From Sphingomicrobium arenosum (GTDB taxonomy: Bacteria; Pseudomonadota; Alphaproteobacteria; Sphingomonadales; Sphingomonadaceae), in NCBI RefSeq assembly GCF_026157085.1, contig NZ_JANPVN010000001.1:186001-250000 (forward strand): DNA of 64,000 nucleotides, in the 5' to 3' direction. Made by a program: the position numbers and the translations under genes. Positions within the stretch are counted from its first letter, which is position 1. Each line of letters starts with the position of its first letter. Below the pieces are notes generated by a model. It saw only the letters and a program-made list of their open reading frames with translations. It searched no databases and was not told where the DNA came from. Of the stretch, positions 1 through 64,000 are shown in pieces.

Positions 1-933
1 GCAGCCGCCTAGTTGGGCGACATCCCACTGAATCGCCTCGGGCTGGCGCGCGAAACTGTAGAGCCCTTCGCCGTCGAAATAGGCGGCGGTGAAGCGCGGA
101 TTCCAATAGGGTGCAAAGCGCCACGGTCCATAATCGAAACTCTCGCCGGTGATGGCGATATTGTCCGAGTTGAGGACGCCATGGACGAAGCCCGCCGCCA
201 TGTAGGAGGCGGCAAGGTGCGCAGTGGCGCTGGCGACGAGGTCGAACAGCCGCACGGCGGCGTCCTTGTCCTTCTCGGGCGGGGTTTCTCCATAGAGATG
301 TTCGAGGCAATAGCGGGTCAGCGCCTTCAGGGCGGCCTTGTCGCGGTGAAAGGCGAAGCGCTGGAAGGTGCCGATGCGGATATGACCGTGGCCGAGGCGG
401 GTGAGGACCGAGGAGCGGGTGGGGCTGGGTTCGTCCGAGCGCCATAGCGATTCGCCGGTTTCGAACAAGGCGAAGCTCTTGGAGGTATTGACGCCCAAGG
501 CCTCGAGCATCTCGGTGGCGAAGATTTCGCGGACCCCGCCCTTTAGCGTGAGGCGGCCGTCTCCCTGGCGGCTCCACGGGGTCTGGCCCGAGCCCTTGGT
601 GGCGAGGTCGAGAAGGCGTCCTTCGGGGCCGCGGACCTGCGCGAAGAGAAAGCCGCGCCCGTCGCCGAGGTCGGGGTTGTAGTTGCGGAACTGGTGACCG
701 TGATAGCGCAGCGCGAGCGGCGCCTCGAGATTGTCGGGCAGGGGGTCGAAGCGCGCGAAATGCTTTTCCCATGCGGGGCGCATGTAGCTCCCGAGGCCGA
801 TCTGCTTGGCCCAATGGTGGTTGGCGAAGCGCAGTTTGGCCTCGGGGAACATGGCGGGGGCGACTTCGTCATAGAAGTCGGGACCGAGTTCGAGGATGCG
901 CGGATCGGGATTATAGGCTGGCGATTTGACCAT
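1..933 (-). CDS. selO: Protein adenylyltransferase SelO (YdiU family), C-terminus cut by window edge
   Basis: SelO is a pseudokinase-fold enzyme that transfers AMP from ATP to Ser/Thr/Tyr of target proteins and is linked to redox stress. The reverse strand is open from an ATG at 933 to base 1, giving 311 residues with no stop, so the C-terminal third lies outside the window. The N-terminal part carries the family pattern LGDGRGFLFAQVRG, then KGSGQTPWSREGDGR (nucleotide-binding region, about residues 80-115). Later comes VLNSDNIAITG followed by FDYGPW, the catalytic/metal-binding Asn and Asp region around residues 255-270. It is transcribed divergently from the alpha/beta hydrolase gene, with only 37 bases between the starts. 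Family assignment is from recognised motifs; the cellular targets are unknown. Confidence 0.93.
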   Translation of the reverse strand, partial: MVKSPAYNPDPRILELGPDFYDEVAPAMFPEAKLRFANHHWAKQIGLGSYMRPAWEKHFARFDPLPDNLEAPLALRYHGHQFRNYNPDLGDGRGFLFAQVRGPEGRLLDLATKGSGQTPWSRQGDGRLTLKGGVREIFATEMLEALGVNTSKSFALFETGESLWRSDEPSPTRSSVLTRLGHGHIRIGTFQRFAFHRDKAALKALTRYCLEHLYGETPPEKDKDAAVRLFDLVASATAHLAASYMAAGFVHGVLNSDNIAITGESFDYGPWRFAPYWNPRFTAAYFDGEGLYSFARQPEAIQWDVAQLGGC

Positions 934-970
934 GGCTCGGCGATAGAGAAGGCGAGAAGAAGGGGAAAGC

Positions 971-1852
971 GTGTTGGGTGAAAAAGGTCCGAAATATCGG
1001 GATCGCTACTGGAACAGCCCCGAGGGCCTGAAGCTCCATTATCGCGATTATGACGGGCCGCTCGAGGGGCCGCCGATCCTTTGCCTGCCCGGGCTGACGC
1101 GCAATGCGCGCGATTTCGAGCCGGTGGCGGCGGCTTTTGCCGGCACGCACCGAGTGATCGCGGTCGACTTTCGCGGGCGGGGGCTCAGCGATCCCGATCC
1201 CGATCCGACGCGCTACCATCCGCCGACCTATGTCGCCGACGTGCTCAAATTGCTCGATCAGCTGGGCATCGCTGATGCGATTTTCGTCGGCACGTCGCTC
1301 GGCGGGATCGTGACGATGCTGCTGGCGACCGAGGAGCCCGAGCGGATCGCCTCGGCCCTCTTGAACGATATCGGGCCCGAGCTGGTCGAGACCGGGCTCA
1401 ATCGCATCCGGGGCTATGTCGCCAAGGGCGTCGAGGCGCGTGATTATGCCGAGGCGGCGGGGCTCTATGCGGCGGGGATGGGCGATGTCTATCCGCGCTG
1501 GGGAAAGGCCGAATGGGAACGCTTCGCGCGCCGCGCCATGCATGAAGGCGGCAAGGGCGTGACGAGCAATTACGATCGCCGCATCGCCGACAATGTGGTG
1601 GCGGGATCTTCCTCGGCGCCGATGGATGCCTGGCACCTGCTCGATGCCTTGAAGGACAAGCCGGTGACGATCCTGCGTGGGGAAAAGAGCGACCTCTTCT
1701 CGCCCGAGATCGCGCAGCGGATGCTCGAGCATCTCGATCAGGCGGAGTTGGTGACGGTGCCCGACGTCGGCCATGCGCCGAGCTTCGACGAGGAAGAATC
1801 GATCGCCGCGCTGGCCGCGTTGATCGCGCGAACGCCTGACGCCAACGGCTGA
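971..1852 (+). CDS. Alpha/beta hydrolase
   Basis: A 293-residue alpha/beta-hydrolase-fold protein. It shows the early strand and oxyanion region PPILCLPGLTRNARDF, the nucleophile elbow GTSLGG (Ser near residue 109) and the catalytic His in VGHAPSF near residue 267. There is no signal peptide, so it is probably cytoplasmic. The start is a GTG with an AAGAAGGGGAAA purine run upstream; a TTG one codon later is an alternative. Sphingomonads carry many close relatives opening with a RYW-SPDGLKLHYRDY pattern, matched here by RYWNSPEGLKLHYRDY. The substrate cannot be told from sequence: esterase, lactonase or C-C hydrolase are all possible. It ends 3 bases before the convergent SCO gene. Confidence 0.9.
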   Translation: MLGEKGPKYRDRYWNSPEGLKLHYRDYDGPLEGPPILCLPGLTRNARDFEPVAAAFAGTHRVIAVDFRGRGLSDPDPDPTRYHPPTYVADVLKLLDQLGIADAIFVGTSLGGIVTMLLATEEPERIASALLNDIGPELVETGLNRIRGYVAKGVEARDYAEAAGLYAAGMGDVYPRWGKAEWERFARRAMHEGGKGVTSNYDRRIADNVVAGSSSAPMDAWHLLDALKDKPVTILRGEKSDLFSPEIAQRMLEHLDQAELVTVPDVGHAPSFDEEESIAALAALIARTPDANG

Positions 1853-1855
1853 TCG

Positions 1856-2461
1856 TCAGCCGATCAGCCGTTCGAGCTTGGCGCGGGCGGCTTCGTCGCT
1901 TTCCTCGGGACTGATGGTCGATTGGAAGCGGCCCTGACGGTCGATCAGGAAGACATTGGCGGTGTGATTGACGTCGTAATTGCCGCTGCCATCGTTTTCG
2001 CCGAGGATCGCGGCCACGCCGAACTGCTTCATGACCTTGTCGAGTTGCGGCTGGCTTCCAGTGAGGCCGATGATGTCGGTGCCGAACAGCTCGGCATAGC
2101 GGCCGACTTCCTCGGGGCCGTCGCGTTGCGGGTCGACACTGATGAAGACGATCTCGAACGCCTCTTCGCCGCCGAGCTGTTGGCGCAGGCGAACGAGGTC
2201 GGCGAGCGTCGTCGGGCAGATGTCGGGGCAGTGGGTGAAGCCGAAGAACACTGCCTTCGGGCGTCCGGCGAGGCGGTGGCTGGAGAAAGGCTCGCCATCG
2301 GCGCCGACCAGCGTGAACGGCCCGCCGATCGAAAAGGCGCTGTCGGGATCGGGGCGGCTGCCGTCGCGATTGGGGTCGGCGTCGCTGGTCAGTGCCAGCA
2401 CACCATAGCCGATTGCCGCGAGCGCAACCAGAATCCACAGGACGAGGCGAGTACGCGCCAT
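1856..2461 (-). CDS. SCO1/SenC family copper chaperone / thiol-disulfide protein
   Basis: A 201-residue membrane-anchored thioredoxin-fold protein of the SCO family, which delivers copper to the CuA site of cytochrome c oxidase or reduces its cysteines. One N-terminal membrane segment (LVLWILVALAAIGYGVLAL) anchors the rest in the periplasm. The copper/redox motif is CPDIC within FFGFTHCPDICPTTL (about residues 75-88), and a conserved His lies in VNHTANVFLID near residue 170. The ATG shares one base with the stop of the upstream PCu(A)C gene, so the two are translationally coupled. This is the usual pairing for copper delivery to oxidase. No oxidase subunit genes are in the window. Confidence 0.93.
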   Translation of the reverse strand: MARTRLVLWILVALAAIGYGVLALTSDADPNRDGSRPDPDSAFSIGGPFTLVGADGEPFSSHRLAGRPKAVFFGFTHCPDICPTTLADLVRLRQQLGGEEAFEIVFISVDPQRDGPEEVGRYAELFGTDIIGLTGSQPQLDKVMKQFGVAAILGENDGSGNYDVNHTANVFLIDRQGRFQSTISPEESDEAARAKLERLIG

Positions 2462-2898
2462 TAGCGCGCGCCCGGTTCGAGGACGCGGATCTCGACCTCG
2501 CGCTCGCCGCTGGTCTCAAAGTCCAGCTTTAGCGTGAAAGTCTCGCCGGCGACGAGCGGTGCCTCCAGCCCCATCAGCATGACATGGTCGCCTTGCGGTT
2601 CGAGCAGGCTCTCCTCGCCGGCAGCGATGCGGATGCCCTCGGTGACGGGCTGCATGCTCGCCATGCCATCCTCGAAACTGGTACGATGCAAGCTGGCGTC
2701 GCCTCGCTCGCTGGTGACCGCGAGGAGCTTGTCGTCGCTGCTGCCTTCGTTGGCGATACGCAAATAGGCCGCCGCCATCGGCTGGCCCGGGAGAGTAGCG
2801 CGCGCCCAGCCATCATCGAGGAGGAGTTCGGGGTCGCTGTTGGCGGAGCAGGCGGCAAGGGCGAGCGCGGCAAGGCCGGCGAGAAGCGTCTGTTTCAT
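2461..2898 (-). CDS. PCu(A)C copper chaperone lipoprotein
   Basis: A 145-residue periplasmic copper chaperone of the PCu(A)C (DUF461) family, which binds Cu(I) through Met and His and loads SCO proteins or CuA sites. The N-terminus is a lipoprotein signal with lipobox LAAC (Cys near residue 17). The copper motif is spread over HRTSFEDGMASMQPV and EPQGDHVMLMGL, giving the expected H-x(n)-M and HxM ligand spacing (about residues 70-112). It is first in a two-gene operon with the SCO gene, overlapping it by one base. The pairing strongly supports a role in cytochrome oxidase copper delivery. Confidence 0.93.
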   Translation of the reverse strand: MKQTLLAGLAALALAACSANSDPELLLDDGWARATLPGQPMAAAYLRIANEGSSDDKLLAVTSERGDASLHRTSFEDGMASMQPVTEGIRIAAGEESLLEPQGDHVMLMGLEAPLVAGETFTLKLDFETSGEREVEIRVLEPGAR

Positions 2899-3036
2899 CG
2901 CCGGTCGCTCTAGCAGCGGCCCGGGCGTGGCTCAATCACCTCCGGCGTGGACCTTTGCCCGCCTCGCCCTTTTCCTGCCTATTTGAGAAGATAGGCGTTT
3001 GTCATTGCACGAGATTTTCCACCGAATCACCTTTTG

Positions 3037-4230
3037 ATGTTGAGCCCGAGACCCTCCGATTCCCCAGCGCAAGATGCCGACCGGGCCCTGATCCGGGCGA
3101 TGATCCTGCGCGCATTGGGGGCGCTCAAGATCAACGTGGCGGCGCTGGCGTTGGCGGCGGCAGTGGCGATTTCTGTTCATTACGGTCCGGCCCTTGGGCT
3201 CGCGATTGTCGCCCGGGTGGCGGCGCTTCTGACCATCTACCTGTTAGGGGTGCGTCTGCGACGTGCAGTGGAAGATGACGGTGAGTATCGAGTGGAGCTC
3301 GCCCGCTGGTCGCGCAGCGCGGCATTGGCGGGTTTCAGCTGGTCGCTGCTTTTGTGGGCGGTGCCGCCGGACGAGATCGGCTCGCTGGGCGCGCAGGGTC
3401 TATTCTCGATCGTGCTCCTCGGCGTGGCGAGCGCGATCAACACTATCATCGGCGAGCGCCGTGCGATCCTCTATTTCTCAATCCCCTTCGGTCTCAGTGC
3501 GGCGGCCTATTTCATTGCGCTGGCGCCCGTTGCGGGCTGGTTGCCGCTGCTAATCGCGGCACTCGGATTCGTCATCATCATCTTGTTCGCGATCAACATC
3601 GACAAGCAACAGCAGCATCTCGCCTCGATCTTCGCGGAAAATGTCATGCTCGCTCAGTCGCTTCACCGCGCCAATGTGGAATTGTCCGACGCGCTGACGA
3701 TCGCCGACCGGCTGGCGCATTACGACCCGCTGACAGGACTGCGCAATCGGCGCTCCTTCGAACAGGAATCGCGGCGGTTGCAGCGCGACCGAGCGGCGGG
3801 CGACCGGCACGACGTGATGCTGCTCGATGTCGATCATTTCAAGTCGCTCAACGATCGCTTCGGCCATGCCCATGGCGACACGGTGCTGCGACGGGTCGGT
3901 AAGGCGATCCAACTGTTTGCCCGCGTGCATGACGACGCGCTCGTGGCGCGCATCGGCGGTGAAGAATTCGTCCTCATCCTGTCGGGCGCGGCGAGTGACG
4001 AGGAGGCGGTGACTAGGGCGGAGAATCTGCGCGAGCGAATCGAACATCTGTCTCAGGAAGGCAGCGGGCGACAGGGCGCGGTCAGCGCGTCCATCGGCAC
4101 AACGCGATGGAGCGCGGGTGAGGCGCTGCAGGTGGCATTGGGACGCGCCGACCGGCTGCTCTATGCGGCGAAGGAAGCGGGGCGGAACCGGACCTGCGAC
4201 GATTATGGGATGGCGGGCTGCCGGCGCTAG
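3037..4230 (+). CDS. Membrane diguanylate cyclase (GGDEF)
   Basis: A 397-residue protein with about six predicted membrane helices in residues 25-190 and a C-terminal GGDEF domain that makes c-di-GMP from two GTP. The domain opens with YDPLTGLRNRRSF, has the metal/GTP Asp in LLDVDHFKSLNDRFGH, and carries an intact signature GGEEF near residue 306, so it should be active. The canonical inhibitory RxxD site five residues before the signature is absent; an RVHD occurs two residues too far upstream, so product inhibition is doubtful. The ATG follows a TTG directly and no clear Shine-Dalgarno is visible. The N-terminal membrane region matches no sensor domain I can name. It converges on the esterase gene. 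Confidence 0.92.
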   Translation: MLSPRPSDSPAQDADRALIRAMILRALGALKINVAALALAAAVAISVHYGPALGLAIVARVAALLTIYLLGVRLRRAVEDDGEYRVELARWSRSAALAGFSWSLLLWAVPPDEIGSLGAQGLFSIVLLGVASAINTIIGERRAILYFSIPFGLSAAAYFIALAPVAGWLPLLIAALGFVIIILFAINIDKQQQHLASIFAENVMLAQSLHRANVELSDALTIADRLAHYDPLTGLRNRRSFEQESRRLQRDRAAGDRHDVMLLDVDHFKSLNDRFGHAHGDTVLRRVGKAIQLFARVHDDALVARIGGEEFVLILSGAASDEEAVTRAENLRERIEHLSQEGSGRQGAVSASIGTTRWSAGEALQVALGRADRLLYAAKEAGRNRTCDDYGMAGCRR

Positions 4231-4232
4231 AA

Positions 4233-4250
4233 GCTGCATTCCGATGCAGC
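4233..4250. terminator. Hairpin between convergent genes
   Basis: A perfect 7-bp stem, GCTGCAT and ATGCAGC, closes on a TCCG loop just after the diguanylate cyclase stop and just before the end of the facing esterase gene. There is no T-tract on either side. It may slow convergent transcription or protect 3' ends; intrinsic termination is not proven. Confidence 0.4.
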
Positions 4251-4266
4251 CGGCGGCGACATACCT

Positions 4267-5232
4267 TTATCCGTGATAGGGGTTTTTCCCCGGCAGGAGC
4301 CAGCGTAGCGCACGGGTCAATCCGATCGGGTAGGTGCTCAGGTGCGTCCCGTCCTCAATGATCTCGTCACGCACTTCCAGGTTCGGATAGCCCCTGGCTC
4401 TGAGCTGGGCGGCAAACGTCCGTTGCTGTCCGACCATATCGTCGAAGCCGGGGGAGATTTCGGGGACTTCGGTTTCACCGGTCGCGAAATAGACCCGCCC
4501 GCGCAATTCGCGGCCCGCGTCTGCCGCGGCCTTCTCCATCTCGAAAATGATCTCATTATTGTGCCAGAGCGAGGGACTGGTGAGGATATAGTCGCTGAAT
4601 AGGCCGGGCTCCTCGATCAGGGCGTAGACGCCGAATAGGCCACCATAGCTGACGCCGGAGAGGATGCGGCGGTCGGGATCGGCGCGATAACGCATCTCGA
4701 CGAAAGGCAGCAGTTCGTCTTTGAGAAAAGTCAGATAGTGGCGCGCGCCGCCCGAGTTGAAGCGGGTCCCCGGATCGTCACTCGGCGTATAGTCGCGAGT
4801 TCGGCTCAATTGCGAGCCTTCGCCTTGCGCATGGCTGATGCCGACGAGGATAGCCTTTTCGAACACGCCCGTATGGAAGGGGAAAATGGTGACCCCGGTC
4901 GCTGTTAGCCATGTGTAGGTGGCATCGTTGAAATAGATGACCGGATAGCGGTGATCGCTATTTTCCGCCGCAGAATAGCCGGGGGGCAGCTTCACCTGCA
5001 CCTTGTAGGAGCGGCCGAGGGCTTCGGACCGGATCGAGCGTACTTCGCTGTCGCGCAGGACATAGGGGGCGACCTCTTCACTCTCCTCGTACGAAACGGG
5101 ACGCGGCGCCGACGGGGAGGGAGGTGCAGGCTGGGGCGGTGAGGCCAGCGTGGCTGGCGGCTCTGCGCCAAGGCCGTAGGCGGTTCCAGCGACGAGCGCA
5201 CATAGCGCCGGCACGAGCAGCAAGGATTTCAC
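4267..5232 (-). CDS. Exported alpha/beta hydrolase, putative esterase (PF00756-like)
   Basis: A 321-residue secreted esterase of the Fes/IroE/esterase-D-like family. The GTG at 5232 is chosen because GAAGAGGTGATT provides a Shine-Dalgarno at good spacing and the next residues form a signal peptide (VKSLLLVPALCALVAGTAYG). Longer in-frame starts would run into the tRNA-Cys gene. A Pro/Ala-rich linker follows (about residues 25-50), then the hydrolase domain with YKVQVKLPPGY, YPVIYFND, the nucleophile elbow GVSYGG (Ser near 194) and a C-terminal His in DGTHLSTYP. Relatives hydrolyse siderophores, acyl esters or formylglutathione, but the substrate here is not readable. No TonB-dependent receptor lies nearby. 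Confidence 0.88.
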   Translation of the reverse strand: MKSLLLVPALCALVAGTAYGLGAEPPATLASPPQPAPPSPSAPRPVSYEESEEVAPYVLRDSEVRSIRSEALGRSYKVQVKLPPGYSAAENSDHRYPVIYFNDATYTWLTATGVTIFPFHTGVFEKAILVGISHAQGEGSQLSRTRDYTPSDDPGTRFNSGGARHYLTFLKDELLPFVEMRYRADPDRRILSGVSYGGLFGVYALIEEPGLFSDYILTSPSLWHNNEIIFEMEKAAADAGRELRGRVYFATGETEVPEISPGFDDMVGQQRTFAAQLRARGYPNLEVRDEIIEDGTHLSTYPIGLTRALRWLLPGKNPYHG

Positions 5233-5328
5233 GTCAATCACCTCTTCACAACGCAGCACTGTCGTCGACCGAAGGCCCGATCGCAAGCGTCGGTCGCTTG
5301 CGATGGCCATGCAGACTGCGAGGAAAAG

Positions 5329-5402
5329 TGGAGGTCCGAGCCGGAATCGAACCGGCGTACACGGATTTGCAGTCCGCTGCGTCACCACTCCGCCATCGGA
5401 CC
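5329..5402 (-). tRNA. tRNA-Cys (GCA)
   Basis: The reverse strand folds as a tRNA: acceptor GGTCCGA pairs with TCGGACC, the anticodon stem-loop contains CTGCAAATC with anticodon GCA, and the T arm is GCCGG TTCGATT CCGGC. The encoded CCA ends at 5329. Length 74 nt including CCA. Confidence 0.97.
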
Positions 5403-5419
5403 TCGCATGGTGAAGCGCT

Positions 5420-5449
5420 GCATTGGCGGAAGCGCGGGCGCCTTGTCAA
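5420..5449 (-). promoter_or_regulatory. Candidate promoter for tRNA-Cys
   Basis: On the reverse strand a consensus -35 TTGACA (5449-5444) is followed after 18 bases by CAATGC (5425-5420), about 17 bases before the tRNA 5' end. The -35 is perfect but the -10 is poor; the placement supports it. Confidence 0.45.
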
Positions 5450-5475
5450 CGATGATCTTGGATCGAAAAGACGGC

Positions 5476-5494
5476 ACGTCGCATCATGCGACGT
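5476..5494. promoter_or_regulatory. 19-bp perfect palindrome in divergent intergenic region
   Basis: ACGTCGCAT and ATGCGACGT flank a single C, a perfect inverted repeat. It lies between the divergently transcribed tRNA-Cys and the PCMT-like/tolC operon, about 65 bp before the latter's start. The size and symmetry suit a dimeric repressor operator, or a hairpin in a leader. No T-tract follows. Confidence 0.5.
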
Positions 5495-5560
5495 CTTGGC
5501 GTTTCACCCCATTGCGCCTAGAGAGCGGTATGGCTATAGCTGTATTAGAAAGATGAGACA

Positions 5561-6208
5561 GTGAGTGCGACCGTGATCGACCGTGATGACATGGATGCCG
5601 CCCGCCAGGCGATGATCGACAGCCAGCTTCGCCCCAACGGAGTGACCGACAAGGCGCTGCTCGGCGCGATGGCGGATGTGCGCCGCGAACATTATCTGCC
5701 TGAGGGCAAGCGCGCGATCGCCTATCGCGACCGGGCGATCGATCTCGGCAGTGGCCGCCAGGCGATGGCCCCGACGCCACTCGCGCTGCTGATCGATCGC
5801 GCCGCGCCAAAGGCGGACGAAAAGGCGCTCGTCGTCGGCCCGCTCGCCGCTTATGCGGCCGCCTTGCTCTGCGAGATGGGGCTCGAGGTGGTGGCGCTCG
5901 ACAATGAGACGACCGACGAGCCGGTGAGCGATGGCGTCGTGGTAAAGAACGGCAAGCTGGAAGCAGGCGTGGCCGATGAGGGGCCCTACGATCTCATTCT
6001 GGTGGTCGGCGCGGTCGAAATGCTGGGCGAGGCGCTGACGGCGCAGCTCGGCGAGAATGGTCGCGTCGCGGCGCCGGTGATGGAAGGGGGCGTCAGCCGC
6101 CTGTCGATCGGGCGCAAGGTCGGCGGCGAGATCGCCTTCCGGAGCTTCGGCGACGCGCAAGTTGCACGACTGGGCTGTTTCGACCGTCCGAAGTCGTTTC
6201 AATTCTAA
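5561..6208 (+). CDS. PCMT-like protein with degenerate methyltransferase motifs
   Basis: A 215-residue protein of the protein-L-isoaspartate O-methyltransferase family by overall pattern: the N-terminal ARQAMIDSQLRPNGVTD helix, VRREHYLP, AYRDRAIDLGSGRQ, and a C-terminal half with GRVAAPVMEGGVSRLSI. Key features of active PCMTs are altered. The TISQP substrate loop reads AMAPT, and the SAM-binding motif I (normally GxGxGY) reads GPLAAY near residue 90, with a short region after it. Methyltransferase activity is therefore doubtful. It begins the conserved alphaproteobacterial run to tolC, 20 bases downstream. The start used is GTG 5561; ATG 5591 is possible. Confidence 0.82.
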   Translation: MSATVIDRDDMDAARQAMIDSQLRPNGVTDKALLGAMADVRREHYLPEGKRAIAYRDRAIDLGSGRQAMAPTPLALLIDRAAPKADEKALVVGPLAAYAAALLCEMGLEVVALDNETTDEPVSDGVVVKNGKLEAGVADEGPYDLILVVGAVEMLGEALTAQLGENGRVAAPVMEGGVSRLSIGRKVGGEIAFRSFGDAQVARLGCFDRPKSFQF

Positions 6209-6231
6209 TCGGTTTTCAAGGGGAGGGCGTG

Positions 6232-7692
6232 ATGCGTTTGGGCAAGTTTGCAACCGGGGTCGCGCTGGCGGTACTCGCGCTCCCCATGGTCGCCCAGGCG
6301 CAGGATCGCGAAACGCTGAGCGAAGCGCTGCGCGACACCTATCTTACCAATCCCACGCTGACGGCCCAGCGCGAGGCACTGCGGGCGACGGATGCCAATG
6401 TGGCGCTGGCCAAGGCGGGCGGCCGGCCGACGCTGAGCGCGATCGCCGGGCTGGACCGCGAGTTGTCGCGGCGCGGGGCACTGGGGTCGGAAGCACAGGA
6501 TTTTAACGTCTCGGTCGGCGCGGACCTCAGCTATCCGCTCTTCCAGGGCGGGCGGGTCAAGAATGACATTCGCGCCGCCAAGGCGCGGGTCGATGCCGGT
6601 CGCGCGACCCTGCGCGCGGTCGAGGGCGATGTCTTCACGCAGGCGGTCGCGGCCTACATGGACGTGATCCGCGCCCGCGCCGTGGTGGAGCTGAGCGCCA
6701 ATCAAGTGGACGTGCTCGATACCAATCTTCAGGCGAGCCAAGATCGTTTCGAGATCGGCGACCTGACACGCACCGATGTCGCGCAATCGGAAGCGCGGCT
6801 CCAGCTGGCGCAATCGCGGCTGGCGGGGGCGCAGGGTCAGCTTGCGGCTGCCGAGGAAACCTATCGGCAGGTGATCGGCGACGCGCCCGGCGTGCTGGCG
6901 CCGCCGCCGCCCTTGCCCCCGCTGCCCGATACGCCCGAGGAAGCGGTGCGGATCGCGCTGGTAGAGAATGCCGACTTTGAGGCGGCGCGCGAACTGGCGC
7001 AGGCTGCCGGCTATGATGTGCGCGTCGCGCGCGCCTCGCGTCTGCCGACGGTGTCGGCGGTTGGTTCGGGTACCTATGTGAACGCGCTAGGCAATTCGGG
7101 CGACGATGCGCTCGGCAATCCTTTCCCCAACGATGGGTCGGTGACGAGCGTCGGGCTATCCTCGCGCATTCCCATCTATCAGGGCGGTGCGCCCGCCGCG
7201 CGGGTGGCGCAGGCACAGGCATTCGAAGCGCAGCGGCTCGAGCTGCTGATTGCCGCCGAGCGCGGCGTGGTGGCGGAAACGCGCTCGGCCTTCGCAGCCT
7301 ATAAAGCATCGCAGCGCGCCATTGCCGCCAACCAGGTGGCGGTCGAGGCGAACGAATTGGCGCTCGAAGGGGCGCGGCTGGAAAATTCGATCGGGACGCG
7401 CTCTGTGCTGTTCGTGCTCGATGCCGAACAGGAATTGCTCAACGCGCGCGTCGATCTCGTGACGGCCGAGCGCGATGCCTATGTCGCGGGCTTCCGGCTT
7501 TTGAATGCGATGGGCCAAGCCGAGGCGGAGGATCTCGAACTGGGCGGCGGGGCGCTCTACGATCCCGTCGGGGCCTATCGCGAGGTCGCCAATCGCTGGT
7601 CCGACTGGGGCGGGCGCAGGGTCGATGGGCCGACCGCGACCAGCACCGTGACCGACGAAGAGCGCCCGCAAGGCGTGACAGAGCGTCAATAA
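6232..7692 (+). CDS. tolC: TolC family outer membrane efflux/secretion channel
   Basis: A 486-residue TolC-type outer membrane protein forming the trimeric exit duct of type I secretion and efflux systems. It has a signal peptide ending VAQA (about residue 23), then two tandem OEP repeats of long helices and beta strands: LSEALRDTYLTNPTLTAQR opens the first, and the second begins near DTPEEAVRIALVENADF (about residue 240). The family length of about 450-490 residues is matched. The ATG at 6232 follows AAGGGGAGGG; a GTG one codon earlier is a weaker option. It is probably co-transcribed with the PCMT-like gene before it and the PopZ-like gene 18 bases after it. No membrane fusion protein or inner membrane pump gene is nearby. 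Confidence 0.93.
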   Translation: MRLGKFATGVALAVLALPMVAQAQDRETLSEALRDTYLTNPTLTAQREALRATDANVALAKAGGRPTLSAIAGLDRELSRRGALGSEAQDFNVSVGADLSYPLFQGGRVKNDIRAAKARVDAGRATLRAVEGDVFTQAVAAYMDVIRARAVVELSANQVDVLDTNLQASQDRFEIGDLTRTDVAQSEARLQLAQSRLAGAQGQLAAAEETYRQVIGDAPGVLAPPPPLPPLPDTPEEAVRIALVENADFEAARELAQAAGYDVRVARASRLPTVSAVGSGTYVNALGNSGDDALGNPFPNDGSVTSVGLSSRIPIYQGGAPAARVAQAQAFEAQRLELLIAAERGVVAETRSAFAAYKASQRAIAANQVAVEANELALEGARLENSIGTRSVLFVLDAEQELLNARVDLVTAERDAYVAGFRLLNAMGQAEAEDLELGGGALYDPVGAYREVANRWSDWGGRRVDGPTATSTVTDEERPQGVTERQ

Positions 7693-7710
7693 TCGGTAAA
7701 GAGGGCGGTT

Positions 7711-8172
7711 ATGGCAGGACCTAACGAGCCCTCGATGGAAGATATTCTCGCCTCGATCAAAAAAGTGATCGCGGAGGAAGACGCGCCGCGTGAACCGCAG
7801 GAGCGGGGCCCGCGCAAGGCCGCCGCGTCTATCGTAGCGATGCCCGACGAGGAGGAGGATGACGACGTCCTCGATCTCGGCGCCGCAGTAGAGGCCGCGC
7901 CCGCCGGGACCGGACACGATCCCGACAGCGCGCCTGCAGAGATCGCCAGCCTGATGGCCGAAGATGTGGCGGGCTCGACCCGCTCGCGGCTCGAGGAACT
8001 GGCCAATGTCGCGGCTAGCGCACCTGCCGGCAGCAACGTCAATCCGCTGGAAGAGGTGGTGCGCGACATGCTGCGCCCGCTGTTGAAGCAATGGCTCGAC
8101 GAGCGCTTGCCGGGAATTGTCGATGAACATGTCCGCCGCGAGATCAGCAGGATCACCGGCCGCAAGCTTTAG
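7711..8172 (+). CDS. popZ: PopZ-like polar organizing protein (DUF2497)
   Basis: A 153-residue DUF2497 protein. The N-terminal helix EPSMEDILASIKKVIAEED and the C-terminal oligomerisation helices (EEVVRDMLRPLLKQWLDERL followed by PGIVDEHVRREISRI, residues 110-150) match both ends of PopZ. PopZ forms a polymeric hub at the cell pole in Caulobacter and anchors the chromosome origin and signalling proteins. The middle (about residues 40-85) is acidic and low complexity, like PopZ's PED linker. The start has an AAAGAGGG Shine-Dalgarno. In alphaproteobacteria this gene commonly precedes valS; here an S9 peptidase gene lies between them. Polar function is inferred from the family. Confidence 0.88.
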   Translation: MAGPNEPSMEDILASIKKVIAEEDAPREPQERGPRKAAASIVAMPDEEEDDDVLDLGAAVEAAPAGTGHDPDSAPAEIASLMAEDVAGSTRSRLEELANVAASAPAGSNVNPLEEVVRDMLRPLLKQWLDERLPGIVDEHVRREISRITGRKL

Positions 8173-8249
8173 CGCGGCGGCGCACAGGGACGCCTGCAAG
8201 CTCTGACGACCCCTCTTGCGATAATGTGGCGCCGCGCTAGCGTTGCGCC

Positions 8250-10298
8250 ATGAAAACGACTCTCGCGCTCACTGCGCTCGCCACCGTCCTTGCCGCCCCC
8301 GCCATCGCGCAGGCGGAGCCCATGTCCGCGACCGATCTCGTCAAACTTGGCCGAATGGGCGCACCCTCGGTGTCGCCCGACGGCGATCACGCGCTCGTGT
8401 CTGTGAGTTTTGCCAATGACGACCTGAGCGGACGCCGCACCGTCTATTACAAGAAGTCGCTGCACGGCGAGGGTGCGATGGAATCGTGGGACGCGCTCAA
8501 CGCGCTGTCGCCCTCGGGCGCGCGCTGGGGCGGCGACGGGGCGATCTGGTATGCCGCGCATGGCGAGGTGCATCGCTGGGTTGAGGGCGAGGAGCGCCAG
8601 CAGGTCAGCGATCTCGGCGGCAAGGATTTCGACGATTTCCTCGTGTCAAATGACGGCTCGACCGTGGTCCTGCTCGCGCATCGGGACAACGCCTGCGAGG
8701 ATTTCCTGTGCGCGAATGTCGAGACCGAGGAGCAGGTCGGCAATGCGCTCGAATATGATGAATTGTTCGTGCGGCACTGGTCGACTTGGCTGACCGAAGG
8801 CGAGAAGGCGCAGCTGTTCGGCTTCGATGTCGTCGATGGAAAGATGGTCGGCAGCGGTGCTAAGATCGGCGGTGCGCTGACCGGCAACACGCCCTCCAAG
8901 CCGTTCGGCGGAAGCGAGGAAGTGACGCTGTCGGCGGACGGTTCGATGGTCTATTTCGCGCAGCGCGAAGGCGGGCCTGCCGAGCCGACCTCTACAAATC
9001 TGGACCTTTATGCCGCGCCGAGCGATGGCAGCGCCGCGCCGATCAACCTCACGCAAGCCAATGGCGCGCATGACAATCTGCCGACGCTGTCGCCCGATGG
9101 TCGGACGCTGGCCTATATCGCGATGGAGCGGGCCAATTACGAAAGCGATCGCTTTCATGTGCGGCTGCTGGATCTCGCGACGGGCACGAGCCGTGCCCTG
9201 ACCGACGACTGGGACGCGAGCGTCGGGTCGATCGCCTGGACGCCCGATGGGCAGAGCCTCATCGTCGGGGTCGGCGAGGTGATGGAGCATCCGCTCTACA
9301 GGATCGATGTCGCGACGGGCGCGCGCCAACGGCTGACCCGCGAGGGCAATGCCGGCAATGCGGTGCCGCTCGATGACGGGCGCATCCTGTTCACGATGAA
9401 CAATCTTGCCCGTCCGAGCGAATTGTTCGTCTATGCCCCCGAGGGTGGAACGGTGAGCCAAGTGTCCAATGTCAATGGCGCGGCGCTGGCGCAGTTCGAC
9501 GCGGTCGAGTGGGAAAAGTTCAGCTTTGAGGGCGCCGATGGCGACACCGTTTGGGGTTTCAGCCTGAAGCCGAGCATGGCCGAGGGCGAGCTGCCGGTGG
9601 CATTCGTCGTTCATGGCGGACCGCAGGGCAGCTTCGGCAACAGCTGGTCGACGCGGTGGAACCCGAGGGCGATCTCGAACGGCAAATATGCCGTCGTCTC
9701 GATCGATTTCCACGGCTCGACGGGCTATGGGCAGGACTTCACCGACAGCATCAACAAGGATTGGGGCGGGAAGCCGCTCGAGGATTTGCAGAAAGGGCTC
9801 GCCTTCGCGCTCGAGCGCGACGAACAGCTGGCGGGCAACCGCATCTGTGCCCTGGGCGCCAGCTATGGCGGCTATATGATGAACTGGATCGAGGGCAATT
9901 GGAGCGACCGCTTCGACTGCCTGATCAATCACAACGGCCTGTTCGACATGCGCGGCTTCTATTATTCGACCGAGGAATTGTGGTTCCCGCGCTGGGACAT
10001 GGGCGGCAGCTATGCTGAGGCGAGCGAGACCTACGAGCGGTGGAACCCTGTCAATTATGTCGATGAATGGCAAACGCCGATGATGGTCGTGCTGGGCCTG
10101 CAGGACTTCCGCGTTCCTTACGCGCAGGGGCTGGGCGCCTTTACGGCGCTACAAGAGCGCGGCGTGCCGTCCAAGCTGCTCGTCTTCCCCGAGGAAAACC
10201 ACTGGGTCCTGAACGGCGAGAATTCGATCCGCTGGCATCAGGAAGTGCATGACTGGATGGACCGCTGGACCGCGCCGGGCGTGGGGCAGGCGCAGTAA
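8250..10298 (+). CDS. Exported S9 family prolyl oligopeptidase-type peptidase
   Basis: A 682-residue serine peptidase of the S9 (acylaminoacyl-peptidase/DPP-like) group. It has a signal peptide (MKTTLALTALATVLAAPAIA), a WD-like beta-propeller with TolB-type repeats such as APSVSPDGDHALVSV, LPTLSPDGRTLAYIA and IAWTPDGQSLIVGVG (residues 30-390), and a C-terminal alpha/beta-hydrolase catalytic domain. The catalytic residues are Ser in GASYGGYMM (about 538), Asp in LGLQDFRVP and His in EENHWV (about 651). It probably trims oligopeptides in the periplasm. It sits between the popZ-like gene and valS, with 77 and 72 bp flanks, and may be separately transcribed. Confidence 0.94.
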   Translation: MKTTLALTALATVLAAPAIAQAEPMSATDLVKLGRMGAPSVSPDGDHALVSVSFANDDLSGRRTVYYKKSLHGEGAMESWDALNALSPSGARWGGDGAIWYAAHGEVHRWVEGEERQQVSDLGGKDFDDFLVSNDGSTVVLLAHRDNACEDFLCANVETEEQVGNALEYDELFVRHWSTWLTEGEKAQLFGFDVVDGKMVGSGAKIGGALTGNTPSKPFGGSEEVTLSADGSMVYFAQREGGPAEPTSTNLDLYAAPSDGSAAPINLTQANGAHDNLPTLSPDGRTLAYIAMERANYESDRFHVRLLDLATGTSRALTDDWDASVGSIAWTPDGQSLIVGVGEVMEHPLYRIDVATGARQRLTREGNAGNAVPLDDGRILFTMNNLARPSELFVYAPEGGTVSQVSNVNGAALAQFDAVEWEKFSFEGADGDTVWGFSLKPSMAEGELPVAFVVHGGPQGSFGNSWSTRWNPRAISNGKYAVVSIDFHGSTGYGQDFTDSINKDWGGKPLEDLQKGLAFALERDEQLAGNRICALGASYGGYMMNWIEGNWSDRFDCLINHNGLFDMRGFYYSTEELWFPRWDMGGSYAEASETYERWNPVNYVDEWQTPMMVVLGLQDFRVPYAQGLGAFTALQERGVPSKLLVFPEENHWVLNGENSIRWHQEVHDWMDRWTAPGVGQAQ

Positions 10299-10339
10299 CC
10301 CTCGCTTTCTAGGACAATCCTAGCACTGGAAGCTTGATG

Positions 10340-10369
10340 GGGAGGGCGGCTGTCTTTAGTCGCTCTCCC
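10340..10369 (+). promoter_or_regulatory. Hairpin immediately upstream of the valS start codon
   Basis: GGGAGGGCG (10340-10348) can pair with CGCTCTCCC (10361-10369) with one G-T wobble, closing a 12-base loop and ending one base before the valS ATG. The only purine-rich Shine-Dalgarno-like run lies in the 5' arm, so the structure could mask or reposition it. It is not a T-box: no T-box consensus is visible. Confidence 0.4.
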
Positions 10370-10370
10370 T

Positions 10371-13043
10371 ATGACCGAACTTGCCAAGACTTTCGAACCG
10401 GCCGCCATCGAGGCCAAATGGTACCAGCATTGGGAAGAGACGGGCGCGTTCCGCCCCGAGCGCCCAGATGCTGAAGCTTATACGATCGTCAACCCGCCGC
10501 CCAACGTGACGGGCGTGCTGCATATCGGCCATGCACTCGACAATACGTTGCAGGACATCATGATCCGCTACGAGCGGCTGCGCGGCAAGGATGCGCTGTG
10601 GGTCGTGGGCGTCGATCATGCCGGCATCGCCACGCAGATGGTCGTCGAACGCCAGCTCGAAGCGAACCAGGACAAGCGCACCAACTATTCGCGAGAGGAC
10701 TTTGTCGCGAAGGTTTGGGAGTGGAAGGAAGAAAGCGGCGGGCAGATCACGCAGCAGCTCAGGCGCCTCGGTTGCTCGATGGACTGGAGCCGCGAGCAGT
10801 TCACGATGGATCCGCATTTTTCTGATGCGGTGCTCAAAACCTTCGTCGATCTTTACAACGACGGACTGATCTATCGCGACAAGCGACTGGTGAACTGGGA
10901 CGTCAAACTGAAGACCGCCATCTCCGATCTCGAGGTCGAGACGGTCGAGACCAAGGGAGGTTTCTGGCATTTCCGCTATCCGCTCGCCGACGGCGTGACG
11001 ACGGCCGACGGCAAGGACTATCTCGAGATCGCGACGACGCGGCCCGAGACGATGCTCGCGGACATGGCGCTGGCCGTGCATCCCGATGACGAACGTTATG
11101 CCTCGGTCGTCGGCAAGGAGATCGTCCAGCCGATCACCGGGCGGCGCTTCAAGGTCATCGCCGACGAGCATGCCGATCCCGAGCTTGGCTCGGGCGTGGT
11201 GAAGATCACCCCGGGTCATGACTTCAACGATTTCGAGGTGGGCAAGCGCGCGGGAATGAAGCCCGCCGAAATGCTCAACATGCTCGATGGCGATGGCAAT
11301 GTCTGTCAGACCGCCGACGGGCTGGTTCCGGACGAGTTCATCGGGCTGCACCGTTTCAAGCGCGACGGTGTGGACGGCGCGCGCGAGCTGGTGGTCCAGC
11401 GAATGAAGGAGGAGGGTTTCCTCGTCCCCCATGTCGATAAGGAAGGCGTCGAGCATGACGCCGAGCCGCGCACGATCCAGACGCCGTTCGGCGATCGCGG
11501 CGGAGTGGTGATAGAACCCTGGCTCACCGACCAATGGTATGTGGATGCCGAGAAGCTGGCGCAAAAGCCGATCGAGGCGGTGCGTTCGGGCGCGGTCGAG
11601 ATCGTGCCCGCGACGTGGGAGAAGACCTTCTTCAACTGGATGGAGAATATCCAGCCGTGGTGCGTCAGCCGCCAGCTGTGGTGGGGCCATCGGATTCCGG
11701 CATGGTATGATGGCGAGGGCAACCCCTATGTCGCGATGACCGAAGCCGAAGCGCAGGCCAAGGCGGGCGAGGGCGTTGCCCTGACGCGCGATGAGGACGT
11801 GCTCGACACCTGGTTCTCCTCAGCGCTGTGGCCGTTCGCGACGCTGGGTTGGCCCGACCAGACCGCGCTGCTCGACAAACATTATCCCAACGACCTGCTC
11901 GTCTCGGGCTTCGACATCCTGTTCTTCTGGGATGCGCGGATGATGATGATGGGGCGCCAGCTGACGGGTCAGAACCCGTGGCCCAAGCTCTATCTTCATG
12001 GCCTTGTGCGTGCAGCCGACGGGGCGAAGATGTCGAAGTCGAAGGGCAATGTCGTCGATCCGCTTGGGCTGGTCGACCAATATGGCGCCGATGCGCTGCG
12101 CTTCTTCATGGCGGCGATGGAAAGCCAGGGCCGCGATATCAAGATGGATGACAAGCGCGTCGAGGGCTATCGCAACTTTGGCACCAAGATCTGGAATGCG
12201 GCGCGCTTCCTGCAGGCCAATGGCATTGGCGCGTCCGATAGCGTGGTGGCGCCGACCGCGACCAAGCCCGTCAACAAGTGGATCATCGGCGGGGTCGTCG
12301 AAACGCTGGCGAAGCTGGAGAAGGCGTTCGACGAACTGCGCTTCGACGGCATGGCCGATGCCATCTATCACTTCGCCTGGGGGACCTTCTGCGACTGGTA
12401 TCTCGAGCTCATCAAGGGCGAGATGGACGATGAAACGAAGGCAGTCGCGGGTTGGGCGTTCGACCAGATCCTCGTCATGCTGCACCCCTTCATGCCCTTC
12501 ATCACCGAAGAGCTCTGGCACGCGATGGGGGGGCGTCCTTACGAGCTGATCCTCGCGAAGTGGTGCGCGCCCGAAGCGGCGGTGGATGCCGACGCCAAGG
12601 CGGCGGTCGACTGGACCGTGGCGCTCATCACCGAGGTGCGCGCACTGCGCGCCGAATTGAACATTCCGTGGAGTTCGCGGCTGACCCTGCACCCGCTCGA
12701 TGGCGGCCGCACCGATGCGCCCGAGGCGCTCGACCGGATGGGCAAGGCCGATTGGGGCGAGGCGATGGACGCGGCGCCCGACGGCTCGGCGCAGATCGTG
12801 GTGGCGGGCAAGAGCTATGCGGTCCCGTTGGCCGATGCGATCGACCTTGATGCCGAGCGTGCGCGTCTTGCCAAGGCGGTCGAGGCGGCCGACAAGGAAG
12901 TGAAGAGCCTCGAAGGGCGCTTGAACAATCCGAATTTCGTCGAGCGGGCCAAGCCCGAAGCGGTCTCTAAGGCCCGCGAGGATCATGCTGCACGCTCGGA
13001 CGAGGCGAGCCGCCTTCGCGCCGCGCTGGAGCGTCTCGGCTAG
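10371..13043 (+). CDS. valS: Valine--tRNA ligase
   Basis: An 890-residue class Ia aminoacyl-tRNA synthetase that charges tRNA-Val. The HIGH motif is in [15 protein letters not shown] (residues 45-57). An editing (CP1) domain follows with [10 protein letters not shown] and [20 protein letters not shown], and the KMSKS loop is [13 protein letters not shown] (about 551-563). After the anticodon-binding domain comes a C-terminal coiled coil of about 60 residues rich in Lys/Glu/Ala, typical of bacterial ValRS. Length is normal. The ATG lacks a nearby Shine-Dalgarno and sits just after a hairpin. Its stop overlaps by 3 bases the stop of the convergent lipid kinase gene. Confidence 0.98.
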
Positions 13044-13933
13044 GCGGTCTCGCGTGGGAAGACGACGTTCACCGCATCGGGCACCAGCCTGATGTCGGCG
13101 GGCGTACGCGCCCTTATCTCGCCGTCGATGGAAATGTCGCGTGGCGGGTCGGTCTCGATCCGCAAATGTCGATCCTCGATCTCGACCATCGTGCGATGCT
13201 GTGCGCGCAGGTGGAGGAGGACGAGGAACCAGTTGAGCGCGAGTTTAAGCAGGCTGTCGCCCATGACGGCATCGACCGTAATGTCGCTGTCTTCAAGATC
13301 GGCACCCTGCACCAGTTCGACGCCCCCATGGTAGCGTCCGTTGGCGATCCTTACCTCGGTGGCGCGACCGGCGATGCTCTTCGCGCCGCTCTTGATCCGC
13401 AGTCGAAAGGCGGAAAAGGAAAAGCCGATGCGGATTGCCCAGAGGACATAGCCAAGCATACCGAAGCGGCGCTTGAGACTGTCGGGGATGGTGTCGGCGA
13501 TGAGTGGCGAGAGGCCGATAGCAGCGACATTGGCGAAATATTCGCCGTTGAGGCAGCCGATGCCGATGCGGCGCACCTCGCCCGAGCCGATGGCGGCGGC
13601 GGCCTCGTCGAGGTCGAGCGGGAGCGCGAGGCCGCGCGCAAAACTGTTGGCGGTGCCCAAAGGAAGGACGGCGAGGATGGTATCCTTGTCGCGAAAGTGG
13701 CCGACGAAGCCGCTGATCGTGCCGTCGCCGCCGCCGACGATGACCATGGGCGCCTTGCCGATGGCATCCTCGATAATGGCGTCGAGGTCGCCTGGGTCCT
13801 CGACCTTGTAGCGTTCGGTGAGCTCGATGCCCGCGGCTTCGAGCGCCGCGCAGGCATCATCCCACGCTTCCTTGCCCCGGCGGCTGGCGGCATTGACGAC
13901 GAGAATCGCGGAACGAGGCACTTCACTTCCCAT
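13040..13933 (-). CDS. Diacylglycerol kinase-type lipid kinase
   Basis: A 297-residue protein of the DAGK catalytic family (YegS/DgkB-like), which phosphorylates lipid alcohols such as diacylglycerol or sphingoid bases using ATP. It opens with [12 protein letters not shown], has the nucleotide/substrate motif [15 protein letters not shown] near residues 62-76 and the lid region [16 protein letters not shown] near 92-107. It lacks membrane helices, unlike the small DgkA. In sphingolipid-making sphingomonads a role in sphingoid or glycerolipid turnover is possible, but the substrate is not readable. It is transcribed divergently from hemB across 60 bp and converges tail-to-tail on valS with overlapping stops. 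Confidence 0.9.
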
Positions 13934-13993
13934 CCGGCATCAACGACAGGCGAGCACTTTCTTTCCGGGGGCGTAACGCGCTAGGAGGCGCGA

Positions 13994-14977
13994 ATGAGCA
14001 ATTATCCCCATGTCCGCATGCGGCGGCGACGCCAGGCGCCTTGGATGCGCGAGATGCTGCGCGAACAGCGGCTGCACCCGAGCGACTTCATCTGGCCCTT
14101 GTTCATCTGCGAAGGGCAGGGGGAGGAGCAGGCGATCAACGCGTTGCGCGGGGTGTCGCGCTGGTCGATCGACTTGCTCGTTGAGCGGGCGAGAGAAGCA
14201 GCGGATGCGGGCATTCCCGCGATCGCGCTGTTTCCCAATACGGCGGGCAAGGACCGTAGCGAGACGGCGGACGAGGCGCTCAATCCCGATAATCTCATCT
14301 GCCGCGCGGTACGGGCGGTGAAGGAGGCGGGGGTGGAGATCGGCATCATGACCGACGTCGCGCTCGACCCTTATACCAGCCATGGCCATGACGGCTTGTT
14401 GACTGCCGATGGGCGCGTCGACAATGATGCGACGGTGGAAATCCTCGCCCGTCAGGCGCTCGTGCAGGCCGAGGCTGGGGCGGACATCGTCGCACCCTCG
14501 GACATGATGGATGGACGCATCGGTGCGATCCGCGACGCGCTCGAGGATGCCGGGCATCACGACACGGCGATCATGGCCTATGCCGCCAAATATGCGAGCG
14601 CGCTCTATGGGCCGTTCCGCGAGGCGGTGGGGTCGGGTGACCGACTGAAGGGCGACAAGCGCGGTTATCAGATGGATCCGGCCAACGGGCGCGAAGCCCT
14701 GGATGAGGTCGAACTCGACCTTGGCGAGGGCGCGGACTTCGTCATGGTGAAGCCGGGAATGCTCTATCTCGATGTCATCGCGCGGGTCGCGGACCAATAT
14801 GACACGCCCCTGTTCGCCTATATGACGAGCGGCGAATATGCGATGATCGAGGAGGCCGCGGCAGCAGGGGCGGGGAACCGCGAGGCGATGCTGATGGAAG
14901 CGCTAACCGCGTTCAAGCGCGCCGGATGCACGGGGATCCTAAGCTATCACGCGCTCGAGGTGGCGCGGGGGCTGTGA
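13994..14977 (+). CDS. hemB: Porphobilinogen synthase (delta-aminolevulinic acid dehydratase)
   Basis: A 327-residue enzyme that condenses two 5-aminolevulinate molecules to porphobilinogen in tetrapyrrole synthesis. The two Schiff-base lysines are in MAYAAKYASA (about residue 199) and FVMVKPGML (about residue 253). The active-site metal loop reads DVALDPYTSHGHDG, with Asp instead of the Cys residues that bind zinc in mammalian and many bacterial enzymes. This is the Mg-dependent, zinc-free class. Shine-Dalgarno GGAGG lies at proper spacing before the ATG. The stop overlaps the GTG of the permease gene by 4 bases, so hemB leads a three-gene operon. Confidence 0.97.
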   Translation: MSNYPHVRMRRRRQAPWMREMLREQRLHPSDFIWPLFICEGQGEEQAINALRGVSRWSIDLLVERAREAADAGIPAIALFPNTAGKDRSETADEALNPDNLICRAVRAVKEAGVEIGIMTDVALDPYTSHGHDGLLTADGRVDNDATVEILARQALVQAEAGADIVAPSDMMDGRIGAIRDALEDAGHHDTAIMAYAAKYASALYGPFREAVGSGDRLKGDKRGYQMDPANGREALDEVELDLGEGADFVMVKPGMLYLDVIARVADQYDTPLFAYMTSGEYAMIEEAAAAGAGNREAMLMEALTAFKRAGCTGILSYHALEVARGL

Positions 14978-16233
14978 CCGACCATAACGGCAAATATCGG
15001 CGCGACATGGGGACCCTCGGCGTCCTTTTTATTGTCGTCAACGGGCTGATCGGCGCGGGCATTTTCGGACTGCCCGAGATGCTGCACGAGGCGGTGGGAG
15101 CTTTCGCGCCCTGGCTGTTGCTCATCGGAGGCGTGCTGGTGATGAGCATCGTCGCTTGCTTTGCCGAACTGGCGCGAACGACCGATCGCTCGGGCGGGCC
15201 GCAGCGTTATGTCAGCGACGCGTTCGGACGCTTTGCTGGCTTCGAGGTGGGTTGGACCTTCTATTCGGCGCGCATGCTCAGCCAAGCAGCGAATACGGCG
15301 GTGCTGATCGCTTATGCCGCCGCCATCTGGCCCGCGATTGGCGAGGGCGTAGCGCGCAGCGGCGCGATCATCGCTGTGCTGGCCGCGCTGACGATCGTCA
15401 ATATCGTCGGCATCCGGCGCGTGGTGGCGGTGCTGGGGACGCTGACGCTCCTCAAGCTCGTGCCAATCATCATTCTTGCCGCCGTGGCGCTGGGCGCCAG
15501 CGCGTCACCGGGTGCAGTGACATTACCGCAATTCTCCGCGATCGAAGGTATCGCGCTGGCGACACTCTATGCCTTTGTCGGGTTCGAGAATGCGACCATT
15601 CCGGCCGGCGAAACCAAGGAGCCGCGGCGCGCGATGCCACGTGCGTTGCTGATCGGGCTGCCGGTCGTGACCTTGCTCTATTTCGCGCTGCAATGGGCCT
15701 ATAGCGCGTCGGCCATCGCGGGCAGCGGTCCCGAGGCGCCGGTGGTCGAACTCGCACGACTGCATTGGGGCGATATCGGCGCGCTGCTGATTGCCGCGAC
15801 CGTCGTGGTGAGCGTGCTCGCCAACATGATGGCGGGGCATACGTCGGCGAGCCGGATGACGCCCGCGTTGGCCGACGACGGGCTATTGCCCGCATGGTTT
15901 GGCAAGGTATCGCGCTGGGGGACGCTGGCCAATTCGATCGCCTTTTTCGGCGTCGGATCGGGCGCTTTCGCGCTGACCGGCACCTTTGCCGGACTGGCGG
16001 CGATTTCGACGCTGGCGCGGCTGCTTGCCTATATCGGCTCGATCCTCGCGCTGCCGAAGCTGCGGCGAGCAGCGGGCAAGACGGCGCTCAGTCCGCTGCT
16101 GATTCTGATGATGTCAGCGGCGCTGGCGCTCAGTCTTTGGGCGACGTTCCAGACCAACGCGGCGATGTGGCAGACGCTGGGCGGATTTGCGCTCGTCGGT
16201 GCGTTATTGTTCCTGATCGCACGGCGCCGCTGA
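14974..16233 (+). CDS. APC superfamily amino acid permease
   Basis: A 419-residue inner membrane transporter with 11-12 hydrophobic helices. The APC hallmark is helix 1, FIVVNGLIGAGIFGLP, with its unwound GAGIFG segment (about residues 18-33), and GFENATIPAGETKEPRR near residue 210. It probably imports or exchanges amino acids. The GTG at 14974 is chosen because it overlaps the hemB stop in a GTGA arrangement; ATG 15007 would give 408 residues. Coupling to hemB is positional and gives no clear hint of substrate, though 5-aminolevulinate or a related amino acid cannot be excluded. Its stop overlaps the next gene's ATG by one base. Confidence 0.9.
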   Translation: MTDHNGKYRRDMGTLGVLFIVVNGLIGAGIFGLPEMLHEAVGAFAPWLLLIGGVLVMSIVACFAELARTTDRSGGPQRYVSDAFGRFAGFEVGWTFYSARMLSQAANTAVLIAYAAAIWPAIGEGVARSGAIIAVLAALTIVNIVGIRRVVAVLGTLTLLKLVPIIILAAVALGASASPGAVTLPQFSAIEGIALATLYAFVGFENATIPAGETKEPRRAMPRALLIGLPVVTLLYFALQWAYSASAIAGSGPEAPVVELARLHWGDIGALLIAATVVVSVLANMMAGHTSASRMTPALADDGLLPAWFGKVSRWGTLANSIAFFGVGSGAFALTGTFAGLAAISTLARLLAYIGSILALPKLRRAAGKTALSPLLILMMSAALALSLWATFQTNAAMWQTLGGFALVGALLFLIARRR

Positions 16234-16802
16234 TGGCATTTCGGTTGGAAACCGAACGGCTTGTGATGCGCGATTGGCGGAGCGAAGATTGTCGCGACTT
16301 CTATGCCGTCATGAACACGCCCGCCGTGATGCGCTGGATCGGCGGACCGCAAGCCTATGAGGATTGGGAACAGGCGTTCGAGCGCTTGCAGGGCTATTCG
16401 CGCGATTTCGGGCACACCTTCTGGCTGCTCGAGCGCAAGGCGGACGGCAAACTGCTTGGCTTTTGCGGGTTGAAGCGGCTCAATTACGATGGGGCGCCCA
16501 ATCTGGGCATGCCCGAAATCGGCTGGCGGCTGCGCGAAAGCGCTTGGGGGCAGGGATATGCCGGCGAAGCCGCGCGCGCTTCGCTCGATCTCGCGTTCGA
16601 TCGCTTCGGTTATTCTGAGGTGACGGCGGTAACGGTTAGCGACAATGCGCCGAGCTGGCGACTAATGGAGCGGCTCGGCATGCGCGAGCGGCCAGAGTTG
16701 GCTTATCATGACGGAAAATACAGCGATCTTTACGGACCGGCACGACAATGGGTGATCGAGGTGAAGGCGTGGCGCACCGCAGGCGATACATCGCAGCGCT
16801 GA
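16233..16802 (+). CDS. GNAT family N-acetyltransferase (RimJ/RimL-like)
   Basis: A 189-residue acetyltransferase that uses acetyl-CoA. It starts in the RimJ/RimL fashion (LETERLVMRDWRSEDC), has the central strand with LGFCGLKRL, and an acetyl-CoA-binding motif region around GWRLRESAWGQGYAGEAARA (about residues 92-112). SDNAPSWRLMERLGM near 130-145 is typical of ribosomal-protein or small-molecule GNATs. The ATG overlaps the permease stop (TGATG). The acceptor may be a protein N-terminus or a small amine and is unknown. Confidence 0.9.
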   Translation: MAFRLETERLVMRDWRSEDCRDFYAVMNTPAVMRWIGGPQAYEDWEQAFERLQGYSRDFGHTFWLLERKADGKLLGFCGLKRLNYDGAPNLGMPEIGWRLRESAWGQGYAGEAARASLDLAFDRFGYSEVTAVTVSDNAPSWRLMERLGMRERPELAYHDGKYSDLYGPARQWVIEVKAWRTAGDTSQR

Positions 16803-16832
16803 GAGGCTCGAGTGGACGGTGCTGCGGCTGGA

Positions 16833-17330
16833 TCAGTCGGCTTGGGAGATGCGCGCTTCGAGGCCAGCGATGATCCTCGCCTGTTCGCCGTCAAGCGCAC
16901 TGGCACGAGCGAGAAGGTCGTCGACGGCGGCACGATCGGCGGGGCTGGCCCAGCCAGTGCGGGCGAGCTGGCCGGTCGCGAGCTCTGTAGCCTCGCCGAT
17001 GACCCGCGCTACGGGCTCGCGGGCACGCACGAGCAGCCCCATCTCCTCCTGCGCGCGAACCCAGCTTTCACTGCCTTCGGCGCCCGAGACGGCGACCGCG
17101 TTGCGGGTCGCTGGCAGCTGGTCGGCGAATAGCGCAGCACCGGCATCGAGCCTGGCGGCAAGATCGGCAAGCTGGTCGGCGACGGTCAGCGCGCCGGGGG
17201 CAGGATCGATGCTGCCTACGGGCAGCCGCGGGTCGATGCTTTCGGCGGGACGAGCGCCAAGGTCGGGGTGCATGCCGCTGCTGCTGCAGGCGCAAAGGGC
17301 GAGGCAGGCGAAAAGAATGGCAGCGCGCAT
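16833..17330 (-). CDS. Hypothetical lipoprotein
   Basis: A 165-residue protein with a lipoprotein signal MRAAILFACLALCACSSS (lipobox LCAC, Cys near residue 15). The rest is soluble and mainly helical, rich in Ala, Asp and Arg, with two blocks of heptad-like helices (ALTVADQLADLAARLDAGAA and AAVDDLLARASALDGEQARI). I do not recognise a domain. The ATG at 17330 is preferred over longer starts because it begins directly with the signal peptide. It converges on the GNAT gene and ends about 30 bp from it. It is probably periplasmic and membrane-anchored; function unknown. Confidence 0.7.
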   Translation of the reverse strand: MRAAILFACLALCACSSSGMHPDLGARPAESIDPRLPVGSIDPAPGALTVADQLADLAARLDAGAALFADQLPATRNAVAVSGAEGSESWVRAQEEMGLLVRAREPVARVIGEATELATGQLARTGWASPADRAAVDDLLARASALDGEQARIIAGLEARISQAD

Positions 17331-17395
17331 GTCCACTCGGTTAGCCAGCCTGTCGCAGTGAGGCAATCTTTTCCCAGTTTCTTTCAAAAAAGGTG

Positions 17396-17424
17396 TTGAA
17401 AGGGTGGGCGAGCCTCTCTATTGC
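17396..17424 (+). promoter_or_regulatory. Candidate promoter for tRNA-Arg(ACG)
   Basis: TTGAAA (17396-17401), a 17-base spacer, then TATTGC (17419-17424), placed 14 bases before the tRNA 5' end. The fit to a housekeeping sigma promoter is fair and the location supports it. Confidence 0.5.
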
Positions 17425-17438
17425 CCCCGTCAACCCAA

Positions 17439-17515
17439 GCGCCCGTAGCTCAGCTGGATAGAGTACCTGACTACGAATCAGGTGGTCGGAGGTTCGAATC
17501 CTTCCGGGCGCGCCA
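17439..17515 (+). tRNA. tRNA-Arg (ACG)
   Basis: The cloverleaf is clear: acceptor GCGCCCG pairs with CGGGCGC, the D arm is GCTCAGCTGGATAGAGT, the anticodon stem-loop has CTGACTACGAATCAG with anticodon ACG, and the T arm is GGAGG TTCGAAT CCTTC. CCA is encoded. Length 77 nt. Confidence 0.98.
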
Positions 17516-17523
17516 CTTACAAA

Positions 17524-17563
17524 AGAAGGCCGCTGTCTCGCATGAGACGGCGGCCTTTTCTTT
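17524..17563 (+). terminator. Intrinsic terminator after tRNA-Arg(ACG)
   Basis: AAGGCCGCTGTCTC and GAGACGGCGGCCTT form a 14-bp stem with one G-T wobble and a four-base GCAT loop, followed by TTCTTT. It begins about 10 bases after the tRNA 3' end. The A-rich flank on the other side would also let it act on reverse-strand transcription from the small downstream gene. Confidence 0.85.
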
Positions 17564-17587
17564 ACCGACGATCCTGCCGATCGGCGG

Positions 17588-17764
17588 TCAGGCGAACTGC
17601 GACTGCATTTCCTGCGCGCGAAGATTGAAGCGGGCAGCAAGGGTTTCATGTCGCTCGCGGGCCGCGCTGGTCACGGCGCGGGCGGCGGCTAGCCGCTCCT
17701 GCGCTGCACGGCGCTGATAAAAGCGCATATCCGATTCGTACCGAAGCATATCGTCCCCCGCCAT
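17588..17764 (-). CDS. Small conserved hypothetical protein
   Basis: A 58-residue protein that begins MAGDDMLRYESDM and continues with an Arg/Ala/Glu-rich helix (RFYQRRAAQERLAAARAV) and a second helix ending RHETLAARFNLRAQEMQSQF. The pattern of an Arg-rich Tyr-x-x-Arg-Arg-Ala helix followed by H-x-x-LAARF is one I associate with small sphingomonad proteins of unknown function. The ATG at 17764 has an excellent Shine-Dalgarno, GGGAGGT, 9 bases upstream, which decides this start over longer versions. It has no signal peptide or membrane segment. It ends just before the tRNA-Arg terminator, on the opposite strand. Confidence 0.72.
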   Translation of the reverse strand: MAGDDMLRYESDMRFYQRRAAQERLAAARAVTSAARERHETLAARFNLRAQEMQSQFA

Positions 17765-17871
17765 GTCCCGCTTACCTCCCGCGATGGTCATCCGCAGGTG
17801 ATGGTGCGACAGAATGGTAAAGCAGGTGTGAATTGCAAGGGCGGGCCCGGCGCGGACTAACACAGTTTAGG

Positions 17872-17899
17872 AAAACAGGCGTTTCTTCCTGTTTTGTTC
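17872..17899 (-). terminator. Hairpin terminator downstream of a small membrane protein gene
   Basis: AAAACAGG and CCTGTTTT form a perfect 8-bp stem around an 8-base loop. Either strand has A/T-rich flanks, which suits a Rho-independent terminator. On the reverse strand it follows the stop of the gene at 17950 by about 50 bases. Confidence 0.6.
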
Positions 17900-17949
17900 G
17901 CTAAGTCATTGAAATTATCACCCCCTGAGAGGGTTGTTTCGCGTGCGAT

Positions 17950-18300
17950 TCAGTTGCGGTGAGCGCGAATCGGTTGCGCGACTCGGGCGCGGCGATCGGT
18001 TGCGCGGCGACGCTGGCGTCGACGCAGCGCCGGGCTGCGATAATGGCGCGCGGGGCCCTCCCAATTGCCAAGGAGGATCGCCGGGTCCGCAGGCCGGACC
18101 GCGTCGAACAATTTTGCCCCGGCAAGGAAAACCACGCCGAGACAGGCGAGGAAGAGGAAGGTCCCGAACAGGCCCGGGAATTGCTGGGCGAAGGTCTGGC
18201 CGCGCATCACCGCGCCGAGCGCGATGGCATAGGTCACCAGCGCCGCTTCGAAACGGGTCTTGATGGTGAACAGGCGGGCGATCTTCTTCAGCATGGGCAT
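17950..18300 (-). CDS. Small membrane protein of unknown function
   Basis: A 116-residue protein with a basic N-terminal helix (LKKIARLFTIKTRFEAAL) running into two membrane segments: ALVTYAIALGAVMRG (about residues 19-33) and GLFGTFLFLACLGVVFLAGA (about 43-62). An Arg-rich tail of about 45 residues follows. The first 70 residues look like a conserved sphingomonad membrane protein. The tail is low complexity and coincides with a 12-base direct repeat in the DNA, so its exact frame and end are less certain. ATG 18300 or 18294 could be the start; no strong Shine-Dalgarno is seen. It lies 71 bp after astB on the same strand. Confidence 0.65.
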   Translation of the reverse strand: MPMLKKIARLFTIKTRFEAALVTYAIALGAVMRGQTFAQQFPGLFGTFLFLACLGVVFLAGAKLFDAVRPADPAILLGNWEGPARHYRSPALRRRQRRRATDRRARVAQPIRAHRN

Positions 18301-18371
18301 AGGTTAAGCAAACGCCATGCCAACCAAGCTGTTCCGCCAAAAAGTTCTTAAGGCGTATGCTTACCTGTCCA

Positions 18372-19631
18372 TTAATCCGACAGGTCGAGCGCGCCAAGGT
18401 CGAGGGCGTCGAGCATGGCTTTGCGCGCCGCGACGACGGTGGAAAGGAACGTCTCACTTTGTAATTCGCGGCCGTCGACCGTCTCGGGCCAGTGGCGCTC
18501 GACGATCTTGGCCATGGCGTCGAGCTTGGCGTGATCGACGAGGAAGCGCGGGTCGACGGTTGCGGGATCGCAGGCGACGCGGAGGCGAAGGCAGGCAGGC
18601 CCGCCGCCATTGGCCATCGACTGGCGCACATCCACCACCTCGACACGGCGGATGGGACCGTTGGATTTGAGGTGGGCCTGCAGCCAAGCCCAGACGGTGG
18701 GCGTGTCACGGCACTCTGTGGGAACGACCAGCGTCTGTTCGCCGGAGGGGAGAGTGAGAAGCTGGGCGTTGAAAAGGTAGGAGCTGATGGCATCGGCGAG
18801 CGGCACGTCGGCGTCGGCGACCTCGACATATTCGAGGTTGGCGAAGCGTTCGGTGATGCGCGCTACGGTGTCGTCGCGGTCGGCGAAGGCTTTTTCGTGG
18901 GCGAACAGCGTGCGCTCGTTGGCAACGGCGACGACGTCATTGTGGAAGGCGCCGGCTGCGATCGCTTCTTCGGACTGCTGCACGAACAGGGTGCGGTCGG
19001 GATCGAGACGGTGGAGGCGGGCGATGGCCCGGCTCGCCTCGATATGCTGCCGCGCGGGGTAGGGGCCGCCCGACACGCCATAGACGAAGATCTCGACGCC
19101 CGCGTCGGCATGGCTGTCGGCAAGGCGCATGAAGTTGGCCGCGCCCTCGTCGCCGAAGGCAGGCGGCACCGGGCCATGGACGGCGAACGCGTCATGCGCG
19201 AAGGCGAGACGCAGCTGTGCCAGCGTGTCGGGCCACTCATGGCTGCGATGCGGCATGGTCTTCAGGTTGGCCACGGTGAGGTGGCAACGTCCGTCTGCCG
19301 TGTCGGGCGCGGGGCTGACCGTGGCGGCATTGGCGGCCCACATCGAGGATGCCGACATGGCATTGGCGGCCAGCGCGTGCGTCGTGGTCATATATTCGGC
19401 ACCAAGGTCGGCGAGCCAGCCATGGTTGGGGCGCGGCAGGGGCATGAAGACGCCCTGGACGAGGCCGAGGTCGAGGTTGGTGCGCATCTTGCCGATGCCT
19501 TGGAGCGCGGCTTCGCGCGGACGCGAAATGTGGCCGGCGTTCTTCGTCGAGGCGATGTTGCCGAGACTGAGGCCGGCATAATTGTGGCTCGGGCCGATGA
19601 GGCCGTCGAAATTGATCTCGCGGATGGTCAT
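18372..19631 (-). CDS. astB: N-succinylarginine dihydrolase
   Basis: A 419-residue enzyme of the arginine succinyltransferase pathway that converts N2-succinylarginine to succinylornithine, ammonia and CO2. The N-terminus REINFDGLIGPSHNYAGLS is characteristic of AstB. The guanidino-modifying-enzyme fold is seen in repeated strand/helix units, with His motifs such as GRCHLTVANLKTMPHRSHEW and GAFHNDVVAVAN, and the catalytic Cys in NGGGPACLRLRV near residue 345. It is slightly shorter than the E. coli enzyme (447 residues). Its ATG overlaps the astA stop by 4 bases, so the two are translationally coupled. Confidence 0.96.
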   Translation of the reverse strand: MTIREINFDGLIGPSHNYAGLSLGNIASTKNAGHISRPREAALQGIGKMRTNLDLGLVQGVFMPLPRPNHGWLADLGAEYMTTTHALAANAMSASSMWAANAATVSPAPDTADGRCHLTVANLKTMPHRSHEWPDTLAQLRLAFAHDAFAVHGPVPPAFGDEGAANFMRLADSHADAGVEIFVYGVSGGPYPARQHIEASRAIARLHRLDPDRTLFVQQSEEAIAAGAFHNDVVAVANERTLFAHEKAFADRDDTVARITERFANLEYVEVADADVPLADAISSYLFNAQLLTLPSGEQTLVVPTECRDTPTVWAWLQAHLKSNGPIRRVEVVDVRQSMANGGGPACLRLRVACDPATVDPRFLVDHAKLDAMAKIVERHWPETVDGRELQSETFLSTVVAARKAMLDALDLGALDLSD

Positions 19632-20644
19632 CGGCGGCTCACCGCGAGGACGCGGTCTCCCGGTTCGACATCGAGCGCGGCCATGGCGGCCGCATCGATC
19701 CGCAGTTCATCGCCTTCGAAGGCGCCGCGCGCGTGGCAGGCCCGGAAGCCCTTGAGACGGCCGGATGCTGCGAGCATCTGTTCGCCGCCTTCCGCGAGCG
19801 GGTTGCCGAGGACATGCCAGTCGCTGTTGCGGATGGAGGTCACATTGTCGGTCTGGCCGACCATTGTCGGGCCCCCGTCGAAAATGTCGACATAATGTTC
19901 GAAGGTGAGGCCCTCTTTCTCGAGCATGCGCATGGCGGCGCGGCCCGAAGGGTGCGGCTGGCCGATGACCGAGCGGGCGGCTTCGGGCAGCATGTTCACG
20001 TAGATGGGCGTCTTGGGGAAGAGGTCGGCGATGAACTGCGTCCCGTGGATGGCGTTGAAGCCATCGGCTTCGGGAAAGGTCATGCCGAAGAAGCGCCCGC
20101 CGATGGCGTCCCAGAAATGCGAATGCCCGCCTTCGTCGATGACGCCGCGAAGTTCGGCGAGGATCTTGTCACCAAAGCGCGGGCGGTGCTGCTTGATGAA
20201 GAGGTAGCGCGAGCGCGCGAGCAGTAGACCAAGGCCGCCGGCGCGGGCGGCGGGATGGAGGAACAGGCCACCGACCTCGCTGGCGCCTTCGAGATCGGTG
20301 CACAGCGAGAGCAGGCGATTGCGAAAGATGCGGTCGAGTTCGGCCGATTTCTGCGTCAGTGTCGACAGGCGATAGCTGTAGAAGGGCTGTTCGGTGCCGA
20401 CCTTGCCGAAGACCTGGCAGGTGCCGCGGATGGCGCCCGTGTCGGTGTCCTCGAGCATGAAGATATAATGTTCGCCCTTGGGCGTCTCGCCGTCGCGCTC
20501 GAAGGCTTCATCTGACAGAAGCAGGCGACGTTCGAGTGTGTCGCGGTCGGCGGGCAGGTTGGTGAAGCCGCCGCCGGTCAGTTTCGACAGGTCGTAGAGG
20601 GCATCGAGATCCTCGACGCCGGCGGCACGCAGGACATAGGTCAT
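19628..20644 (-). CDS. astA: Arginine N-succinyltransferase
   Basis: A 338-residue enzyme that transfers succinyl from succinyl-CoA to the alpha-amino group of arginine, the first step of the AST pathway. The N-terminus YVLRAAGVEDLDALYDLSKL is followed by GGGFTNLPADRDTLERRL, a clear AstA signature. It continues with YIFMLEDTDTGAIRGTCQVFG, FLHPAARAGGLGLLLARSRY and FDGGPTMVGQTDNVTSIR. The fold is a double GNAT-like domain. It overlaps astB (downstream) and the M20 peptidase (upstream) by 4 bases each. astC, astD and a canonical astE are absent from this window, so the later steps must be encoded elsewhere or done by other enzymes. Confidence 0.96.
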   Translation of the reverse strand: MTYVLRAAGVEDLDALYDLSKLTGGGFTNLPADRDTLERRLLLSDEAFERDGETPKGEHYIFMLEDTDTGAIRGTCQVFGKVGTEQPFYSYRLSTLTQKSAELDRIFRNRLLSLCTDLEGASEVGGLFLHPAARAGGLGLLLARSRYLFIKQHRPRFGDKILAELRGVIDEGGHSHFWDAIGGRFFGMTFPEADGFNAIHGTQFIADLFPKTPIYVNMLPEAARSVIGQPHPSGRAAMRMLEKEGLTFEHYVDIFDGGPTMVGQTDNVTSIRNSDWHVLGNPLAEGGEQMLAASGRLKGFRACHARGAFEGDELRIDAAAMAALDVEPGDRVLAVSRR

Positions 20645-21852
20645 GGGGTGATCAGTCTCGCAATCGATAGGGCCGAGAGCGCGGCGCGTTCGCCGATGCT
20701 TTCGACAATGAGAAATTCATCGGGGCTGTGGATGGCGCCGCCGCGCACGCCCATCGTGTCGACGACAGGCACGCCGGTGGCGGCGATATTGTTACCATCG
20801 CAGACGCCGCCCGTCGCCTTCCAGCCGATGTCGAGGTCGAGGTCGGCGCCCGCCTGTTTGACGAGGCCGAAGAGCTTTTCCATCGGCGGGGTCATCGGCT
20901 TGGGCGGGCGACCGAAACCGCCATGGACGTGGAAGGTGACGTCATGTTCGCGCGCGATGGCCTCGACGTGGCGGGCGACGAGCGTTTCGGCGCGGGCCTG
21001 GTCTTCGAGCGTGGTGCAGCGGAAGTTGACGCGCAGGATGGCGAGGTCGGGGACGACGTTGTTGGGCCCGCCACCGTCGATCTTGGCGGGATTGACGGTG
21101 AGCGCTTCGTCCATCTCCGCCTTCAGCCGCAACGCGAGGTCGGCAGCGGCGACCAAGGCGTTGCGCCCGTCGCGTGGGTTGCGCCCGGCGTGTGCGGACT
21201 TGCCGTGGAAGGTGATCGAATAGTTGCCCGAGCCCGCGCGCGCGCCGGCGAGGGTGCCGTCGGGGAGCGCGGAAGGTTCGTAGGTGAAGGCGGCGCGCTT
21301 GCCCGCGGCGGCCTGGCGGAGGAGCGGCTGCGAGGAGGCCGAACCGATTTCCTCGTCGCTATTGATCACGACCTCATAGCCGAAGCGGGGCGCGAGCGGG
21401 CTGGCTTCAAGCGCCTTCAGCGCAGCGAGCATGACGGCGATGCCGCCCTTCATGTCGGTGATCCCAGGGCCATTGAGGATCTTGCCGTCCTCGAGCCATT
21501 TGAGGTCCTGAAAGGGGTGATCGACCGGGAAGACGGTGTCCATATGGCCGGTGAACAGCAGCTGCACTGGAGCGTCGGGGCGGACGGTAAGGTGGAGATG
21601 CTTGCCATGGTCTAGCGCGACTTCATGGCCGGCACTGTCGACGGCAGTGACGGGAGCGGGGTCGACCATGTCGATATCGCCGGGAAGGGCAGCGAAGGCG
21701 CTGGCGAGTTCGTCGGCGACCTGTGCGAGCCCTTCGAGGTTGCGGCTGCCCGAGTTGATCTCGGCCCAGGCCTTGGTCTGCGCAAACGCCTCGTCATGGC
21801 CCGCACGGGCGGCCTCGACGATGGCCAGTTCCTGTTTCGACATGCTCCCCAT
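20641..21852 (-). CDS. M20 family metallopeptidase/deacylase (carboxypeptidase G2-like)
   Basis: A 403-residue di-zinc hydrolase of the M20/ArgE/DapE/CPG2 superfamily. Metal-site motifs are TGHMDTVFP (about residue 112), GPGITDMKGGIAVM with bridging Asp (about 140) and the catalytic Glu pair in NSDEEIGS (about 175), plus a C-terminal His in GGAIHSPDEF. A dimerisation lid domain lies between. Start ATG 21852 has Shine-Dalgarno AGGAGG 8 bases upstream. It is coupled by a 4-base overlap to astA and lies 11 bases after rppH. In this position it may remove an acyl group from a pathway intermediate, replacing AstE, but that is inference. There is no signal peptide. Confidence 0.88.
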   Translation of the reverse strand: MGSMSKQELAIVEAARAGHDEAFAQTKAWAEINSGSRNLEGLAQVADELASAFAALPGDIDMVDPAPVTAVDSAGHEVALDHGKHLHLTVRPDAPVQLLFTGHMDTVFPVDHPFQDLKWLEDGKILNGPGITDMKGGIAVMLAALKALEASPLAPRFGYEVVINSDEEIGSASSQPLLRQAAAGKRAAFTYEPSALPDGTLAGARAGSGNYSITFHGKSAHAGRNPRDGRNALVAAADLALRLKAEMDEALTVNPAKIDGGGPNNVVPDLAILRVNFRCTTLEDQARAETLVARHVEAIAREHDVTFHVHGGFGRPPKPMTPPMEKLFGLVKQAGADLDLDIGWKATGGVCDGNNIAATGVPVVDTMGVRGGAIHSPDEFLIVESIGERAALSALSIARLITP

Positions 21853-21863
21853 GGCGGTGCCTC

Positions 21864-22346
21864 CTAGCGCGGTCCGATCCAGTCGGCAAACCCGGCGAGG
21901 ATGTCGCGGTACATGTCGCGCTTGAAAGGCACGATGAGGTCGGGAAGCAAATGAGGTTCGGCCCACTGCCAATGCGAGAATTCGGGATGGTCGGTCTCGA
22001 TGTCGATGTGATGGTCCTCGCCGGTAAAACGGAGGAGATACCAATGCTGCCGTTGGCCGATCCATTTGCCACCCCACAATTGGCCGCGGAGTGCCTTGGG
22101 CAGGTCGTAGCGCAGTTCGAGGCGCGGACTTCCCGAGATGCGATGGACGAGATCGGGGACGACGCCGGTTTCCTCCTCGAGTTCGCGCAGCGCACCGGTC
22201 CAGCTGTCCTCGCCGTCATCGACCCCGCCCTGCGGCATCTGCCAAGCCTCGTCGACATTATCGAGACGGCGCCCGAGCCAGACATGGCCATGGGCATTCA
22301 ACAGCATGATGCCCGCGCCGAAGCGGTACTTGTCGTCGTCGGTCAT
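21864..22346 (-). CDS. rppH: RNA pyrophosphohydrolase (Nudix)
   Basis: A 160-residue Nudix hydrolase that removes pyrophosphate from the 5' end of mRNA and so triggers decay. The Nudix box GGVDDGEDSWTGALRELEEE plus TGV fits Gx5Ex7REUxEExGU (about residues 38-60). RppH-type features are the start YRFGAGIMLLNAHGHVWLGR and the MPQGG just before the box. The C-terminal part, FSHWQWAEPHLLPDLIVPFK, is also typical. It is first gene of the reverse-strand operon leading into the M20 peptidase and astAB, and is divergent from korA across an 82-bp gap that holds a palindrome. Confidence 0.95.
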   Translation of the reverse strand: MTDDDKYRFGAGIMLLNAHGHVWLGRRLDNVDEAWQMPQGGVDDGEDSWTGALRELEEETGVVPDLVHRISGSPRLELRYDLPKALRGQLWGGKWIGQRQHWYLLRFTGEDHHIDIETDHPEFSHWQWAEPHLLPDLIVPFKRDMYRDILAGFADWIGPR

Positions 22347-22378
22347 GCTATTCTCCCGTCAAAACACTGGATATGGTG

Positions 22379-22402
22379 GCGCAGCATCCTTAAGGGCTGC
22401 GC
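22379..22402. promoter_or_regulatory. Inverted repeat between rppH and korA
   Basis: GCGCAGC (22379-22385) and GCTGCGC (22396-22402) form a perfect 7-bp inverted repeat around a loop that itself contains the palindrome CCTTAAGG. It lies 27 bases before the korA ATG. It could be an operator or a leader hairpin of korA mRNA; no T-tract follows. Confidence 0.45.
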
Positions 22403-22428
22403 ATAGGCTTAAAGACGGACTGGAAACA

Positions 22429-24291
22429 ATGGTATCTGCGACCCATCAGCTGACCCCCGAAGAGGCCCGCGAGGCCGAGCGCGCCGAAGCGGTGGTGGTC
22501 CGATTTGCCGGCGACAGCGGCGACGGGATGCAGTTGACCGGGGGGCAGTTCACGCTGTCGACCGCGCTGGCGGGCAACGACCTCGCAACCTTCCCCGATT
22601 TCCCCGCCGAGATTCGCGCCCCGCAGGGGACGACCTTCGGGGTGTCGGCCTTCCAGATCAATTTTGGCTCGGCGGCGATCGAGACGGCGGGCGATGCGCC
22701 CGACGTGCTGGTGGCGATGAACCCGGCGGCGTTGAAGGTGAATGTCGCGGCCTTGAAGGAGGGCGGGCTGATCATTGCCGATACGGGCGAATTCACGGCG
22801 CGCAACTTGGCGAAAGCCGGTTACGAGCAGAACCCGCTCGAGGATGACAGCCTCGCGAAATACAAGCTGCTGGCCTTCGACATTTCGGAGCGCACGCTGC
22901 AGTCGGTGGCCGAATTCGGCCTCTCGAAGAAGGAAGCGCTGCGGTCCAAGAATATGTGGACGCTTGGGCTCGCGCTGTGGATGTTCGATCGTGATCGCCA
23001 GCCGGTGGTCGATTGGCTCAAGTCCAAATTCGCCAAGAAGCCCGAGATCGCGGAGGCCAATATCGCGGCCTTGAATGCGGGTCACGTCTATGGCGAGACC
23101 GCCGAGATCGGCGGGCAGGTGCGCCAGCATCATATCGATCCAGCGCCTGCGGAGCCCGGCCTCTATCGTACGGTAACTGGAGCCGAGAGCCTGTCGGTCG
23201 GCCTCGTAGCGGGCGCGCAACTCGCCGGTCTGCCGATGTTCTTCGGCTCCTATCCGATCACGCCGGCCTCGCCGCTGCTCCATCATCTGTCGCGGCTGAA
23301 GCAGTTCGGAATCACGACATTCCAGGCGGAAGACGAGATCGCCGCCATCTGTTCGGCCATCGGCGCGAGCTATGCAGGCAGCCTCGGGGTGACGTCGTCG
23401 TCGGGACCGGGGATTGCGCTGAAGGGCGAGGCGATCGGGCTGGCGGTGATGACCGAATTGCCGCTGGTCATCGTCAATTCGCAGCGTGGGGGCCCTTCGA
23501 CGGGCCTGCCGACCAAGACCGAGCAGTCCGATCTCTATCAGGCGGTCTATGGCCGCAATGGCGATGCGCCTATCCCGGTAATCGCGGCGCGTTCGCCCGC
23601 CGATGCCTATGAATGCGCGATCGAGGCGGTGCGGATCGCGGTGCAATATATGACTCCAGTCATGCTGCTCACCGATGGCTATATCGCCAATGCGGCCGAG
23701 CCGTGGAAGGTGCCCGATGCGAGCGAGCACGAGCCGTTCGCGGTCAGTTTCGCGAAGGAAGGCGCGCAACCTTATGAGCGCGACGAGCATGGGGCGCGGC
23801 CTTGGATCAAGCCGGGGACGCCGGGGCTCGAGCATCGTATCGGCGGGATCGAAAAGGCGCCGGTGACGGGGCACATCTCTTACGCGCCCGAACATCACGC
23901 GCAGATGACCGAAGAGCGTTTCGCCAAGGTGCGCAACGTGGCCGACACGATTCCCGAGCAGGACGTTTGCCTCGGCGAGACATCGGGCAAGCTGGTCATC
24001 GTCGGCTGGGGCTCGACCTTCGGGCCGATCCACCAGGCGGTGCGTCGAGCGCGCAAGACGGGAGCTGACGTCAGCCACATCCACATCCGCCACATCGCAC
24101 CCTTCCCGAAAAACCTTGGCGAGTTGCTCAGGGGCTTTGACCAAATCATCGTACCCGAGATGAATGCGGGGCAATTGAAGACGATGTTGCGCGACCAGTT
24201 CCTCGTCGACGCGCGACCGATGAACAAGATCGCGGGCCAGCCCTTCATGATCGCCGAGATCGAGGCGGCGATTGCCGAGGCGCTGGCATGA
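22429..24291 (+). CDS. korA: 2-oxoglutarate:ferredoxin oxidoreductase, fused gamma-alpha subunit
   Basis: A 620-residue subunit of the enzyme that oxidatively decarboxylates 2-oxoglutarate to succinyl-CoA with ferredoxin as electron acceptor (reversible). The N-terminal about 190 residues are the gamma domain (VRFAGDSGDGMQLTGGQFT near residue 21). They are fused to the alpha domain with the TPP-contacting PITPASPLLHHLS, FQAEDEIAAICSAIGASYAG and TSSSGPGIALKGEAIGLAV (about 280-345). The C-terminal domain has LVIVGWGSTFGPIHQAV. The ATG at 22429 fits the family N-terminus. Its stop overlaps the start of a 33-residue microprotein gene by 4 bases; korB follows. No cognate ferredoxin gene is adjacent. 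Confidence 0.94.
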   Translation: MVSATHQLTPEEAREAERAEAVVVRFAGDSGDGMQLTGGQFTLSTALAGNDLATFPDFPAEIRAPQGTTFGVSAFQINFGSAAIETAGDAPDVLVAMNPAALKVNVAALKEGGLIIADTGEFTARNLAKAGYEQNPLEDDSLAKYKLLAFDISERTLQSVAEFGLSKKEALRSKNMWTLGLALWMFDRDRQPVVDWLKSKFAKKPEIAEANIAALNAGHVYGETAEIGGQVRQHHIDPAPAEPGLYRTVTGAESLSVGLVAGAQLAGLPMFFGSYPITPASPLLHHLSRLKQFGITTFQAEDEIAAICSAIGASYAGSLGVTSSSGPGIALKGEAIGLAVMTELPLVIVNSQRGGPSTGLPTKTEQSDLYQAVYGRNGDAPIPVIAARSPADAYECAIEAVRIAVQYMTPVMLLTDGYIANAAEPWKVPDASEHEPFAVSFAKEGAQPYERDEHGARPWIKPGTPGLEHRIGGIEKAPVTGHISYAPEHHAQMTEERFAKVRNVADTIPEQDVCLGETSGKLVIVGWGSTFGPIHQAVRRARKTGADVSHIHIRHIAPFPKNLGELLRGFDQIIVPEMNAGQLKTMLRDQFLVDARPMNKIAGQPFMIAEIEAAIAEALA

Positions 24292-24389
24292 CGCAGCCTG
24301 AGGACATGAAGCCGATGAACGCGTGGCCGCTCATCGTGATGCTGCTGGTGGTCGGCGCAATCGTCGGCATGGTCAACGGTTGGTGGTAA
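24288..24389 (+). CDS. 33-residue single-span membrane microprotein between korA and korB
   Basis: ATG at 24288 overlaps the korA stop (ATGA) and the frame runs to TAA at 24387-24389, ending 13 bases before korB. The peptide has a short polar head (MTQPEDMKPMNAW) and one hydrophobic helix (PLIVMLLVVGAIVGMVNGWW). The overlapping start, the exact filling of the korA-korB gap and the clear membrane span support a real gene, although it is very short. It could tether or assist the oxidoreductase at the membrane, but no function is known to me. Confidence 0.6.
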   Translation: MTQPEDMKPMNAWPLIVMLLVVGAIVGMVNGWW

Positions 24390-24402
24390 GGACGACGACA
24401 AG

Positions 24403-25413
24403 ATGAACGAACAGACCAAACTCACCGCCAAGGACTGGGCATCTGAACAGGAAGTGCGCTGGTGCCCCGGTTGCGGGGACTATGCTATTCTGAAAGCCGT
24501 GCAACGCACGCTACCCGAATTGGGATCGGACCCCGCCAATACCGTGTTCGTCTCGGGCATCGGCTGCTCGAGCCGCTTCCCTTATTATATGGCGAGTTAC
24601 GGCTTCCACACGATCCACGGACGCGCCTGTGCGGTCGCGACGGGCGTGAAGCTGGCCAATCCCGAGCTTGATGTGTGGATCATCACGGGTGACGGCGATG
24701 CGCTGAGCATCGGCGGCAATCACACGATGCACCTTCTGCGCCGCAACCTCGATTGCCAGCTCTTGCTGTTCAACAACGAGATCTACGGCCTCACCAAAGG
24801 CCAATATTCGCCGACCAGCCGGGTCGGTACGCGCAGCCCCTCGACGCCGTTCGGGTCGGTCGATCGCCCCGCGCTGCCCGCCAGCTTCGCGCTGGGTGCC
24901 GGCGCGCGCTTCGTCGCTCGCGGAATCGACGTGAACAAGAATTTGCCCGACGTACTCAAGGCTGCGCACGCCCATAAAGGCGCGGCATTCGTCGAAATCT
25001 ATCAGAATTGCATCGTTTATAATGACGATGTGTTCGCGCCCTTCACCGACCGCGGCGTCGCGGCCGAGAAGCAACTTTGGCTCACGGCGGGCGAGAAGAT
25101 GCTGTTCGCGGGCGGCGAGAAGGGCATTGCCTTCGATGTCGACACGAAGACGCTGAAGGTCGTTGCTGGAGAAAGCGACGAGGTGCTGGTGCACGATCCG
25201 GCCAATCGCGCGGTCGCATTGTTGCTCGCCGAAATGCCCGCCGACATCTTCCCGGTGGCGCTGGGCGTGCTCTACGAGGACCCCGCGCCGACTTATGAGA
25301 GCGCGGTGGTCGACCAGAACAAGGCTGTGTCGGAAGGCAAGACCGCCGACCTGCAGGCGCTCCTCAATCAAGGGCAAACGTGGCAGGTGACGAAGGAACC
25401 CCGCGCGGAATAG
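24403..25413 (+). CDS. korB: 2-oxoglutarate:ferredoxin oxidoreductase, beta subunit
   Basis: A 336-residue beta subunit carrying the thiamine diphosphate and the single proximal [4Fe-4S] cluster. Cluster cysteines are in VRWCPGCGDYAI (about residues 19-24) and GIGCSSRFPYYM (about residue 55); a third region, FVEIYQNCIVYND, supplies the remaining Cys. The TPP motif is GDGDALSIGGNH ending in FNNEIYGLTKGQ (about 90-130). There is no ferredoxin-like domain, so it resembles two-subunit KGORs. It works with KorA encoded just upstream. Shine-Dalgarno AAGGACGA precedes the ATG. Confidence 0.95.
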   Translation: MNEQTKLTAKDWASEQEVRWCPGCGDYAILKAVQRTLPELGSDPANTVFVSGIGCSSRFPYYMASYGFHTIHGRACAVATGVKLANPELDVWIITGDGDALSIGGNHTMHLLRRNLDCQLLLFNNEIYGLTKGQYSPTSRVGTRSPSTPFGSVDRPALPASFALGAGARFVARGIDVNKNLPDVLKAAHAHKGAAFVEIYQNCIVYNDDVFAPFTDRGVAAEKQLWLTAGEKMLFAGGEKGIAFDVDTKTLKVVAGESDEVLVHDPANRAVALLLAEMPADIFPVALGVLYEDPAPTYESAVVDQNKAVSEGKTADLQALLNQGQTWQVTKEPRAE

Positions 25414-25431
25414 ACCCGTTGCGCCAGTGCA

Positions 25432-26346
25432 ATGGATAATGTGACGCACAGCCTGGCCGGTGCGCTGCTCGGCCAGATGGGGCTGAAGCGGCTAACGCCC
25501 CGTGCCATGCCGACGCTGATCATCGCGGCCAATTTGCCCGACGTGGACGCAGTCGCGGTCCTGATGGGGACCGAGCATCTGGCGATCCGGCGTGGGCTGA
25601 CGCACGGACCGATCGCCATGTTGGTGCTGCCGATCCTGCTGACCCTAATCGTGTGGGCTTGGGACAAGTGGCGACCGGGGCGCGAGGCGGTGAAGCCCGG
25701 CTGGCTGTTGCTGCTTGCCATCATCGGGACGCTGTCGCATCCCATCCTCGACTGGCTCAATGTCTATGGCATCCGCTTCCTCGAACCCTTCTCGGAGCGC
25801 TGGTTTTACGGCGACACGCTGTTCATCATCGACATCTGGGTCTGGGGGATGCTGGTCTTCGGCGTCTGGGTATCGCGCTCGCTCGAAAAGCGCGGCTCGC
25901 GGCTGTTCGCGCGTCCGGCCTGGCTGATGTTCCTGATGATCAGCGCCTACATCGCAGGCAATGGCTGGATCACGGGGTCGGCCGAGCGGCAGGGGCGCGA
26001 GCTGGTCGGTAAGCAGTGGCGGATCGAACCGGGCAGCGCGGTGGCGGCCCCGGTGCCAATGGAATTCTGGCGGCGCGAGATCATCTGGCGAGGCGGTGGA
26101 CTCTATGGGTTCGGGGGGTATCGCTGGCCCCAAGGAGTGCTTTTGTCGGGCCAGCCGCAATTCGTCGGGCTCAACCATCCGTTGCTTCGGGCGGCGCGCG
26201 GGCGAAGTGACGTCGAAGCTTATCTTTTCTGGTCGCGGATGCCGGTGGTGATCGAGCGCGACGGGCGCGTCCTCTTGGCCGACCAGCGCTTCCTCGATCC
26301 CCGGGTATCGGACAGCTTCACCATAGACCTGGGGGCTGCCGAATGA
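25432..26346 (+). CDS. Membrane-bound metal-dependent hydrolase (YdjM-like)
   Basis: A 304-residue inner membrane protein of the YdjM/YfhO-type metal-dependent hydrolase family (PF04307). The N-terminus MDNVTHSLAGALLGQMGLKR contains the conserved His, followed by AANLPDVDAVAV with metal-binding Asp residues and RRGLTHGPIAMLV with another His. Four or five hydrophobic helices cover residues 60-190. The C-terminal about 110 residues are soluble and variable. The catalytic role of the family is poorly known. Its stop overlaps the photolyase ATG by 4 bases. Confidence 0.85.
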   Translation: MDNVTHSLAGALLGQMGLKRLTPRAMPTLIIAANLPDVDAVAVLMGTEHLAIRRGLTHGPIAMLVLPILLTLIVWAWDKWRPGREAVKPGWLLLLAIIGTLSHPILDWLNVYGIRFLEPFSERWFYGDTLFIIDIWVWGMLVFGVWVSRSLEKRGSRLFARPAWLMFLMISAYIAGNGWITGSAERQGRELVGKQWRIEPGSAVAAPVPMEFWRREIIWRGGGLYGFGGYRWPQGVLLSGQPQFVGLNHPLLRAARGRSDVEAYLFWSRMPVVIERDGRVLLADQRFLDPRVSDSFTIDLGAAE

Positions 26347-27728
26347 GCGCGGCGCCAGTGCTCGTCTGGTTTCGCCGCGACCTGAGGCTGTCGGACCAGG
26401 CGGCGCTGGCGGCGGCGGCAAGTGAAGGGCCGGTGGTACCAGTCTTCGTGCTCGACGATGAGACGCCGGGGGACCGCAAGCTGGGCGGCGCCTCACGTTG
26501 GTGGTTGCATCGCAGCCTCGAAGCATTGGGCGCGGCGCTCCAAGAGAAGGGGTCGCGGCTGATACTTAGACGCGGGCGAGTCGATCATGTGTTGCCGCAG
26601 CTGGTCGAGGAACTGGGCGCGGCGCGGGTGCATGCTATCCGGCATTACGAACCGTGGTGGAAGGAGGCCGAGGATCGGATCGCCGATCAGGTCAAACTCT
26701 GCCTGCACGGCGGTAATTATCTCGAACCGCCGGGTGCGGTGACGACGGGATCGGGCGACCCTTACAAAATCTTCACGCCCTTCTGGCGCGCGCTGAAGGA
26801 GCGGATGCCGCCCGATGAGCCGAGCCCGCGACCGCACAAGATCGACGCGCCGGCCCAGTGGCCCGACAGCGATGCGCTCGACGATTGGGCGCTGCTGCCG
26901 ACCCGCCCAAATTGGGCGGGCGCGATGGAGGAGGAATGGGAGCCGGGCGAAGAAGGGGCGCTGAAGCGATTGCGCGCCTTCGAGGACGAGGCGTCGCATT
27001 ACGAGGGGCAGCGCAATTGTCCGTCGGTCGAGGGCACGTCGAAGCTGAGCCCGCACCTGCATTGGGGCGAAATCTCGCCGGCCCGGGTCTATGACCGGGT
27101 CAAGGATGCGGGCGGGTCGGTCGGCACCTTCCTGTCCGAATTGGGCTGGCGCGACTTTTCGCAGAACGTCATCCACCAATTCCCCGACTATCCCGAGAAG
27201 AGCTATCGCGATTACGACGATTTCGAGTGGCGCGATTTTCGCTCCTCGACCGCGCGCGAGGACTTCGAGTCGTGGAAAAAAGGCAAGACCGGCTATCCGA
27301 TCGTGGATGCGGGGATGCGACAATTGTGGGCGCTGGGGTGGATTCACAACCGGGTGCGCATGATCGTCGCCAGCTTCCTCGTGAAGCATCTGTTGATCGA
27401 CTGGCGCGAGGGCGAGCGGTGGTTCTGGGACTGTCTCGTCGATGCCGATTACGGATCGAACGGGACCAACTGGCAGTGGATTTCGGGATCGGGCGTCGAC
27501 AGCAATATGTTCGTGCGCATCATGGCGCCCCTGTCGCAATCGGAGAAATTCGACGCGGGAGACTATATCCGCCATTGGGTGCCCGAACTGGCCGATGTGC
27601 CCGACAAGGCAATTCACGACCCGCACGAGGCGGGATGCGCACCTTCGGACTATCCCGACAAGCTGATAGGCCATAAGGAAGCGCGCGAGCGGGCCCTTGC
27701 GGCCTATCGGGAGATGAAGTCAGGATAG
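26343..27728 (+). CDS. phrB: Deoxyribodipyrimidine photolyase
   Basis: A 461-residue class I cyclobutane pyrimidine dimer photolyase that repairs UV damage with FAD and blue light. The N-terminal alpha/beta antenna domain begins VLVWFRRDLRLSDQAAL. The FAD-binding helical domain has LSPHLHWGEISP (about residue 235), FLSELGWRDFSQNVIHQFP, MRQLWALGWIHNRVRM and DADYGSNGTNWQWISGSGVD (about 365-385), with the conserved Trp residues for electron transfer. Length is normal. The ATG overlaps the previous stop by 4 bases and the next gene begins 3 bases after its stop. Confidence 0.95.
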   Translation: MSAAPVLVWFRRDLRLSDQAALAAAASEGPVVPVFVLDDETPGDRKLGGASRWWLHRSLEALGAALQEKGSRLILRRGRVDHVLPQLVEELGAARVHAIRHYEPWWKEAEDRIADQVKLCLHGGNYLEPPGAVTTGSGDPYKIFTPFWRALKERMPPDEPSPRPHKIDAPAQWPDSDALDDWALLPTRPNWAGAMEEEWEPGEEGALKRLRAFEDEASHYEGQRNCPSVEGTSKLSPHLHWGEISPARVYDRVKDAGGSVGTFLSELGWRDFSQNVIHQFPDYPEKSYRDYDDFEWRDFRSSTAREDFESWKKGKTGYPIVDAGMRQLWALGWIHNRVRMIVASFLVKHLLIDWREGERWFWDCLVDADYGSNGTNWQWISGSGVDSNMFVRIMAPLSQSEKFDAGDYIRHWVPELADVPDKAIHDPHEAGCAPSDYPDKLIGHKEARERALAAYREMKSG

Positions 27729-27731
27729 GGC

Positions 27732-28973
27732 ATGGCGAGCCGGGGCGACCATTTATTCAAGGGCGATCGCGCCTTTGCGACGGGCGAAGGCTGGCTGGCG
27801 CGGCTGATCGCGCCCGCGTTCAAGCCGGTGATCGACCGGCTCGACGAGCGGCTGGCGCGTGGCGGCATCCATGGGACGCTGCCCGACGGGACGCGGCGCG
27901 AGGTCGGATTCAACGCGCCCGGTCATGTCGCGACAGTGCAATTGCACAGCTACATGGCGCTGGTGCGATTGGCGCTTGCGGGCTCGGTCGGCTGGTACAA
28001 GGCGTGGGAGCGGGGCGAATGGAGCTCCCCCGATCCGGTGCCGCTGTGCGCGCTGTTCATGGACAATGCGCTGAGCCTTGGCGACACGGCGCGGGCCAAG
28101 GGCCCGATGCGCTGGCTCAACGCGCTGGCGCATCGGATGCGCGACAATGGGATCGTCAAGGCGCGCGAGAATATCGCCGCCCATTACGATCTCGGCAACG
28201 ACTTTTACGCGCAGTGGCTCGATCAAACGATGAGCTATTCGGCGGCGATGTTCAAGGAGGGCGATAGCCTCGAGGACGCGCAGGAGCGCAAGATCGCCGC
28301 GCTGCTCGACCGGCTCGACCTGAAGGAAGGCGACCGGCTGCTCGAGATCGGTTGCGGTTGGGGCAGCCTGGCCATCGCGGCGGCACGGCGCGGCGCAAGC
28401 GTCGTTGGGCTGACGCTGTCGACCGAACAGAAGGCTTGGGCCGAGGCGAAGATTGCGGCGGCGGGGCTGGCGGACCGGATCGAGATCCGCCTGCAGGACT
28501 ATCGCGAATGCGACGAGGCCTTCGATGCGATCGCCTCGGTCGAAATGGTCGAGGCGGTGGGCGAGCGCTGGTGGCCCGCTTATCTCGATTGCATCCGGCG
28601 CAACCTCAAGCCCGGCGGCAAGGCAGCGCTCCAGTTCATCTCGATCGATCACCGGCTGTTCCCCGCCTATCGTGAGAGCGCCGACTTCATCCAAGCCTAT
28701 ATCTTCCCGGGCGGAATGTTGCTCGACGAGCCGGGTTTCGAGAAGCTGGCGGCCGAGCGCGGATTGGCATGGACCGACCGACACGGCTTCGGGCACGATT
28801 ATGCCGAGACGCTGAGAATTTGGCGTGAGCGCTATGATACGGCGGTGGAGAGCGGAGGGCTCGACGGGTTCTCAGGCCGCTTTCACGACCTGTGGCGCTT
28901 CTACCTTATGTATTGCGAAGGCGGTTTTCGCGGGCGGGGGATCGATGTCGCGCAGGTGACGCTGGAGGGCTAG
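27732..28973 (+). CDS. cfa: Cyclopropane-fatty-acyl-phospholipid synthase family methyltransferase
   Basis: A 413-residue CFA-type enzyme that uses S-adenosylmethionine to add a methylene bridge to unsaturated acyl chains in membrane phospholipids. The N-terminal lipid-binding region is followed by NIAAHYDLGNDFYAQWLDQT and SYSAAMFKEGD, the SAM motif LLEIGCGWGSLAIAAARRG (about residues 200-218), VEMVEAVGERWWPAYL and a C-terminal helical part ending FYLMYCEGGFRGRGIDVAQV. It follows the photolyase by 3 bases. Closely related members make methylated or furan fatty acids, so the exact product is not certain. Its stop overlaps the end of the facing SDR gene by 4 bases. Confidence 0.92.
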   Translation: MASRGDHLFKGDRAFATGEGWLARLIAPAFKPVIDRLDERLARGGIHGTLPDGTRREVGFNAPGHVATVQLHSYMALVRLALAGSVGWYKAWERGEWSSPDPVPLCALFMDNALSLGDTARAKGPMRWLNALAHRMRDNGIVKARENIAAHYDLGNDFYAQWLDQTMSYSAAMFKEGDSLEDAQERKIAALLDRLDLKEGDRLLEIGCGWGSLAIAAARRGASVVGLTLSTEQKAWAEAKIAAAGLADRIEIRLQDYRECDEAFDAIASVEMVEAVGERWWPAYLDCIRRNLKPGGKAALQFISIDHRLFPAYRESADFIQAYIFPGGMLLDEPGFEKLAAERGLAWTDRHGFGHDYAETLRIWRERYDTAVESGGLDGFSGRFHDLWRFYLMYCEGGFRGRGIDVAQVTLEG

Positions 28974-29680
28974 CCCTCGACTCGAAAGGTCTCGCCGGTC
29001 GGCGCGTCGGACGAGAGGCGCTCGATCAGCGCGTCGGCGACGACCTGCGGCTCCTTGACGTCCTCCGGATTTTCGCCGGGGAAGGCGCGTACGCGCATTG
29101 TGGTGCGAGTGGCACCGGGATCCATGACATGGACGCGGATTTTGCCAGGACCTTCATTCTCGTCGGCATAGCTCTTCAGGATCGTGTCGAAGGCGGCCTT
29201 GCTGGCACCATAGGCCCCCCAATAGGCGCGCGGATGGGCGCCGACGGAGGAAGTGACGCCAACGACCTCGGCGCGCTCGGCTTTGACCAGCATGGCGTGA
29301 AAGGCGGCGATGAGCGCCTGGTTGGCGAGCAGGTTGAGGCTCATTACCCGGACGAACTCGTTGCCGTCGATCGCCTGGACGCTGGTCAGCGTGCCGAGCG
29401 TCGCGGCGTTGAGGACGAGGATATCGAGCGCATCCCAGCGGCTGGCGATGGCCTGTCCGAGCTTCCCGATATTGCCATTTTCGAGGAGGTCCATCGGCGC
29501 GATGGTGGCGCTGCCGCCAGCGGAGTGGATGCGCTCTTCGACCTGTTCGAGCGCCGCGGCGTCGCGGGCGACGAGGATGACATGGGCGCCGTTGGCGGCG
29601 AGGGTCTCGGCGATAGCAGCGCCGATGCCGCGGCTCGCGCCGGTGACGAGCGCGGTCTTGTTCTCGAAAGTCCTGGTCAT
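28970..29680 (-). CDS. Short-chain dehydrogenase/reductase (SDR)
   Basis: A 236-residue NAD(P)-dependent classical SDR. Cofactor motif TGASRGIG (about residues 13-20), NAATLG in the NNAG position, and the catalytic YGASK (about residue 152) with an upstream SSVGAHPR serine. The start ATG at 29680 is 6 bases downstream of the purF stop, so it is co-transcribed with purF, a pairing seen in other alphaproteobacteria. The substrate is unknown; the link with purine synthesis is positional. Confidence 0.92.
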   Translation of the reverse strand: MTRTFENKTALVTGASRGIGAAIAETLAANGAHVILVARDAAALEQVEERIHSAGGSATIAPMDLLENGNIGKLGQAIASRWDALDILVLNAATLGTLTSVQAIDGNEFVRVMSLNLLANQALIAAFHAMLVKAERAEVVGVTSSVGAHPRAYWGAYGASKAAFDTILKSYADENEGPGKIRVHVMDPGATRTTMRVRAFPGENPEDVKEPQVVADALIERLSSDAPTGETFRVEG

Positions 29681-29686
29681 GATGTC

Positions 29687-31132
29687 CTAGTCGGCGTCGA
29701 CGAGATCGAGCTGTTCGGGCTCTTCACGGTCGCGATCGGTCAATGAAGTGGGATAGTCGCCCGAGAAACAGGCGTCGCAGCGCTGCGGATGGGCGGCGTC
29801 GCGATGATCGCCCAATGCATTGTAAAGGCCCTCGAGGCTGATGAAGGCGAGGCTGTCGGCGTGGATATGCTTGGCCATCGCCTCGACGTCCATCTGCGCG
29901 GCGAGGAGCTTTTCGCGGCGCGGCGTATCGACGCCGTAGAAGCAGCTGTGGCGGGTCGGCGGGGAGGCGATGCGCATATGGACTTCGGCGGCGCCCGCAT
30001 CGCGCATCATCTGCACGATCTTGAGGCTGGTGGTGCCGCGCACGATGCTGTCGTCGATGAGAACGATACGCTTGCCCTTGATGAGCGCGCTGTTGGCGTT
30101 GTGCTTGAGTTTCACGCCGAGGTGACGAACACCGTCGGACGGCTGGATGAAGGTGCGCCCGACATAGTGCGAGCGGATGATGCCGAGCTCGAACGGAATA
30201 TCGGCGGCCTGGCTGTAGCCGATGGCGGCGGGCACGCCTGAATCGGGGACGGGCACGACGAGGTCGGCTTCGACGGGGGCCTCGCGCGCCAGCTCGGCGC
30301 CGATGGCCTTGCGGGTGTGATAGACCGACGTGCCCTCGATGATGCTGTCGGGGCGCGAGAAATAGACATGTTCAAAGATGCAGGGCCGGGGGCGCTGCTC
30401 CTCGAAGGGGTGGAAGCTCTGCAGACCATCGTCGTTGACGACGATGAGCTCGCCCGGCTCGACGTCGCGGATGTAGTCGGCGCCGATGACGTCGAAGGCG
30501 ACGCTTTCGGAGGCGAAGACATAGGCGTCGTTATACTTGCCCATGACCAGCGGGCGCACGCCAAGTGGATCGCGGCAGGCGATGAGGCCGTCGGGGAGCA
30601 GGCAGACGAGGCTGTAGGCGCCTTCGACCTTCTTCAGCGCTTTCTTCAGGCGCTTGACCGCGGTCGGCTTGGTCGAGGTGGCGACGAGGTGGATGATGAC
30701 CTCGGTGTCGCTCGTGGACTGGAAGATCGAGCCGCGCTCGATGAGCTTGTCGCGGACGGTCAGCGCGTTGGACAGGTTGCCGTTATGCGCCACGGCAAAG
30801 CCGCCGGTGGCGAGGTCGGCGAACAACGGCTGGACGTTCCTGAGCGCGGTCTCGCCGGTGGTCGAATAGCGCACGTGGCCGATGGCGGCCGAGCCCGAGA
30901 GCTTGCGGATGATGTCGTCGCGGTCGAAGTTGCCCGCGACATGGCCCATGGCGCGGTGGGCGTGGAAATTGTGACCATCGTGGCTGACGATGCCGGCGGC
31001 TTCCTGGCCGCGATGCTGGAGTGCGTGGAGCCCGAGCGCGACCACCGAGGAGGCACCATCGGCGCCCCATACGCCAAAGACGCCGCATTCTTCCCGGAGC
31101 TTGTCGTCGTCAAATGGATGCGTCGTCTGCAT
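29687..31132 (-). CDS. purF: Amidophosphoribosyltransferase
   Basis: A 481-residue enzyme for the first committed step of purine synthesis, making phosphoribosylamine from PRPP and glutamine. The ATG at 31132 gives a short propeptide (MQTTHPFDDDKLREE) ending just before the N-terminal nucleophile Cys in CGVFGVWG, as in the processed PurF group. The class II glutaminase domain has RYSTTGE and AHNGNLSNA. The phosphoribosyltransferase domain has the PRPP loop VLIDDSIVRGTT (about 345-357). Cys residues near CFYGVDTPRR and CDACFSGDYP fit the Fe-S-containing Bacillus-like type. Confidence 0.96.
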   Translation of the reverse strand: MQTTHPFDDDKLREECGVFGVWGADGASSVVALGLHALQHRGQEAAGIVSHDGHNFHAHRAMGHVAGNFDRDDIIRKLSGSAAIGHVRYSTTGETALRNVQPLFADLATGGFAVAHNGNLSNALTVRDKLIERGSIFQSTSDTEVIIHLVATSTKPTAVKRLKKALKKVEGAYSLVCLLPDGLIACRDPLGVRPLVMGKYNDAYVFASESVAFDVIGADYIRDVEPGELIVVNDDGLQSFHPFEEQRPRPCIFEHVYFSRPDSIIEGTSVYHTRKAIGAELAREAPVEADLVVPVPDSGVPAAIGYSQAADIPFELGIIRSHYVGRTFIQPSDGVRHLGVKLKHNANSALIKGKRIVLIDDSIVRGTTSLKIVQMMRDAGAAEVHMRIASPPTRHSCFYGVDTPRREKLLAAQMDVEAMAKHIHADSLAFISLEGLYNALGDHRDAAHPQRCDACFSGDYPTSLTDRDREEPEQLDLVDAD

Positions 31133-31263
31133 GGCCCTGCGAATCCTCTCCCGCCCGATGGATTGCCATATAGGAAGCTGCGCGCGCTTTGTCTCCCTCC
31201 TGTCACGATCGGAGCATGAAGGCGTCTCGATCATTGATCCTTTAACGGACAAAGGAGGCGTGA

Positions 31264-31512
31264 ATGGTCAAGGATCATGGCGACAGCATCAAGGACGACA
31301 AGCTTTACGAAGATCTTCGCGAGCAGGGTTATTCCAAGGGCAAGGCGGCGGCGATCGCCAATGCCAAGGCGAACGAAAATATCGATCATGACTCGCGGCC
31401 CTATGAAGAGCGGACGAAGGACGAGCTTTACGATCTTGCGCAGGAACGCGATATCGAGGGGCGGTCGGACATGACCAAGGATGAATTGATCGAGGCATTG
31501 CGCGAGGAGTGA
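31264..31512 (+). CDS. Small Rho_N/SAP-like DUF7218 family protein
   Basis: An 82-residue highly charged protein. The N-terminal half (KLYEDLREQGYSKGKAAAIA) matches the DUF7218-type pattern Y-x-x-L-R-x-x-G-x-S-K-x-K-A-A-x-I-A. The C-terminal half (RTKDELYDLAQERDIEGRSD followed by MTKDELIEAL) is a Rho_N/SAP-like three-helix nucleic-acid-binding unit. Such proteins are abundant and stress-associated in alphaproteobacteria. It has a strong Shine-Dalgarno, AAAGGAGG. It is divergent from purF across 131 bp and precedes a lipoprotein gene by 2 bases. Confidence 0.85.
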   Translation: MVKDHGDSIKDDKLYEDLREQGYSKGKAAAIANAKANENIDHDSRPYEERTKDELYDLAQERDIEGRSDMTKDELIEALREE

Positions 31513-31514
31513 CG

Positions 31515-31943
31515 ATGGGACGGGGGATGATGGTCGCAGGCGCGCTGATGCTGGGTGCCTGTTCGGGCAGCGAGGAAGCGGCGAAGGTCGCCGAGGCGGC
31601 TGTGCCGGCGGGGCTTTATGCCGACGCGGCGGGCACATCGGGCATCTGTGTGGGCGAGGATGGCGCGGCGGCCTTCATTCTCTATGCCGATCAAGGCGCG
31701 GCCAATTGCGCGGGTGAAGGGCGTATCGAAGGCGCCGAGGACAGGCTGGCGCTCGTGCCCCAGGGTGACGAGAACTGTCGCCTGCCGCTGTCCTTCGATG
31801 GCGAGACGCTGGCCTTTGGCGAGGCCCCGGCGGCCTGTGCCTATTATTGCCGCGGCGATGCGACGATCGATGCGCGCGCCTTGACGGCCGGTGGAGACAC
31901 GACCGTCGATCCGGTTGACCCCGCAGGCGAGCCGCTTTGCTGA
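31515..31943 (+). CDS. Hypothetical Cys-containing lipoprotein
   Basis: A 142-residue protein with a short lipoprotein signal (MMVAGALMLGACSGS, lipobox LGAC). The body has six further cysteines, in GICVGEDG, GAANCAGEG, DENCRLPL, AACAYYCRGD and the terminal Cys, suggesting disulfides in the periplasm. It matches a sphingomonad conserved protein pattern (LVPQGDENCRLPL then ACAYYC) without known function. The ATG at 31515 lies 2 bases after the previous stop, with GAGGAG upstream. No domain name can be given. Confidence 0.75.
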   Translation: MGRGMMVAGALMLGACSGSEEAAKVAEAAVPAGLYADAAGTSGICVGEDGAAAFILYADQGAANCAGEGRIEGAEDRLALVPQGDENCRLPLSFDGETLAFGEAPAACAYYCRGDATIDARALTAGGDTTVDPVDPAGEPLC

Positions 31944-31990
31944 GTGTCAGCGACTGATCGCGCCGGATTGGTTGCTCGCCGCAACGTTCA

Positions 31991-32019
31991 TTGACCTTTA
32001 CGGAAGCGTCAACTAGTTT
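31991..32019 (+). promoter_or_regulatory. Promoter and operator of the MerR - acyl-CoA dehydrogenase operon
   Basis: TTGACC (31991-31996), a 17-base spacer and TAGTTT (32014-32019). The spacer and -35 contain TTGAC and GTCAA arms (31991-31995 and 32008-32012), and TTTACGGAAGCGTCAA (31997-32012) resembles the operator of LiuR-type MerR regulators. A start site about 6-7 bases after the -10 falls on or next to the ATG at 32026. Confidence 0.62.
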
Positions 32020-32025
32020 ACCTTC

Positions 32026-32430
32026 ATGTCAGCTAGCCATGCCGATTCTTCTGCCGATACGGGCGCCCGTTATTCGATCGGGCAGATGTGCGAGGAGTTC
32101 GGGGTCACCGCCCGGGCGCTGCGATTCTACGAAGACGAGCGGCTGATCGCTCCGCAGCGGGTCGGCACTCAGCGGCTCTATTCGGAGCGCGACCGAGCGC
32201 GTGTGGCGTGGATCCTGCGTGGCAAGCGCGTGGGCTTCAGCCTCGCGGAAATTGGCGAGCTTCTCGACCTTTACGACCTTGGCGACCAGCGCCGGACCCA
32301 GCGGCAGGTCACGCTCGACCGTTGCCAAGAGCGCATCGAGGCGCTGACCCGTCAGAAAGCCGATATCGACGAAACCATCGAGGAGTTGGAAGGCTTCGTG
32401 CGCCTGCTCCAGGACAATAGCGAGGACTGA
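32026..32430 (+). CDS. MerR family regulator (LiuR-like)
   Basis: A 134-residue MerR-type transcription factor. The winged helix-turn-helix is YSIGQMCEEFGVTARALRFY with EDERLIAPQR (residues 16-45), followed by RLYSERDRARVAWILRGKRV and a long dimerisation helix (ERIEALTRQKADIDETIEEL). It lacks the Cys residues of metal-sensing MerR proteins. It sits directly before an acyl-CoA dehydrogenase gene, and an operator-like site lies in its own promoter, so it probably regulates branched-chain or fatty acid degradation and itself, sensing a CoA ester or similar. No Shine-Dalgarno precedes the ATG; the message may be leaderless. Confidence 0.9.
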   Translation: MSASHADSSADTGARYSIGQMCEEFGVTARALRFYEDERLIAPQRVGTQRLYSERDRARVAWILRGKRVGFSLAEIGELLDLYDLGDQRRTQRQVTLDRCQERIEALTRQKADIDETIEELEGFVRLLQDNSED

Positions 32431-32434
32431 ATAT

Positions 32435-34231
32435 ATGCCCGTCTACGACGCCCCCGTTGCCGACACCAAATATGTGCTCGATCACCTGATTGGGCTGCAG
32501 AATTATTCGAACCTTCCGGGCTTTCAGAATGCCGATGCCGATGTCGTCGAAGCGATCCTGACCGAAGGCGGCAAGTTTGCCGCCGAGGTGATCGCGCCAT
32601 TGAACCGGACGGGCGACGAGGAAGGCTGTACGCGCCACGACGATGGCAGCGTGACGACACCCAAGGGGTTCAAAGAGGCTTTCGACCAGTTTCGTGAAGG
32701 CGGCTGGGGCACGCTCAATTTTCCCGAAGAATATGGTGGGCAGGACCTGCCGCACGTCCTGTCGACGGCGTTCAGCGAATATGTCGTCGCGGCGAATCAG
32801 GCGTTCGAGATGTATAACGGCCTGACGCAGGGCGCGGTCGCGGCGCTGCTGGCGGTCGGGTCGGATGAGCAGAAGGCGACCTATGCGCCCAAGATGGTGT
32901 CGCTCGAATGGACCGGCACGATGAACCTTACCGAGCCACATTGCGGGACCGACCTCGGGCTTATCAAGACCAAGGCCGTGCCGCAGGACGATGGCACCTA
33001 CAAGGTCACCGGCACCAAGATCTTCATCTCGGCCGGCGAGCACGACATGAGCGAGAACATCATCCACATGGTGCTCGCCAAGATGCCGGACAGCCCCGAC
33101 AACGTGAAGGGCATCTCGATGTTCATCGTGCCCAAATATCTCGTAAACGAGGACGGCTCGCTGGGTGAGCGCAACAGCGTCACCTGCGGCTCGATCGAGC
33201 ACAAGATGGGCATTCACGGTAACTCGACCTGCGTCATGAACTATGACGAGGCGACGGGCTACCTGATCGGCGAAAAGGAAAAGGGCCTCGCCGCCATGTT
33301 CATCATGATGAATGCGGCACGTCTTGGCGTCGGCCTGCAGGGCCTCGCGCAAGGCGATGCGGCCTATCAGAATGCGCTGGCCTACGCGAAGGATCGCCGT
33401 CAGGGCCGCGCACTCAAGCCGGAAGGGCGCGATCAGGACGCCAAGGCCGACAGCATCATGGTGCATCCCGACGTGCGCCGCATGCTGATGGACACCAAGA
33501 GCTTCACCGAGGCGGCACGTGCGCTGGTCCTGTGGGGGGCGCTGCAGGTCGATCTCGTCCACCGCGCGCAGACCGAGGAAGAGCGCCAGACGGCGGACGA
33601 CCTGATCAGCCTGCTGACGCCGGTCATCAAGGGCTATCTTACCGACAAGGGCTTCGAGGCGGCGGTGCAGTCGCAGCAGGTCTTCGGCGGGCACGGCTAC
33701 ATCCGCGAATGGGGAGTCGAGCAATATGTTCGCGATGCGCGCATCGCGCAGATCTACGAAGGTACCAACGGGGTTCAGGCGATAGATCTGGTCGGGCGCA
33801 AGCTGGGCCAGAACGGTGGGCGCGCCGTGCGGGCCTATTTCGAGCTGCTTGCCGAGGATATTGCCGCGGCCAAGGCGGCGGGCGATCCTGCCGGCGTGGC
33901 CGAGCCGCTCGAGAAGGCGGTCGGGCATCTGCAGGGCGCGACCATGTGGCTGGCGCAAAACGGGATGGCCGATCCCAATAACGCCGGCGCCGGTGCCTAT
34001 GCCTATATGGAGTTGATGGGCCTCGTGACCCTCGGCTGGATGTGGCTCAAGATGGCGGGCAAGAGCGCCGAGCTGAAGGATCAGGCGGGCGAGGACAAGG
34101 CATTCCACGAGGCCAAGCTGCTGACCGCGCGCTATTATGGCGAGCGTCACCTGCCCGAGGCGAGCGGTCTTCGCCGCAAGGTCGAGGCCGGGGCGGAAAC
34201 GCTCATGAAGATGCCGGTCGAGGCCTTTTAG
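32435..34231 (+). CDS. Acyl-CoA dehydrogenase with C-terminal extension (DmdC-like)
   Basis: A 598-residue flavoprotein of the long acyl-CoA dehydrogenase group that includes 3-methylmercaptopropionyl-CoA dehydrogenase (DmdC) and fatty acyl relatives. FAD/substrate motifs are TMNLTEPHCGTDLGLIKTKA (about 160-180) and KVTGTKIFISAGEHDM. The catalytic Glu lies in IYEGTNGVQAIDLVGRKL (about residue 440), and the C-terminal domain of about 120 residues is typical of the group. It begins 4 bases after the merR stop and is in the same operon. Substrate is uncertain: medium or long fatty acyl-CoA is the default, and DMSP-derived thioester use cannot be shown. Confidence 0.93.
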   Translation: MPVYDAPVADTKYVLDHLIGLQNYSNLPGFQNADADVVEAILTEGGKFAAEVIAPLNRTGDEEGCTRHDDGSVTTPKGFKEAFDQFREGGWGTLNFPEEYGGQDLPHVLSTAFSEYVVAANQAFEMYNGLTQGAVAALLAVGSDEQKATYAPKMVSLEWTGTMNLTEPHCGTDLGLIKTKAVPQDDGTYKVTGTKIFISAGEHDMSENIIHMVLAKMPDSPDNVKGISMFIVPKYLVNEDGSLGERNSVTCGSIEHKMGIHGNSTCVMNYDEATGYLIGEKEKGLAAMFIMMNAARLGVGLQGLAQGDAAYQNALAYAKDRRQGRALKPEGRDQDAKADSIMVHPDVRRMLMDTKSFTEAARALVLWGALQVDLVHRAQTEEERQTADDLISLLTPVIKGYLTDKGFEAAVQSQQVFGGHGYIREWGVEQYVRDARIAQIYEGTNGVQAIDLVGRKLGQNGGRAVRAYFELLAEDIAAAKAAGDPAGVAEPLEKAVGHLQGATMWLAQNGMADPNNAGAGAYAYMELMGLVTLGWMWLKMAGKSAELKDQAGEDKAFHEAKLLTARYYGERHLPEASGLRRKVEAGAETLMKMPVEAF

Positions 34232-34266
34232 GCGCCTCTACAATTTTCCCTCATGGAGGGGTTGGC

Positions 34267-34291
34267 GGGCGGTCGCGTGAAGCGGCCGCCC
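34267..34291. terminator. GC-rich hairpin between convergent genes
   Basis: GGGCGGTCGC and GCGGCCGCCC form a 10-bp stem with one wobble and a 5-base loop, between the acyl-CoA dehydrogenase stop and the end of the facing GGDEF-EAL gene. No T-tract follows on either strand, so intrinsic termination is only possible. Confidence 0.35.
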
Positions 34292-34299
34292 TCGTCGTA

Positions 34300-36975
34300 T
34301 CAGCCGGTACGGCGATCGACGAAAAAGGGCGGGCGACCGCTTTCGATGCCCTGCGTCTTGCGGCGGGGCGGGGCGAGGCGGGTGAGGTTGAACGTTTCGT
34401 CGAACTGGATGCCAAAGCGTCCTGCCTGGGCCCAGCGGACCTTGCCCACCACGGGGCCGGTGCCGATGATGTCGATGGTAAGCTCGGTGCCCGGGGCGAC
34501 CGGCACCGAACATTCGATCAGCGCGCCCATGGCGGAGATGTTGCGTAGGCGTATCTCGACCGCCTGGCCCTGCAACATGACGAGCCCGCGACGCATCAGG
34601 CGATGGCGCGGTTCGCGGCTGTTCTGGTGCCCCTCGGGGGTGACCGAGGCGCGCTTGACCATTTCGAGCGCATGGTCGGCATCGCAGGGCTTGCCGAAAA
34701 TATAGCCTTGCACCTGACTGCAGCCCAATTCGCGGATGAGGTTGAGGTCATCATGCGTTTCGACGCCCTCGGCGGTGGTGTCCATCGACAGGCTTTCGGC
34801 AAGCGCGACGATGGCGCGGATGATGGCGCTGTTGCGGCTCTCGGAATTGGAGGCGCCGCGGACGAAGCTCTGGTCGATCTTGATCTTGTCGAAGGGGGCG
34901 GTCTTCAGATAGCCGAGCGAGGAATAGCCCGTGCCGAAGTCGTCGAGCGCGAGGCGGACGCCGATATTCTTGAGGCGTTGGAAGGTCTCGTCGGTGGCTT
35001 GGCCCTCGGCGAGGAACACGCCCTCGGTGATTTCCAGTTCGAGCCGTTCGGCGCGCATCCCGTGGGCGCCAAGCTGGGTCGCGATCTTCTCGCAGACCTT
35101 GGGGTCGTTGAACTGGATCGGCGACAAGTTGACCGCGATGCGTATATTTTCCGGCCAGGGAGCGGCGGTGGCGATGGCCGTCTCGAGCACGAAGTCGCCG
35201 AGCTTGCTGATGAGGCCGCATTCCTCCGCGATGGAAATGAACAGGTCGGGCGAGATCGGCCCGCGCACGGGGTGGTTCCAGCGCACAAGCGCTTCGAAGC
35301 CAATCAGATCCTCGCACGAGGCGCGGACGATGGGCTGGTAGTGGACGTCGAGTTCGCGCCGTTCCAGCGCGCCTCGAAGGTCATTCTCGAGCCGTTGACG
35401 ATCGGTCGCCTCGCTGTGCATCGAGGGTTCGAAAAAGCAATGCTTGCCGCGCCCGGCGGCCTTGGCGGCATAGAGGGCGAGGTCGGCATTGCGCGTCAGG
35501 CTGTCGGCGCAGCCGCGACCGGGGTCGCCGATGGCGATGCCGATCGAGGCACCGATGGTCACGCGGTGCCCTTCGATCTGATAGGGCTGCGAGACTTGCT
35601 CGATCATGAGATTGGCGAGGCGTTCGAGCAGGCCCGTCTCGACCGCACCCGGGAGCACGGCTTTGAATTCGTCGCCGCCGAGGCGACCGACCTGGCCGTG
35701 GTTGCCGAGGACGCGCGTGAGGCGCTGCGCGACCTGGCGCAAGAGCTGGTCACCGACCGGGTGTCCGAGCGTATCGTTGACGTTCTTGAAGCGGTCGAGA
35801 TCGATGAGGAAGAGCGCGCAGCCCTTCTGGCGCCGTGCGGCGTTGCGCAGTGCTTCATCGAGCGTCTGGCGCATCATGGCGCGATTGGGCAGGCCGGTGA
35901 GGCTGTCGAAGCGGGCGAGGCGGCTAATTTCCTGTTCGTTGCGGCGTTGTTCGGTAAGGTCGGCGCCGATGCCTCGAAAGCCGATGAAGCGGCCATTGTC
36001 GGCAAAGATGGGGTTGCCCGACAGCGACCAGAGAATGTCCTCGTCGCTGGCGGCGCGGACGACCACGTCGGCGAAGGGGAAGCGGGCAGAGAGGTGGAAA
36101 CCGAGCGTGCGTTCCTCGCGCAGATTGTCGTCGTCCCCCTGATTGTCGATCGACAGGAGGTCGGTAAAGCGGCGGCCGAGGAGGTCGGCGGGGTCGCAAT
36201 CGAAATCTTCGGCCAGTTGGCGCGAGACGTAGGTGAGGACGCCTGCCGCGTCGGTTTCCCAGAACCAGCCGCGGCCCGAGCCTTCGAATTCGTTGACGAA
36301 TCGCAGGGCCTGGTGGGCTTCGGCATCGAGCAAGAGGCGACGACGTGCGGCCTCGATCATCGAACGGGCGGTCAGCGTGGCGTAGCTGATGAGCACGAGC
36401 GAGATCACCGAGAGGCCCGATACGACGAGGGCGTCATGGCCGATGAAGATGGCGGCGAGCGCACCCGCTGCGCTGATGCCGATGGCGAGGGACGGCGAAC
36501 TCATGGCAATGACGCTGAGTGCGAGGACGCCGCCGCTGATGACCGTGGTGACGAGCGAGAGACCATGGAGTGCGGCATTGTCGAGATAATGCATCGACAA
36601 CACGGCCCAGCCCGCAGCAGCGCAGCTGACATACACGAACAGGAAGAGATGGAGGGCGTGGGGAGAGCTTTTGAGCCGCGACTGCAAGCGGAACACCGTG
36701 ATGGCGATCATGTCGAGCAGGATGAGCGCCATGCTCAACCCCGAGCCCATGGGATTGAAAGTGATCGTCGTGTCGATCGCGCACAGGCCAAGACCGACGA
36801 TGTGCGACAGGAGAAGCAGGAAGGGGATATGGCCGAGCTGATGGAGGCGTTGCTCGGCGACAGCTTCGTCACCGGCGCGCCGTTCGGGAAGCACGTCGAA
36901 CGTCAACGCCTCGCGCAGCGTGGCATCGACTTCGACATGGTCGCTTTTTCGCAAGGCAAGACGCTGCCGGCTCAT
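34300..36975 (-). CDS. Membrane PAS-GGDEF-EAL-PilZ c-di-GMP signalling protein
   Basis: An 891-residue protein with about six membrane helices (residues 50-205), a PAS domain (about 235-345: RGWFWETDAAGVLTYVS to GADLTEQRRNEQE), a GGDEF domain with intact GGDEF (about 431-435), an EAL domain and a C-terminal PilZ domain. EAL-domain residues are present: FEALVRWNH (about 558), NLSPIQFND, LEITEGV, DDFGTGYSSLGYLK, KIDQSFVRG and TAEGVET, so phosphodiesterase activity is expected. No RxxD I-site precedes GGDEF. The PilZ part has RHRLMRRG and RNISAMGALIE (N in place of the usual D of DxSxxG). The start ATG has GGGGGAG 7 bases upstream. It probably turns c-di-GMP over in response to a PAS-sensed signal. 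Confidence 0.94.
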   Translation of the reverse strand: MSRQRLALRKSDHVEVDATLREALTFDVLPERRAGDEAVAEQRLHQLGHIPFLLLLSHIVGLGLCAIDTTITFNPMGSGLSMALILLDMIAITVFRLQSRLKSSPHALHLFLFVYVSCAAAGWAVLSMHYLDNAALHGLSLVTTVISGGVLALSVIAMSSPSLAIGISAAGALAAIFIGHDALVVSGLSVISLVLISYATLTARSMIEAARRRLLLDAEAHQALRFVNEFEGSGRGWFWETDAAGVLTYVSRQLAEDFDCDPADLLGRRFTDLLSIDNQGDDDNLREERTLGFHLSARFPFADVVVRAASDEDILWSLSGNPIFADNGRFIGFRGIGADLTEQRRNEQEISRLARFDSLTGLPNRAMMRQTLDEALRNAARRQKGCALFLIDLDRFKNVNDTLGHPVGDQLLRQVAQRLTRVLGNHGQVGRLGGDEFKAVLPGAVETGLLERLANLMIEQVSQPYQIEGHRVTIGASIGIAIGDPGRGCADSLTRNADLALYAAKAAGRGKHCFFEPSMHSEATDRQRLENDLRGALERRELDVHYQPIVRASCEDLIGFEALVRWNHPVRGPISPDLFISIAEECGLISKLGDFVLETAIATAAPWPENIRIAVNLSPIQFNDPKVCEKIATQLGAHGMRAERLELEITEGVFLAEGQATDETFQRLKNIGVRLALDDFGTGYSSLGYLKTAPFDKIKIDQSFVRGASNSESRNSAIIRAIVALAESLSMDTTAEGVETHDDLNLIRELGCSQVQGYIFGKPCDADHALEMVKRASVTPEGHQNSREPRHRLMRRGLVMLQGQAVEIRLRNISAMGALIECSVPVAPGTELTIDIIGTGPVVGKVRWAQAGRFGIQFDETFNLTRLAPPRRKTQGIESGRPPFFVDRRTG

Positions 36976-37167
36976 CAACTACTCCCCCATCTGAGCGCAG
37001 CTTTATAACGGGCAGCGTTAACAGGGTTGTCACCGAACAGGGTTGCGACGACGTTTACCTTATCCAGGTTAAGGGCGGTGGGGACTGAAAGCGCGAAATT
37101 CTGGGAATGTCCCGTGAGATACACCCTATAGAGCCATGATTAACGTTATGGCATGCACGCCAAATTG
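36976..37167. other. 192-bp intergenic region upstream of the GGDEF-EAL gene
   Basis: This AT-richer gap separates the start of the GGDEF-EAL gene from the end of the MFS gene (both reverse strand). It should hold the promoter of the former. I see TTAAC-containing elements but no convincing -35/-10 pair, no coding potential and no clear terminator. Confidence 0.5.
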
Positions 37168-38424
37168 CTAGTGAAGATTAGCATCGTTGGGCGGTTCGAA
37201 GGTTTTCGCTCGGCGTAGCTCCGGGAAGATGATCGCCCAAATTCCGACCACGACGATCGCGCCGAGCCCGCCGAGGAAGGCGGCGGTGGTGGGGCCGAGC
37301 AGGCTGGCCATCAGCCCGCTTTCGGCATCGCCCAATTCGTTCGATGCCGAGATAGAAAGGGTGGAGACGGCGCCGACGCGTCCGCGCATTTCGTCGGGGG
37401 TGTAGAGTTGGATGAGCGAAGAGCGGACGTAGACGCTGAGCATGTCGGACGCGCCGATTAGTACGAGGAGAAAGAAGGTCAGCGCGATCGACCGGGAAAA
37501 GGCGAAGCCGATGGTAGCGACACCGAAGATGCCGACGGCGACGAGCATCTTGACCCCGACATTCGTCTTCAGCGGTCGGATCGCGAAATAGAGCGCGGCC
37601 GCCACCGCACCGACGGCGGGAGCGGCGCGCAGGTGACCGAACAGGTCGGCACCGCCGCCGAAGATGTCGGTGGCGAAGATGGGCAGGAGCGCGACGGCGC
37701 TGCCGAGAAGCACCGCAAAAAGGTCGAGGCTGATGGCACCCAGCACGAGGCGGTTTTCGCGCACGTAACGCAGGCCCGCGACGACTTGGGCGATGGGACC
37801 GTTGCGTCGGTCGGATTTCTGTTGGTCGATGTGGCTGATCAGGAACAGCGCGATGATGGCGAGGATGAAGAGCGCGACCGCGAAGAAATAGGCGGTCTCG
37901 ATCGAGACGGCGAGGAGATAGCCCGCGATGGCCGGTCCCGCGATAGTGGCGCCTTTCCACGCGATCGAGGACAGGGCGATGGCCGATGGCAGGAGGTCGC
38001 GCGGCACGATGTTGGACGCAAGTGCGCCCATCGAGGGGCCCATGAGGACGCGGCTGATGCCGACGAAAACGGCGACGACATAGATGACGGGCAGGCTGAT
38101 CCAGCCCTGCGCGGTGGCGAGGCCGAGCGCACCGGCGCTGCCAATTTCGATGAGGATGGCGAGGCGCGCGATGGCCCGGCGGTCCATCGTGTCGGCGGCC
38201 CAGCCCGAGAAGGGCGTCAGGAAGAAGAGCGGGACGAACTGGATGAAGCCGATGAGGCCGAGCCGAAGTGCGGCGGCCTCGATGCTCATGGTTTCGCGGG
38301 CGAGCGTGTAGACTTGATATTCGATCGCCGTGACCATCGCCAGCTGTGCCAGCGTGGCGAGCAGGCGGGCCGACCAGAAGGCGCGGAAATTGGCGATGCG
38401 GAAAGGGTCGGGAAGCCAGCTCAT
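37168..38424 (-). CDS. MFS transporter (EntS-like)
   Basis: A 418-residue major facilitator with about 12 membrane helices. It begins LPDPFRIANFRAFWSARLLA, carries the loop 2-3 motif SGWAADTMDRRAIARLAI (about residues 70-88, the MFS G-x-x-x-D-R-x-x-R-R pattern), and a C-terminal LIQLYTPDEMRGRVGAVSTL typical of the EntS/MFS_3 exporters (enterobactin or drug export). It is divergent from radA with a 69-bp gap. No siderophore biosynthesis genes are nearby; the substrate is unknown. The start ATG 38424 is preferred because it matches the family N-terminus. Confidence 0.9.
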   Translation of the reverse strand: MSWLPDPFRIANFRAFWSARLLATLAQLAMVTAIEYQVYTLARETMSIEAAALRLGLIGFIQFVPLFFLTPFSGWAADTMDRRAIARLAILIEIGSAGALGLATAQGWISLPVIYVVAVFVGISRVLMGPSMGALASNIVPRDLLPSAIALSSIAWKGATIAGPAIAGYLLAVSIETAYFFAVALFILAIIALFLISHIDQQKSDRRNGPIAQVVAGLRYVRENRLVLGAISLDLFAVLLGSAVALLPIFATDIFGGGADLFGHLRAAPAVGAVAAALYFAIRPLKTNVGVKMLVAVGIFGVATIGFAFSRSIALTFFLLVLIGASDMLSVYVRSSLIQLYTPDEMRGRVGAVSTLSISASNELGDAESGLMASLLGPTTAAFLGGLGAIVVVGIWAIIFPELRRAKTFEPPNDANLH

Positions 38425-38493
38425 GGGGCGAGGCGTTAGGCGGCATTTTGGCGCTCGACAAGGGCGCGGGCTGGTCGCTAGCGTGGCGCGCCT

Positions 38494-39861
38494 ATGGCCA
38501 AACCCAAGAAGAGATATGTGTGCCAGGCCTGCGGGTCGGTGACGACGCGCTGGCAGGGGCAGTGCGGCGATTGCGCCGAATGGAACACGCTGGTCGAGGA
38601 TGCCGAGGTGGTATCGACGACCTTTGCCAAGAAGCACAATTTGCAAGGCGGTGGGCGGCGGATCGAACTGGTCGGCCTCGACGCCGAGGTCGCGATCCCC
38701 GAACGGATGAAGACGGGGATCGCCGAGTTCGATCGCGCGCTGGGCGGCGGTCTGGTGCCGGGCTCGGCGACGCTGATCGGGGGCGACCCGGGGATCGGCA
38801 AGTCCACGCTGCTGCTTCAGGTGGCGGCGCGGCTAGCGCGATCGGGTGCGGACACGATCTATGTCTCGGGCGAAGAGGCGGCCGATCAGGTGCGGCGGCG
38901 CGCGCTACGGTTGGGGCTCGGCGATGCACCCGTGCGGCTGGCGGCGGCGACCTCGGTTCGTGACATTTTGACGACGCTGGGGGAGGGGGCGCCGCCCGCC
39001 TTTCTCGTGATCGATTCCATCCAAACGATGCATTCGGACATGATCGAGGGAGCGCCGGGTACGGTGAGCCAGGTGCGTGCTTCGGCGCATGAGCTGGTGC
39101 GCTTTGCCAAGGAGAAGGGGTGTGCGCTGATCCTCGTCGGTCATGTCACCAAGGACGGCAATATCGCGGGGCCGCGTGTGCTCGAGCATATGGTCGACAC
39201 GGTGCTGGGCTTCGAGGGCGAGCGCAGCCATCAGTATCGCATCCTTCGCGCCATCAAGAACCGCTTTGGCGGGACCGACGAGATCGGGGTATTCGCGATG
39301 GAGGCCGAGGGGCTGGAAGAGGTGGGCAATCCGTCCTCGCTGTTCCTGACCGAGCGCGGGGAGGAGGTGTCGGGAACGACAGTGTTCCCCGCGCTCGAAG
39401 GGACACGGCCCGTGCTGGTCGAATTGCAGGCGCTGACCGTGCGGCTGGCAAGCGGCGCGACGCCGCGGCGCTCGGCGGTGGGCTGGGACAGCGCACGGCT
39501 GGCGATGCTGCTGGCGGTGCTCGAGGCGCGCTGCGGCATCAGCTTTGCCAACGTCGAGGTCTATCTGAACGTGGCGGGAGGCTATCGGTTGAGCGATCCG
39601 GCAGCGGATCTCGCAGTGGCGGCGGCGCTGGTGTCGGCGCTGTCGGAACGGCCATTGCCGGCGAGGACGATCTGTTTTGGCGAGGTGGCGTTGTCGGGCG
39701 AATTGCGGCCGGTGGCGCATTCGGCGCTGAGGCTGAAGGAGGCTGCCAAGCTGGGGTTCGAGCGGGCGTGGGTGCCCAAAGGCGTCGATCCGTCGGGCGG
39801 CATGGCATGCGAGGGGTTTGCGCGATTGGGTGCGCTGACCGACCGTCTGCTGGGACGATAG
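38494..39861 (+). CDS. radA: DNA repair protein RadA
   Basis: A 455-residue RecA-like helicase that helps branch migration in recombination and repair. It has a C4 zinc finger (YVCQACG and QCGDCAEW, residues 8-31), Walker A GGDPGIGKSTLL (about 88-99), the RadA-specific KNRFG motif (IKNRFGGTDEIG, about 252) and a C-terminal Lon-protease-like domain without protease residues. It heads the rightward operon radA - cvpA - cysS - NifU-like - antiporter. In many relatives purF follows cvpA; here purF lies 8 kb away in reverse orientation. Confidence 0.97.
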   Translation: MAKPKKRYVCQACGSVTTRWQGQCGDCAEWNTLVEDAEVVSTTFAKKHNLQGGGRRIELVGLDAEVAIPERMKTGIAEFDRALGGGLVPGSATLIGGDPGIGKSTLLLQVAARLARSGADTIYVSGEEAADQVRRRALRLGLGDAPVRLAAATSVRDILTTLGEGAPPAFLVIDSIQTMHSDMIEGAPGTVSQVRASAHELVRFAKEKGCALILVGHVTKDGNIAGPRVLEHMVDTVLGFEGERSHQYRILRAIKNRFGGTDEIGVFAMEAEGLEEVGNPSSLFLTERGEEVSGTTVFPALEGTRPVLVELQALTVRLASGATPRRSAVGWDSARLAMLLAVLEARCGISFANVEVYLNVAGGYRLSDPAADLAVAAALVSALSERPLPARTICFGEVALSGELRPVAHSALRLKEAAKLGFERAWVPKGVDPSGGMACEGFARLGALTDRLLGR

Positions 39862-39900
39862 GGCTGGTATCGCCCGTGAGGAGCCGCTAGCCGGGGCGCG

Positions 39901-40407
39901 ATGACCGCACTCGACATCTTTATCCTGATCCTGCTTGGCGGAGGCGCGCTCCTGGGTCTCGTGCGCGGATTCGTGCAGGAGGTCTTCTCGCTCGGCGCCT
40001 GGGTGGCCGCGGTGCTGGCGGTGAAGATGGGGCATGCCCCGATGAGCGCCTTCCTCGCCAATCACATGGAGAGCGAGAGCGGGATCATGGCGGCGGCCTT
40101 CGCCTTGCTGTTTATCCCGACCTATTTCGTCGTGCGATTAGTCGCGCAGAAGCTTGGCGGACGGACGCGCCGCTCGCTGATCGGGCCGGTCGACCGGTTG
40201 CTCGGCGGGCTGTTCGGCACGCTGAAGGGTTTGGTGTCGGCCACGGTGCTATTCCTGATCGCCAATTTCGCCACTGATTTCATTTATGGAGCGGAGGCCG
40301 CGCGGCCCGAGTGGATGCGCGAGGCGCGAACCTATACATTGCTCAATGCCAGCGCGCGCGCGACGGTCGATTTCGTCGAGGCGCGGCGCGAGGAAGGATT
40401 GTTGTGA
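39901..40407 (+). CDS. cvpA: CvpA family membrane protein
   Basis: A 168-residue inner membrane protein with four hydrophobic helices. The N-terminus [20 protein letters not shown] continuing into [16 protein letters not shown] is the CvpA signature. The family is linked with colicin V production, envelope stress and purF operons, but its molecular role is unclear. The gene lies 39 bp after radA, and its stop overlaps the GTG start of cysS by 4 bases. Confidence 0.92.
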
Positions 40408-41720
40408 CCATTCGCCTGCATGACACGATGGCGCGCGAGAAGCGCGAATTCGTCCCCGCCGATCCCAAGCGTATCACCATGTATGTGTGCGGGCCGACGG
40501 TCTACGGGCGCGCGCACATCGGCAACATGCGCCCGCCGGTTGTCTTCGACACGCTGGCGCGGCTCATCAGGCATGAATTTGGCGCCGATAGCCTCGTCTA
40601 TGCGCGCAACATCACCGATATCGACGATCGGATCATCGAGAAGTCGGTCGCGGAAGGCGTCGAGACATCGGTCATCACCGAGCGATTCGAGCAATTTTAT
40701 CTCGAGGACACGGGCGCGCTCGGCGTGGCGCCGCCAGACATCGCGCCGCATGCGACGCATGAAGTGCCTGCGATGGTGGCGATGATCGAGACGCTGATCG
40801 CCAAGGGCAACGCTTATGAGGCCGAGGGGCACGTGCTCTTCTCGGTGCCGAGCGATCCCGATTATGGGGCCCTGTCGAAACGCGACCGCGAGGCGATGAT
40901 CGCAGGAGCGCGGGTCGAGGTGGCGCCCTACAAGCGCGATCCCGCCGACTTCGTCCTGTGGAAGCCTTCCGACGAGGGTATCATTGGCTTCGACAGTCCG
41001 TGGGGCCGGGGGCGTCCGGGCTGGCATATCGAATGCTCGGCGATGATCGCGGCGCATCTCGGAGAGACGATCGACATTCATGGCGGCGGGCTCGACCTGA
41101 CCTTCCCGCATCACGAAAATGAGATCGCGCAAAGCCGCTGCGCGCATGGCGGCGCGCCGCTGGCGCGCTATTGGGTACATAATGGCTTCGTCGACATGGG
41201 CTCGGAGAAAATGTCGAAGTCGCTCGGCAATGTGATCACGCCAGAAGAGCTGCTCAAAGATCACAAGGGCGAGGTCATCCGCCTCGCGCTCCTGTCGGCG
41301 CACTATCGCCAGCCGCTGCCGTGGAGTGCGAAGCTGCTCGAACAGTCGAAGGCGACGCTCGATGGGCTTTACCGCAAGATCGGCAATGCCGAAGCGAGCG
41401 CGGTCGATGCGGGCGTGATCGAGGCGCTCGAGGACGATCTCAATACACCTTTGGCGCTGTCGCGGCTCGCACAGATCGAGGCTGGCGGCGTGCTCAAGGC
41501 CTCGGCGGCGCTGATGGGATTGCTCGAAGGCACCGCTGATGCGTGGTTCCGCGGCGGCGATGCTGACGATGCCGCTGCGATCGAAGCGAAGATCGCAGAG
41601 CGCGCAGCCGCCAAGAAGGCGCGCGATTTCGCCACTGCCGATCAGATCCGCGACGAATTGGTAGCAGATGGCATCCAACTCGAGGACGGGCCGGAAGGGA
41701 CGACATGGCGCCGGGGGTGA
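40404..41720 (+). CDS. cysS: Cysteine--tRNA ligase
   Basis: A 438-residue class Ia synthetase charging tRNA-Cys. The GTG at 40404 overlaps the cvpA stop and gives the expected N-terminus [15 protein letters not shown]. Zinc-binding/active-site residues are in [16 protein letters not shown] (HIGN variant of HIGH, about residues 25-40), WHIECSAMI and [11 protein letters not shown]. The KMSKS loop is [13 protein letters not shown] (about 270). It is somewhat shorter than the E. coli enzyme (461) at the C-terminus. Its 3' end overlaps the NifU-like gene by 16 bases. Confidence 0.97.
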
Positions 41721-42133
41721 AGCCGCCACCCTATTCGAAGGACATTATTCGGCTTGCCGCCGACCTAGCCGACACGCCGCTGCTAGAGGCGCCCGACCGG
41801 CGGGTCGAATTGCGCTCGCCAACTTGCGGGGCAACAATCGTCCTGACGCTCGATCGTGTCGATGGCCGCGTTACCGACATTTCCGCACAAGTGGCCGCTT
41901 GCGCTTATGGTCAAGCGGCGACCGCGCTGATGCTTGCCCATGCACGAAGTGCGGATAGGGCAAGGGCCGAGGCCGTGCTGATCGCACTCGATGACTGGCT
42001 CAACGGGTCGGATGTCATCGTGCCCGACTGGCCCGGCATCGACCAGCTTGCACCGGCGCGCGAGCGGCCGGGGCGGCATGGCGCGATCCTTTTGCCCTTC
42101 CGCGCGTTGGCGCGGGCAATGGAGGACATCTGA
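41705..42133 (+). CDS. Iron-sulfur cluster scaffold-like protein (IscU/NifU N-terminal family)
   Basis: A 142-residue protein of the NifU_N/IscU fold. Cluster-ligand-like cysteines are in [13 protein letters not shown] (about residue 40) and [12 protein letters not shown] (about residue 66), as in IscU where Cys in SPxCGD and ACxxxxAS motifs coordinate the cluster. The third Cys of true IscU is missing; the C-terminus reads [17 protein letters not shown]. It overlaps cysS by 16 bases and its stop overlaps the antiporter ATG by one base. It is a family member of uncertain activity, often found next to cysS in alphaproteobacteria. Confidence 0.82.
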
Positions 42134-43959
42134 TGGCGGCACCCGCGGGCGGCGGCGAAGAGGGCGGCGCGCACGCCTTTACCGGTGAATTGATCATGGA
42201 CGGCGCCATCATGCTTGGCGCCGCGTTGCTGTTCGTGACGCTGTTCCGGCGCCTGGGGCTGGGCGCGACGCTTGGCTATATCGTCGGCGGGGCGATGATC
42301 GGGCCGTTTGTGCTCGGGCTCGTCGGCAATGCCGAAAATATCATGTCGATCAGCGAGTTCGGCATCGCGCTCCTGCTCTTCATCGTCGGCCTCGAGCTTA
42401 ATCCGAGCCGCCTGTGGCGGCTCAGGCGCGATATCTTCGGGCTGGGCGTGGTGCAGGTGATCAGCTGCGGCCTGGCGCTGTCGGCGCTGGCGCATTACGT
42501 CATGGGCTTCAGCTGGCAAGCAGGCCTCGCGATTGGCATGAGCCTGTCGCTGTCCTCCACCGCGCAGGTGCTGCCGATGCTGCGCTCCACGGGAGAGTTG
42601 CACAAGCCGCATGGCGAGCGCGCCTTTTCGGTGCTGCTGCTCCAGGACATTTCGATCGTTCCGTTGCTGACGCTGATCGCCGCGTTGAGCCGAGCGCCTG
42701 CCGATCCCAACGCGCCGGGCGGCGTCACGCTAGCACTATATACCGTCGGCGCGATCATCGGACTGATCGTCATCGGACGGTTCGTCATCAATCCTTTTTT
42801 CCGCATCATCGGGCGGCTGGGCGAGCGCGAATTGTTCGTCGTCGCGGCCCTGTTCACGGTGGTAGGAGCGGCGGCCCTGATGAGCTGGCTCGGGCTTTCC
42901 ACCGCGCTGGGCGCGTTTGTGGCTGGCGTGATGCTGGCGGAAAGCCCTTATCGGCATGAATTGGAAAGCGATGTCGAGCCTTTCCGCTCCATCCTGCTCG
43001 GCTTCTTCTTCTTGTCGGTAGGCATGATGCTGGATCTCGGGGTTATTGCGGCGCGGCCGGGCACGGTATTGCTGGCGGCCATCGGGATTGTCGTGGTGAA
43101 AGCCATCATGATCACCGGGCTCGGACGGGCGTTCGGGCTTAATATGTTCGGGGCGCTGAGGCTCGGACTGCTGCTGAGCCAGGCGGGCGAGTTCGGGTTC
43201 GTGTTGCTCGCCCAGTCGATGCAGGCGCAATTGGTGTCGCCAGAGGGGGTTTCGCTGTTCGGCGCGGTGATTACGCTCACCATGGCCTCGACGCCCTTCC
43301 TGATGATGCTGATCGACTGGCTGGAGGTACGATATGCCGAAGGCTCAGGCGAACGCGAAGGTCCCGAGGCGGCGCCCAAGGGGCAGGTCATCGTGGTCGG
43401 CTATGGCCGCTTCGGGCAAACCGTGTCGCAGATGCTGATGGCCAAGAAGATCGGGGTCACGCTGGTCGACAAGAATGCCGAACTGATCGACCTCGCCGAG
43501 GAATTCGGGTTCAAGGTCTATTATGGCGATGGCATGCGCCTCGATCTCCTGCGCACGGCGGGAGCGGAGAATGCACGTGCCATCCTGTTCTGCAACGACC
43601 GCGAGGATATCAGCAACGAGCGGCTCGAGGCGGTGGCGGAAGCCTTTCCTCAGGCGGCGATCATGGTCCGTAGCTATGACCGGCGTCACAGCATGGACCT
43701 CGACGGGCTCGACCTGGCGTTCTGCATCCGCGAATTGTTCGAAAGCGCGGTGCTGATGGGCAAGGCGGCGCTGACCGAACTCGGGTTCAGCCAGGACGAT
43801 GCCGAGCGGGTCGAGCGCGAATATCGCAGCCTCGATGCAGAGCGGCTCGAGCGGCAGAGCGAAACGGGTGACCTCCATGCGGCCAAGGACCGCATGTTCA
43901 AGGACGATCAGGCGATGGGCGAGGACGGCAAGCTAGAACCGCGTGAGGAAGGCGCCTAG
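42133..43959 (+). CDS. CPA2 family monovalent cation:proton antiporter with TrkA-N domain (Kef-like)
   Basis: A 608-residue inner membrane transporter. Residues 15-400 hold about 12-13 helices with CPA2 patterns (LLLFIVGLELNPSRLWRLRR, LSLSSTAQVLPML, LLSQAGEFGFVLLA). A cytosolic RCK/TrkA-N domain follows with the nucleotide-binding VIVVGYGRFGQTVSQML (about residues 417-433) and VDKNAELID. Its role is probably K+ efflux in exchange for protons, gated by NAD(H) or a thiol signal. The tail is acidic and charged. Its 3' end overlaps the convergent aroB gene by 27 bases. Confidence 0.93.
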   Translation: MAAPAGGGEEGGAHAFTGELIMDGAIMLGAALLFVTLFRRLGLGATLGYIVGGAMIGPFVLGLVGNAENIMSISEFGIALLLFIVGLELNPSRLWRLRRDIFGLGVVQVISCGLALSALAHYVMGFSWQAGLAIGMSLSLSSTAQVLPMLRSTGELHKPHGERAFSVLLLQDISIVPLLTLIAALSRAPADPNAPGGVTLALYTVGAIIGLIVIGRFVINPFFRIIGRLGERELFVVAALFTVVGAAALMSWLGLSTALGAFVAGVMLAESPYRHELESDVEPFRSILLGFFFLSVGMMLDLGVIAARPGTVLLAAIGIVVVKAIMITGLGRAFGLNMFGALRLGLLLSQAGEFGFVLLAQSMQAQLVSPEGVSLFGAVITLTMASTPFLMMLIDWLEVRYAEGSGEREGPEAAPKGQVIVVGYGRFGQTVSQMLMAKKIGVTLVDKNAELIDLAEEFGFKVYYGDGMRLDLLRTAGAENARAILFCNDREDISNERLEAVAEAFPQAAIMVRSYDRRHSMDLDGLDLAFCIRELFESAVLMGKAALTELGFSQDDAERVEREYRSLDAERLERQSETGDLHAAKDRMFKDDQAMGEDGKLEPREEGA

Positions 43960-45009
43960 GTCGCGTTCGGCGACGTCGCGGACGAACACGGCCTTGCCGA
44001 TATCCTCGAACAGGATGAGCGCGAGGCGGCCATTCTCGTTCTTCTTGTCGTGACGCATGGGTTCCAGAAGATCGGCGCCGCGTCCCTGTAGGCCAGCGTC
44101 TGCGAGTGTCGTGGGCAACTGCATTCTCGCGAGATCGCTGGCAATGCGGTCGGCGGTGGCCACGGGCAGCAGCCCTTGATGGGCGCTGAAACCTGCTGCG
44201 AGCATCATGCCGATGGCGACGGCCTCGCCATGGAGGATCGTGCCGAGACCGGCGAGCGATTCGATGGCGTGGCCGAAAGTGTGGCCGAGGTTGAGCAGCG
44301 CACGGCGACCGGAACGGTCCTCAAGATCGCCCGCGACGAGATCGGCCTTGTGCTGGACCGCGGTCGCGATGGCGTGGCGGAGCGCTTCGGGGTCATTGGC
44401 CAGCATGCGCTCGGCGCCGCCGTCGACCAGCCACTGATGAAAGGCGGGGTCGCCGATGAGGCCATATTTCACCGTTTCAGCGAGGCCGGCGCGCATTTCG
44501 CGCGGGTCGAGGGTCGCGAGGAAGGCGGGGTCGATCAGCGCCGCGCTCGGCGGGTGAAAGGCGCCGACGATATTCTTTTCGCCTTCGGCGTCGATCGCCG
44601 TCTTGCCGCCGACGCTGCTGTCGACCTGCGCCAGAAGCGTCGTGGGAATCTGAATCACCGGGACGCCGCGGCGATAGAGGGCGGCGGCGAGCCCGGCAAG
44701 GTCCCCGACCGCGCCGCCGCCGAGCGCGATCACTGGATCGGAGCGCTGGTGATTGCGGCTGGCGAGGAAGGCGATCGCACGCTGCAGATGCTCCCACGAC
44801 TTGGCGGCCTCCCCCGACGGCACGAAGAAGGGATCGAGGTCGAGGGCCTGCGACACGTTATCGCGATGAAGGTTCCAGATGCGCTCGTCGGTGATGCAAG
44901 GAAGCGACTTGCCGGATCGGGGACAGGCATTCGCCAACGTCTCGGCAAGCGGGCCGATCAGCACGGGATAGGTGGCACCTTCACGGCCTGGGGCGAGGAT
45001 TTTCCTCAC
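43933..45009 (-). CDS. aroB: 3-dehydroquinate synthase
   Basis: A 358-residue shikimate-pathway enzyme converting DAHP to 3-dehydroquinate with NAD and a divalent metal. Motifs are VIALGGGAVGDLAGLAAALY (about residue 95), IPTTLLAQVDSSVGGKTAID (about 120-140), GLAETVKYGLIGD (metal Glu), LLNLGHTFGHAIESL and LHGEAVAIGM with metal His residues. The GTG at 45009 overlaps the aroK stop (GTGA), so the genes are coupled. The C-terminal end overlaps the antiporter gene on the other strand by 27 bases. Confidence 0.96.
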   Translation of the reverse strand: MRKILAPGREGATYPVLIGPLAETLANACPRSGKSLPCITDERIWNLHRDNVSQALDLDPFFVPSGEAAKSWEHLQRAIAFLASRNHQRSDPVIALGGGAVGDLAGLAAALYRRGVPVIQIPTTLLAQVDSSVGGKTAIDAEGEKNIVGAFHPPSAALIDPAFLATLDPREMRAGLAETVKYGLIGDPAFHQWLVDGGAERMLANDPEALRHAIATAVQHKADLVAGDLEDRSGRRALLNLGHTFGHAIESLAGLGTILHGEAVAIGMMLAAGFSAHQGLLPVATADRIASDLARMQLPTTLADAGLQGRGADLLEPMRHDKKNENGRLALILFEDIGKAVFVRDVAERDLGAFLTRF

Positions 45010-45545
45010 GACAAATGCTCCTCGAGTGCAGCGATGATCGCCTCGACGATGGCGGCGTGAGCGCCGTTGCGGCTCTCGACGCGGACGTGGGCCTCGGCAT
45101 AAGCGGCTCGGCGGTCTTCCATCAGTTCGGCGAGCTTTGCGGCACGGTCGACGCCCTGAAGCAACGGGCGATTGTCGCGGCGGCCCGTGCGTTCGGCGAG
45201 GATCGAGATCGGGGCGTCGAGCCAGACGGTGATGCATTTGTCGTTGAGGAGCTTGCGCGTCTCGGGGATGGTGAAGGCACCACCGCCGGTGGCAATGACT
45301 TGCACCGGCTCGTCGGCAAGGCGGGCAATGAGGCGGCGTTCGCCATCGCGAAAGTCCTTTTCACCGAAGCGCTCGAAGATTTCCGCGGTGGAAAAGCCCG
45401 AAGCGTCCTCGATGGCGACGTCGCTGTCGACGAAGGGCAAGCCGAGGCGGCGGGCGAGGCGACGGCCGACGGTCGACTTGCCCGCGCCCATGAGGCCGAC
45501 AAGTACGATCGATCGGTCGAGACGGGAGGCAAGAGCGTGCGACAT
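45006..45545 (-). CDS. aroK: Shikimate kinase
   Basis: A 179-residue P-loop kinase phosphorylating shikimate. Walker A is GLMGAGKSTVGRRLA (about residues 17-31), the shikimate-binding part has FVDSDVAIEDASG, and ATGGGAF (about 88) is the conserved Walker-B-like segment. A lid with ERTGRRDNRPLL is present. The start ATG 45545 gives the normal length. It is first in the aroK-aroB operon, divergent from the 54-residue membrane protein gene 48 bp away. Confidence 0.96.
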   Translation of the reverse strand: MSHALASRLDRSIVLVGLMGAGKSTVGRRLARRLGLPFVDSDVAIEDASGFSTAEIFERFGEKDFRDGERRLIARLADEPVQVIATGGGAFTIPETRKLLNDKCITVWLDAPISILAERTGRRDNRPLLQGVDRAAKLAELMEDRRAAYAEAHVRVESRNGAHAAIVEAIIAALEEHLS

Positions 45546-45593
45546 CGGATAGGGGCTATACTGTCTCGCCGCGCTAAGGCAAAAGCCGTTGTC

Positions 45594-45758
45594 ATGATCG
45601 GAACCGCACATAAGAAACGGCGCCCCAAGGGCCCCATCATCCTTCTCGTCCTCATTATCCTCGTGGTGGTGGGACTGTTCGTCTTCTCGGGCATGGCTTC
45701 GGAAGAGCCGGTGCAGGTCATCGAGGAAGAGGTCACGCTCGGCAGTGATGCGCAATAA
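45594..45758 (+). CDS. 54-residue single-span membrane protein
   Basis: The frame from ATG 45594 encodes a basic head (MIGTAHKKRRPKGP), one long hydrophobic helix (IILLVLIILVVVGLFVFSG) and an acidic tail (EEPVQVIEEEVTLGSD). The positive-inside rule places the tail in the periplasm. It overlaps the start of the following exported protein gene by 11 bases, which supports a real two-gene unit. No family name is known to me. Confidence 0.68.
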   Translation: MIGTAHKKRRPKGPIILLVLIILVVVGLFVFSGMASEEPVQVIEEEVTLGSDAQ

Positions 45759-47550
45759 AGCAGCCCTGTTCGCCAGCGGCGCGGTGATGGCGGCGTTGGC
45801 CGCTGCGGTCGCAGCGCAGGAACGTCCCGAATCGCTGCTGCCCCCGGGCTTCGAGACACCGGAGCAGGAAGCGCCCCGCCGCGCCCCCGAGCCGACGCCT
45901 GAGCCGCCGCCGGTCGCAGCGCGACCCGAGGCGCGTGACGATTCGGTCGCGCAGGCCCTGCCGTCCGACGACGAGGAGCAGGGCGAGGGTGAGAATGAGG
46001 ACGCTGATGCCTCGGCGAATGACGATGACGTCACGGGGGACATCGAAACTGCCGGTGTGTTCGGTGCGGCGCGCGGCGGATTTACCTTTGCCAGCGAGAC
46101 GCCATGGGGTGTCGAGGACGGGCGGTTTCACAAGGTCCTGATGCGGCGGCTCGATGTGCCGCTGGCCTCGCGCTGGGGGCATATTGCCCTGCGCAACGCG
46201 CTCCTCGCCGATGTGGCGGCGCCGGGCGAGCTCGAGCAGCAGGATTGGCTCGCCGAGCGGGCTTGGTTGCTACTTCGCATGGGCGAGGCCGATGCGGCGA
46301 GGTTGTTGCTGGCTGGGACCGATCCCGAGCGCTATTCGGCCAAGCTGGCGCAGGTCGCCCTGCAAGTCGCGTTGGCGACGGCGGACTTGGCCGCGGCCTG
46401 CCCGGTGGCACCGCGGCTCGATGACGCCGAAGGCGAAGCCGAACCCCTGGTAAGCGCGATTTGCGCGGCATTGTCGGCTCAGCCCGAGATTGCCGCCGAC
46501 GCGATTTCGCGGGCGCGCCGCGGCGGCAATGTCGAAGCCATCGACCTTGCGCTGGTCGACAAGCTCGTCGGCGCCGGAGCGGGGACGGGCCGCGCCGTAA
46601 CGCTGGAATGGGACAATGTCGAGCGGCTCAACAGCTGGCGATTCGGACTGGCGAGCGCAACGGGATTGCTACTGCCCGAGGCGTTGATGGCTCGTGCCCG
46701 GCCCCGGGTCGCGGCATGGACAGCGCGGGCACCATTGCTGAGCGCGTCGCAACGACTGCCCTTTGCCAAGGTCGCGACGGGGCTTGGCGTCTTTTCGGGA
46801 CAGGCGCTCATCGACCTTTATTCGATCGATTATGACAATCTGCCGCCCGAAGACAAAGGCGCTAGTGAGGCGTTCGGACTTCGGCGCACCTTTGTCGCGC
46901 CGAGCGAAGCGGAACGCGTCGCCGCCATGCGCGAATTCTGGGCAGGCGGCAAGAGTGTCCACGAGCGGTTGGGGCTGCAAGCGGCGACCGCGCTTGCAGC
47001 GGCGCAGGTCACGCCGTCGGCGCTGCATGAGAATGATGCCAGCGCGCTCATCGCATCATTACTGACGGCCGGGTTCGTCGAGCAGGCCGCCGGTTGGGCG
47101 CCCATCCTCGTCGCGATGAGCGAGGATGACGCCGATGCGGGTTGGGGCCAGTTGGTACTGGCGCTGCCGCGCGTGGACGGGCTCGGCCTAAGTGCTGACC
47201 GGCTCAGCGATTACGTCGCGCGCGAGGAGGCGGAGGGCAAACCGAAGAGCGCGGCGCTGGTCGCGGCGCTGGCTGGGTTGGGGAGGATCAACACCGATCT
47301 TGCGAGCCGGATCAGCGAAGATGAAGACTTCGGGCTCGACCGCGAGACGACATTGACGCGCATGCTCGATGCAGCGGCCTCACGAGGCGAGGGGGCAACC
47401 GTCATGCTCCTTGCCGCGACTGCCTTGCAAGCGCCCGACATGGACGCGATTCCTCCGGTCTACCTGCGCCATCTTCTCGCCGCGTTGGTCGCCGTCGAGC
47501 AGGATTTCCTTGCCCGCATGATCGCAGCCGAGGCGATCGCGCGCCTGTGA
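45748..47550 (+). CDS. Large exported protein of unknown function
   Basis: A 600-residue protein with a signal peptide (MRNKAALFASGAVMAALAAAVAAQ). A Pro-rich then very acidic linker (about residues 25-105, with DDEEQGEGENEDADASANDD) follows. The remaining about 490 residues are Ala/Leu-rich helical repeats reminiscent of TPR/SEL-like solenoids (WLAERAWLLLRMGEADAARL, LAQVALQVALATADLAAAC). It is conserved in position between aroK and xerD in sphingomonads as far as I recall, without a function. The ATG at 45748 directly follows a GTG. Its stop overlaps the xerD GTG by 4 bases, linking it to cell division or membrane genes only by position. Confidence 0.78.
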   Translation: MRNKAALFASGAVMAALAAAVAAQERPESLLPPGFETPEQEAPRRAPEPTPEPPPVAARPEARDDSVAQALPSDDEEQGEGENEDADASANDDDVTGDIETAGVFGAARGGFTFASETPWGVEDGRFHKVLMRRLDVPLASRWGHIALRNALLADVAAPGELEQQDWLAERAWLLLRMGEADAARLLLAGTDPERYSAKLAQVALQVALATADLAAACPVAPRLDDAEGEAEPLVSAICAALSAQPEIAADAISRARRGGNVEAIDLALVDKLVGAGAGTGRAVTLEWDNVERLNSWRFGLASATGLLLPEALMARARPRVAAWTARAPLLSASQRLPFAKVATGLGVFSGQALIDLYSIDYDNLPPEDKGASEAFGLRRTFVAPSEAERVAAMREFWAGGKSVHERLGLQAATALAAAQVTPSALHENDASALIASLLTAGFVEQAAGWAPILVAMSEDDADAGWGQLVLALPRVDGLGLSADRLSDYVAREEAEGKPKSAALVAALAGLGRINTDLASRISEDEDFGLDRETTLTRMLDAAASRGEGATVMLLAATALQAPDMDAIPPVYLRHLLAALVAVEQDFLARMIAAEAIARL

Positions 47551-48452
47551 GCCCCGACGACCGCGCCCTGGTCGACCGTTTCTGCGATATGCTTGCGGCC
47601 GAAGCGGGGGCCTCGCGTAACACATTGATGGCTTATCGTGGCGACCTGGCCGCGGCAGCGGCGGCGCTTGGCCGGTTGGGCGATGCCGACGCGGAGGCGT
47701 TGAAGTCGCTTGGCGGGCAGTGGCAGGATCTGGCGGCCTCGACTGTGGCGCGGCGCGCAAGCGCGTTGCGGCGCTTTTACGGTTTTCTGTATGAAGATGG
47801 CCTGCGCGCCGACGATCCGTCGGACGTCCTCCCTCGCCCGAAGATCAAACGCCCGCTACCGCGCCTCTTGTCGGCCGAAGAGGTCGAGGGAATGCTGGTC
47901 GATGCGGCGGATCGCGCGGCGAGTGGGGAGAGGTTGCCACGGCGCGACCATGCACTGCTCGAACTGCTCTACGGGTCCGGCCTGCGCGCGAGCGAGCTGG
48001 TCGCCTTGCCGCGGCGCGCGGTACGCCCCGGCGAGCCGTTTCTCATTCTCAAAGGGAAGGGCGAGAAGGAGCGGCTGGTACCGATCTCGACAGCGGCTCA
48101 TCGGGCGGTCGCGGCATGGCTCGAGGAGGCGCCAGAGGGCGCATGGCTGTTTCCCGGTGAGAAAGCACATCTGTCGCGCGTGCGCCTGTTCCAGATCGTC
48201 CGGGCCATGGCGGCGCGGGTCGGGATCGCGCCCGAACGAGTGAGCCCGCACGTGCTGCGCCATGCTTTTGCCACCCACTTGCTCGAGGGAGGTGCAGACC
48301 TTCGTACGCTGCAAGCGCTGCTCGGCCATGCCGACATCGCGACCACGCAAATCTACACCCATGTCGACAGTCGGCGGCTGGTCGAGCTGGTCAACAAGCG
48401 GCATCCGCTGGCGCGGCAAGATCTCAAGACTGGCAATGCGCTCGGCGATTGA
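47547..48452 (+). CDS. xerD: Tyrosine recombinase XerD
   Basis: A 301-residue site-specific recombinase that with XerC resolves chromosome dimers at dif. The N-terminal SAM-like domain (residues 1-95) has ASRNTLMAYRGDL. The catalytic domain has Arg in LYGSGLRASELV, Lys in LKGKGEKERLVPI, HxxR in SPHVLRHAFATHLLEGGADL, His in LLGHADIATTQIYTHV and nucleophile Tyr in the same segment. The ending LVELVNKRHPLAR is typical of XerD. GTG start overlaps the previous stop by 4 bases. It could be XerC, but the C-terminal pattern favours XerD. Confidence 0.93.
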   Translation: MSPDDRALVDRFCDMLAAEAGASRNTLMAYRGDLAAAAAALGRLGDADAEALKSLGGQWQDLAASTVARRASALRRFYGFLYEDGLRADDPSDVLPRPKIKRPLPRLLSAEEVEGMLVDAADRAASGERLPRRDHALLELLYGSGLRASELVALPRRAVRPGEPFLILKGKGEKERLVPISTAAHRAVAAWLEEAPEGAWLFPGEKAHLSRVRLFQIVRAMAARVGIAPERVSPHVLRHAFATHLLEGGADLRTLQALLGHADIATTQIYTHVDSRRLVELVNKRHPLARQDLKTGNALGD

Positions 48453-48489
48453 CGTCGAGGCGATTGGAGCGCTAGGCGCGAAGGCGATC

Positions 48490-49431
48490 ATGACCAGCTA
48501 TCTCGATTTCGAACGGCCGATTGCCGAACTGGAAGCCCGCGTCGCCGAATTGCGCGACACGGCGGCGAACTCCGACGTTGACCTGTCGAGTGATATCGAC
48601 CGGCTCGAGAGCAAGGCCGCCCGGCTTTTGCGGGAGACCTATGCCAAGCTCACGCCCTGGCAGAAAGCACAGGTCGCGCGTCACCCTGAGCGCCCGCACT
48701 TCAAGGATTATGTGGAGGGGATCACCGAGGATTTCGTGCCGCTGGCAGGCGACCGGGCCTTTGCCGAAGATGCCGCGATTATCGGCGGGCTGGCGCGGAT
48801 CGATGGGCGCCGCGTGATGCTGATCGGACATGAGAAGGGCGCCGATACGGCAAGCCGGCTCAAGCATAATTTCGGCATGGCGAAGCCAGAAGGCTATCGC
48901 AAGGCGATCCGGATGATGCAGCTGGCCAATCGCTTTGGATTGCCGGTGGTGTCGCTGGTCGATACGCCCGGCGCCTTTCCGGGCGTGCAGGCCGAGGAGC
49001 GTGGGCAGGCCGAGGCCATCGCGCGTGCGACCGAACAGTGCCTCGAACTCGACGTACCCATGGTCGCAACCATCGTCGGCGAAGGCGGGTCGGGTGGCGC
49101 GATCGCCATCGCGGCGGCCAATCGCGTGCTGATGTACGAACATGCGGTCTATTCGGTAATTTCCCCCGAGGGCTGTGCCTCGATCCTGTGGCGCACCGCC
49201 GACAAGGCCGCCGATGCGGCCGAGGCGATGCGGATTACGGCGGAGGACCTTGCCAAGCTGGGCGTCATCGACCGCATCGTCTCCGAGCCCGAGGGCGGCG
49301 CGCATCGTGACCGGGCGCGGGCGATGGAGACGCTTCGCCAAGCCATCGTCGAGGAACTGGACGGCCTTGCCAAGATGAACGCCGCGGAGCTCAAGCAGCA
49401 GCGGCGCGACAAGTTCCTTGCCATGAACTGA
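48490..49431 (+). CDS. accA: Acetyl-CoA carboxylase carboxyltransferase subunit alpha
   Basis: A 313-residue subunit of the carboxyltransferase that makes malonyl-CoA in fatty acid synthesis. The N-terminus YLDFERPIAELEARVAELR and KAQVARHPERPHFKDYVEGI are AccA hallmarks. The CoA-binding crotonase-like part has VSLVDTPGAFPGVQAEERGQ and VGEGGSGGAIAIAAANRVLM. It lies 37 bp after xerD on the same strand; AccD is not in the window. Confidence 0.97.
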   Translation: MTSYLDFERPIAELEARVAELRDTAANSDVDLSSDIDRLESKAARLLRETYAKLTPWQKAQVARHPERPHFKDYVEGITEDFVPLAGDRAFAEDAAIIGGLARIDGRRVMLIGHEKGADTASRLKHNFGMAKPEGYRKAIRMMQLANRFGLPVVSLVDTPGAFPGVQAEERGQAEAIARATEQCLELDVPMVATIVGEGGSGGAIAIAAANRVLMYEHAVYSVISPEGCASILWRTADKAADAAEAMRITAEDLAKLGVIDRIVSEPEGGAHRDRARAMETLRQAIVEELDGLAKMNAAELKQQRRDKFLAMN

Positions 49432-49459
49432 GGCCCGCAAAGCTCGTCACGACCGGCAG

Positions 49460-49485
49460 GGAACCAAGGCTTTCCCGACATTGTT
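49460..49485 (+). promoter_or_regulatory. Candidate EcfG-type (general stress) promoter upstream of the M48 gene
   Basis: GGAACC at 49460-49465, then TGTT at 49482-49485, leaves 16 bases between the boxes. The alphaproteobacterial EcfG consensus is GGAAC(C)-N16/17-CGTT, so one position differs. It lies about 65 bases before the M48 lipoprotein start, suiting stress-induced expression. Unproven. Confidence 0.4.
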
Positions 49486-49550
49486 CTAGTGACGGAACCG
49501 TCGCCCCTGTCGGGCGAGCGGATGACGTCTATTAGTGTCGGAGAGCATCC

Positions 49551-51020
49551 ATGCGCATCATCACAACGATCCTGACGGGGGCGAGCAGTCTTGCCCTCGC
49601 TTCCTGTGCAACCCCGGTCGCCGATCCGGCGATCTCGCCGCAGGAGCGGCAGGTCGCCGAGGGGCAGCACGAAGCGGTCGTCGCCGAATTCGGCGGTGCG
49701 CTGGGCGGCGCGCTCGGCTCTTATGTCGAGCAGGTCGGTGACAGTGTGGCGGTGCAGTCGGCCACGCCCAATGCCGCGGCGGCCTATCGCTTCACGACGC
49801 TCAATGCGCCGGTGGAAAATGCCTTCGCCGTGCCCGGCGGGCGCATCTACATCACGCGCGAATTGATGGGCCTGATGGAAGATGAAGCCGAACTCGCCTT
49901 CGTCCTCGGTCACGAGGTTGGGCATATCGCCGCCGACCACAGTCAGGCGCGGCAGGCTCGGGCGCAGCGCAATTCGATCCTCGGGGTGCTCGGCGCACTT
50001 GCCGGCAGCGTCATCGGTGGTGACAGTGGTCTCGGCAACCTGCTGGCACAGGGCGCGCAGCAATATGCGACGCTCAACACGCTGAGCTATAGCCGCGAGC
50101 AGGAATATGAATCGGATACGCTGGGTGTCGGCTACATGGCGCGGGCGGGTTATGACCCGCTGGCGGCGGCCTCGATGCTCAACTCGCTGGGGCGTTCATC
50201 GGCGCTCGAAGCGCGTATTCAGGGCAACCAGAATCGTTCGACGCCTGAATGGGCGCGAACCCACCCGCTGAGCGAGAATCGGACCGCGCGCGCCGTCGAG
50301 CTGGCGCAGCAGACGGGGCGCGCTGGTACCGGTGTTCGTGATCGCGACGAATTCCTGTCCCGCATCGAGGGGATCATGGTCGACGATGACCCCGAACAGG
50401 GCATCGTTGATGGGCGCACCTTCACCCATCCCGACCTCAGGCTGCAATTCCAGATTCCGACCGGTTTCCAGATGCAGAATGGGACGCGCGCCGTGACGAT
50501 CGCGGGGCAGTCGGGGCAGGCGCAGTTCAGCACCGCCCAGTTCAATGGTAATCTCGATACCTACATCGCCAATGTCATTCGCGGCATCGTCGGACAGCAG
50601 GCGCAGGTCAGCATTCCGCAGCCGCGTACGACGACGGTAAACGGGTTGCCTGCCGCCTATACGACGACGCGGGTGAATACCCAGAACGGCGCCGTCGATC
50701 TGTCGGTGATGGCGTATCGCTTCGGCAACGACCGGGCGTATCACTTTGCCATGCTGACCCAGGCCGGGCAGGGCATCGGCCCCTTCTCAAGCATGGTCGG
50801 CTCGCTGCGGCCGATCAGCGCGCAGGAAGCGGCCGCGATCCGTCCCAAGGTCATCGATGTGGTGACGGTCCGTAGCGGCGATACGATTCAGTCGCTGGCG
50901 AGCCGGATGGCGTTCAACAATTACCAGGTCGAACGCTTCATGGTGCTCAATTCCATGGACAGCAACAGCCGTCTCACCCCCGGCCAGAAGGTGAAGCTGG
51001 TCGTTTACGGCCAGCGGTAG
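49551..51020 (+). CDS. M48 family metalloprotease lipoprotein with C-terminal LysM
   Basis: A 489-residue periplasmic zinc protease related to BepA/LoiP, which degrade misassembled outer membrane proteins. It has a lipoprotein signal with lipobox LASC (Cys near residue 19) and the zinc motif HEVGHIAADH (about residues 122-131). The third ligand is the Glu in REQEYESDTLG (about 185), and THPLSENR closes the protease domain. The middle (about 285-420) is a beta-rich domain of unknown role. The C-terminus carries a LysM peptidoglycan-binding unit (TVRSGDTIQSLASRMAF, about 440-489). It is probably anchored at the outer membrane and attached to the cell wall. A candidate EcfG promoter precedes it. 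Confidence 0.92.
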   Translation: MRIITTILTGASSLALASCATPVADPAISPQERQVAEGQHEAVVAEFGGALGGALGSYVEQVGDSVAVQSATPNAAAAYRFTTLNAPVENAFAVPGGRIYITRELMGLMEDEAELAFVLGHEVGHIAADHSQARQARAQRNSILGVLGALAGSVIGGDSGLGNLLAQGAQQYATLNTLSYSREQEYESDTLGVGYMARAGYDPLAAASMLNSLGRSSALEARIQGNQNRSTPEWARTHPLSENRTARAVELAQQTGRAGTGVRDRDEFLSRIEGIMVDDDPEQGIVDGRTFTHPDLRLQFQIPTGFQMQNGTRAVTIAGQSGQAQFSTAQFNGNLDTYIANVIRGIVGQQAQVSIPQPRTTTVNGLPAAYTTTRVNTQNGAVDLSVMAYRFGNDRAYHFAMLTQAGQGIGPFSSMVGSLRPISAQEAAAIRPKVIDVVTVRSGDTIQSLASRMAFNNYQVERFMVLNSMDSNSRLTPGQKVKLVVYGQR

Positions 51021-51048
51021 AAGAAGCGCTTCGCGCTATGCAAAAGGG

Positions 51049-51083
51049 AAGGCGCGTCTCTTCTGGGAGGCGCGCTTTTCCTC
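51049..51083. terminator. Bidirectional intrinsic terminator
   Basis: AAGGCGCGTCTC (51049-51060) pairs with GAGGCGCGCTTT (51067-51078) as a 12-bp stem with wobbles and a 6-base loop, followed by a T-rich run; A-rich sequence on the other side serves the opposite strand. It separates the convergent M48 protease and Flp pilin genes. Confidence 0.75.
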
Positions 51084-51266
51084 TTAGCCGAGATATTTGT
51101 TGGCGATGTCGCCAAGCTCGCCCCACATGCCGCCTGAGCCGCCGCCAAGTGCCTTGAGCCCGCCCATGACGGCGACGACGATCAAGGCTGCGATCAGGCC
51201 ATATTCAATGGCCGTCGCGCCACGATCCTCTTTGCCGAGGGTGCGCAATTTCTTCGGGATAGCCAC
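51084..51266 (-). CDS. Flp/Fap family type IVb pilin
   Basis: A prepilin of about 60 residues: basic head IPKKLRTLGKED, prepilin cleavage and hydrophobic segment RGATAIEYGLIAALIVVAVM (Gly then Glu+5 pattern G-ATAIE-Y), and a Gly-rich tail ending DIANKYLG. Flp pilins build Tad pili for surface attachment. Shine-Dalgarno AAGGAGG abuts the ATG at 51272 with no spacing but lies 6 bases before the GTG at 51266, so the GTG is preferred; the ATG would add two residues. No other tad/cpa genes are in the window, so this is an orphan pilin. Confidence 0.88.
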   Translation of the reverse strand: MAIPKKLRTLGKEDRGATAIEYGLIAALIVVAVMGGLKALGGGSGGMWGELGDIANKYLG

Positions 51267-51373
51267 CGCCATCCTCCTTCTGGTCTGGTCCACGTGCCGA
51301 GGGTTAGGCATAAAGGGTTAAGGATTTGGCGGGGCTAGTGGTTAACGCGGTCTAAGCTGCGCTGACAGGTCCG

Positions 51374-52153
51374 TCAGCTCGAGGGTGTCCAACCAACGAA
51401 ATGCAGTAGTTCGAAGGTCTCCACGACTCGACCACGGGCGTCGGCGGTAACCATGAAGTTTTCCGCAGCGGCGTCATAAGCAGAGCGAGAAAGCGGGCGT
51501 GGATCGCGCTCGAAGAGCAGGTTAGTGGCTCCGAGCGCGCGCAAGTCGCGCAAAAGGTCGGGAAAGCCGCGATAGGAGAGGGCGATGCGGTCGATATCGA
51601 CGACCGGCATGGCAAGGCCCGCCCCCGCAAGCAGAGCGGCGAGTGCCGATGGTTCAATGCGAGGGTGGATGTGGGGCGATGCGCGCCCGCTGGCCTGGTC
51701 TGCCGCGTGCATGGCGGCGCGCAGGCGTGGCAGGGTCTGGCCGCCCGGCACCACGCCGAGGAGCGGGCTGTCGGGCTTGAGAAGGAAGCGTAGCCTCGCG
51801 AGCGTCTCAGGCAGCGTGGCAACCGTGTCTAGCGTGCCAAGGGCAATGACCGCATCGTAGGCGCCGACGTCCTCGAGATCGTTCTCAAGGCGACATCGGG
51901 CGCCAGTCGCCGCGGCGACGTCGGGGCTGGGGTCGACGAGATCGAGCCGGCCAGTGAACGGTTCGAGCCTCGCCAGCGAAGCCGTGCCTGCGAGTGTGCC
52001 GATGACCAGCATGCGGTCGAAAGGTCGGTTCATCGCGGCCAAGCGATCAACGATATCCTCGATTACCCGATCCGCGAGAAACGCAGGCGGACCGTGGTGC
52101 AACGCGCGGGCGCGGCGTCGAAGGCGTAAATCGGGATCGTGAAGGACCGGCAT
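51374..52153 (-). CDS. SAM-dependent methyltransferase (BioC/NDUFAF5-like)
   Basis: A 259-residue class I methyltransferase-like protein. The N-terminus LRLRRRARALHHGPPAFLAD with RVIEDIVDRLA resembles NDUFAF5/BioC-type enzymes. Motif I reads MLVIGTLAGTASLARL, less Gly-rich than the usual GxGxG. DLVDPSPDVAA supplies the acidic residue after strand 2, and AYDAVIALGTLDTVATLPET marks motif post-II/IV. The C-terminal part, ALSYRGFPDLLRDLRALGAT, is typical of the group. It is divergent from comF with 44 bp between starts. Substrate unknown; in alphaproteobacteria this family is usually found opposite comF and grxC. Confidence 0.84.
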   Translation of the reverse strand: MPVLHDPDLRLRRRARALHHGPPAFLADRVIEDIVDRLAAMNRPFDRMLVIGTLAGTASLARLEPFTGRLDLVDPSPDVAAATGARCRLENDLEDVGAYDAVIALGTLDTVATLPETLARLRFLLKPDSPLLGVVPGGQTLPRLRAAMHAADQASGRASPHIHPRIEPSALAALLAGAGLAMPVVDIDRIALSYRGFPDLLRDLRALGATNLLFERDPRPLSRSAYDAAAENFMVTADARGRVVETFELLHFVGWTPSS

Positions 52154-52197
52154 CGCGCGGCTTGTGCAAGAAGGCGCGCCGCGCGACAAGAGGGGTG

Positions 52198-52908
52198 ATG
52201 ACTGCCCTCGCGCTTCCCCGCTTGATCCTCGACATGGTGCTGCCGCCACGCTGTGCCGGATGCGGCGAGATCGTGCCCAGGGTGGGCGAATTTTGCGCGC
52301 CCTGCTTTCTCGAGATCGACTGGATCGGAGAGCGCTGCTGCGGGCGCTGTGCTCTGCCGCTGGAACCGGTCGAAGGGGAGGAATGTGCCGCCTGTATGAC
52401 GACGCCCGGGCCGATCGAACAATTGAAGGCCGCCACCGTCTATGGCGATCTCACCAAGATGCTGGTGATGAAATTGAAATATGGGCGTCGGGTGGCGCTC
52501 GCACGCACCATGGCCAATGCGATGGCCCGCAAGGTCGATCGGCATCGCGACGATGCACCGCTGCTGGTGCCGGTGCCCCTCTATCGCTGGCGACTGTGGG
52601 GACGCGGATACAATCAGGCGGGATTGATCGCGGGCGCGCTAGCGCGGCGCACCGGACATGACTGGTCGAGCGATGCGCTTTTGCGCACGCGCTCGACGAA
52701 GCCTTTGCGCGACATGACGGCGGCGCAGCGCCGGGCGCAGGTGCGCGGCGCGTTCAAGGCGCAGCGGTCGAAGGTGGAAGGGCGCACTATCATCCTCGTG
52801 GATGACGTGCGGACCACCGGCGGGACGTTGAATGCCTGCGCAAAGGCGCTACATCGCGCTGGCGCGCGGCGGGTCGAGGCGATCGTCTGGTCGCGCGTGG
52901 TACGATAG
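52198..52908 (+). CDS. comF: ComF family phosphoribosyltransferase-like protein
   Basis: A 236-residue protein with an N-terminal four-Cys double zinc-ribbon (PPRCAGCG, EFCAPCF, RCCGRCALP, EECAACM, residues 17-75). A phosphoribosyltransferase-like domain follows with WGRGYNQAGLIAGALARRTG and the PRPP-loop-like IILVDDVRTTGGTLNACA (about 198-215). ComF proteins take part in DNA uptake and transformation in competent bacteria. The ATG at 52198 follows AGAGGGG; an overlapping GTG one codon earlier is possible. It is followed 40 bp later by grxC. Confidence 0.93.
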   Translation: MTALALPRLILDMVLPPRCAGCGEIVPRVGEFCAPCFLEIDWIGERCCGRCALPLEPVEGEECAACMTTPGPIEQLKAATVYGDLTKMLVMKLKYGRRVALARTMANAMARKVDRHRDDAPLLVPVPLYRWRLWGRGYNQAGLIAGALARRTGHDWSSDALLRTRSTKPLRDMTAAQRRAQVRGAFKAQRSKVEGRTIILVDDVRTTGGTLNACAKALHRAGARRVEAIVWSRVVR

Positions 52909-52948
52909 CGCCGATTGGCGCGTTAGTTGCCAAAGCGAAGAGGAATCT

Positions 52949-53206
52949 ATGTCCAACGTCGAAATCTACACCAAGGCAACCTGCCCTTTCTGCATTCGCG
53001 CCAAGCGGCTGCTCGACATGAAGGGTATCGACTATATCGAACATGAAATCAGCCGCGACGAAGCCAAGCGCGCGGAGATGATCGAGCGGTCGGGCGGCGG
53101 GCGCACCGTGCCGCAGATCTTCATCAATGAGGAGCATATCGGGGGCTGCGACGACATGTTCGCGCTGGAACGCAAGGGCGCACTCGACGAACGGCTTGCC
53201 GCCTGA
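52949..53206 (+). CDS. grxC: Glutaredoxin 3
   Basis: An 85-residue glutathione-dependent thiol reductase. Active site CPFC in YTKATCPFCIRAKRLL (residues 11-14), glutathione-binding RTVPQIFINEEHIGGCDD with cis-Pro and GG-C-DD (about residues 52-69). Length is normal for GrxC. Shine-Dalgarno GAAGAGGAA lies before the ATG. The nitrilase gene begins 5 bases after its stop, so the pair is co-transcribed, as often seen in alphaproteobacteria. Confidence 0.96.
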   Translation: MSNVEIYTKATCPFCIRAKRLLDMKGIDYIEHEISRDEAKRAEMIERSGGGRTVPQIFINEEHIGGCDDMFALERKGALDERLAA

Positions 53207-53211
53207 AGCCG

Positions 53212-54036
53212 ATGACGCGCATCGCGCTCTATCAGGCGAGAAGCGGGATCGACCCGGTGGCCAACGCAGAGCGCCTCGTCGACGCCATCAAGTTGGCGCG
53301 CGGGCAGGGTGCGCAAATGCTGTTCACGCCCGAGATGACGGGCCTGCTCGATCGCGATCGCGGGCGCGCTGGGCAATCGATCAGGACCGAGGAGGAGGAT
53401 GTCACGCTCGACGCAGCGAGAAAGGCGGCGGCGAAAGAAGGCTTGTGGCTGCAGTTGGGTTCGCTCGCGCTCGACAGGGGCGACGGGCGATGGGTCAATC
53501 GTTCCTTTGTGATCGACCCGGCCGGCCATATCGTGGCGCGGTACGACAAAATGCACCTGTTCGATGTCGATCTCGAGACTGGTGAGCGTTGGCGCGAAAG
53601 CGCGGTCTACGAGGCGGGCGACAGTCCGGTGCTGGCAGAGAAGACCGCTGTTGGCGCATTGGGCATGACCATCTGCTACGACCTGCGATTTGCCGCGCTT
53701 TTTGCGCGGCTGGCGGAGGCGGGTGCACAGTGCATCAGCGTGCCGGCGGCGTTCACGGTCCCGACGGGAAAGGCGCACTGGGAAGTGCTGTTGCGGGCGC
53801 GGGCGATCGAGAACGGACTATTCATCGTCGCGGCCGCGCAGGTCGGGGAGCATGAAGATGGGCGCGAGACCTATGGCCATTCGATGGTCTGCGATCCGTG
53901 GGGCAATGTGCTGCTCGACATGGGCGACAAGGCAGGGGTTGGCTGCTGCGACCTCGATCCGGCGCTGATCGACCGCGCTCGCGCGGCGATCCCGGCCTTG
54001 CGCCATCGTCGCGACATCCCCGCGATCGACGATTGA
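53212..54036 (+). CDS. Carbon-nitrogen hydrolase (nitrilase superfamily, Nit-like)
   Basis: A 274-residue amidase of the nitrilase superfamily. The catalytic triad is visible: Glu in LFTPEMTG (about residue 42), Lys in YDKMHLFDVDL (about 108) and Cys in GMTICYDLRF (about 150). The tail DPWGNVLLDMGDKAG is typical. Close relatives are Nit1/Nit2 enzymes that repair deaminated glutathione or act as omega-amidase, and a glutathione link fits the upstream grxC. The assignment as deaminated-glutathione amidase is inference. Confidence 0.9.
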   Translation: MTRIALYQARSGIDPVANAERLVDAIKLARGQGAQMLFTPEMTGLLDRDRGRAGQSIRTEEEDVTLDAARKAAAKEGLWLQLGSLALDRGDGRWVNRSFVIDPAGHIVARYDKMHLFDVDLETGERWRESAVYEAGDSPVLAEKTAVGALGMTICYDLRFAALFARLAEAGAQCISVPAAFTVPTGKAHWEVLLRARAIENGLFIVAAAQVGEHEDGRETYGHSMVCDPWGNVLLDMGDKAGVGCCDLDPALIDRARAAIPALRHRRDIPAIDD

Positions 54037-54069
54037 TCCGCTGCGCGCTCGTGCCTAAGGGGAGGGCGA

Positions 54070-54146
54070 GGCTCCGTAGCTCAGCAGGATAGAGCAGCGG
54101 TTTCCTAAACCGAAGGTCACAGGTTCGAATCCTGTCGGGGCCACCA
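54070..54146 (+). tRNA. tRNA-Arg (CCT)
   Basis: Acceptor GGCTCCG pairs with CGGGGCC (one wobble), the D arm is GCTCAGCAGGATAGAGC, the anticodon loop is TTTCCTAAA with anticodon CCT, and the T arm is ACAGG TTCGAAT CCTGT. CCA is encoded. Length 77 nt. Confidence 0.97.
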
Positions 54147-54233
54147 TCCGCGATATGAAGCGCACAGAGCGCTGAAGCGCGTGCGGTCCTTCGCCCACTG
54201 GCGGAGGGTGCGGCGAGCCGTTATGGAGCCGGC

Positions 54234-54848
54234 ATGACCGACAAGAGCCCGACGGCCGGCGACCTGTATCGCCCGCAGCCTAAGATCGATGTGCCAGATG
54301 ATGTGCAGGAGGCGGTACGTACCCTGTTGCGCTGGGCCGGTGAAGATCCGGAGCGCGAAGGGCTGGTCGATACGCCCAAGCGCGTGGCGCGGGCTTGGGC
54401 CGAATATGCGAAGGGTTACAATGAAGACCCGGCATCGCACCTCGCGCGCACGTTCGAGGAAGTGGGCGGGTATGACGAGATCGTCCTGTTGCGCGACATC
54501 CCGTTTCAGTCGCACTGCGAGCATCATATGGCGCCGATCATCGGCAAAGCGTCGATCGCCTATTTGCCGGGCAAGCGCGTGGTCGGTATTTCCAAGCTGG
54601 CGCGCGTGTTGCACGGGTTTGCGCGGCGCCTGCAGGTGCAGGAACGTCTCACCGCTCAGGTCGCCGATTGTATCTGGGAGCATCTCGAGCCCGAAGGCGT
54701 GGCGGTGGTGATCGAAGCGAGCCATGCCTGCATGACCGCCCGAGGGGTCAATACGCCCGGGGTGATGATGACCACGAGCCGCATGATGGGTACTTTTCGG
54801 AAGGACGAACGGAGTCGCAAGGAAGTGCTCGCGCTTATGGGTTATTGA
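54234..54848 (+). CDS. folE: GTP cyclohydrolase I
   Basis: A 204-residue type IA enzyme that opens GTP to dihydroneopterin triphosphate for folate synthesis. Zinc ligands are Cys and His in [20 protein letters not shown] (about residues 97-101) and Cys in [10 protein letters not shown] (about 168). [20 protein letters not shown] and [14 protein letters not shown] are typical. The zinc-dependent class contrasts with the Mg-type HemB in the same window. An 87-bp gap with no visible gene separates it from tRNA-Arg. Confidence 0.97.
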
Positions 54849-54894
54849 GTTTTTTGCTTCCTTTTCAGACCACTGGGCGTTAGCCGATATCGTT

Positions 54895-56427
54895 ATGGTT
54901 GCGTCATTATCTCCTTTCTCCTGTAATTCCGCCTACGTCGGCGACGAGGGCGAAGCCGCGCGTCTCGACCTCGTCGGACGGTATGATGCGGACAGCCTGG
55001 AGGAAGATGACGAGCTCAATGCGGTGCGAGCCTTCGCGGCGGCGCTTTGCGAGGCGCCGATCGCTCTGGTGACGGTCGTCGAGGCCGAGCGGCAGCGCTT
55101 CCTGTCGAGACAGGGCGTGGCGATTGCCGAAACGCCTCGAGACGTGAGTTTTTGCCAGCACGCGATGGTAGGCGGGTCAATCATGGAAGTCCCAGATGCC
55201 CGTCTCGACGAACGATTTGCAGACAATGCCTTGGTGACCGGCGAGCCGCATATCCGCTTTTATGCAGGCGCGCCGCTGGTATCGGCCGAAGGTGCGCCGA
55301 TCGGGGCACTCTGCGTAATTTCGCCCGATCCGCGCACGGGCCTGAGCGCCTATCAGCGACAGGGGATGGAAGTGTTGGCGCGCGCGGTCATGCGGCGCCT
55401 AGAGGCGCGGCGCGGTGAGCTGGAAATGACTGCGGGGCGCGAAGAGGCACGGCGGCTGCTCGAGGAAAGCCAGCAGAAGTTCGATAATCTCGCCGATGCG
55501 CTGCCGCAGATGGCCTGGTCGACCGATGGCGAAGGCAACCCAGACTATTTCAATCGACGCTGGTACGAGTTCACCGGGGCCGAGCCGGGCGATCACTATG
55601 GCAACCAATGGGTTGACGCGGTTCACCCTGATGATCGGGAGACGGCGGCGGCGGCATGGCAGGGCGCGGTCGAGAGCGGCGAGGCTTATGAAACCGAGTA
55701 TCGGATGCGCCGCCATGATGGCGAATATCGTTGGACGCTGGCGCGCGGGCTGCCGGTGCACGGCGATAACGGCGAGGTGATCCGCTGGTTCGGCACCAAC
55801 ACCGACATCCATGAAAATAGGCAGTTGGTCGAAAGTCACGCACTGCTGACCCGCGAATTGAGCCACCGCATCAAGAATATCTTTTCCGTTGTTACCGGAC
55901 TGGTTAGCTTTGCCAGTCGAAAGCATCCGGAAATGAAGGAGGTGGCGACATCGATCGGCGACCGCATCAATGCGCTGGGGCGAGCGCACAATTATGTGCG
56001 TCCGTTGTCGAACATGCCCGCCGAGGCGCGGTTGCGCGATGTATTGTCCGACCTGTTCGCCCCTTATGCCGACGCCGAGGGCGAGCGAGTGCGGATCACG
56101 GGTGGAGACTTTGAGGTCAGGGAGCAGGCGGTAACACCGATCGCGCTCGCGTTCCATGAAATGGCAACGAACGCGGTGAAATACGGGGCGCTATCGGTGG
56201 AGGGCGGCCATGTGGAATTACGCATCAAGGCGGATGGCGACGAACTGCTCCTGCTGTGGCGGGAAGTGGGTGGGCCCGAGCCAGTCGAGCCCGATCATAA
56301 GGGTTTCGGGAGCGACTTGCTCCGGACGAGCCTCGAGCGGCAGCTGAGGGGGCGGCTCGAGCGTCGCTGGGAGCCCGGCGGCTTGGAAATCGAAATCAAC
56401 CTTCCCATAGAGAGAATAACCATATAG
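54895..56427 (+). CDS. HWE family sensor histidine kinase (GAF-PAS-HWE)
   Basis: A 510-residue soluble sensor kinase. Residues 35-175 form a GAF domain (ALCEAPIALVTVVEAERQRF, PHIRFYAGAPLVSAEGAPIG, LCVISPDPR). Residues 195-310 are a PAS/PAC pair (FDNLADALPQMAWSTDGEG to IRWFGTNTDIHE). The HWE kinase core has the phospho-acceptor His in LTRELSHRIKNIFSVV (about 324), the N-box FHEMATNAVKYGALS (about 420) and the diagnostic WRE in LLLWREVGGP. HWE kinases often feed general stress (PhyR) or light/redox signalling. No response regulator gene is adjacent. It lies directly before the GTA leader, whose promoter starts 12 bases after its stop. Confidence 0.93.
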   Translation: MVASLSPFSCNSAYVGDEGEAARLDLVGRYDADSLEEDDELNAVRAFAAALCEAPIALVTVVEAERQRFLSRQGVAIAETPRDVSFCQHAMVGGSIMEVPDARLDERFADNALVTGEPHIRFYAGAPLVSAEGAPIGALCVISPDPRTGLSAYQRQGMEVLARAVMRRLEARRGELEMTAGREEARRLLEESQQKFDNLADALPQMAWSTDGEGNPDYFNRRWYEFTGAEPGDHYGNQWVDAVHPDDRETAAAAWQGAVESGEAYETEYRMRRHDGEYRWTLARGLPVHGDNGEVIRWFGTNTDIHENRQLVESHALLTRELSHRIKNIFSVVTGLVSFASRKHPEMKEVATSIGDRINALGRAHNYVRPLSNMPAEARLRDVLSDLFAPYADAEGERVRITGGDFEVREQAVTPIALAFHEMATNAVKYGALSVEGGHVELRIKADGDELLLLWREVGGPEPVEPDHKGFGSDLLRTSLERQLRGRLERRWEPGGLEIEINLPIERITI

Positions 56428-56438
56428 GAACTTTCTTG

Positions 56439-56467
56439 TTGACATCGTCACGCTGATTAGGTACATA
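56439..56467 (+). promoter_or_regulatory. Sigma-70-type promoter upstream of the GTA head genes
   Basis: A consensus -35 TTGACA (56439-56444), a 17-base spacer and -10 TACATA (56462-56467). Predicted start is near 56474. A nine-base direct repeat GACATCGTC occurs at 56441-56449 and 56471-56479, exactly 30 bp apart, flanking the -10; it may bind a regulator. Confidence 0.62.
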
Positions 56468-56486
56468 TTGGACATCGTCGACGAAT

Positions 56487-56532
56487 CGGCCCCAAGGGGC
56501 TGTTCGGGGCCGCCGGGAGGGCGGCCTTTTTT
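56487..56532 (+). terminator. Attenuator-like terminator in the GTA leader
   Basis: GGCCGCC (56508-56514) and GGCGGCC (56520-56526) make a 7-bp hairpin with a 5-base loop, followed by six T. Upstream, CGGCCCC (56487-56493) can instead pair perfectly with GGGGCCG (56506-56512), which would break the terminator stem. With the promoter just upstream this gives a transcript of about 60 nt or read-through into the terminase gene. Confidence 0.7.
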
Positions 56533-56694
56533 CTTGGTCGTGACCGGAGGTGCCGCCGATGATCCTTCGCTCGGTCGGCATCGCGGCCTTGGCCCGAGGG
56601 CTCGACGGGTCTTCGTCAAATTCTTGCTATCGCGCCTGGAGCGGGGCGTGCGTCTTCCTTCAGGAGGCGCCGGGGGGGCGCGAGGCTGTCCCCC

Positions 56695-58002
56695 TTGCCG
56701 GCCACGGTTGAGGCGCTCGCCAGGAGACTGGTCGGCCTGCCGCGCGATCGGCGCGAAGCGGGATTGGCCCAGTTGCCTGATGAGGCGATCGCAGCGCTGG
56801 CGCAGTGGTTTGCCTTCTGGGCTCGGGGGGCACAACTGCCCCCAACAGGGACATGGAGAAATTGGCTACTGCTCGCGGGACGTGGCTTCGGCAAGACCCG
56901 GGCGGGCGCGCAATGGATTGTCGAACGCGGCGCTGCGCGAGCTTCGCAGCGCATTGCACTGGTAGCGGCGACGCTCGAGCAGGCGCGAACCATCATGGTT
57001 GAGGGGCGCAGCGGGCTGCTCGAGGTAGCTAGGCTCGAAGGTGTAAATTTGAAATGGGAGTCGGGCAGGTCTCGGCTGTGTTGGGACAATGGCAGCGAGG
57101 CGCGGTTGTTCTCGGGAGAGAGCCCCGAAGCGTTGCGTGGTCCCGAGCACCATCTGGCCTGGGCGGACGAACTGGCGAAATGGTCGCATCCGGACGCGAC
57201 CTGGGATAATTTGCAAATGGGGTTGAGGGCAGGGGCCGATTGCCGGGCGCTGGTCACGACGACACCGCGCGCGGTTCCGATCCTCGGTCGGCTGATCGAC
57301 GATGCCAATACGGTCGTGACGCGCGGTCGAACGCGGGACAATCTGACGCTGTCGCAACAGTTTCTCGACGAGATGTCGCGGAGCTATGGTGGCGGGAGGC
57401 TGGCTCGCCAAGAGCTCGATGGCGATTATCTGATCGATGTCGAGGGGGCGCTGTTCCCGCGGGGATTGCTCGAGCGATGCCGGGTGATGCCACGTGAAGA
57501 ATATGAACGGATCGTGGTGGGCGTCGACCCGCCGGCAAGTTCGGTTGGTGACGCTTGCGGAATTGTCGTGGCGGCGCGCCACGGGGATCGGATGCACGTG
57601 CTGGCCGATGCCAGTGTCGAAAAACCCACCCCAAGGCAATGGGCGAGCGCGGTCGCGAATGCGGCGCAATATTGGGGTGCTGATCGTGTCATTGCGGAGT
57701 CCAATCAGGGCGGCGAGATGGTGGAAAGCGTGCTGCGAGGGGCGGCGCGCGACCTGCCGGTAACGCGGGTCCATGCGCGGCGTGGCAAGACGGCCCGCGC
57801 CGAACCGATTGCGGCGATGTTCGAGGCGGGGCGCGCGTTCCTCGCAGGAAGCTTCCCCGTGCTCGAAGATGAATTGGCGCGCATGACCCTGGCGGGGATG
57901 AGCGGCAGCGGCGGCTCGCCCGACCGGGCCGATGCGATGATCTGGGCGCTGTGGGCGCTCATGGACGGCGGGGGAGCGCGCGCGAGGGTGCGCACACTCT
58001 GA
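56695..58002 (+). CDS. GTA/phage terminase large subunit
   Basis: A 435-residue DNA-packaging motor: ATPase plus nuclease. Walker A is LLLAGRGFGKTRAGAQW (about residues 59-75), Walker B region HLAWADELAKW (about 150), coupling motif ALVTTTPR, and a C-terminal RNase-H-like nuclease with VVGVDPPASSVGDACG and ESNQGGEM. The N-terminus with FWARGAQLPPTGTWRNWLLL matches RcGTA g2-type terminases. The first in-frame start is a TTG at 56695 with only a weak GAGG upstream; no ATG or GTG is available, so translation may be weak. Portal follows after 9 bases. The small terminase gene is not evident in the 160 bp before it. Confidence 0.92.
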   Translation: MPATVEALARRLVGLPRDRREAGLAQLPDEAIAALAQWFAFWARGAQLPPTGTWRNWLLLAGRGFGKTRAGAQWIVERGAARASQRIALVAATLEQARTIMVEGRSGLLEVARLEGVNLKWESGRSRLCWDNGSEARLFSGESPEALRGPEHHLAWADELAKWSHPDATWDNLQMGLRAGADCRALVTTTPRAVPILGRLIDDANTVVTRGRTRDNLTLSQQFLDEMSRSYGGGRLARQELDGDYLIDVEGALFPRGLLERCRVMPREEYERIVVGVDPPASSVGDACGIVVAARHGDRMHVLADASVEKPTPRQWASAVANAAQYWGADRVIAESNQGGEMVESVLRGAARDLPVTRVHARRGKTARAEPIAAMFEAGRAFLAGSFPVLEDELARMTLAGMSGSGGSPDRADAMIWALWALMDGGGARARVRTL

Positions 58003-58011
58003 CAGAAAGGG

Positions 58012-59157
58012 ATGAGCATGAAGTGGCTCGACAATTGGCTCGGCGCGAAGAGCGCGCCGGGCGGACGATCCGTGCTGCCGATCCACGATATCGGTTCGCT
58101 CTTGGGCGGTCATGGAAGCGATCATCCGGGCGCCTACGTCGACCAGCTGCGCGAGGTATTCGAGCGCAATCCGGTCGGTCATCGCGCGGTTCGCGTGGTG
58201 GCTGGTGCGGTGGGTTCGCTAACAATCGACGCGAGTGGTGACGGCGCCGAACAGGGTCGGCGCCTCCTGATGCGGTCCGGCTTGCTTGAAACGATCGCGC
58301 TGCACCTGCTGCTGCATGGCAACGCTTATGTGCATCTTGCTGCGGATGCGGACGGGGCAGCGATGGCCTGGCATTGCCTCCGGCCCGAGCGCGTCAGCCT
58401 CATTACCGATCGTGACGGATGGCCGCGCGCCTACAGTTATCGCGGGCGCAGCGTCACCCATTATCCGGTGCGCGATGAGTTCGAGCGACTTTCGGTCGTG
58501 CATATTAAGGCGCTTCATCCCGGAGACGATCATGGCGGACAGGGCTGTCTCGAGGCCGCCATCGGGCCGGCGATGGTGCACAATGCGGCGAGCCGCTGGA
58601 ATCGGTCGCTGCTGGAGAATGCGGCACGTCCGTCGGGAGCGCTGATCCATGATCCCGGCGACGGGACAGTGCTCAGCGACAAGCAGTTCGAGCGCCTCAA
58701 GAGCGAGCTCGCTACGCAATATGAGGGTAGCGGAAACGCGGGACGCCCCTTGCTGCTCGACGGTGGGTTGAGCTGGCAGGCCTTCAGCCTGTCGCCCACC
58801 GACATGGACTTTATCAAGCTGAAGGAAGCGGCGGCACGCGATATCGCGCTGGCCTTCGGGGTGCCGCCGGTGCTGCTCGGCCTGCCGGGCGATGCGACCT
58901 ACGCCAACGGGCGCGAGGCAGGCCGCGCGCTCTATCGTCAGACAGTGCTGCCGCTGGCGCGAAAGATCCTGCGGGCGCTCGAGGCCCAACTCGAGGATTG
59001 GATCGATCCGGTCCGCTTAGAGGTGGACGAGGACCAACTTTCCGAATTGTCGGAGGATCGTTCGCGGCTGTGGAGCGCAGTGGGGGAGGCGGACTTCCTC
59101 AGCCGGGCCGAAAAGCGCGCCATGCTCGGATTTCCGCCTGAAGAGGTTACGCAGTGA
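58012..59157 (+). CDS. HK97-type portal protein (GTA g3-like)
   Basis: A 381-residue portal that forms the dodecameric ring at the capsid vertex through which DNA enters. Recognisable parts are FERNPVGHRAVRVVAGAVGS, LLLHGNAYVHLAADADG, HIKALHPGDDHGGQGCLEAA and LKEAAARDIALAFGVPPVLLG (about 268-288). It follows the terminase by 9 bases and overlaps the next gene by 4. The order terminase-portal-small gene-protease-capsid is that of RcGTA. Confidence 0.93.
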   Translation: MSMKWLDNWLGAKSAPGGRSVLPIHDIGSLLGGHGSDHPGAYVDQLREVFERNPVGHRAVRVVAGAVGSLTIDASGDGAEQGRRLLMRSGLLETIALHLLLHGNAYVHLAADADGAAMAWHCLRPERVSLITDRDGWPRAYSYRGRSVTHYPVRDEFERLSVVHIKALHPGDDHGGQGCLEAAIGPAMVHNAASRWNRSLLENAARPSGALIHDPGDGTVLSDKQFERLKSELATQYEGSGNAGRPLLLDGGLSWQAFSLSPTDMDFIKLKEAAARDIALAFGVPPVLLGLPGDATYANGREAGRALYRQTVLPLARKILRALEAQLEDWIDPVRLEVDEDQLSELSEDRSRLWSAVGEADFLSRAEKRAMLGFPPEEVTQ

Positions 59158-59468
59158 GCGACGCGCGCGTGATCGGCGCGCTTGCTGCGATGGCCGAACA
59201 AGGTGGGCTCGACCGCCTGACGCTGGCGGCGCTGATCGAGGAGTCGAGCGCGCGAGGGGCCCGAGACGCTATGGCGCGCCTCGGGCTCGAGGATCGCAGC
59301 GCGCGGCGCGACATGGATGACCTTCGCGAATTGTTGGGCGCGTGGCGAGCGGCGAAGAAGAGCGCGACGCACGCGCTGATCGGGTGGCTGTCGAAGGCAG
59401 TGCTCGCGCTGTGTGTTGCCGGGGCTGCCTGGCAGTTGGGCCTGCTCGCCGGGACGATCGCAAAATGA
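59154..59468 (+). CDS. Small GTA protein, g3.5-like (DUF6127 type)
   Basis: A 104-residue protein with an N-terminal helical soluble part (LAALIEESSARGARDAMARL, DMDDLRELLGAWRAAKKSA) and one membrane segment near the C-terminus (AVLALCVAGAAWQLGLLAGT). In RcGTA-type clusters a small membrane-associated gene of this kind (g3.5) lies between portal and protease. It overlaps portal and protease genes by 4 bases each. The DUF6127 name is from memory of the pattern; the function is unknown. Confidence 0.8.
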   Translation: MSDARVIGALAAMAEQGGLDRLTLAALIEESSARGARDAMARLGLEDRSARRDMDDLRELLGAWRAAKKSATHALIGWLSKAVLALCVAGAAWQLGLLAGTIAK

Positions 59469-59869
59469 CGCGTTTCGCCGGTTATGCCGCCATCTTTCAT
59501 CGCCCCGATGACGGCGGCGACGTGATTGCGCCGGGCGCGTTTCGGCGCTCTCTCGAGGGACGCGCGCCTGGTGATGTACCGCTGCTGCTGCAGCATCGCG
59601 GCGACGTCGTTGCAGGCAGGATCGAGCGGCTCGAAGAAGATGAAAAGGGGCTGCGCGTCATCGCGCGGCTCGATGGAGGGCGCGCGGGAAAGACTGCGGG
59701 CGGACTCCTGAAAAGCGGGAAATTGAAGGGTTTGAGTTTCGGCTATCGCGTGCGGCGGGCCGGGAAGAAGGGGGCGTTTCGGCGGCTCGAGGAAGTCGAT
59801 CTCGTCGAAGTCAGTCTGGTGGCGCGACCCATGCAGCCGGTGGCCCGGGTGCATGCAATCGAGGAGTGA
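59465..59869 (+). CDS. HK97 family prohead protease (GTA g4-like)
   Basis: A 134-residue S78-type serine protease that trims the capsid scaffold during head maturation. It starts MTRFAGYAAIFHRPDDGGDV, carries the catalytic His in PLLLQHRGDVVAG (about residue 41) and the catalytic Ser in LKGLSFGYRV (about 86), and ends with VDLVEVSLVARPMQPVA. It is shorter than typical phage proteases (about 180-200), as in GTAs. ATG overlaps the previous stop; the capsid gene begins within 11 bases. Confidence 0.9.
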   Translation: MTRFAGYAAIFHRPDDGGDVIAPGAFRRSLEGRAPGDVPLLLQHRGDVVAGRIERLEEDEKGLRVIARLDGGRAGKTAGGLLKSGKLKGLSFGYRVRRAGKKGAFRRLEEVDLVEVSLVARPMQPVARVHAIEE

Positions 59870-59879
59870 TGAATTGAAG

Positions 59880-61013
59880 ATGGAAACCAAGATGGCCGGC
59901 ACTGCCGGCAGTGACATGCTCGAGCAGAGCTTCGACATGGACAATGGCGCGGAACTGACCGCGATGAAGGAAGAGCTGGCGGTGCTCAAGCGTAAGGTCG
60001 GCCAGCAGGCGATGCGCGAGGGCCATCCCACGCTCGATGGCGTGAAGGAAGCCGGGCGCGACAAGAAGTTTGCCGATGCCTATCTGCGCCGCGGGGATGT
60101 CGCGGGGCTCGAGGCCAAGTCGATTGAATCCAACGATGCGCTCGGTGGCTACGCCATTCCGCAGGAAATCGACGGAGTGATCGACAACACGCTGCTGGCG
60201 AGTTCGCCCATCCGGCAGATCGCCAATGTGGTGAAGGTTGGCAGCGCGGGCTATCGCAAGCTGGTTGCGTCGGGCGGAACGCCGTCAGGCTGGGCCAGCT
60301 TCGAGGGCGCTCGCGGCGAGACCACGACGCCGACGTTCCACGAGATCGTCCCGGCCTCGGGCGAATTGTTCGCCAATCCGGCGGCGACCCAGCAGATGCT
60401 CGACGACGCGGCATTCGATGTGGAAAGCTGGCTGGCGGGCGAAATCGCGACCGAATTTGCTCGCGCTGAGGGCGCCGCCTTCGTCAATGGCACGGGGGCG
60501 AGCCAGCCGCTCGGTTTCCTGTCTTCGCCGGTGTCTGCCAATGGTGACGACAGCCGCGCGATGGGCACGCTGCAGACAATCGGGACGGGCAGCGCAGGGG
60601 CGTTTCCGTCAAGCGATCCGGCCGACGTCCTGCTCGATCTCGTGCAGAGCCTGCGCCAGCCGTACCGGCAGGGCGCGGTCTTCGTCATGAATAGCGCGAC
60701 TGCCGCGGCGATCCGCAAGTTCAAGACCGCCGATGGCGCCTATATCTGGCAGCCCGGCCTTGCGGCCGGCACGCCGTCGAGCCTGCTTGGCTATCCGGTG
60801 GTGGAGGCCGGGGACATGCCCGACATGGCGGCTGGCAGCCTCTCGGTCGCCTTCGGCAATTTCAAGGCAGGCTATACCATCGCGGATCGCGGCGAGACCG
60901 TGGTGCTGCGCGATCCGTACACCAACAAGCCGTTCGTCCATTTCTACGCGACGCGCCGGGTCGGCGGGCAGGTGACCAACTCGGAGAGCATCAAGCTCCT
61001 CGAGTTCGCCTGA
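59880..61013 (+). CDS. Major capsid protein, HK97 fold (GTA g5-like)
   Basis: A 377-residue capsid protein. The first about 75 residues contain a coiled-coil delta-domain-like segment (LTAMKEELAVLKRKVGQQAM) that the protease would remove. The mature part begins near SIESNDALGGYAIPQEIDGV. HK97-fold parts include SPIRQIANVVKVGSAGYRKL, EIVPASGELFANPAATQQML, GYPVVEAGDMPDM and VLRDPYTNKPFVHFYATRRV. ATG 59880 is used; a TTG at 59874 is better spaced (7 bases) from GGAG and would add two residues. A terminator-like hairpin follows 8 bases after its stop. Confidence 0.94.
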   Translation: METKMAGTAGSDMLEQSFDMDNGAELTAMKEELAVLKRKVGQQAMREGHPTLDGVKEAGRDKKFADAYLRRGDVAGLEAKSIESNDALGGYAIPQEIDGVIDNTLLASSPIRQIANVVKVGSAGYRKLVASGGTPSGWASFEGARGETTTPTFHEIVPASGELFANPAATQQMLDDAAFDVESWLAGEIATEFARAEGAAFVNGTGASQPLGFLSSPVSANGDDSRAMGTLQTIGTGSAGAFPSSDPADVLLDLVQSLRQPYRQGAVFVMNSATAAAIRKFKTADGAYIWQPGLAAGTPSSLLGYPVVEAGDMPDMAAGSLSVAFGNFKAGYTIADRGETVVLRDPYTNKPFVHFYATRRVGGQVTNSESIKLLEFA

Positions 61014-61020
61014 TCGCTGA

Positions 61021-61064
61021 TGGGGGCGGGCGGGCAAGTCCCCGGCCGGTCCGCCCCCACTTTT
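61021..61064 (+). terminator. Terminator-like hairpin after the capsid gene
   Basis: TGGGGGCGG (61021-61029) and CCGCCCCCA (61051-61059) make a perfect 9-bp GC-rich stem around a partly self-complementary 21-base loop, followed by CTTTT. It lies between capsid and spike genes on the same strand, so it could act as a partial terminator that sets a high capsid to spike ratio. Confidence 0.7.
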
Positions 61065-61092
61065 CCAAACCGACCACCACAGGAGGCGCGCC

Positions 61093-63456
61093 ATGCCACA
61101 GACCGTCATTTTCGCAGATCTGGTCAGAGAGACGAGCTCGACCACCGGCACCGACAATATCCTCTTAGGAGGAGCGATAACCGGCATGCGCAGTTTTGCT
61201 GATGCCGTGGCGCCAGGCGAAAGCTTCCATTATTCGATGATTGGTAGTGACAAGCCGCAGGAAAGCGAGGCCGGGGTCGGCACGCTCCAGCCCGATGGCA
61301 CGATCTTGCGTGCGCCGTCGGGGGGCGTCTTTACGAATTTCTCGGCAGGTGAGAAGGTCGTGTCGCTGGTCGCCGGGGCGGCGTGGTATGGAGATACCGA
61401 CCAGGTGCTCGCCACCCAAAGTGAGAACATCACGATCTTGCAAGCTGCTGGCGACGCGCAAGATAGCGCGATTGCGACGCTACAGGCTGCTGGTGATGCG
61501 CATGACGGGGCAATTGTGGCACTGCAGGGAGCGGGAGCCGCACAGGATGGCGCGATCGCAAGCTTGGAGGCCACGCAGGCGGGGCAGGATAGCGCCATCG
61601 CCAATTTGCAGGCAGCGGAGCAGGCGCAAAATGCATCGATCGCTGGCAAAGCCGATGTGGACCACGGTCACGCGCTGTCGGATATTGCGGACCTCGAGGC
61701 GCGGCTGAGCGAACTTGCGGCGAGCGCGGTCGGCAATGTCACGCCTGAACGCTATGGCGCTGTCGGTGACGGCGTCGCAGATGACGGTGCGGCGCTTCTC
61801 GCTGCGATGACGGCGATGCAAAGCGCTGGCGGCATTTTGAAGCTCGCCGGCCGCTATCGCACGACGCAGGCCATCACCCTTCCCGATGCGTGCATGATGA
61901 CCGGGGGCGGCACTCTCATTACCGAGAATTCAGCGGGGCTGACCGTCGGGAATGATTGCATTTTTCACAATGTCAGCATCGTCTCGACCCATAGCAATCA
62001 TCTCGCTCTTTATTGTGTCGACAAGCATGCGCCGCGGTTGCTCGATTGTCGGATCGATGGTCGTATCTACTGTCGCAACGACGGCGCCGTCGCATTGCGA
62101 GGTCCGCGCATCGATCGAAGCCATTTCGACGTGGATTTCGGCGACGATTATGATGGTGTCGAACAGATGGACCTCTTCTCGATCTATGGGTTCGAGGGCG
62201 GTCATGTGCGCGGCTGCGACATCCGCACCGCCAATATCCATCGTCTCTTCAAGATCAGCGATAGCCTCGCCGGCACCGAGACGAGCGTCTCGAACGCGAA
62301 CAGCCGAGCGTTCGAAATCAGCGGCAATCTGCTGCGTGGCTCGGGCGGTAAGCAGGTGGTCGACTGTTATCGAGCGACCTCTGGCCTGCGCTTCGTGGGC
62401 AACCAGCTCGAACTGTCCGGTGCGCCGACCTATGCGGGGCCGAGCTGGGCGGTCGTCATCGATGACAAGAGTGCCGGTAATGAGCGCGACGCCGACGACA
62501 TCGGGGCGACGTACCTCATCAGCGGCAATTGCGGTACCATCCCCTGTGCGTTCGTCAGCCTCCAGGGGGCTTTCGGGATTACCGAGCCGGGTCATTCAGG
62601 CGACCGTCGAGCGTCCGTCCACCTGATCGACAACAAGATCCGTTGTACGAGCAGCGACAAGGCTGTGGTCGAGATTCGCTTTTTCGACGACGTTCGATGC
62701 CGCGGCAACCTGCTGGAAACCAACCCGGCGGTCGATGCGACCGTCATGCGATTGCTGAGCAACGACGAGGCGGTGCTGAGCGACGAGACCTATCGCGGCG
62801 GTATCGTGCATCTGTCGAAAGCGACGTCCAACGCCTCGGGGTTGAGCTTCGGTGGCTCGTTCGGGCGTATCGATCTGCGCCGCGTGAGCGTGAGAAACTT
62901 CGACGCATCGGGCGGCGTGAGATGCGATCGTCATCGCGGCAATGCGCTGACCATCGACGGTCTATTCTGCTCGAGCGTCGATACACCCACGCAATTGTGC
63001 CGGGCGATCTACTTTTCCAGTGGTGAAATGCTGTCGCTACTCGACATCCAGAATGTCGATGCCGAGCATGGGACCGGCGGGAATATCACGCCTGTCCTCG
63101 ATAGCGTCGCGCAGGCGGCACTGCGCACCTATCGTGACAATGGCTGGCAGCCGCGAGCGCGATTGGCGATTTCGGGCGGGGTGCCAACGAGCGGTGTCTT
63201 CCTGCGCGGGGATCGCGTGTCGGAGCTGTCTCCCGGCACGTCCAAAGGTGTCGACTATGTGTGCATTTCGGGTGGTTCGCCCGGCACATGGCGCATGAGC
63301 AGTCACGTCCCGAACAAGGCGGCGTCGATCTATCGACCCAGCCTTGCGGCGGAACATGCCGGCTTCCTTTATTTCGACACCGGTCTCGCGGCGTCCGGAA
63401 AGCCGATCTGGTGGACGGGCAGCCAGTGGGTCGACGCGGCTGGCGTGGCGGTGTGA
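61093..63456 (+). CDS. Spike/fibre-like protein with beta-helix, inside the GTA head operon
   Basis: A 787-residue structural protein. Residues 1-100 match the N-domain of many phage fibre proteins (FADLVRETSSTTGTDNILLG, ITGMRSFADAVAPGE, TNFSAGEKVVSLV). Residues 116-185 are five 14-residue repeats of the type LQAAGDAQDSAIAT, a likely trimeric coiled coil. From about 216 (TPERYGAVGDGVADDGAALL) a pectate-lyase-3-type beta-helix runs to about 690. The C-terminus (about 735-787) with GFLYFDTG and KPIWWTGSQWVDAAG is a phage-fibre tail piece. Shine-Dalgarno AGGAGG lies 6 bases before the ATG. It lies between capsid and connector genes, where RcGTA has nothing. A receptor-binding head or tail spike is the likeliest role; enzyme activity on polysaccharide is possible. 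Confidence 0.88.
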   Translation: MPQTVIFADLVRETSSTTGTDNILLGGAITGMRSFADAVAPGESFHYSMIGSDKPQESEAGVGTLQPDGTILRAPSGGVFTNFSAGEKVVSLVAGAAWYGDTDQVLATQSENITILQAAGDAQDSAIATLQAAGDAHDGAIVALQGAGAAQDGAIASLEATQAGQDSAIANLQAAEQAQNASIAGKADVDHGHALSDIADLEARLSELAASAVGNVTPERYGAVGDGVADDGAALLAAMTAMQSAGGILKLAGRYRTTQAITLPDACMMTGGGTLITENSAGLTVGNDCIFHNVSIVSTHSNHLALYCVDKHAPRLLDCRIDGRIYCRNDGAVALRGPRIDRSHFDVDFGDDYDGVEQMDLFSIYGFEGGHVRGCDIRTANIHRLFKISDSLAGTETSVSNANSRAFEISGNLLRGSGGKQVVDCYRATSGLRFVGNQLELSGAPTYAGPSWAVVIDDKSAGNERDADDIGATYLISGNCGTIPCAFVSLQGAFGITEPGHSGDRRASVHLIDNKIRCTSSDKAVVEIRFFDDVRCRGNLLETNPAVDATVMRLLSNDEAVLSDETYRGGIVHLSKATSNASGLSFGGSFGRIDLRRVSVRNFDASGGVRCDRHRGNALTIDGLFCSSVDTPTQLCRAIYFSSGEMLSLLDIQNVDAEHGTGGNITPVLDSVAQAALRTYRDNGWQPRARLAISGGVPTSGVFLRGDRVSELSPGTSKGVDYVCISGGSPGTWRMSSHVPNKAASIYRPSLAAEHAGFLYFDTGLAASGKPIWWTGSQWVDAAGVAV
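61438..61647 (+). repeat. Five tandem 14-codon repeats in the spike gene
   Basis: Five 42-base units encode LQAAGDAQDSAIAT-like segments; first residues are L, L, L, L, L and a D/N-S/G-A-I core recurs. The units are diverged in DNA sequence, so this is old or selected protein repetition rather than a recent DNA expansion. The 14-residue period equals two heptads. Confidence 0.85.
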
Positions 63457-63463
63457 GCGCGTC

Positions 63464-63601
63464 ATGATCGGACATTCCCCTATCTCGCTGCTCGCCATTT
63501 CCTCGCTGCCAGCTGCAATAACGCCGAAGCGCGGAAAACCGCCGAAAAAGCGACAGGCGAAGGCGCTTTCTGATCGACAGCTGCGCCCGGAAGCGCGCTG
63601 A
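63464..63601 (+). CDS. Small phage-type ORF (45 residues)
   Basis: ATG at 63464, 7 bases after the spike stop, encodes 45 residues starting MIGHSPISLLAISSLPAA and ending in a basic stretch (KRGKPPKKRQAKALSDR). The GHSPIS-ISSLP opening is seen at the start of many short phage proteins encoded beside fibre or head-tail genes. There it usually continues into a longer hydrophobic body, which is missing here, so this could be a shortened copy. No good Shine-Dalgarno is visible. Confidence 0.5.
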   Translation: MIGHSPISLLAISSLPAAITPKRGKPPKKRQAKALSDRQLRPEAR

Positions 63602-63628
63602 CCCACGTATCCTAGCGGAGAATAGATT

Positions 63629-63910
63629 ATGACGCTGGTCCTGAAGGATCCCGGCGCCAAGCTCGACTATCTGGTCGACTGGGGCGCCGACTATCTTGGC
63701 GAGGATGTCGTCGCCGCAAGCCATTGGGCGATATCGCCCGAGGAAGAGGGCGGTGTCGCAATCGTAGGCGAAACCTTCGACGACGCCAGTGCGACGGTCA
63801 CCGTGGCCGGCGGGGTCGCGGGGCGACGCTATCGTTTAAGCAACCGTGTGACGACTTCGAGCGGGCGGGTGGATGAACGCTCGCTCCTCCTGCGCGTGGA
63901 GGAGCGGTGA
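63629..63910 (+). CDS. Phage fibre-tail adaptor-like protein
   Basis: A 93-residue beta-rich protein matching a widespread phage pattern: KDPGAKLDYLVDWGADYLGE at the start, then ASHWAIS, a GETFDDASATVTVAGGVAGR strand pair and RLSNRVTTSSGRVDERSLLL at the end. Similar small Ig-like proteins lie beside fibre genes in siphophages and are annotated as fibre-tail adaptors. Shine-Dalgarno GCGGAGAA is upstream. Its stop overlaps the next gene's ATG by one base. It is probably a partner of the spike in assembly. Confidence 0.75.
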   Translation: MTLVLKDPGAKLDYLVDWGADYLGEDVVAASHWAISPEEEGGVAIVGETFDDASATVTVAGGVAGRRYRLSNRVTTSSGRVDERSLLLRVEER

Positions 63911-64000
63911 TGGCAGTGGAGATGAAGGTCGGCCCGTTGGTCGTCGGGTTGAGCGAGGCCCAAGCGTATGTGCGCGTCGAAGATGGCGAAGAAGAAGCGT
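63910..64000 (+). CDS. Head-tail connector (GTA g6-like), cut by window edge
   Basis: Only 30 codons are present, starting at ATG 63910 (MAVEMKVGPLVVGLSEAQAY, then VRVEDGEEEA). The pattern of a helix L-S-E-A-Q-A-Y-V-R-V followed by an acidic turn is the usual start of phage head-tail connector (gp6) proteins, and the gene is where g6 is expected. Assignment rests on this short segment and on order. Confidence 0.6.
   Translation, partial: MAVEMKVGPLVVGLSEAQAYVRVEDGEEEA

What the first reader, a model, noticed from the sequence alone, without database searches (positions are those of the whole stretch)
61014..63910. Receptor-binding spike module inserted between capsid and connector genes of a GTA head operon
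Genes from terminase to capsid follow the RcGTA order, and a connector-like gene begins at 63910. Between capsid and connector lies about 2.8 kb with a fibre-type N-domain, coiled-coil stalk and beta-helix protein, a 45-residue phage-type ORF and a fibre-adaptor-like protein. In RcGTA nothing lies here; its head spikes (GhsA/GhsB), which bind capsular polysaccharide, are encoded elsewhere. A built-in spike could decide which cells receive DNA from this GTA. That the module is functional and GTA-borne is inference.
Basis: partly seen in the sequence, partly recalled or inferred. Interest (0 to 1): 0.85.

Follow-up and report, generated by a model that had tools for sequence, protein, structure and literature searches.

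The report
Swappable fibre module in sphingomonad GTAs
Between the capsid and connector genes of a gene-transfer-agent cluster in a sphingomonad lies a fibre gene with a conserved anchor end and a fast-changing tip, beside a phage-type fibre adaptor, so the particle probably carries its own exchangeable part for recognising recipient cells.

Summary
Past the window the cluster continues with g6-g15 and a DUF2793 tail fibre, and I saw no integrase, lysis or replication gene in the frames listed: an RcGTA-type GTA. Between capsid and connector lie a 787-aa fibre protein and a 93-aa relative of the phage GP4 'fiber-tail adaptor' gp77. The fibre's first ~105 residues are conserved; their model matches a chain of the GP4 portal-tail complex (first of the VIA rows, second by Foldseek). 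Residues 215-787 match nothing in the nearest relative, whose capsid protein is 87% identical.

Fibre and gp77 lie at this place in 20 of 20 loci read outside the genus (of 36 hits in the order). The slot is polymorphic: of 40 other loci read, 23 are empty as in RcGTA, 10 carry gp77 with other or no cargo, and 2 (at least 7 with targeted reads) an RcGTA-type head-spike base. gp77 and spike base co-occur in 2 of 198 capsid-bearing genomes (15.8 expected), but shared ancestry confounds this.

Best reading: a GTA-borne, neck-anchored adsorption fibre, an alternative to RcGTA's head spikes. 'Head spike' is doubtful; the beta-helix is supported only at its cap. Location and binding are inferred.

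The parts
56695..58002 (+). g2 terminase large subunit
   Evidence: PF03237/PF17289
58012..59157 (+). g3 portal
   Evidence: PF04860 E 3e-67
59154..59468 (+). g3.5-like, DUF6127
   Evidence: PF19622 E 9e-22
59342..59869 (+). g4 prohead protease (true start probably downstream of 59342)
   Evidence: PF04586 E 4e-25
59853..61013 (+). g5 major capsid protein
   Evidence: PF05065 E 6e-83
61020..61060 (+). GC hairpin between capsid and fibre gene, attenuator-like
   Evidence: MFE -31.6 kcal/mol, z -1.97, 8 of 200 shuffles as stable; 49 of 70 spacers of relatives z < -2 against base-shuffled sequence; not listed by the terminator scan
61093..61407 (+). fibre N-domain FIBN (residues 1-105), proposed anchor
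   Evidence: conserved in genus and order; model matches GP4 portal-tail chain 8jov_1
61408..61734 (+). predicted helical stalk and entry to the distal part (residues 106-214)
   Evidence: helices predicted to residue 178, low confidence; 49% over 53 aa to L034
61735..63456 (+). distal, probably receptor-binding part (residues 215-787); pectate-lyase-like cap, variable
   Evidence: phi92 gp150 / AlgE4 matches; no match to the nearest relative's fibre
63464..63601 (+). 45-aa ORF, not constant in the module
   Evidence: tblastn relatives in L034, L107 and L118 only
63629..63910 (+). gp77-like fibre adaptor, overlaps the g6 start
   Evidence: PF23148 E 2e-28; PDB 8jou_D E 5e-8 with profile A2
63907..64000 (+). 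g6 head-tail adaptor, runs on to window coordinate 64440 outside the window
   Evidence: phrog_442/phrog_40

Best explanation
The stretch is a receptor-binding cassette belonging to an RcGTA-type gene transfer agent. The 787-aa protein is probably a trimeric fibre. Its conserved N-domain, together with gp77, would dock on a ring around the g6 adaptor at the head-tail neck, as collar fibres do in podophages GP4 and DEV. Its variable C-terminal part would bind, and perhaps trim, surface polysaccharide of recipient cells. In sphingomonad GTAs this cassette appears to take the adsorption role that GhsA/GhsB-type head spikes have in RcGTA; the DUF2793 tail fibre is a separate, second contact. Shown: the GTA cluster, homology of N-domain and gp77 to phage proteins, recurrence at one site, divergence of the C-terminal part, purifying selection in relatives. 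Inferred: trimer, neck position, sugar binding, effect on who receives DNA.
Confidence: 0.66

Rival explanations
1. It is a capsid-vertex head spike that works like RcGTA GhsA/GhsB, with the N-domain or gp77 as the base on capsid pentamers.
For: The gene directly follows the capsid gene; in at least 7 other sphingomonad genomes the same slot holds the RcGTA-type spike base, and gp77 and spike base rarely co-occur.
Against: gp77 is named for a fibre-tail adaptor, not a capsid base; the N-domain model is nearest to a portal-tail complex among the VIA rows; neither protein matches NF048002; 0 of 17 N-domain fibres carry a Gly-hydrophobic N-terminal peptide of the type RcGTA's head fibre uses, against 8 of 12 fibres beside spike base.
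Confidence: 0.18
2. The protein is mainly a polysaccharide-degrading spike that clears matrix or capsule, like the RcGTA tailspike TspA, rather than the adhesin that chooses the recipient.
For: Cap-region similarity to AlgE4 and phi92 gp150; TspA, a beta-helix RcGTA spike, degrades biofilm (PMC13420450 abstract and passages).
Against: No catalytic residues identified; the beta-helix body was not confirmed; the TspA preprint reports that GTA-bearing Alphaproteobacteria outside Rhodobacterales lack a TspA homologue.
Confidence: 0.2
3. The cluster is a resident or decayed phage, not a GTA, and the fibre is an ordinary phage fibre.
For: N-domain and gp77 relatives occur in phages; IMG/VR lists such contigs as viral.
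Against: GTA-named families for g10, g12, g13 and, under its cut-off, g15; no integrase, lysis or replication gene noticed; the downstream OmpA-like neighbour recurs in 14 of 23 genus loci, six of them decayed clusters.
Confidence: 0.04
4. The cassette is a neutral leftover of the ancestral phage with no role in transfer.
For: It is absent from many GTA-bearing relatives; cassette versus empty needs at least 9 changes on the capsid tree.
Against: Low dN/dS in relatives; 16 of 16 genus loci with the full order have an open fibre frame of over 500 aa, L045's being the shortest and possibly broken.
Confidence: 0.07

Closest known systems
RcGTA head spikes GhsA/GhsB (Rcc01079/Rcc01080)
   Same: Proposed first contact with a recipient; the same slot in at least 7 other sphingomonad genomes holds an NF048002 spike base.
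   Different: No NF048002 hit in the own genome; the fibre has a ~105-aa globular N-domain in place of the short Leu-Gly peptide described for RcGTA (PMC7296036 passages); it is encoded inside the head-tail cluster, whereas RcGTA's head spikes are encoded at ectopic loci (PMC13420450 passage).
Podophage GP4 fibres with fibre-tail adaptor gp77, and DEV gp53 collar fibres
   Same: gp77 family; N-domain model near GP4 portal-tail chain 8jov_1; N-domain, helical stalk, distal domain plan as described for DEV gp53 (PMC10925440 passages).
   Different: Here in a siphovirus-like GTA; ring, symmetry and position not observed. The GP4 tail paper itself (Zheng 2023) was seen only as a reference entry.
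RcGTA tailspike TspA (Rcc02623)
   Same: Polysaccharide-directed beta-helix spike of a GTA, if the cap match here extends to the body.
   Different: TspA has a beta-sandwich N-domain and is loosely attached to baseplate and tail tube (PMC13420450 abstract and passages).
Head-completion protein replacement in Sphingomonadales GTAs (PMC9765227)
   Same: A phage-type gene conjectured to replace a GTA gene in the head-tail cluster (section 10 read).
   Different: That concerns g7; the section does not mention the g5-g6 interval.

Membership tests
RcGTA-type gene transfer agent | g2-g15 head-tail cluster in RcGTA order (order recalled; g1 not looked for) | tested here: met
   g11 has no clear family, g14 and g15 are below their NCBIfam cut-offs (g15 373 bits against 800, being shorter)
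RcGTA-type gene transfer agent | no integrase, replication or lysis genes in or beside the cluster | tested here: inconclusive
   none noticed by eye in the frames; flanks not family-searched
RcGTA-type gene transfer agent | particles that package random host DNA | not testable with these tools
   needs a producer culture
gp77 fibre-tail adaptor family (PF23148) | Pfam curated score cut-off | tested here: met
   99.1 bits against 27
GP4/DEV-type neck collar fibre | fibre N-domain of the anchor fold | tested here: inconclusive
GP4/DEV-type neck collar fibre | 15-fold ring around the head-tail adaptor | not testable with these tools
   needs particle structure
RcGTA head spike (Ghs) | NF048002 spike base in the genome | tested here: not met
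   0 hits in own genome; the same model rings in 50 of 296 order genomes
PF12708 beta-helix tailspike | Pfam curated score cut-off | tested here: not met
   19 bits against 27

The most novel reading that the evidence does not exclude
Sphingomonad GTAs have a dedicated recipient-recognition slot between capsid and connector. Whole adsorption cassettes of different origin (podophage-type collar fibre with gp77, RcGTA-type head spike, other gp77-linked proteins) replace one another there, or the spike genes lie out at a polysaccharide locus, and the fibre tip is exchanged faster than the rest of the particle. The GTA would thus keep re-aiming DNA delivery at its own kin as surface sugars change.
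Probability: 0.42. Interest if true: 0.85.

Novelty: new variant of a known kind. Interest (0 to 1): 0.66.

Why it matters
How a GTA picks its recipients bears on the open question of why cells that die making GTAs persist: delivery must favour kin. RcGTA is the only GTA whose adsorption parts I saw described at molecular level in the papers looked at, and its receptor-binding genes lie outside the head-tail cluster. Here a candidate recognition part sits inside that operon, varies at its tip, and is replaced or absent in relatives, so gene presence and tip sequence can be compared directly with recipient range and surface polysaccharide across strains.

Tried and rejected
Full-length fibre model on 14 rows: pLDDT 39, unusable beyond the N-domain. 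PDB sequence search with N-domain profiles A1 and A4: chance hits only. Protein database search: residues 200-787 gave 5 other proteins, aligned over 6-13% of the query; residues 1-120 gave 5 others. Promoter scan of 56600-64000: 1 found, 1.0 expected; the terminator scan (8 found, 4.3 expected) did not list the capsid-fibre hairpin. My check for a conserved 'GH' small ORF between fibre and gp77: 0 of 66 loci, including L034 where tblastn does match, so that filter was too strict and says little. Tree-controlled test of gp77 against spike base: 65 rows, 6 supported pairs, never the same direction, 0-3 opposite, not significant. Class sample for gp77: 7 of 385 genomes, own included; of the two strongest outside the order, L189 has gp77 before g6 in a GTA-like cluster cut off upstream and L190 has it beside terminase and portal. 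Two named phages carry the N-domain (profile E about 1e-21), but no gp77, capsid or g6 profile matched within 6 kb at E <= 10. Viswanathan 2017 on a Sphingomonadales prophage is not held, so an earlier description there cannot be excluded.

Full report
1. What is there. The window is bases 186001-250000 of a 2.54 Mb contig. I read on past its end. The cluster runs from g2 (56695) through portal, g3.5, protease and capsid to g6 and on to g15 (window coordinate 72464), followed by a DUF2793 tail-fibre gene at window coordinates 72544-72801. GTA-named families are hit for g10, g12, g13 and, under its cut-off, g15. Then come frames that I recognise by eye as an OmpA-like gene and uvrA; I noticed no integrase, lysis or replication gene among the frames listed, but that stretch was not family-searched. 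Between capsid (ends 61013) and g6 (starts 63907/63910) lie the 787-aa ORF, a 45-aa ORF and a 93-aa ORF whose stop overlaps the g6 start.

3. Recurrence in the genus. The capsid protein is found in 29 of 71 genomes of the genus, own included. I fetched 27 loci from 26 of the others. In 16 of 27 the order is capsid - fibre N-domain - gp77 - g6; 1 has a truncated fibre (L050); 6 are decayed clusters without it (L046-L048, L053-L055); 4 are other elements with distant capsids (L057-L060). A scan of IMG/VR with the N-domain alignment gave 55 loci: 53 of 55 have the capsid before and/or gp77 after the N-domain, 40 of 55 have both, 2 show neither. Several of these contigs are near-copies of each other, and I compared them only with the window's GTA proteins. 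The downstream OmpA-like neighbour is found in 14 of 23 genus loci (six of them decayed clusters); the upstream neighbours tested (two genes I read as folE and a histidine kinase) were found only in the two nearest relatives, L034 and L035. Not all fetched stretches reach that far.

4. Recurrence in the order. The N-domain profile is in 41 of 296 order genomes and 10 of 79 genera, a capsid match in 198 of 296 (a few are weak and may be prophages), gp77 in 81 of 296 and 34 of 79 genera. Of the 36 N-domain hits outside the genus I read 20; 20 of 20 have capsid - N-domain - gp77, with a g6 profile match downstream of the capsid in each. Of 157 capsid-bearing, N-domain-negative genomes I read 40 loci: 23 are empty (under 420 bases from capsid to g6 domain), 10 hold gp77 with other or no cargo, 2 hold a spike base, 1 another insert, and in 4 no g6 was recognised. 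Empty and filled slots occur under one genus label in g6, g11, g20 and g38 (g11 is not one clade on the capsid tree). On a capsid tree of 84 rows (L057-L060 not put in; L156 scored as fibre by hand), cassette versus empty needs at least 9 changes; this cannot tell gain from loss.

5. Relation to RcGTA head spikes. NF048002, 'spike base protein, RCAP_Rcc01079 family', is in 50 of 296 order genomes and not in the own genome. In at least 7 genomes it lies directly after the capsid gene, in the same slot (the match list is capped); I read these 7 (L193, L200; L238-L242) and g6 follows in each. Among the 198 capsid-bearing genomes 40 have spike base and 78 gp77; 2 have both, 15.8 expected. Of those two, G236's gp77 hit is weak and inside a long frame; G164 has both, gp77 in the GTA slot and spike base in a polysaccharide locus. 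N-domain (41) and spike base (50) never co-occur. In genus g20, four genomes have the N-domain (G246, G266, G277, G313) and four others a spike base (G189, G230, G299, G322); in G230 and G299 the slot is empty. These counts ignore kinship: the tree-controlled test had too few informative pairs and was not significant. So exclusivity is suggestive, not shown.

6. A variable tip. Between the window and its nearest relative L034 the cluster proteins are 50-90% identical (capsid 87%, gp77 74%). The fibre N-domain is 55% identical, residues 106-214 match over 53 aa at 49%, and residues 215-787 have no match (best E 1.3). The other genus fibres share distal parts with each other in varying degree; the own one matches only L041 over 44 aa. 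In close pairs of relatives the fibre is under purifying selection (dN/dS 0.05 L052/L091, 0.07 L089/L096, 0.10 L084/L089, 0.12 L078/L079). In all pairs listed the ratio is 0.05-0.48; some rows are the same contig fetched twice and some frames are cut by contig ends. The own fibre has no close relative to test.

7. How it probably works. In DEV, 15 fibre N-barrels form a collar around the head-tail adaptor, 'like in the podophage GP4', and carry a coiled coil and an esterase-like domain (PMC10925440 passages). In myophage A-1(L) a 15-fold neck ring anchors five neck fibres, but their carbohydrate-binding module did not bind the host (PMC10966104 passages). That is a caution: a neck fibre need not be the primary adhesin. 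By gene adjacency to g6 and the two anchor matches, the cassette here most likely makes such a neck fibre. RcGTA instead uses eleven capsid spikes that bind capsule (PMC7296036 passages). That the tip selects recipients is inference.

8. Print. Searches (listings), and passages of PMC9836097, PMC6821227, PMC10883770, PMC9765227 (section 10 read), PMC11409702 and PMC13420450, showed me no description of a fibre or gp77 between g5 and g6 of sphingomonad GTAs. PMC9765227 notes additional conserved genes of no known function in GTA clusters; PMC11409702 notes capsid-fibre genes in some phages' structural regions. I did not read these papers whole, supplements could not be read, Viswanathan 2017 is not held, and most subscription papers are outside this library.

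9. Verdict. A real, GTA-borne fibre cassette; a known kind of part (phage collar fibre) in a setting for which I found no description; a probable alternative to RcGTA head spikes. On checking I corrected the Foldseek rank of 8jov_1 from first to second and lowered the main confidence from 0.68 to 0.66 (head-spike rival 0.17 to 0.18). Interest 0.66.

Noticed in passing
L046, L048, L053, L054, L055 (decayed GTA clusters of the genus): In all five the capsid match ends at about codon 367-372 with the same ...FYAT sequence, but the right ends differ: g15 near residue 217 (L046, L055), a frame that looks like the DUF2793 tail fibre by eye (L053, L054), or a stop (L048). They are not one clade on the capsid tree. 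Unexplained.
   Followed up: partly
L232-L237, L243-L247 (11 spike-base loci away from the GTA slot): In 8 of 11 a neighbour that I picked for testing is a polysaccharide gene by Pfam (L245 just under the cut-off); in L232 the tested neighbour is a DNA glycosylase, L236 looks the same by sequence, L237 was not tested. This recalls RcGTA, whose spike genes rcc01079-01080 are numbered next to capsule genes rcc01081-01086 (PMC10218006 passage).
   Followed up: partly
N-termini of fibres beside spike base (12 of the 18 spike-base loci read): 8 of 12 start with an alternating Gly-hydrophobic peptide, like the Leu-Gly repeat with which RcGTA's head fibre sits in its base; 0 of 17 N-domain fibres and 13 of 196 long frames do (the background contains some of the 8, and starts are first Met only).
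   Followed up: partly
window coordinates 66827-69124 (g12) and 70227-72464 (g15), in L002: g12 is a 765-aa fusion of non-contractile tail sheath domains with a TIM barrel (PF23844, PF23845) to the DUF2460 distal tail protein, while g15 is 745 aa against a 1299-position megatron model. The TIM barrel seems to sit on another protein than in RcGTA.
   Followed up: no
61020-61060 and the same spacer in relatives: Strong GC hairpin between capsid and fibre genes, a possible attenuator; 49 of 70 spacers fold with z < -2 against base shuffles.
   Followed up: partly
L201, L210, L211, L212, L220, L225, L228, L229: Eight slots with gp77 but no N-domain hit. Seven hold another protein of 342-934 aa (none listed for L212), and all eight show a 122-127-aa protein that looks like one sequence type by eye (L225 divergent), with no Pfam or NCBIfam match in the two scanned, L210 and L228.
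   Followed up: partly
IMG/VR loci L068-L122: Contigs catalogued as viral whose genes matched here are in this GTA's order; they may be GTA fragments. Other phage genes in them were not looked for.
   Followed up: no
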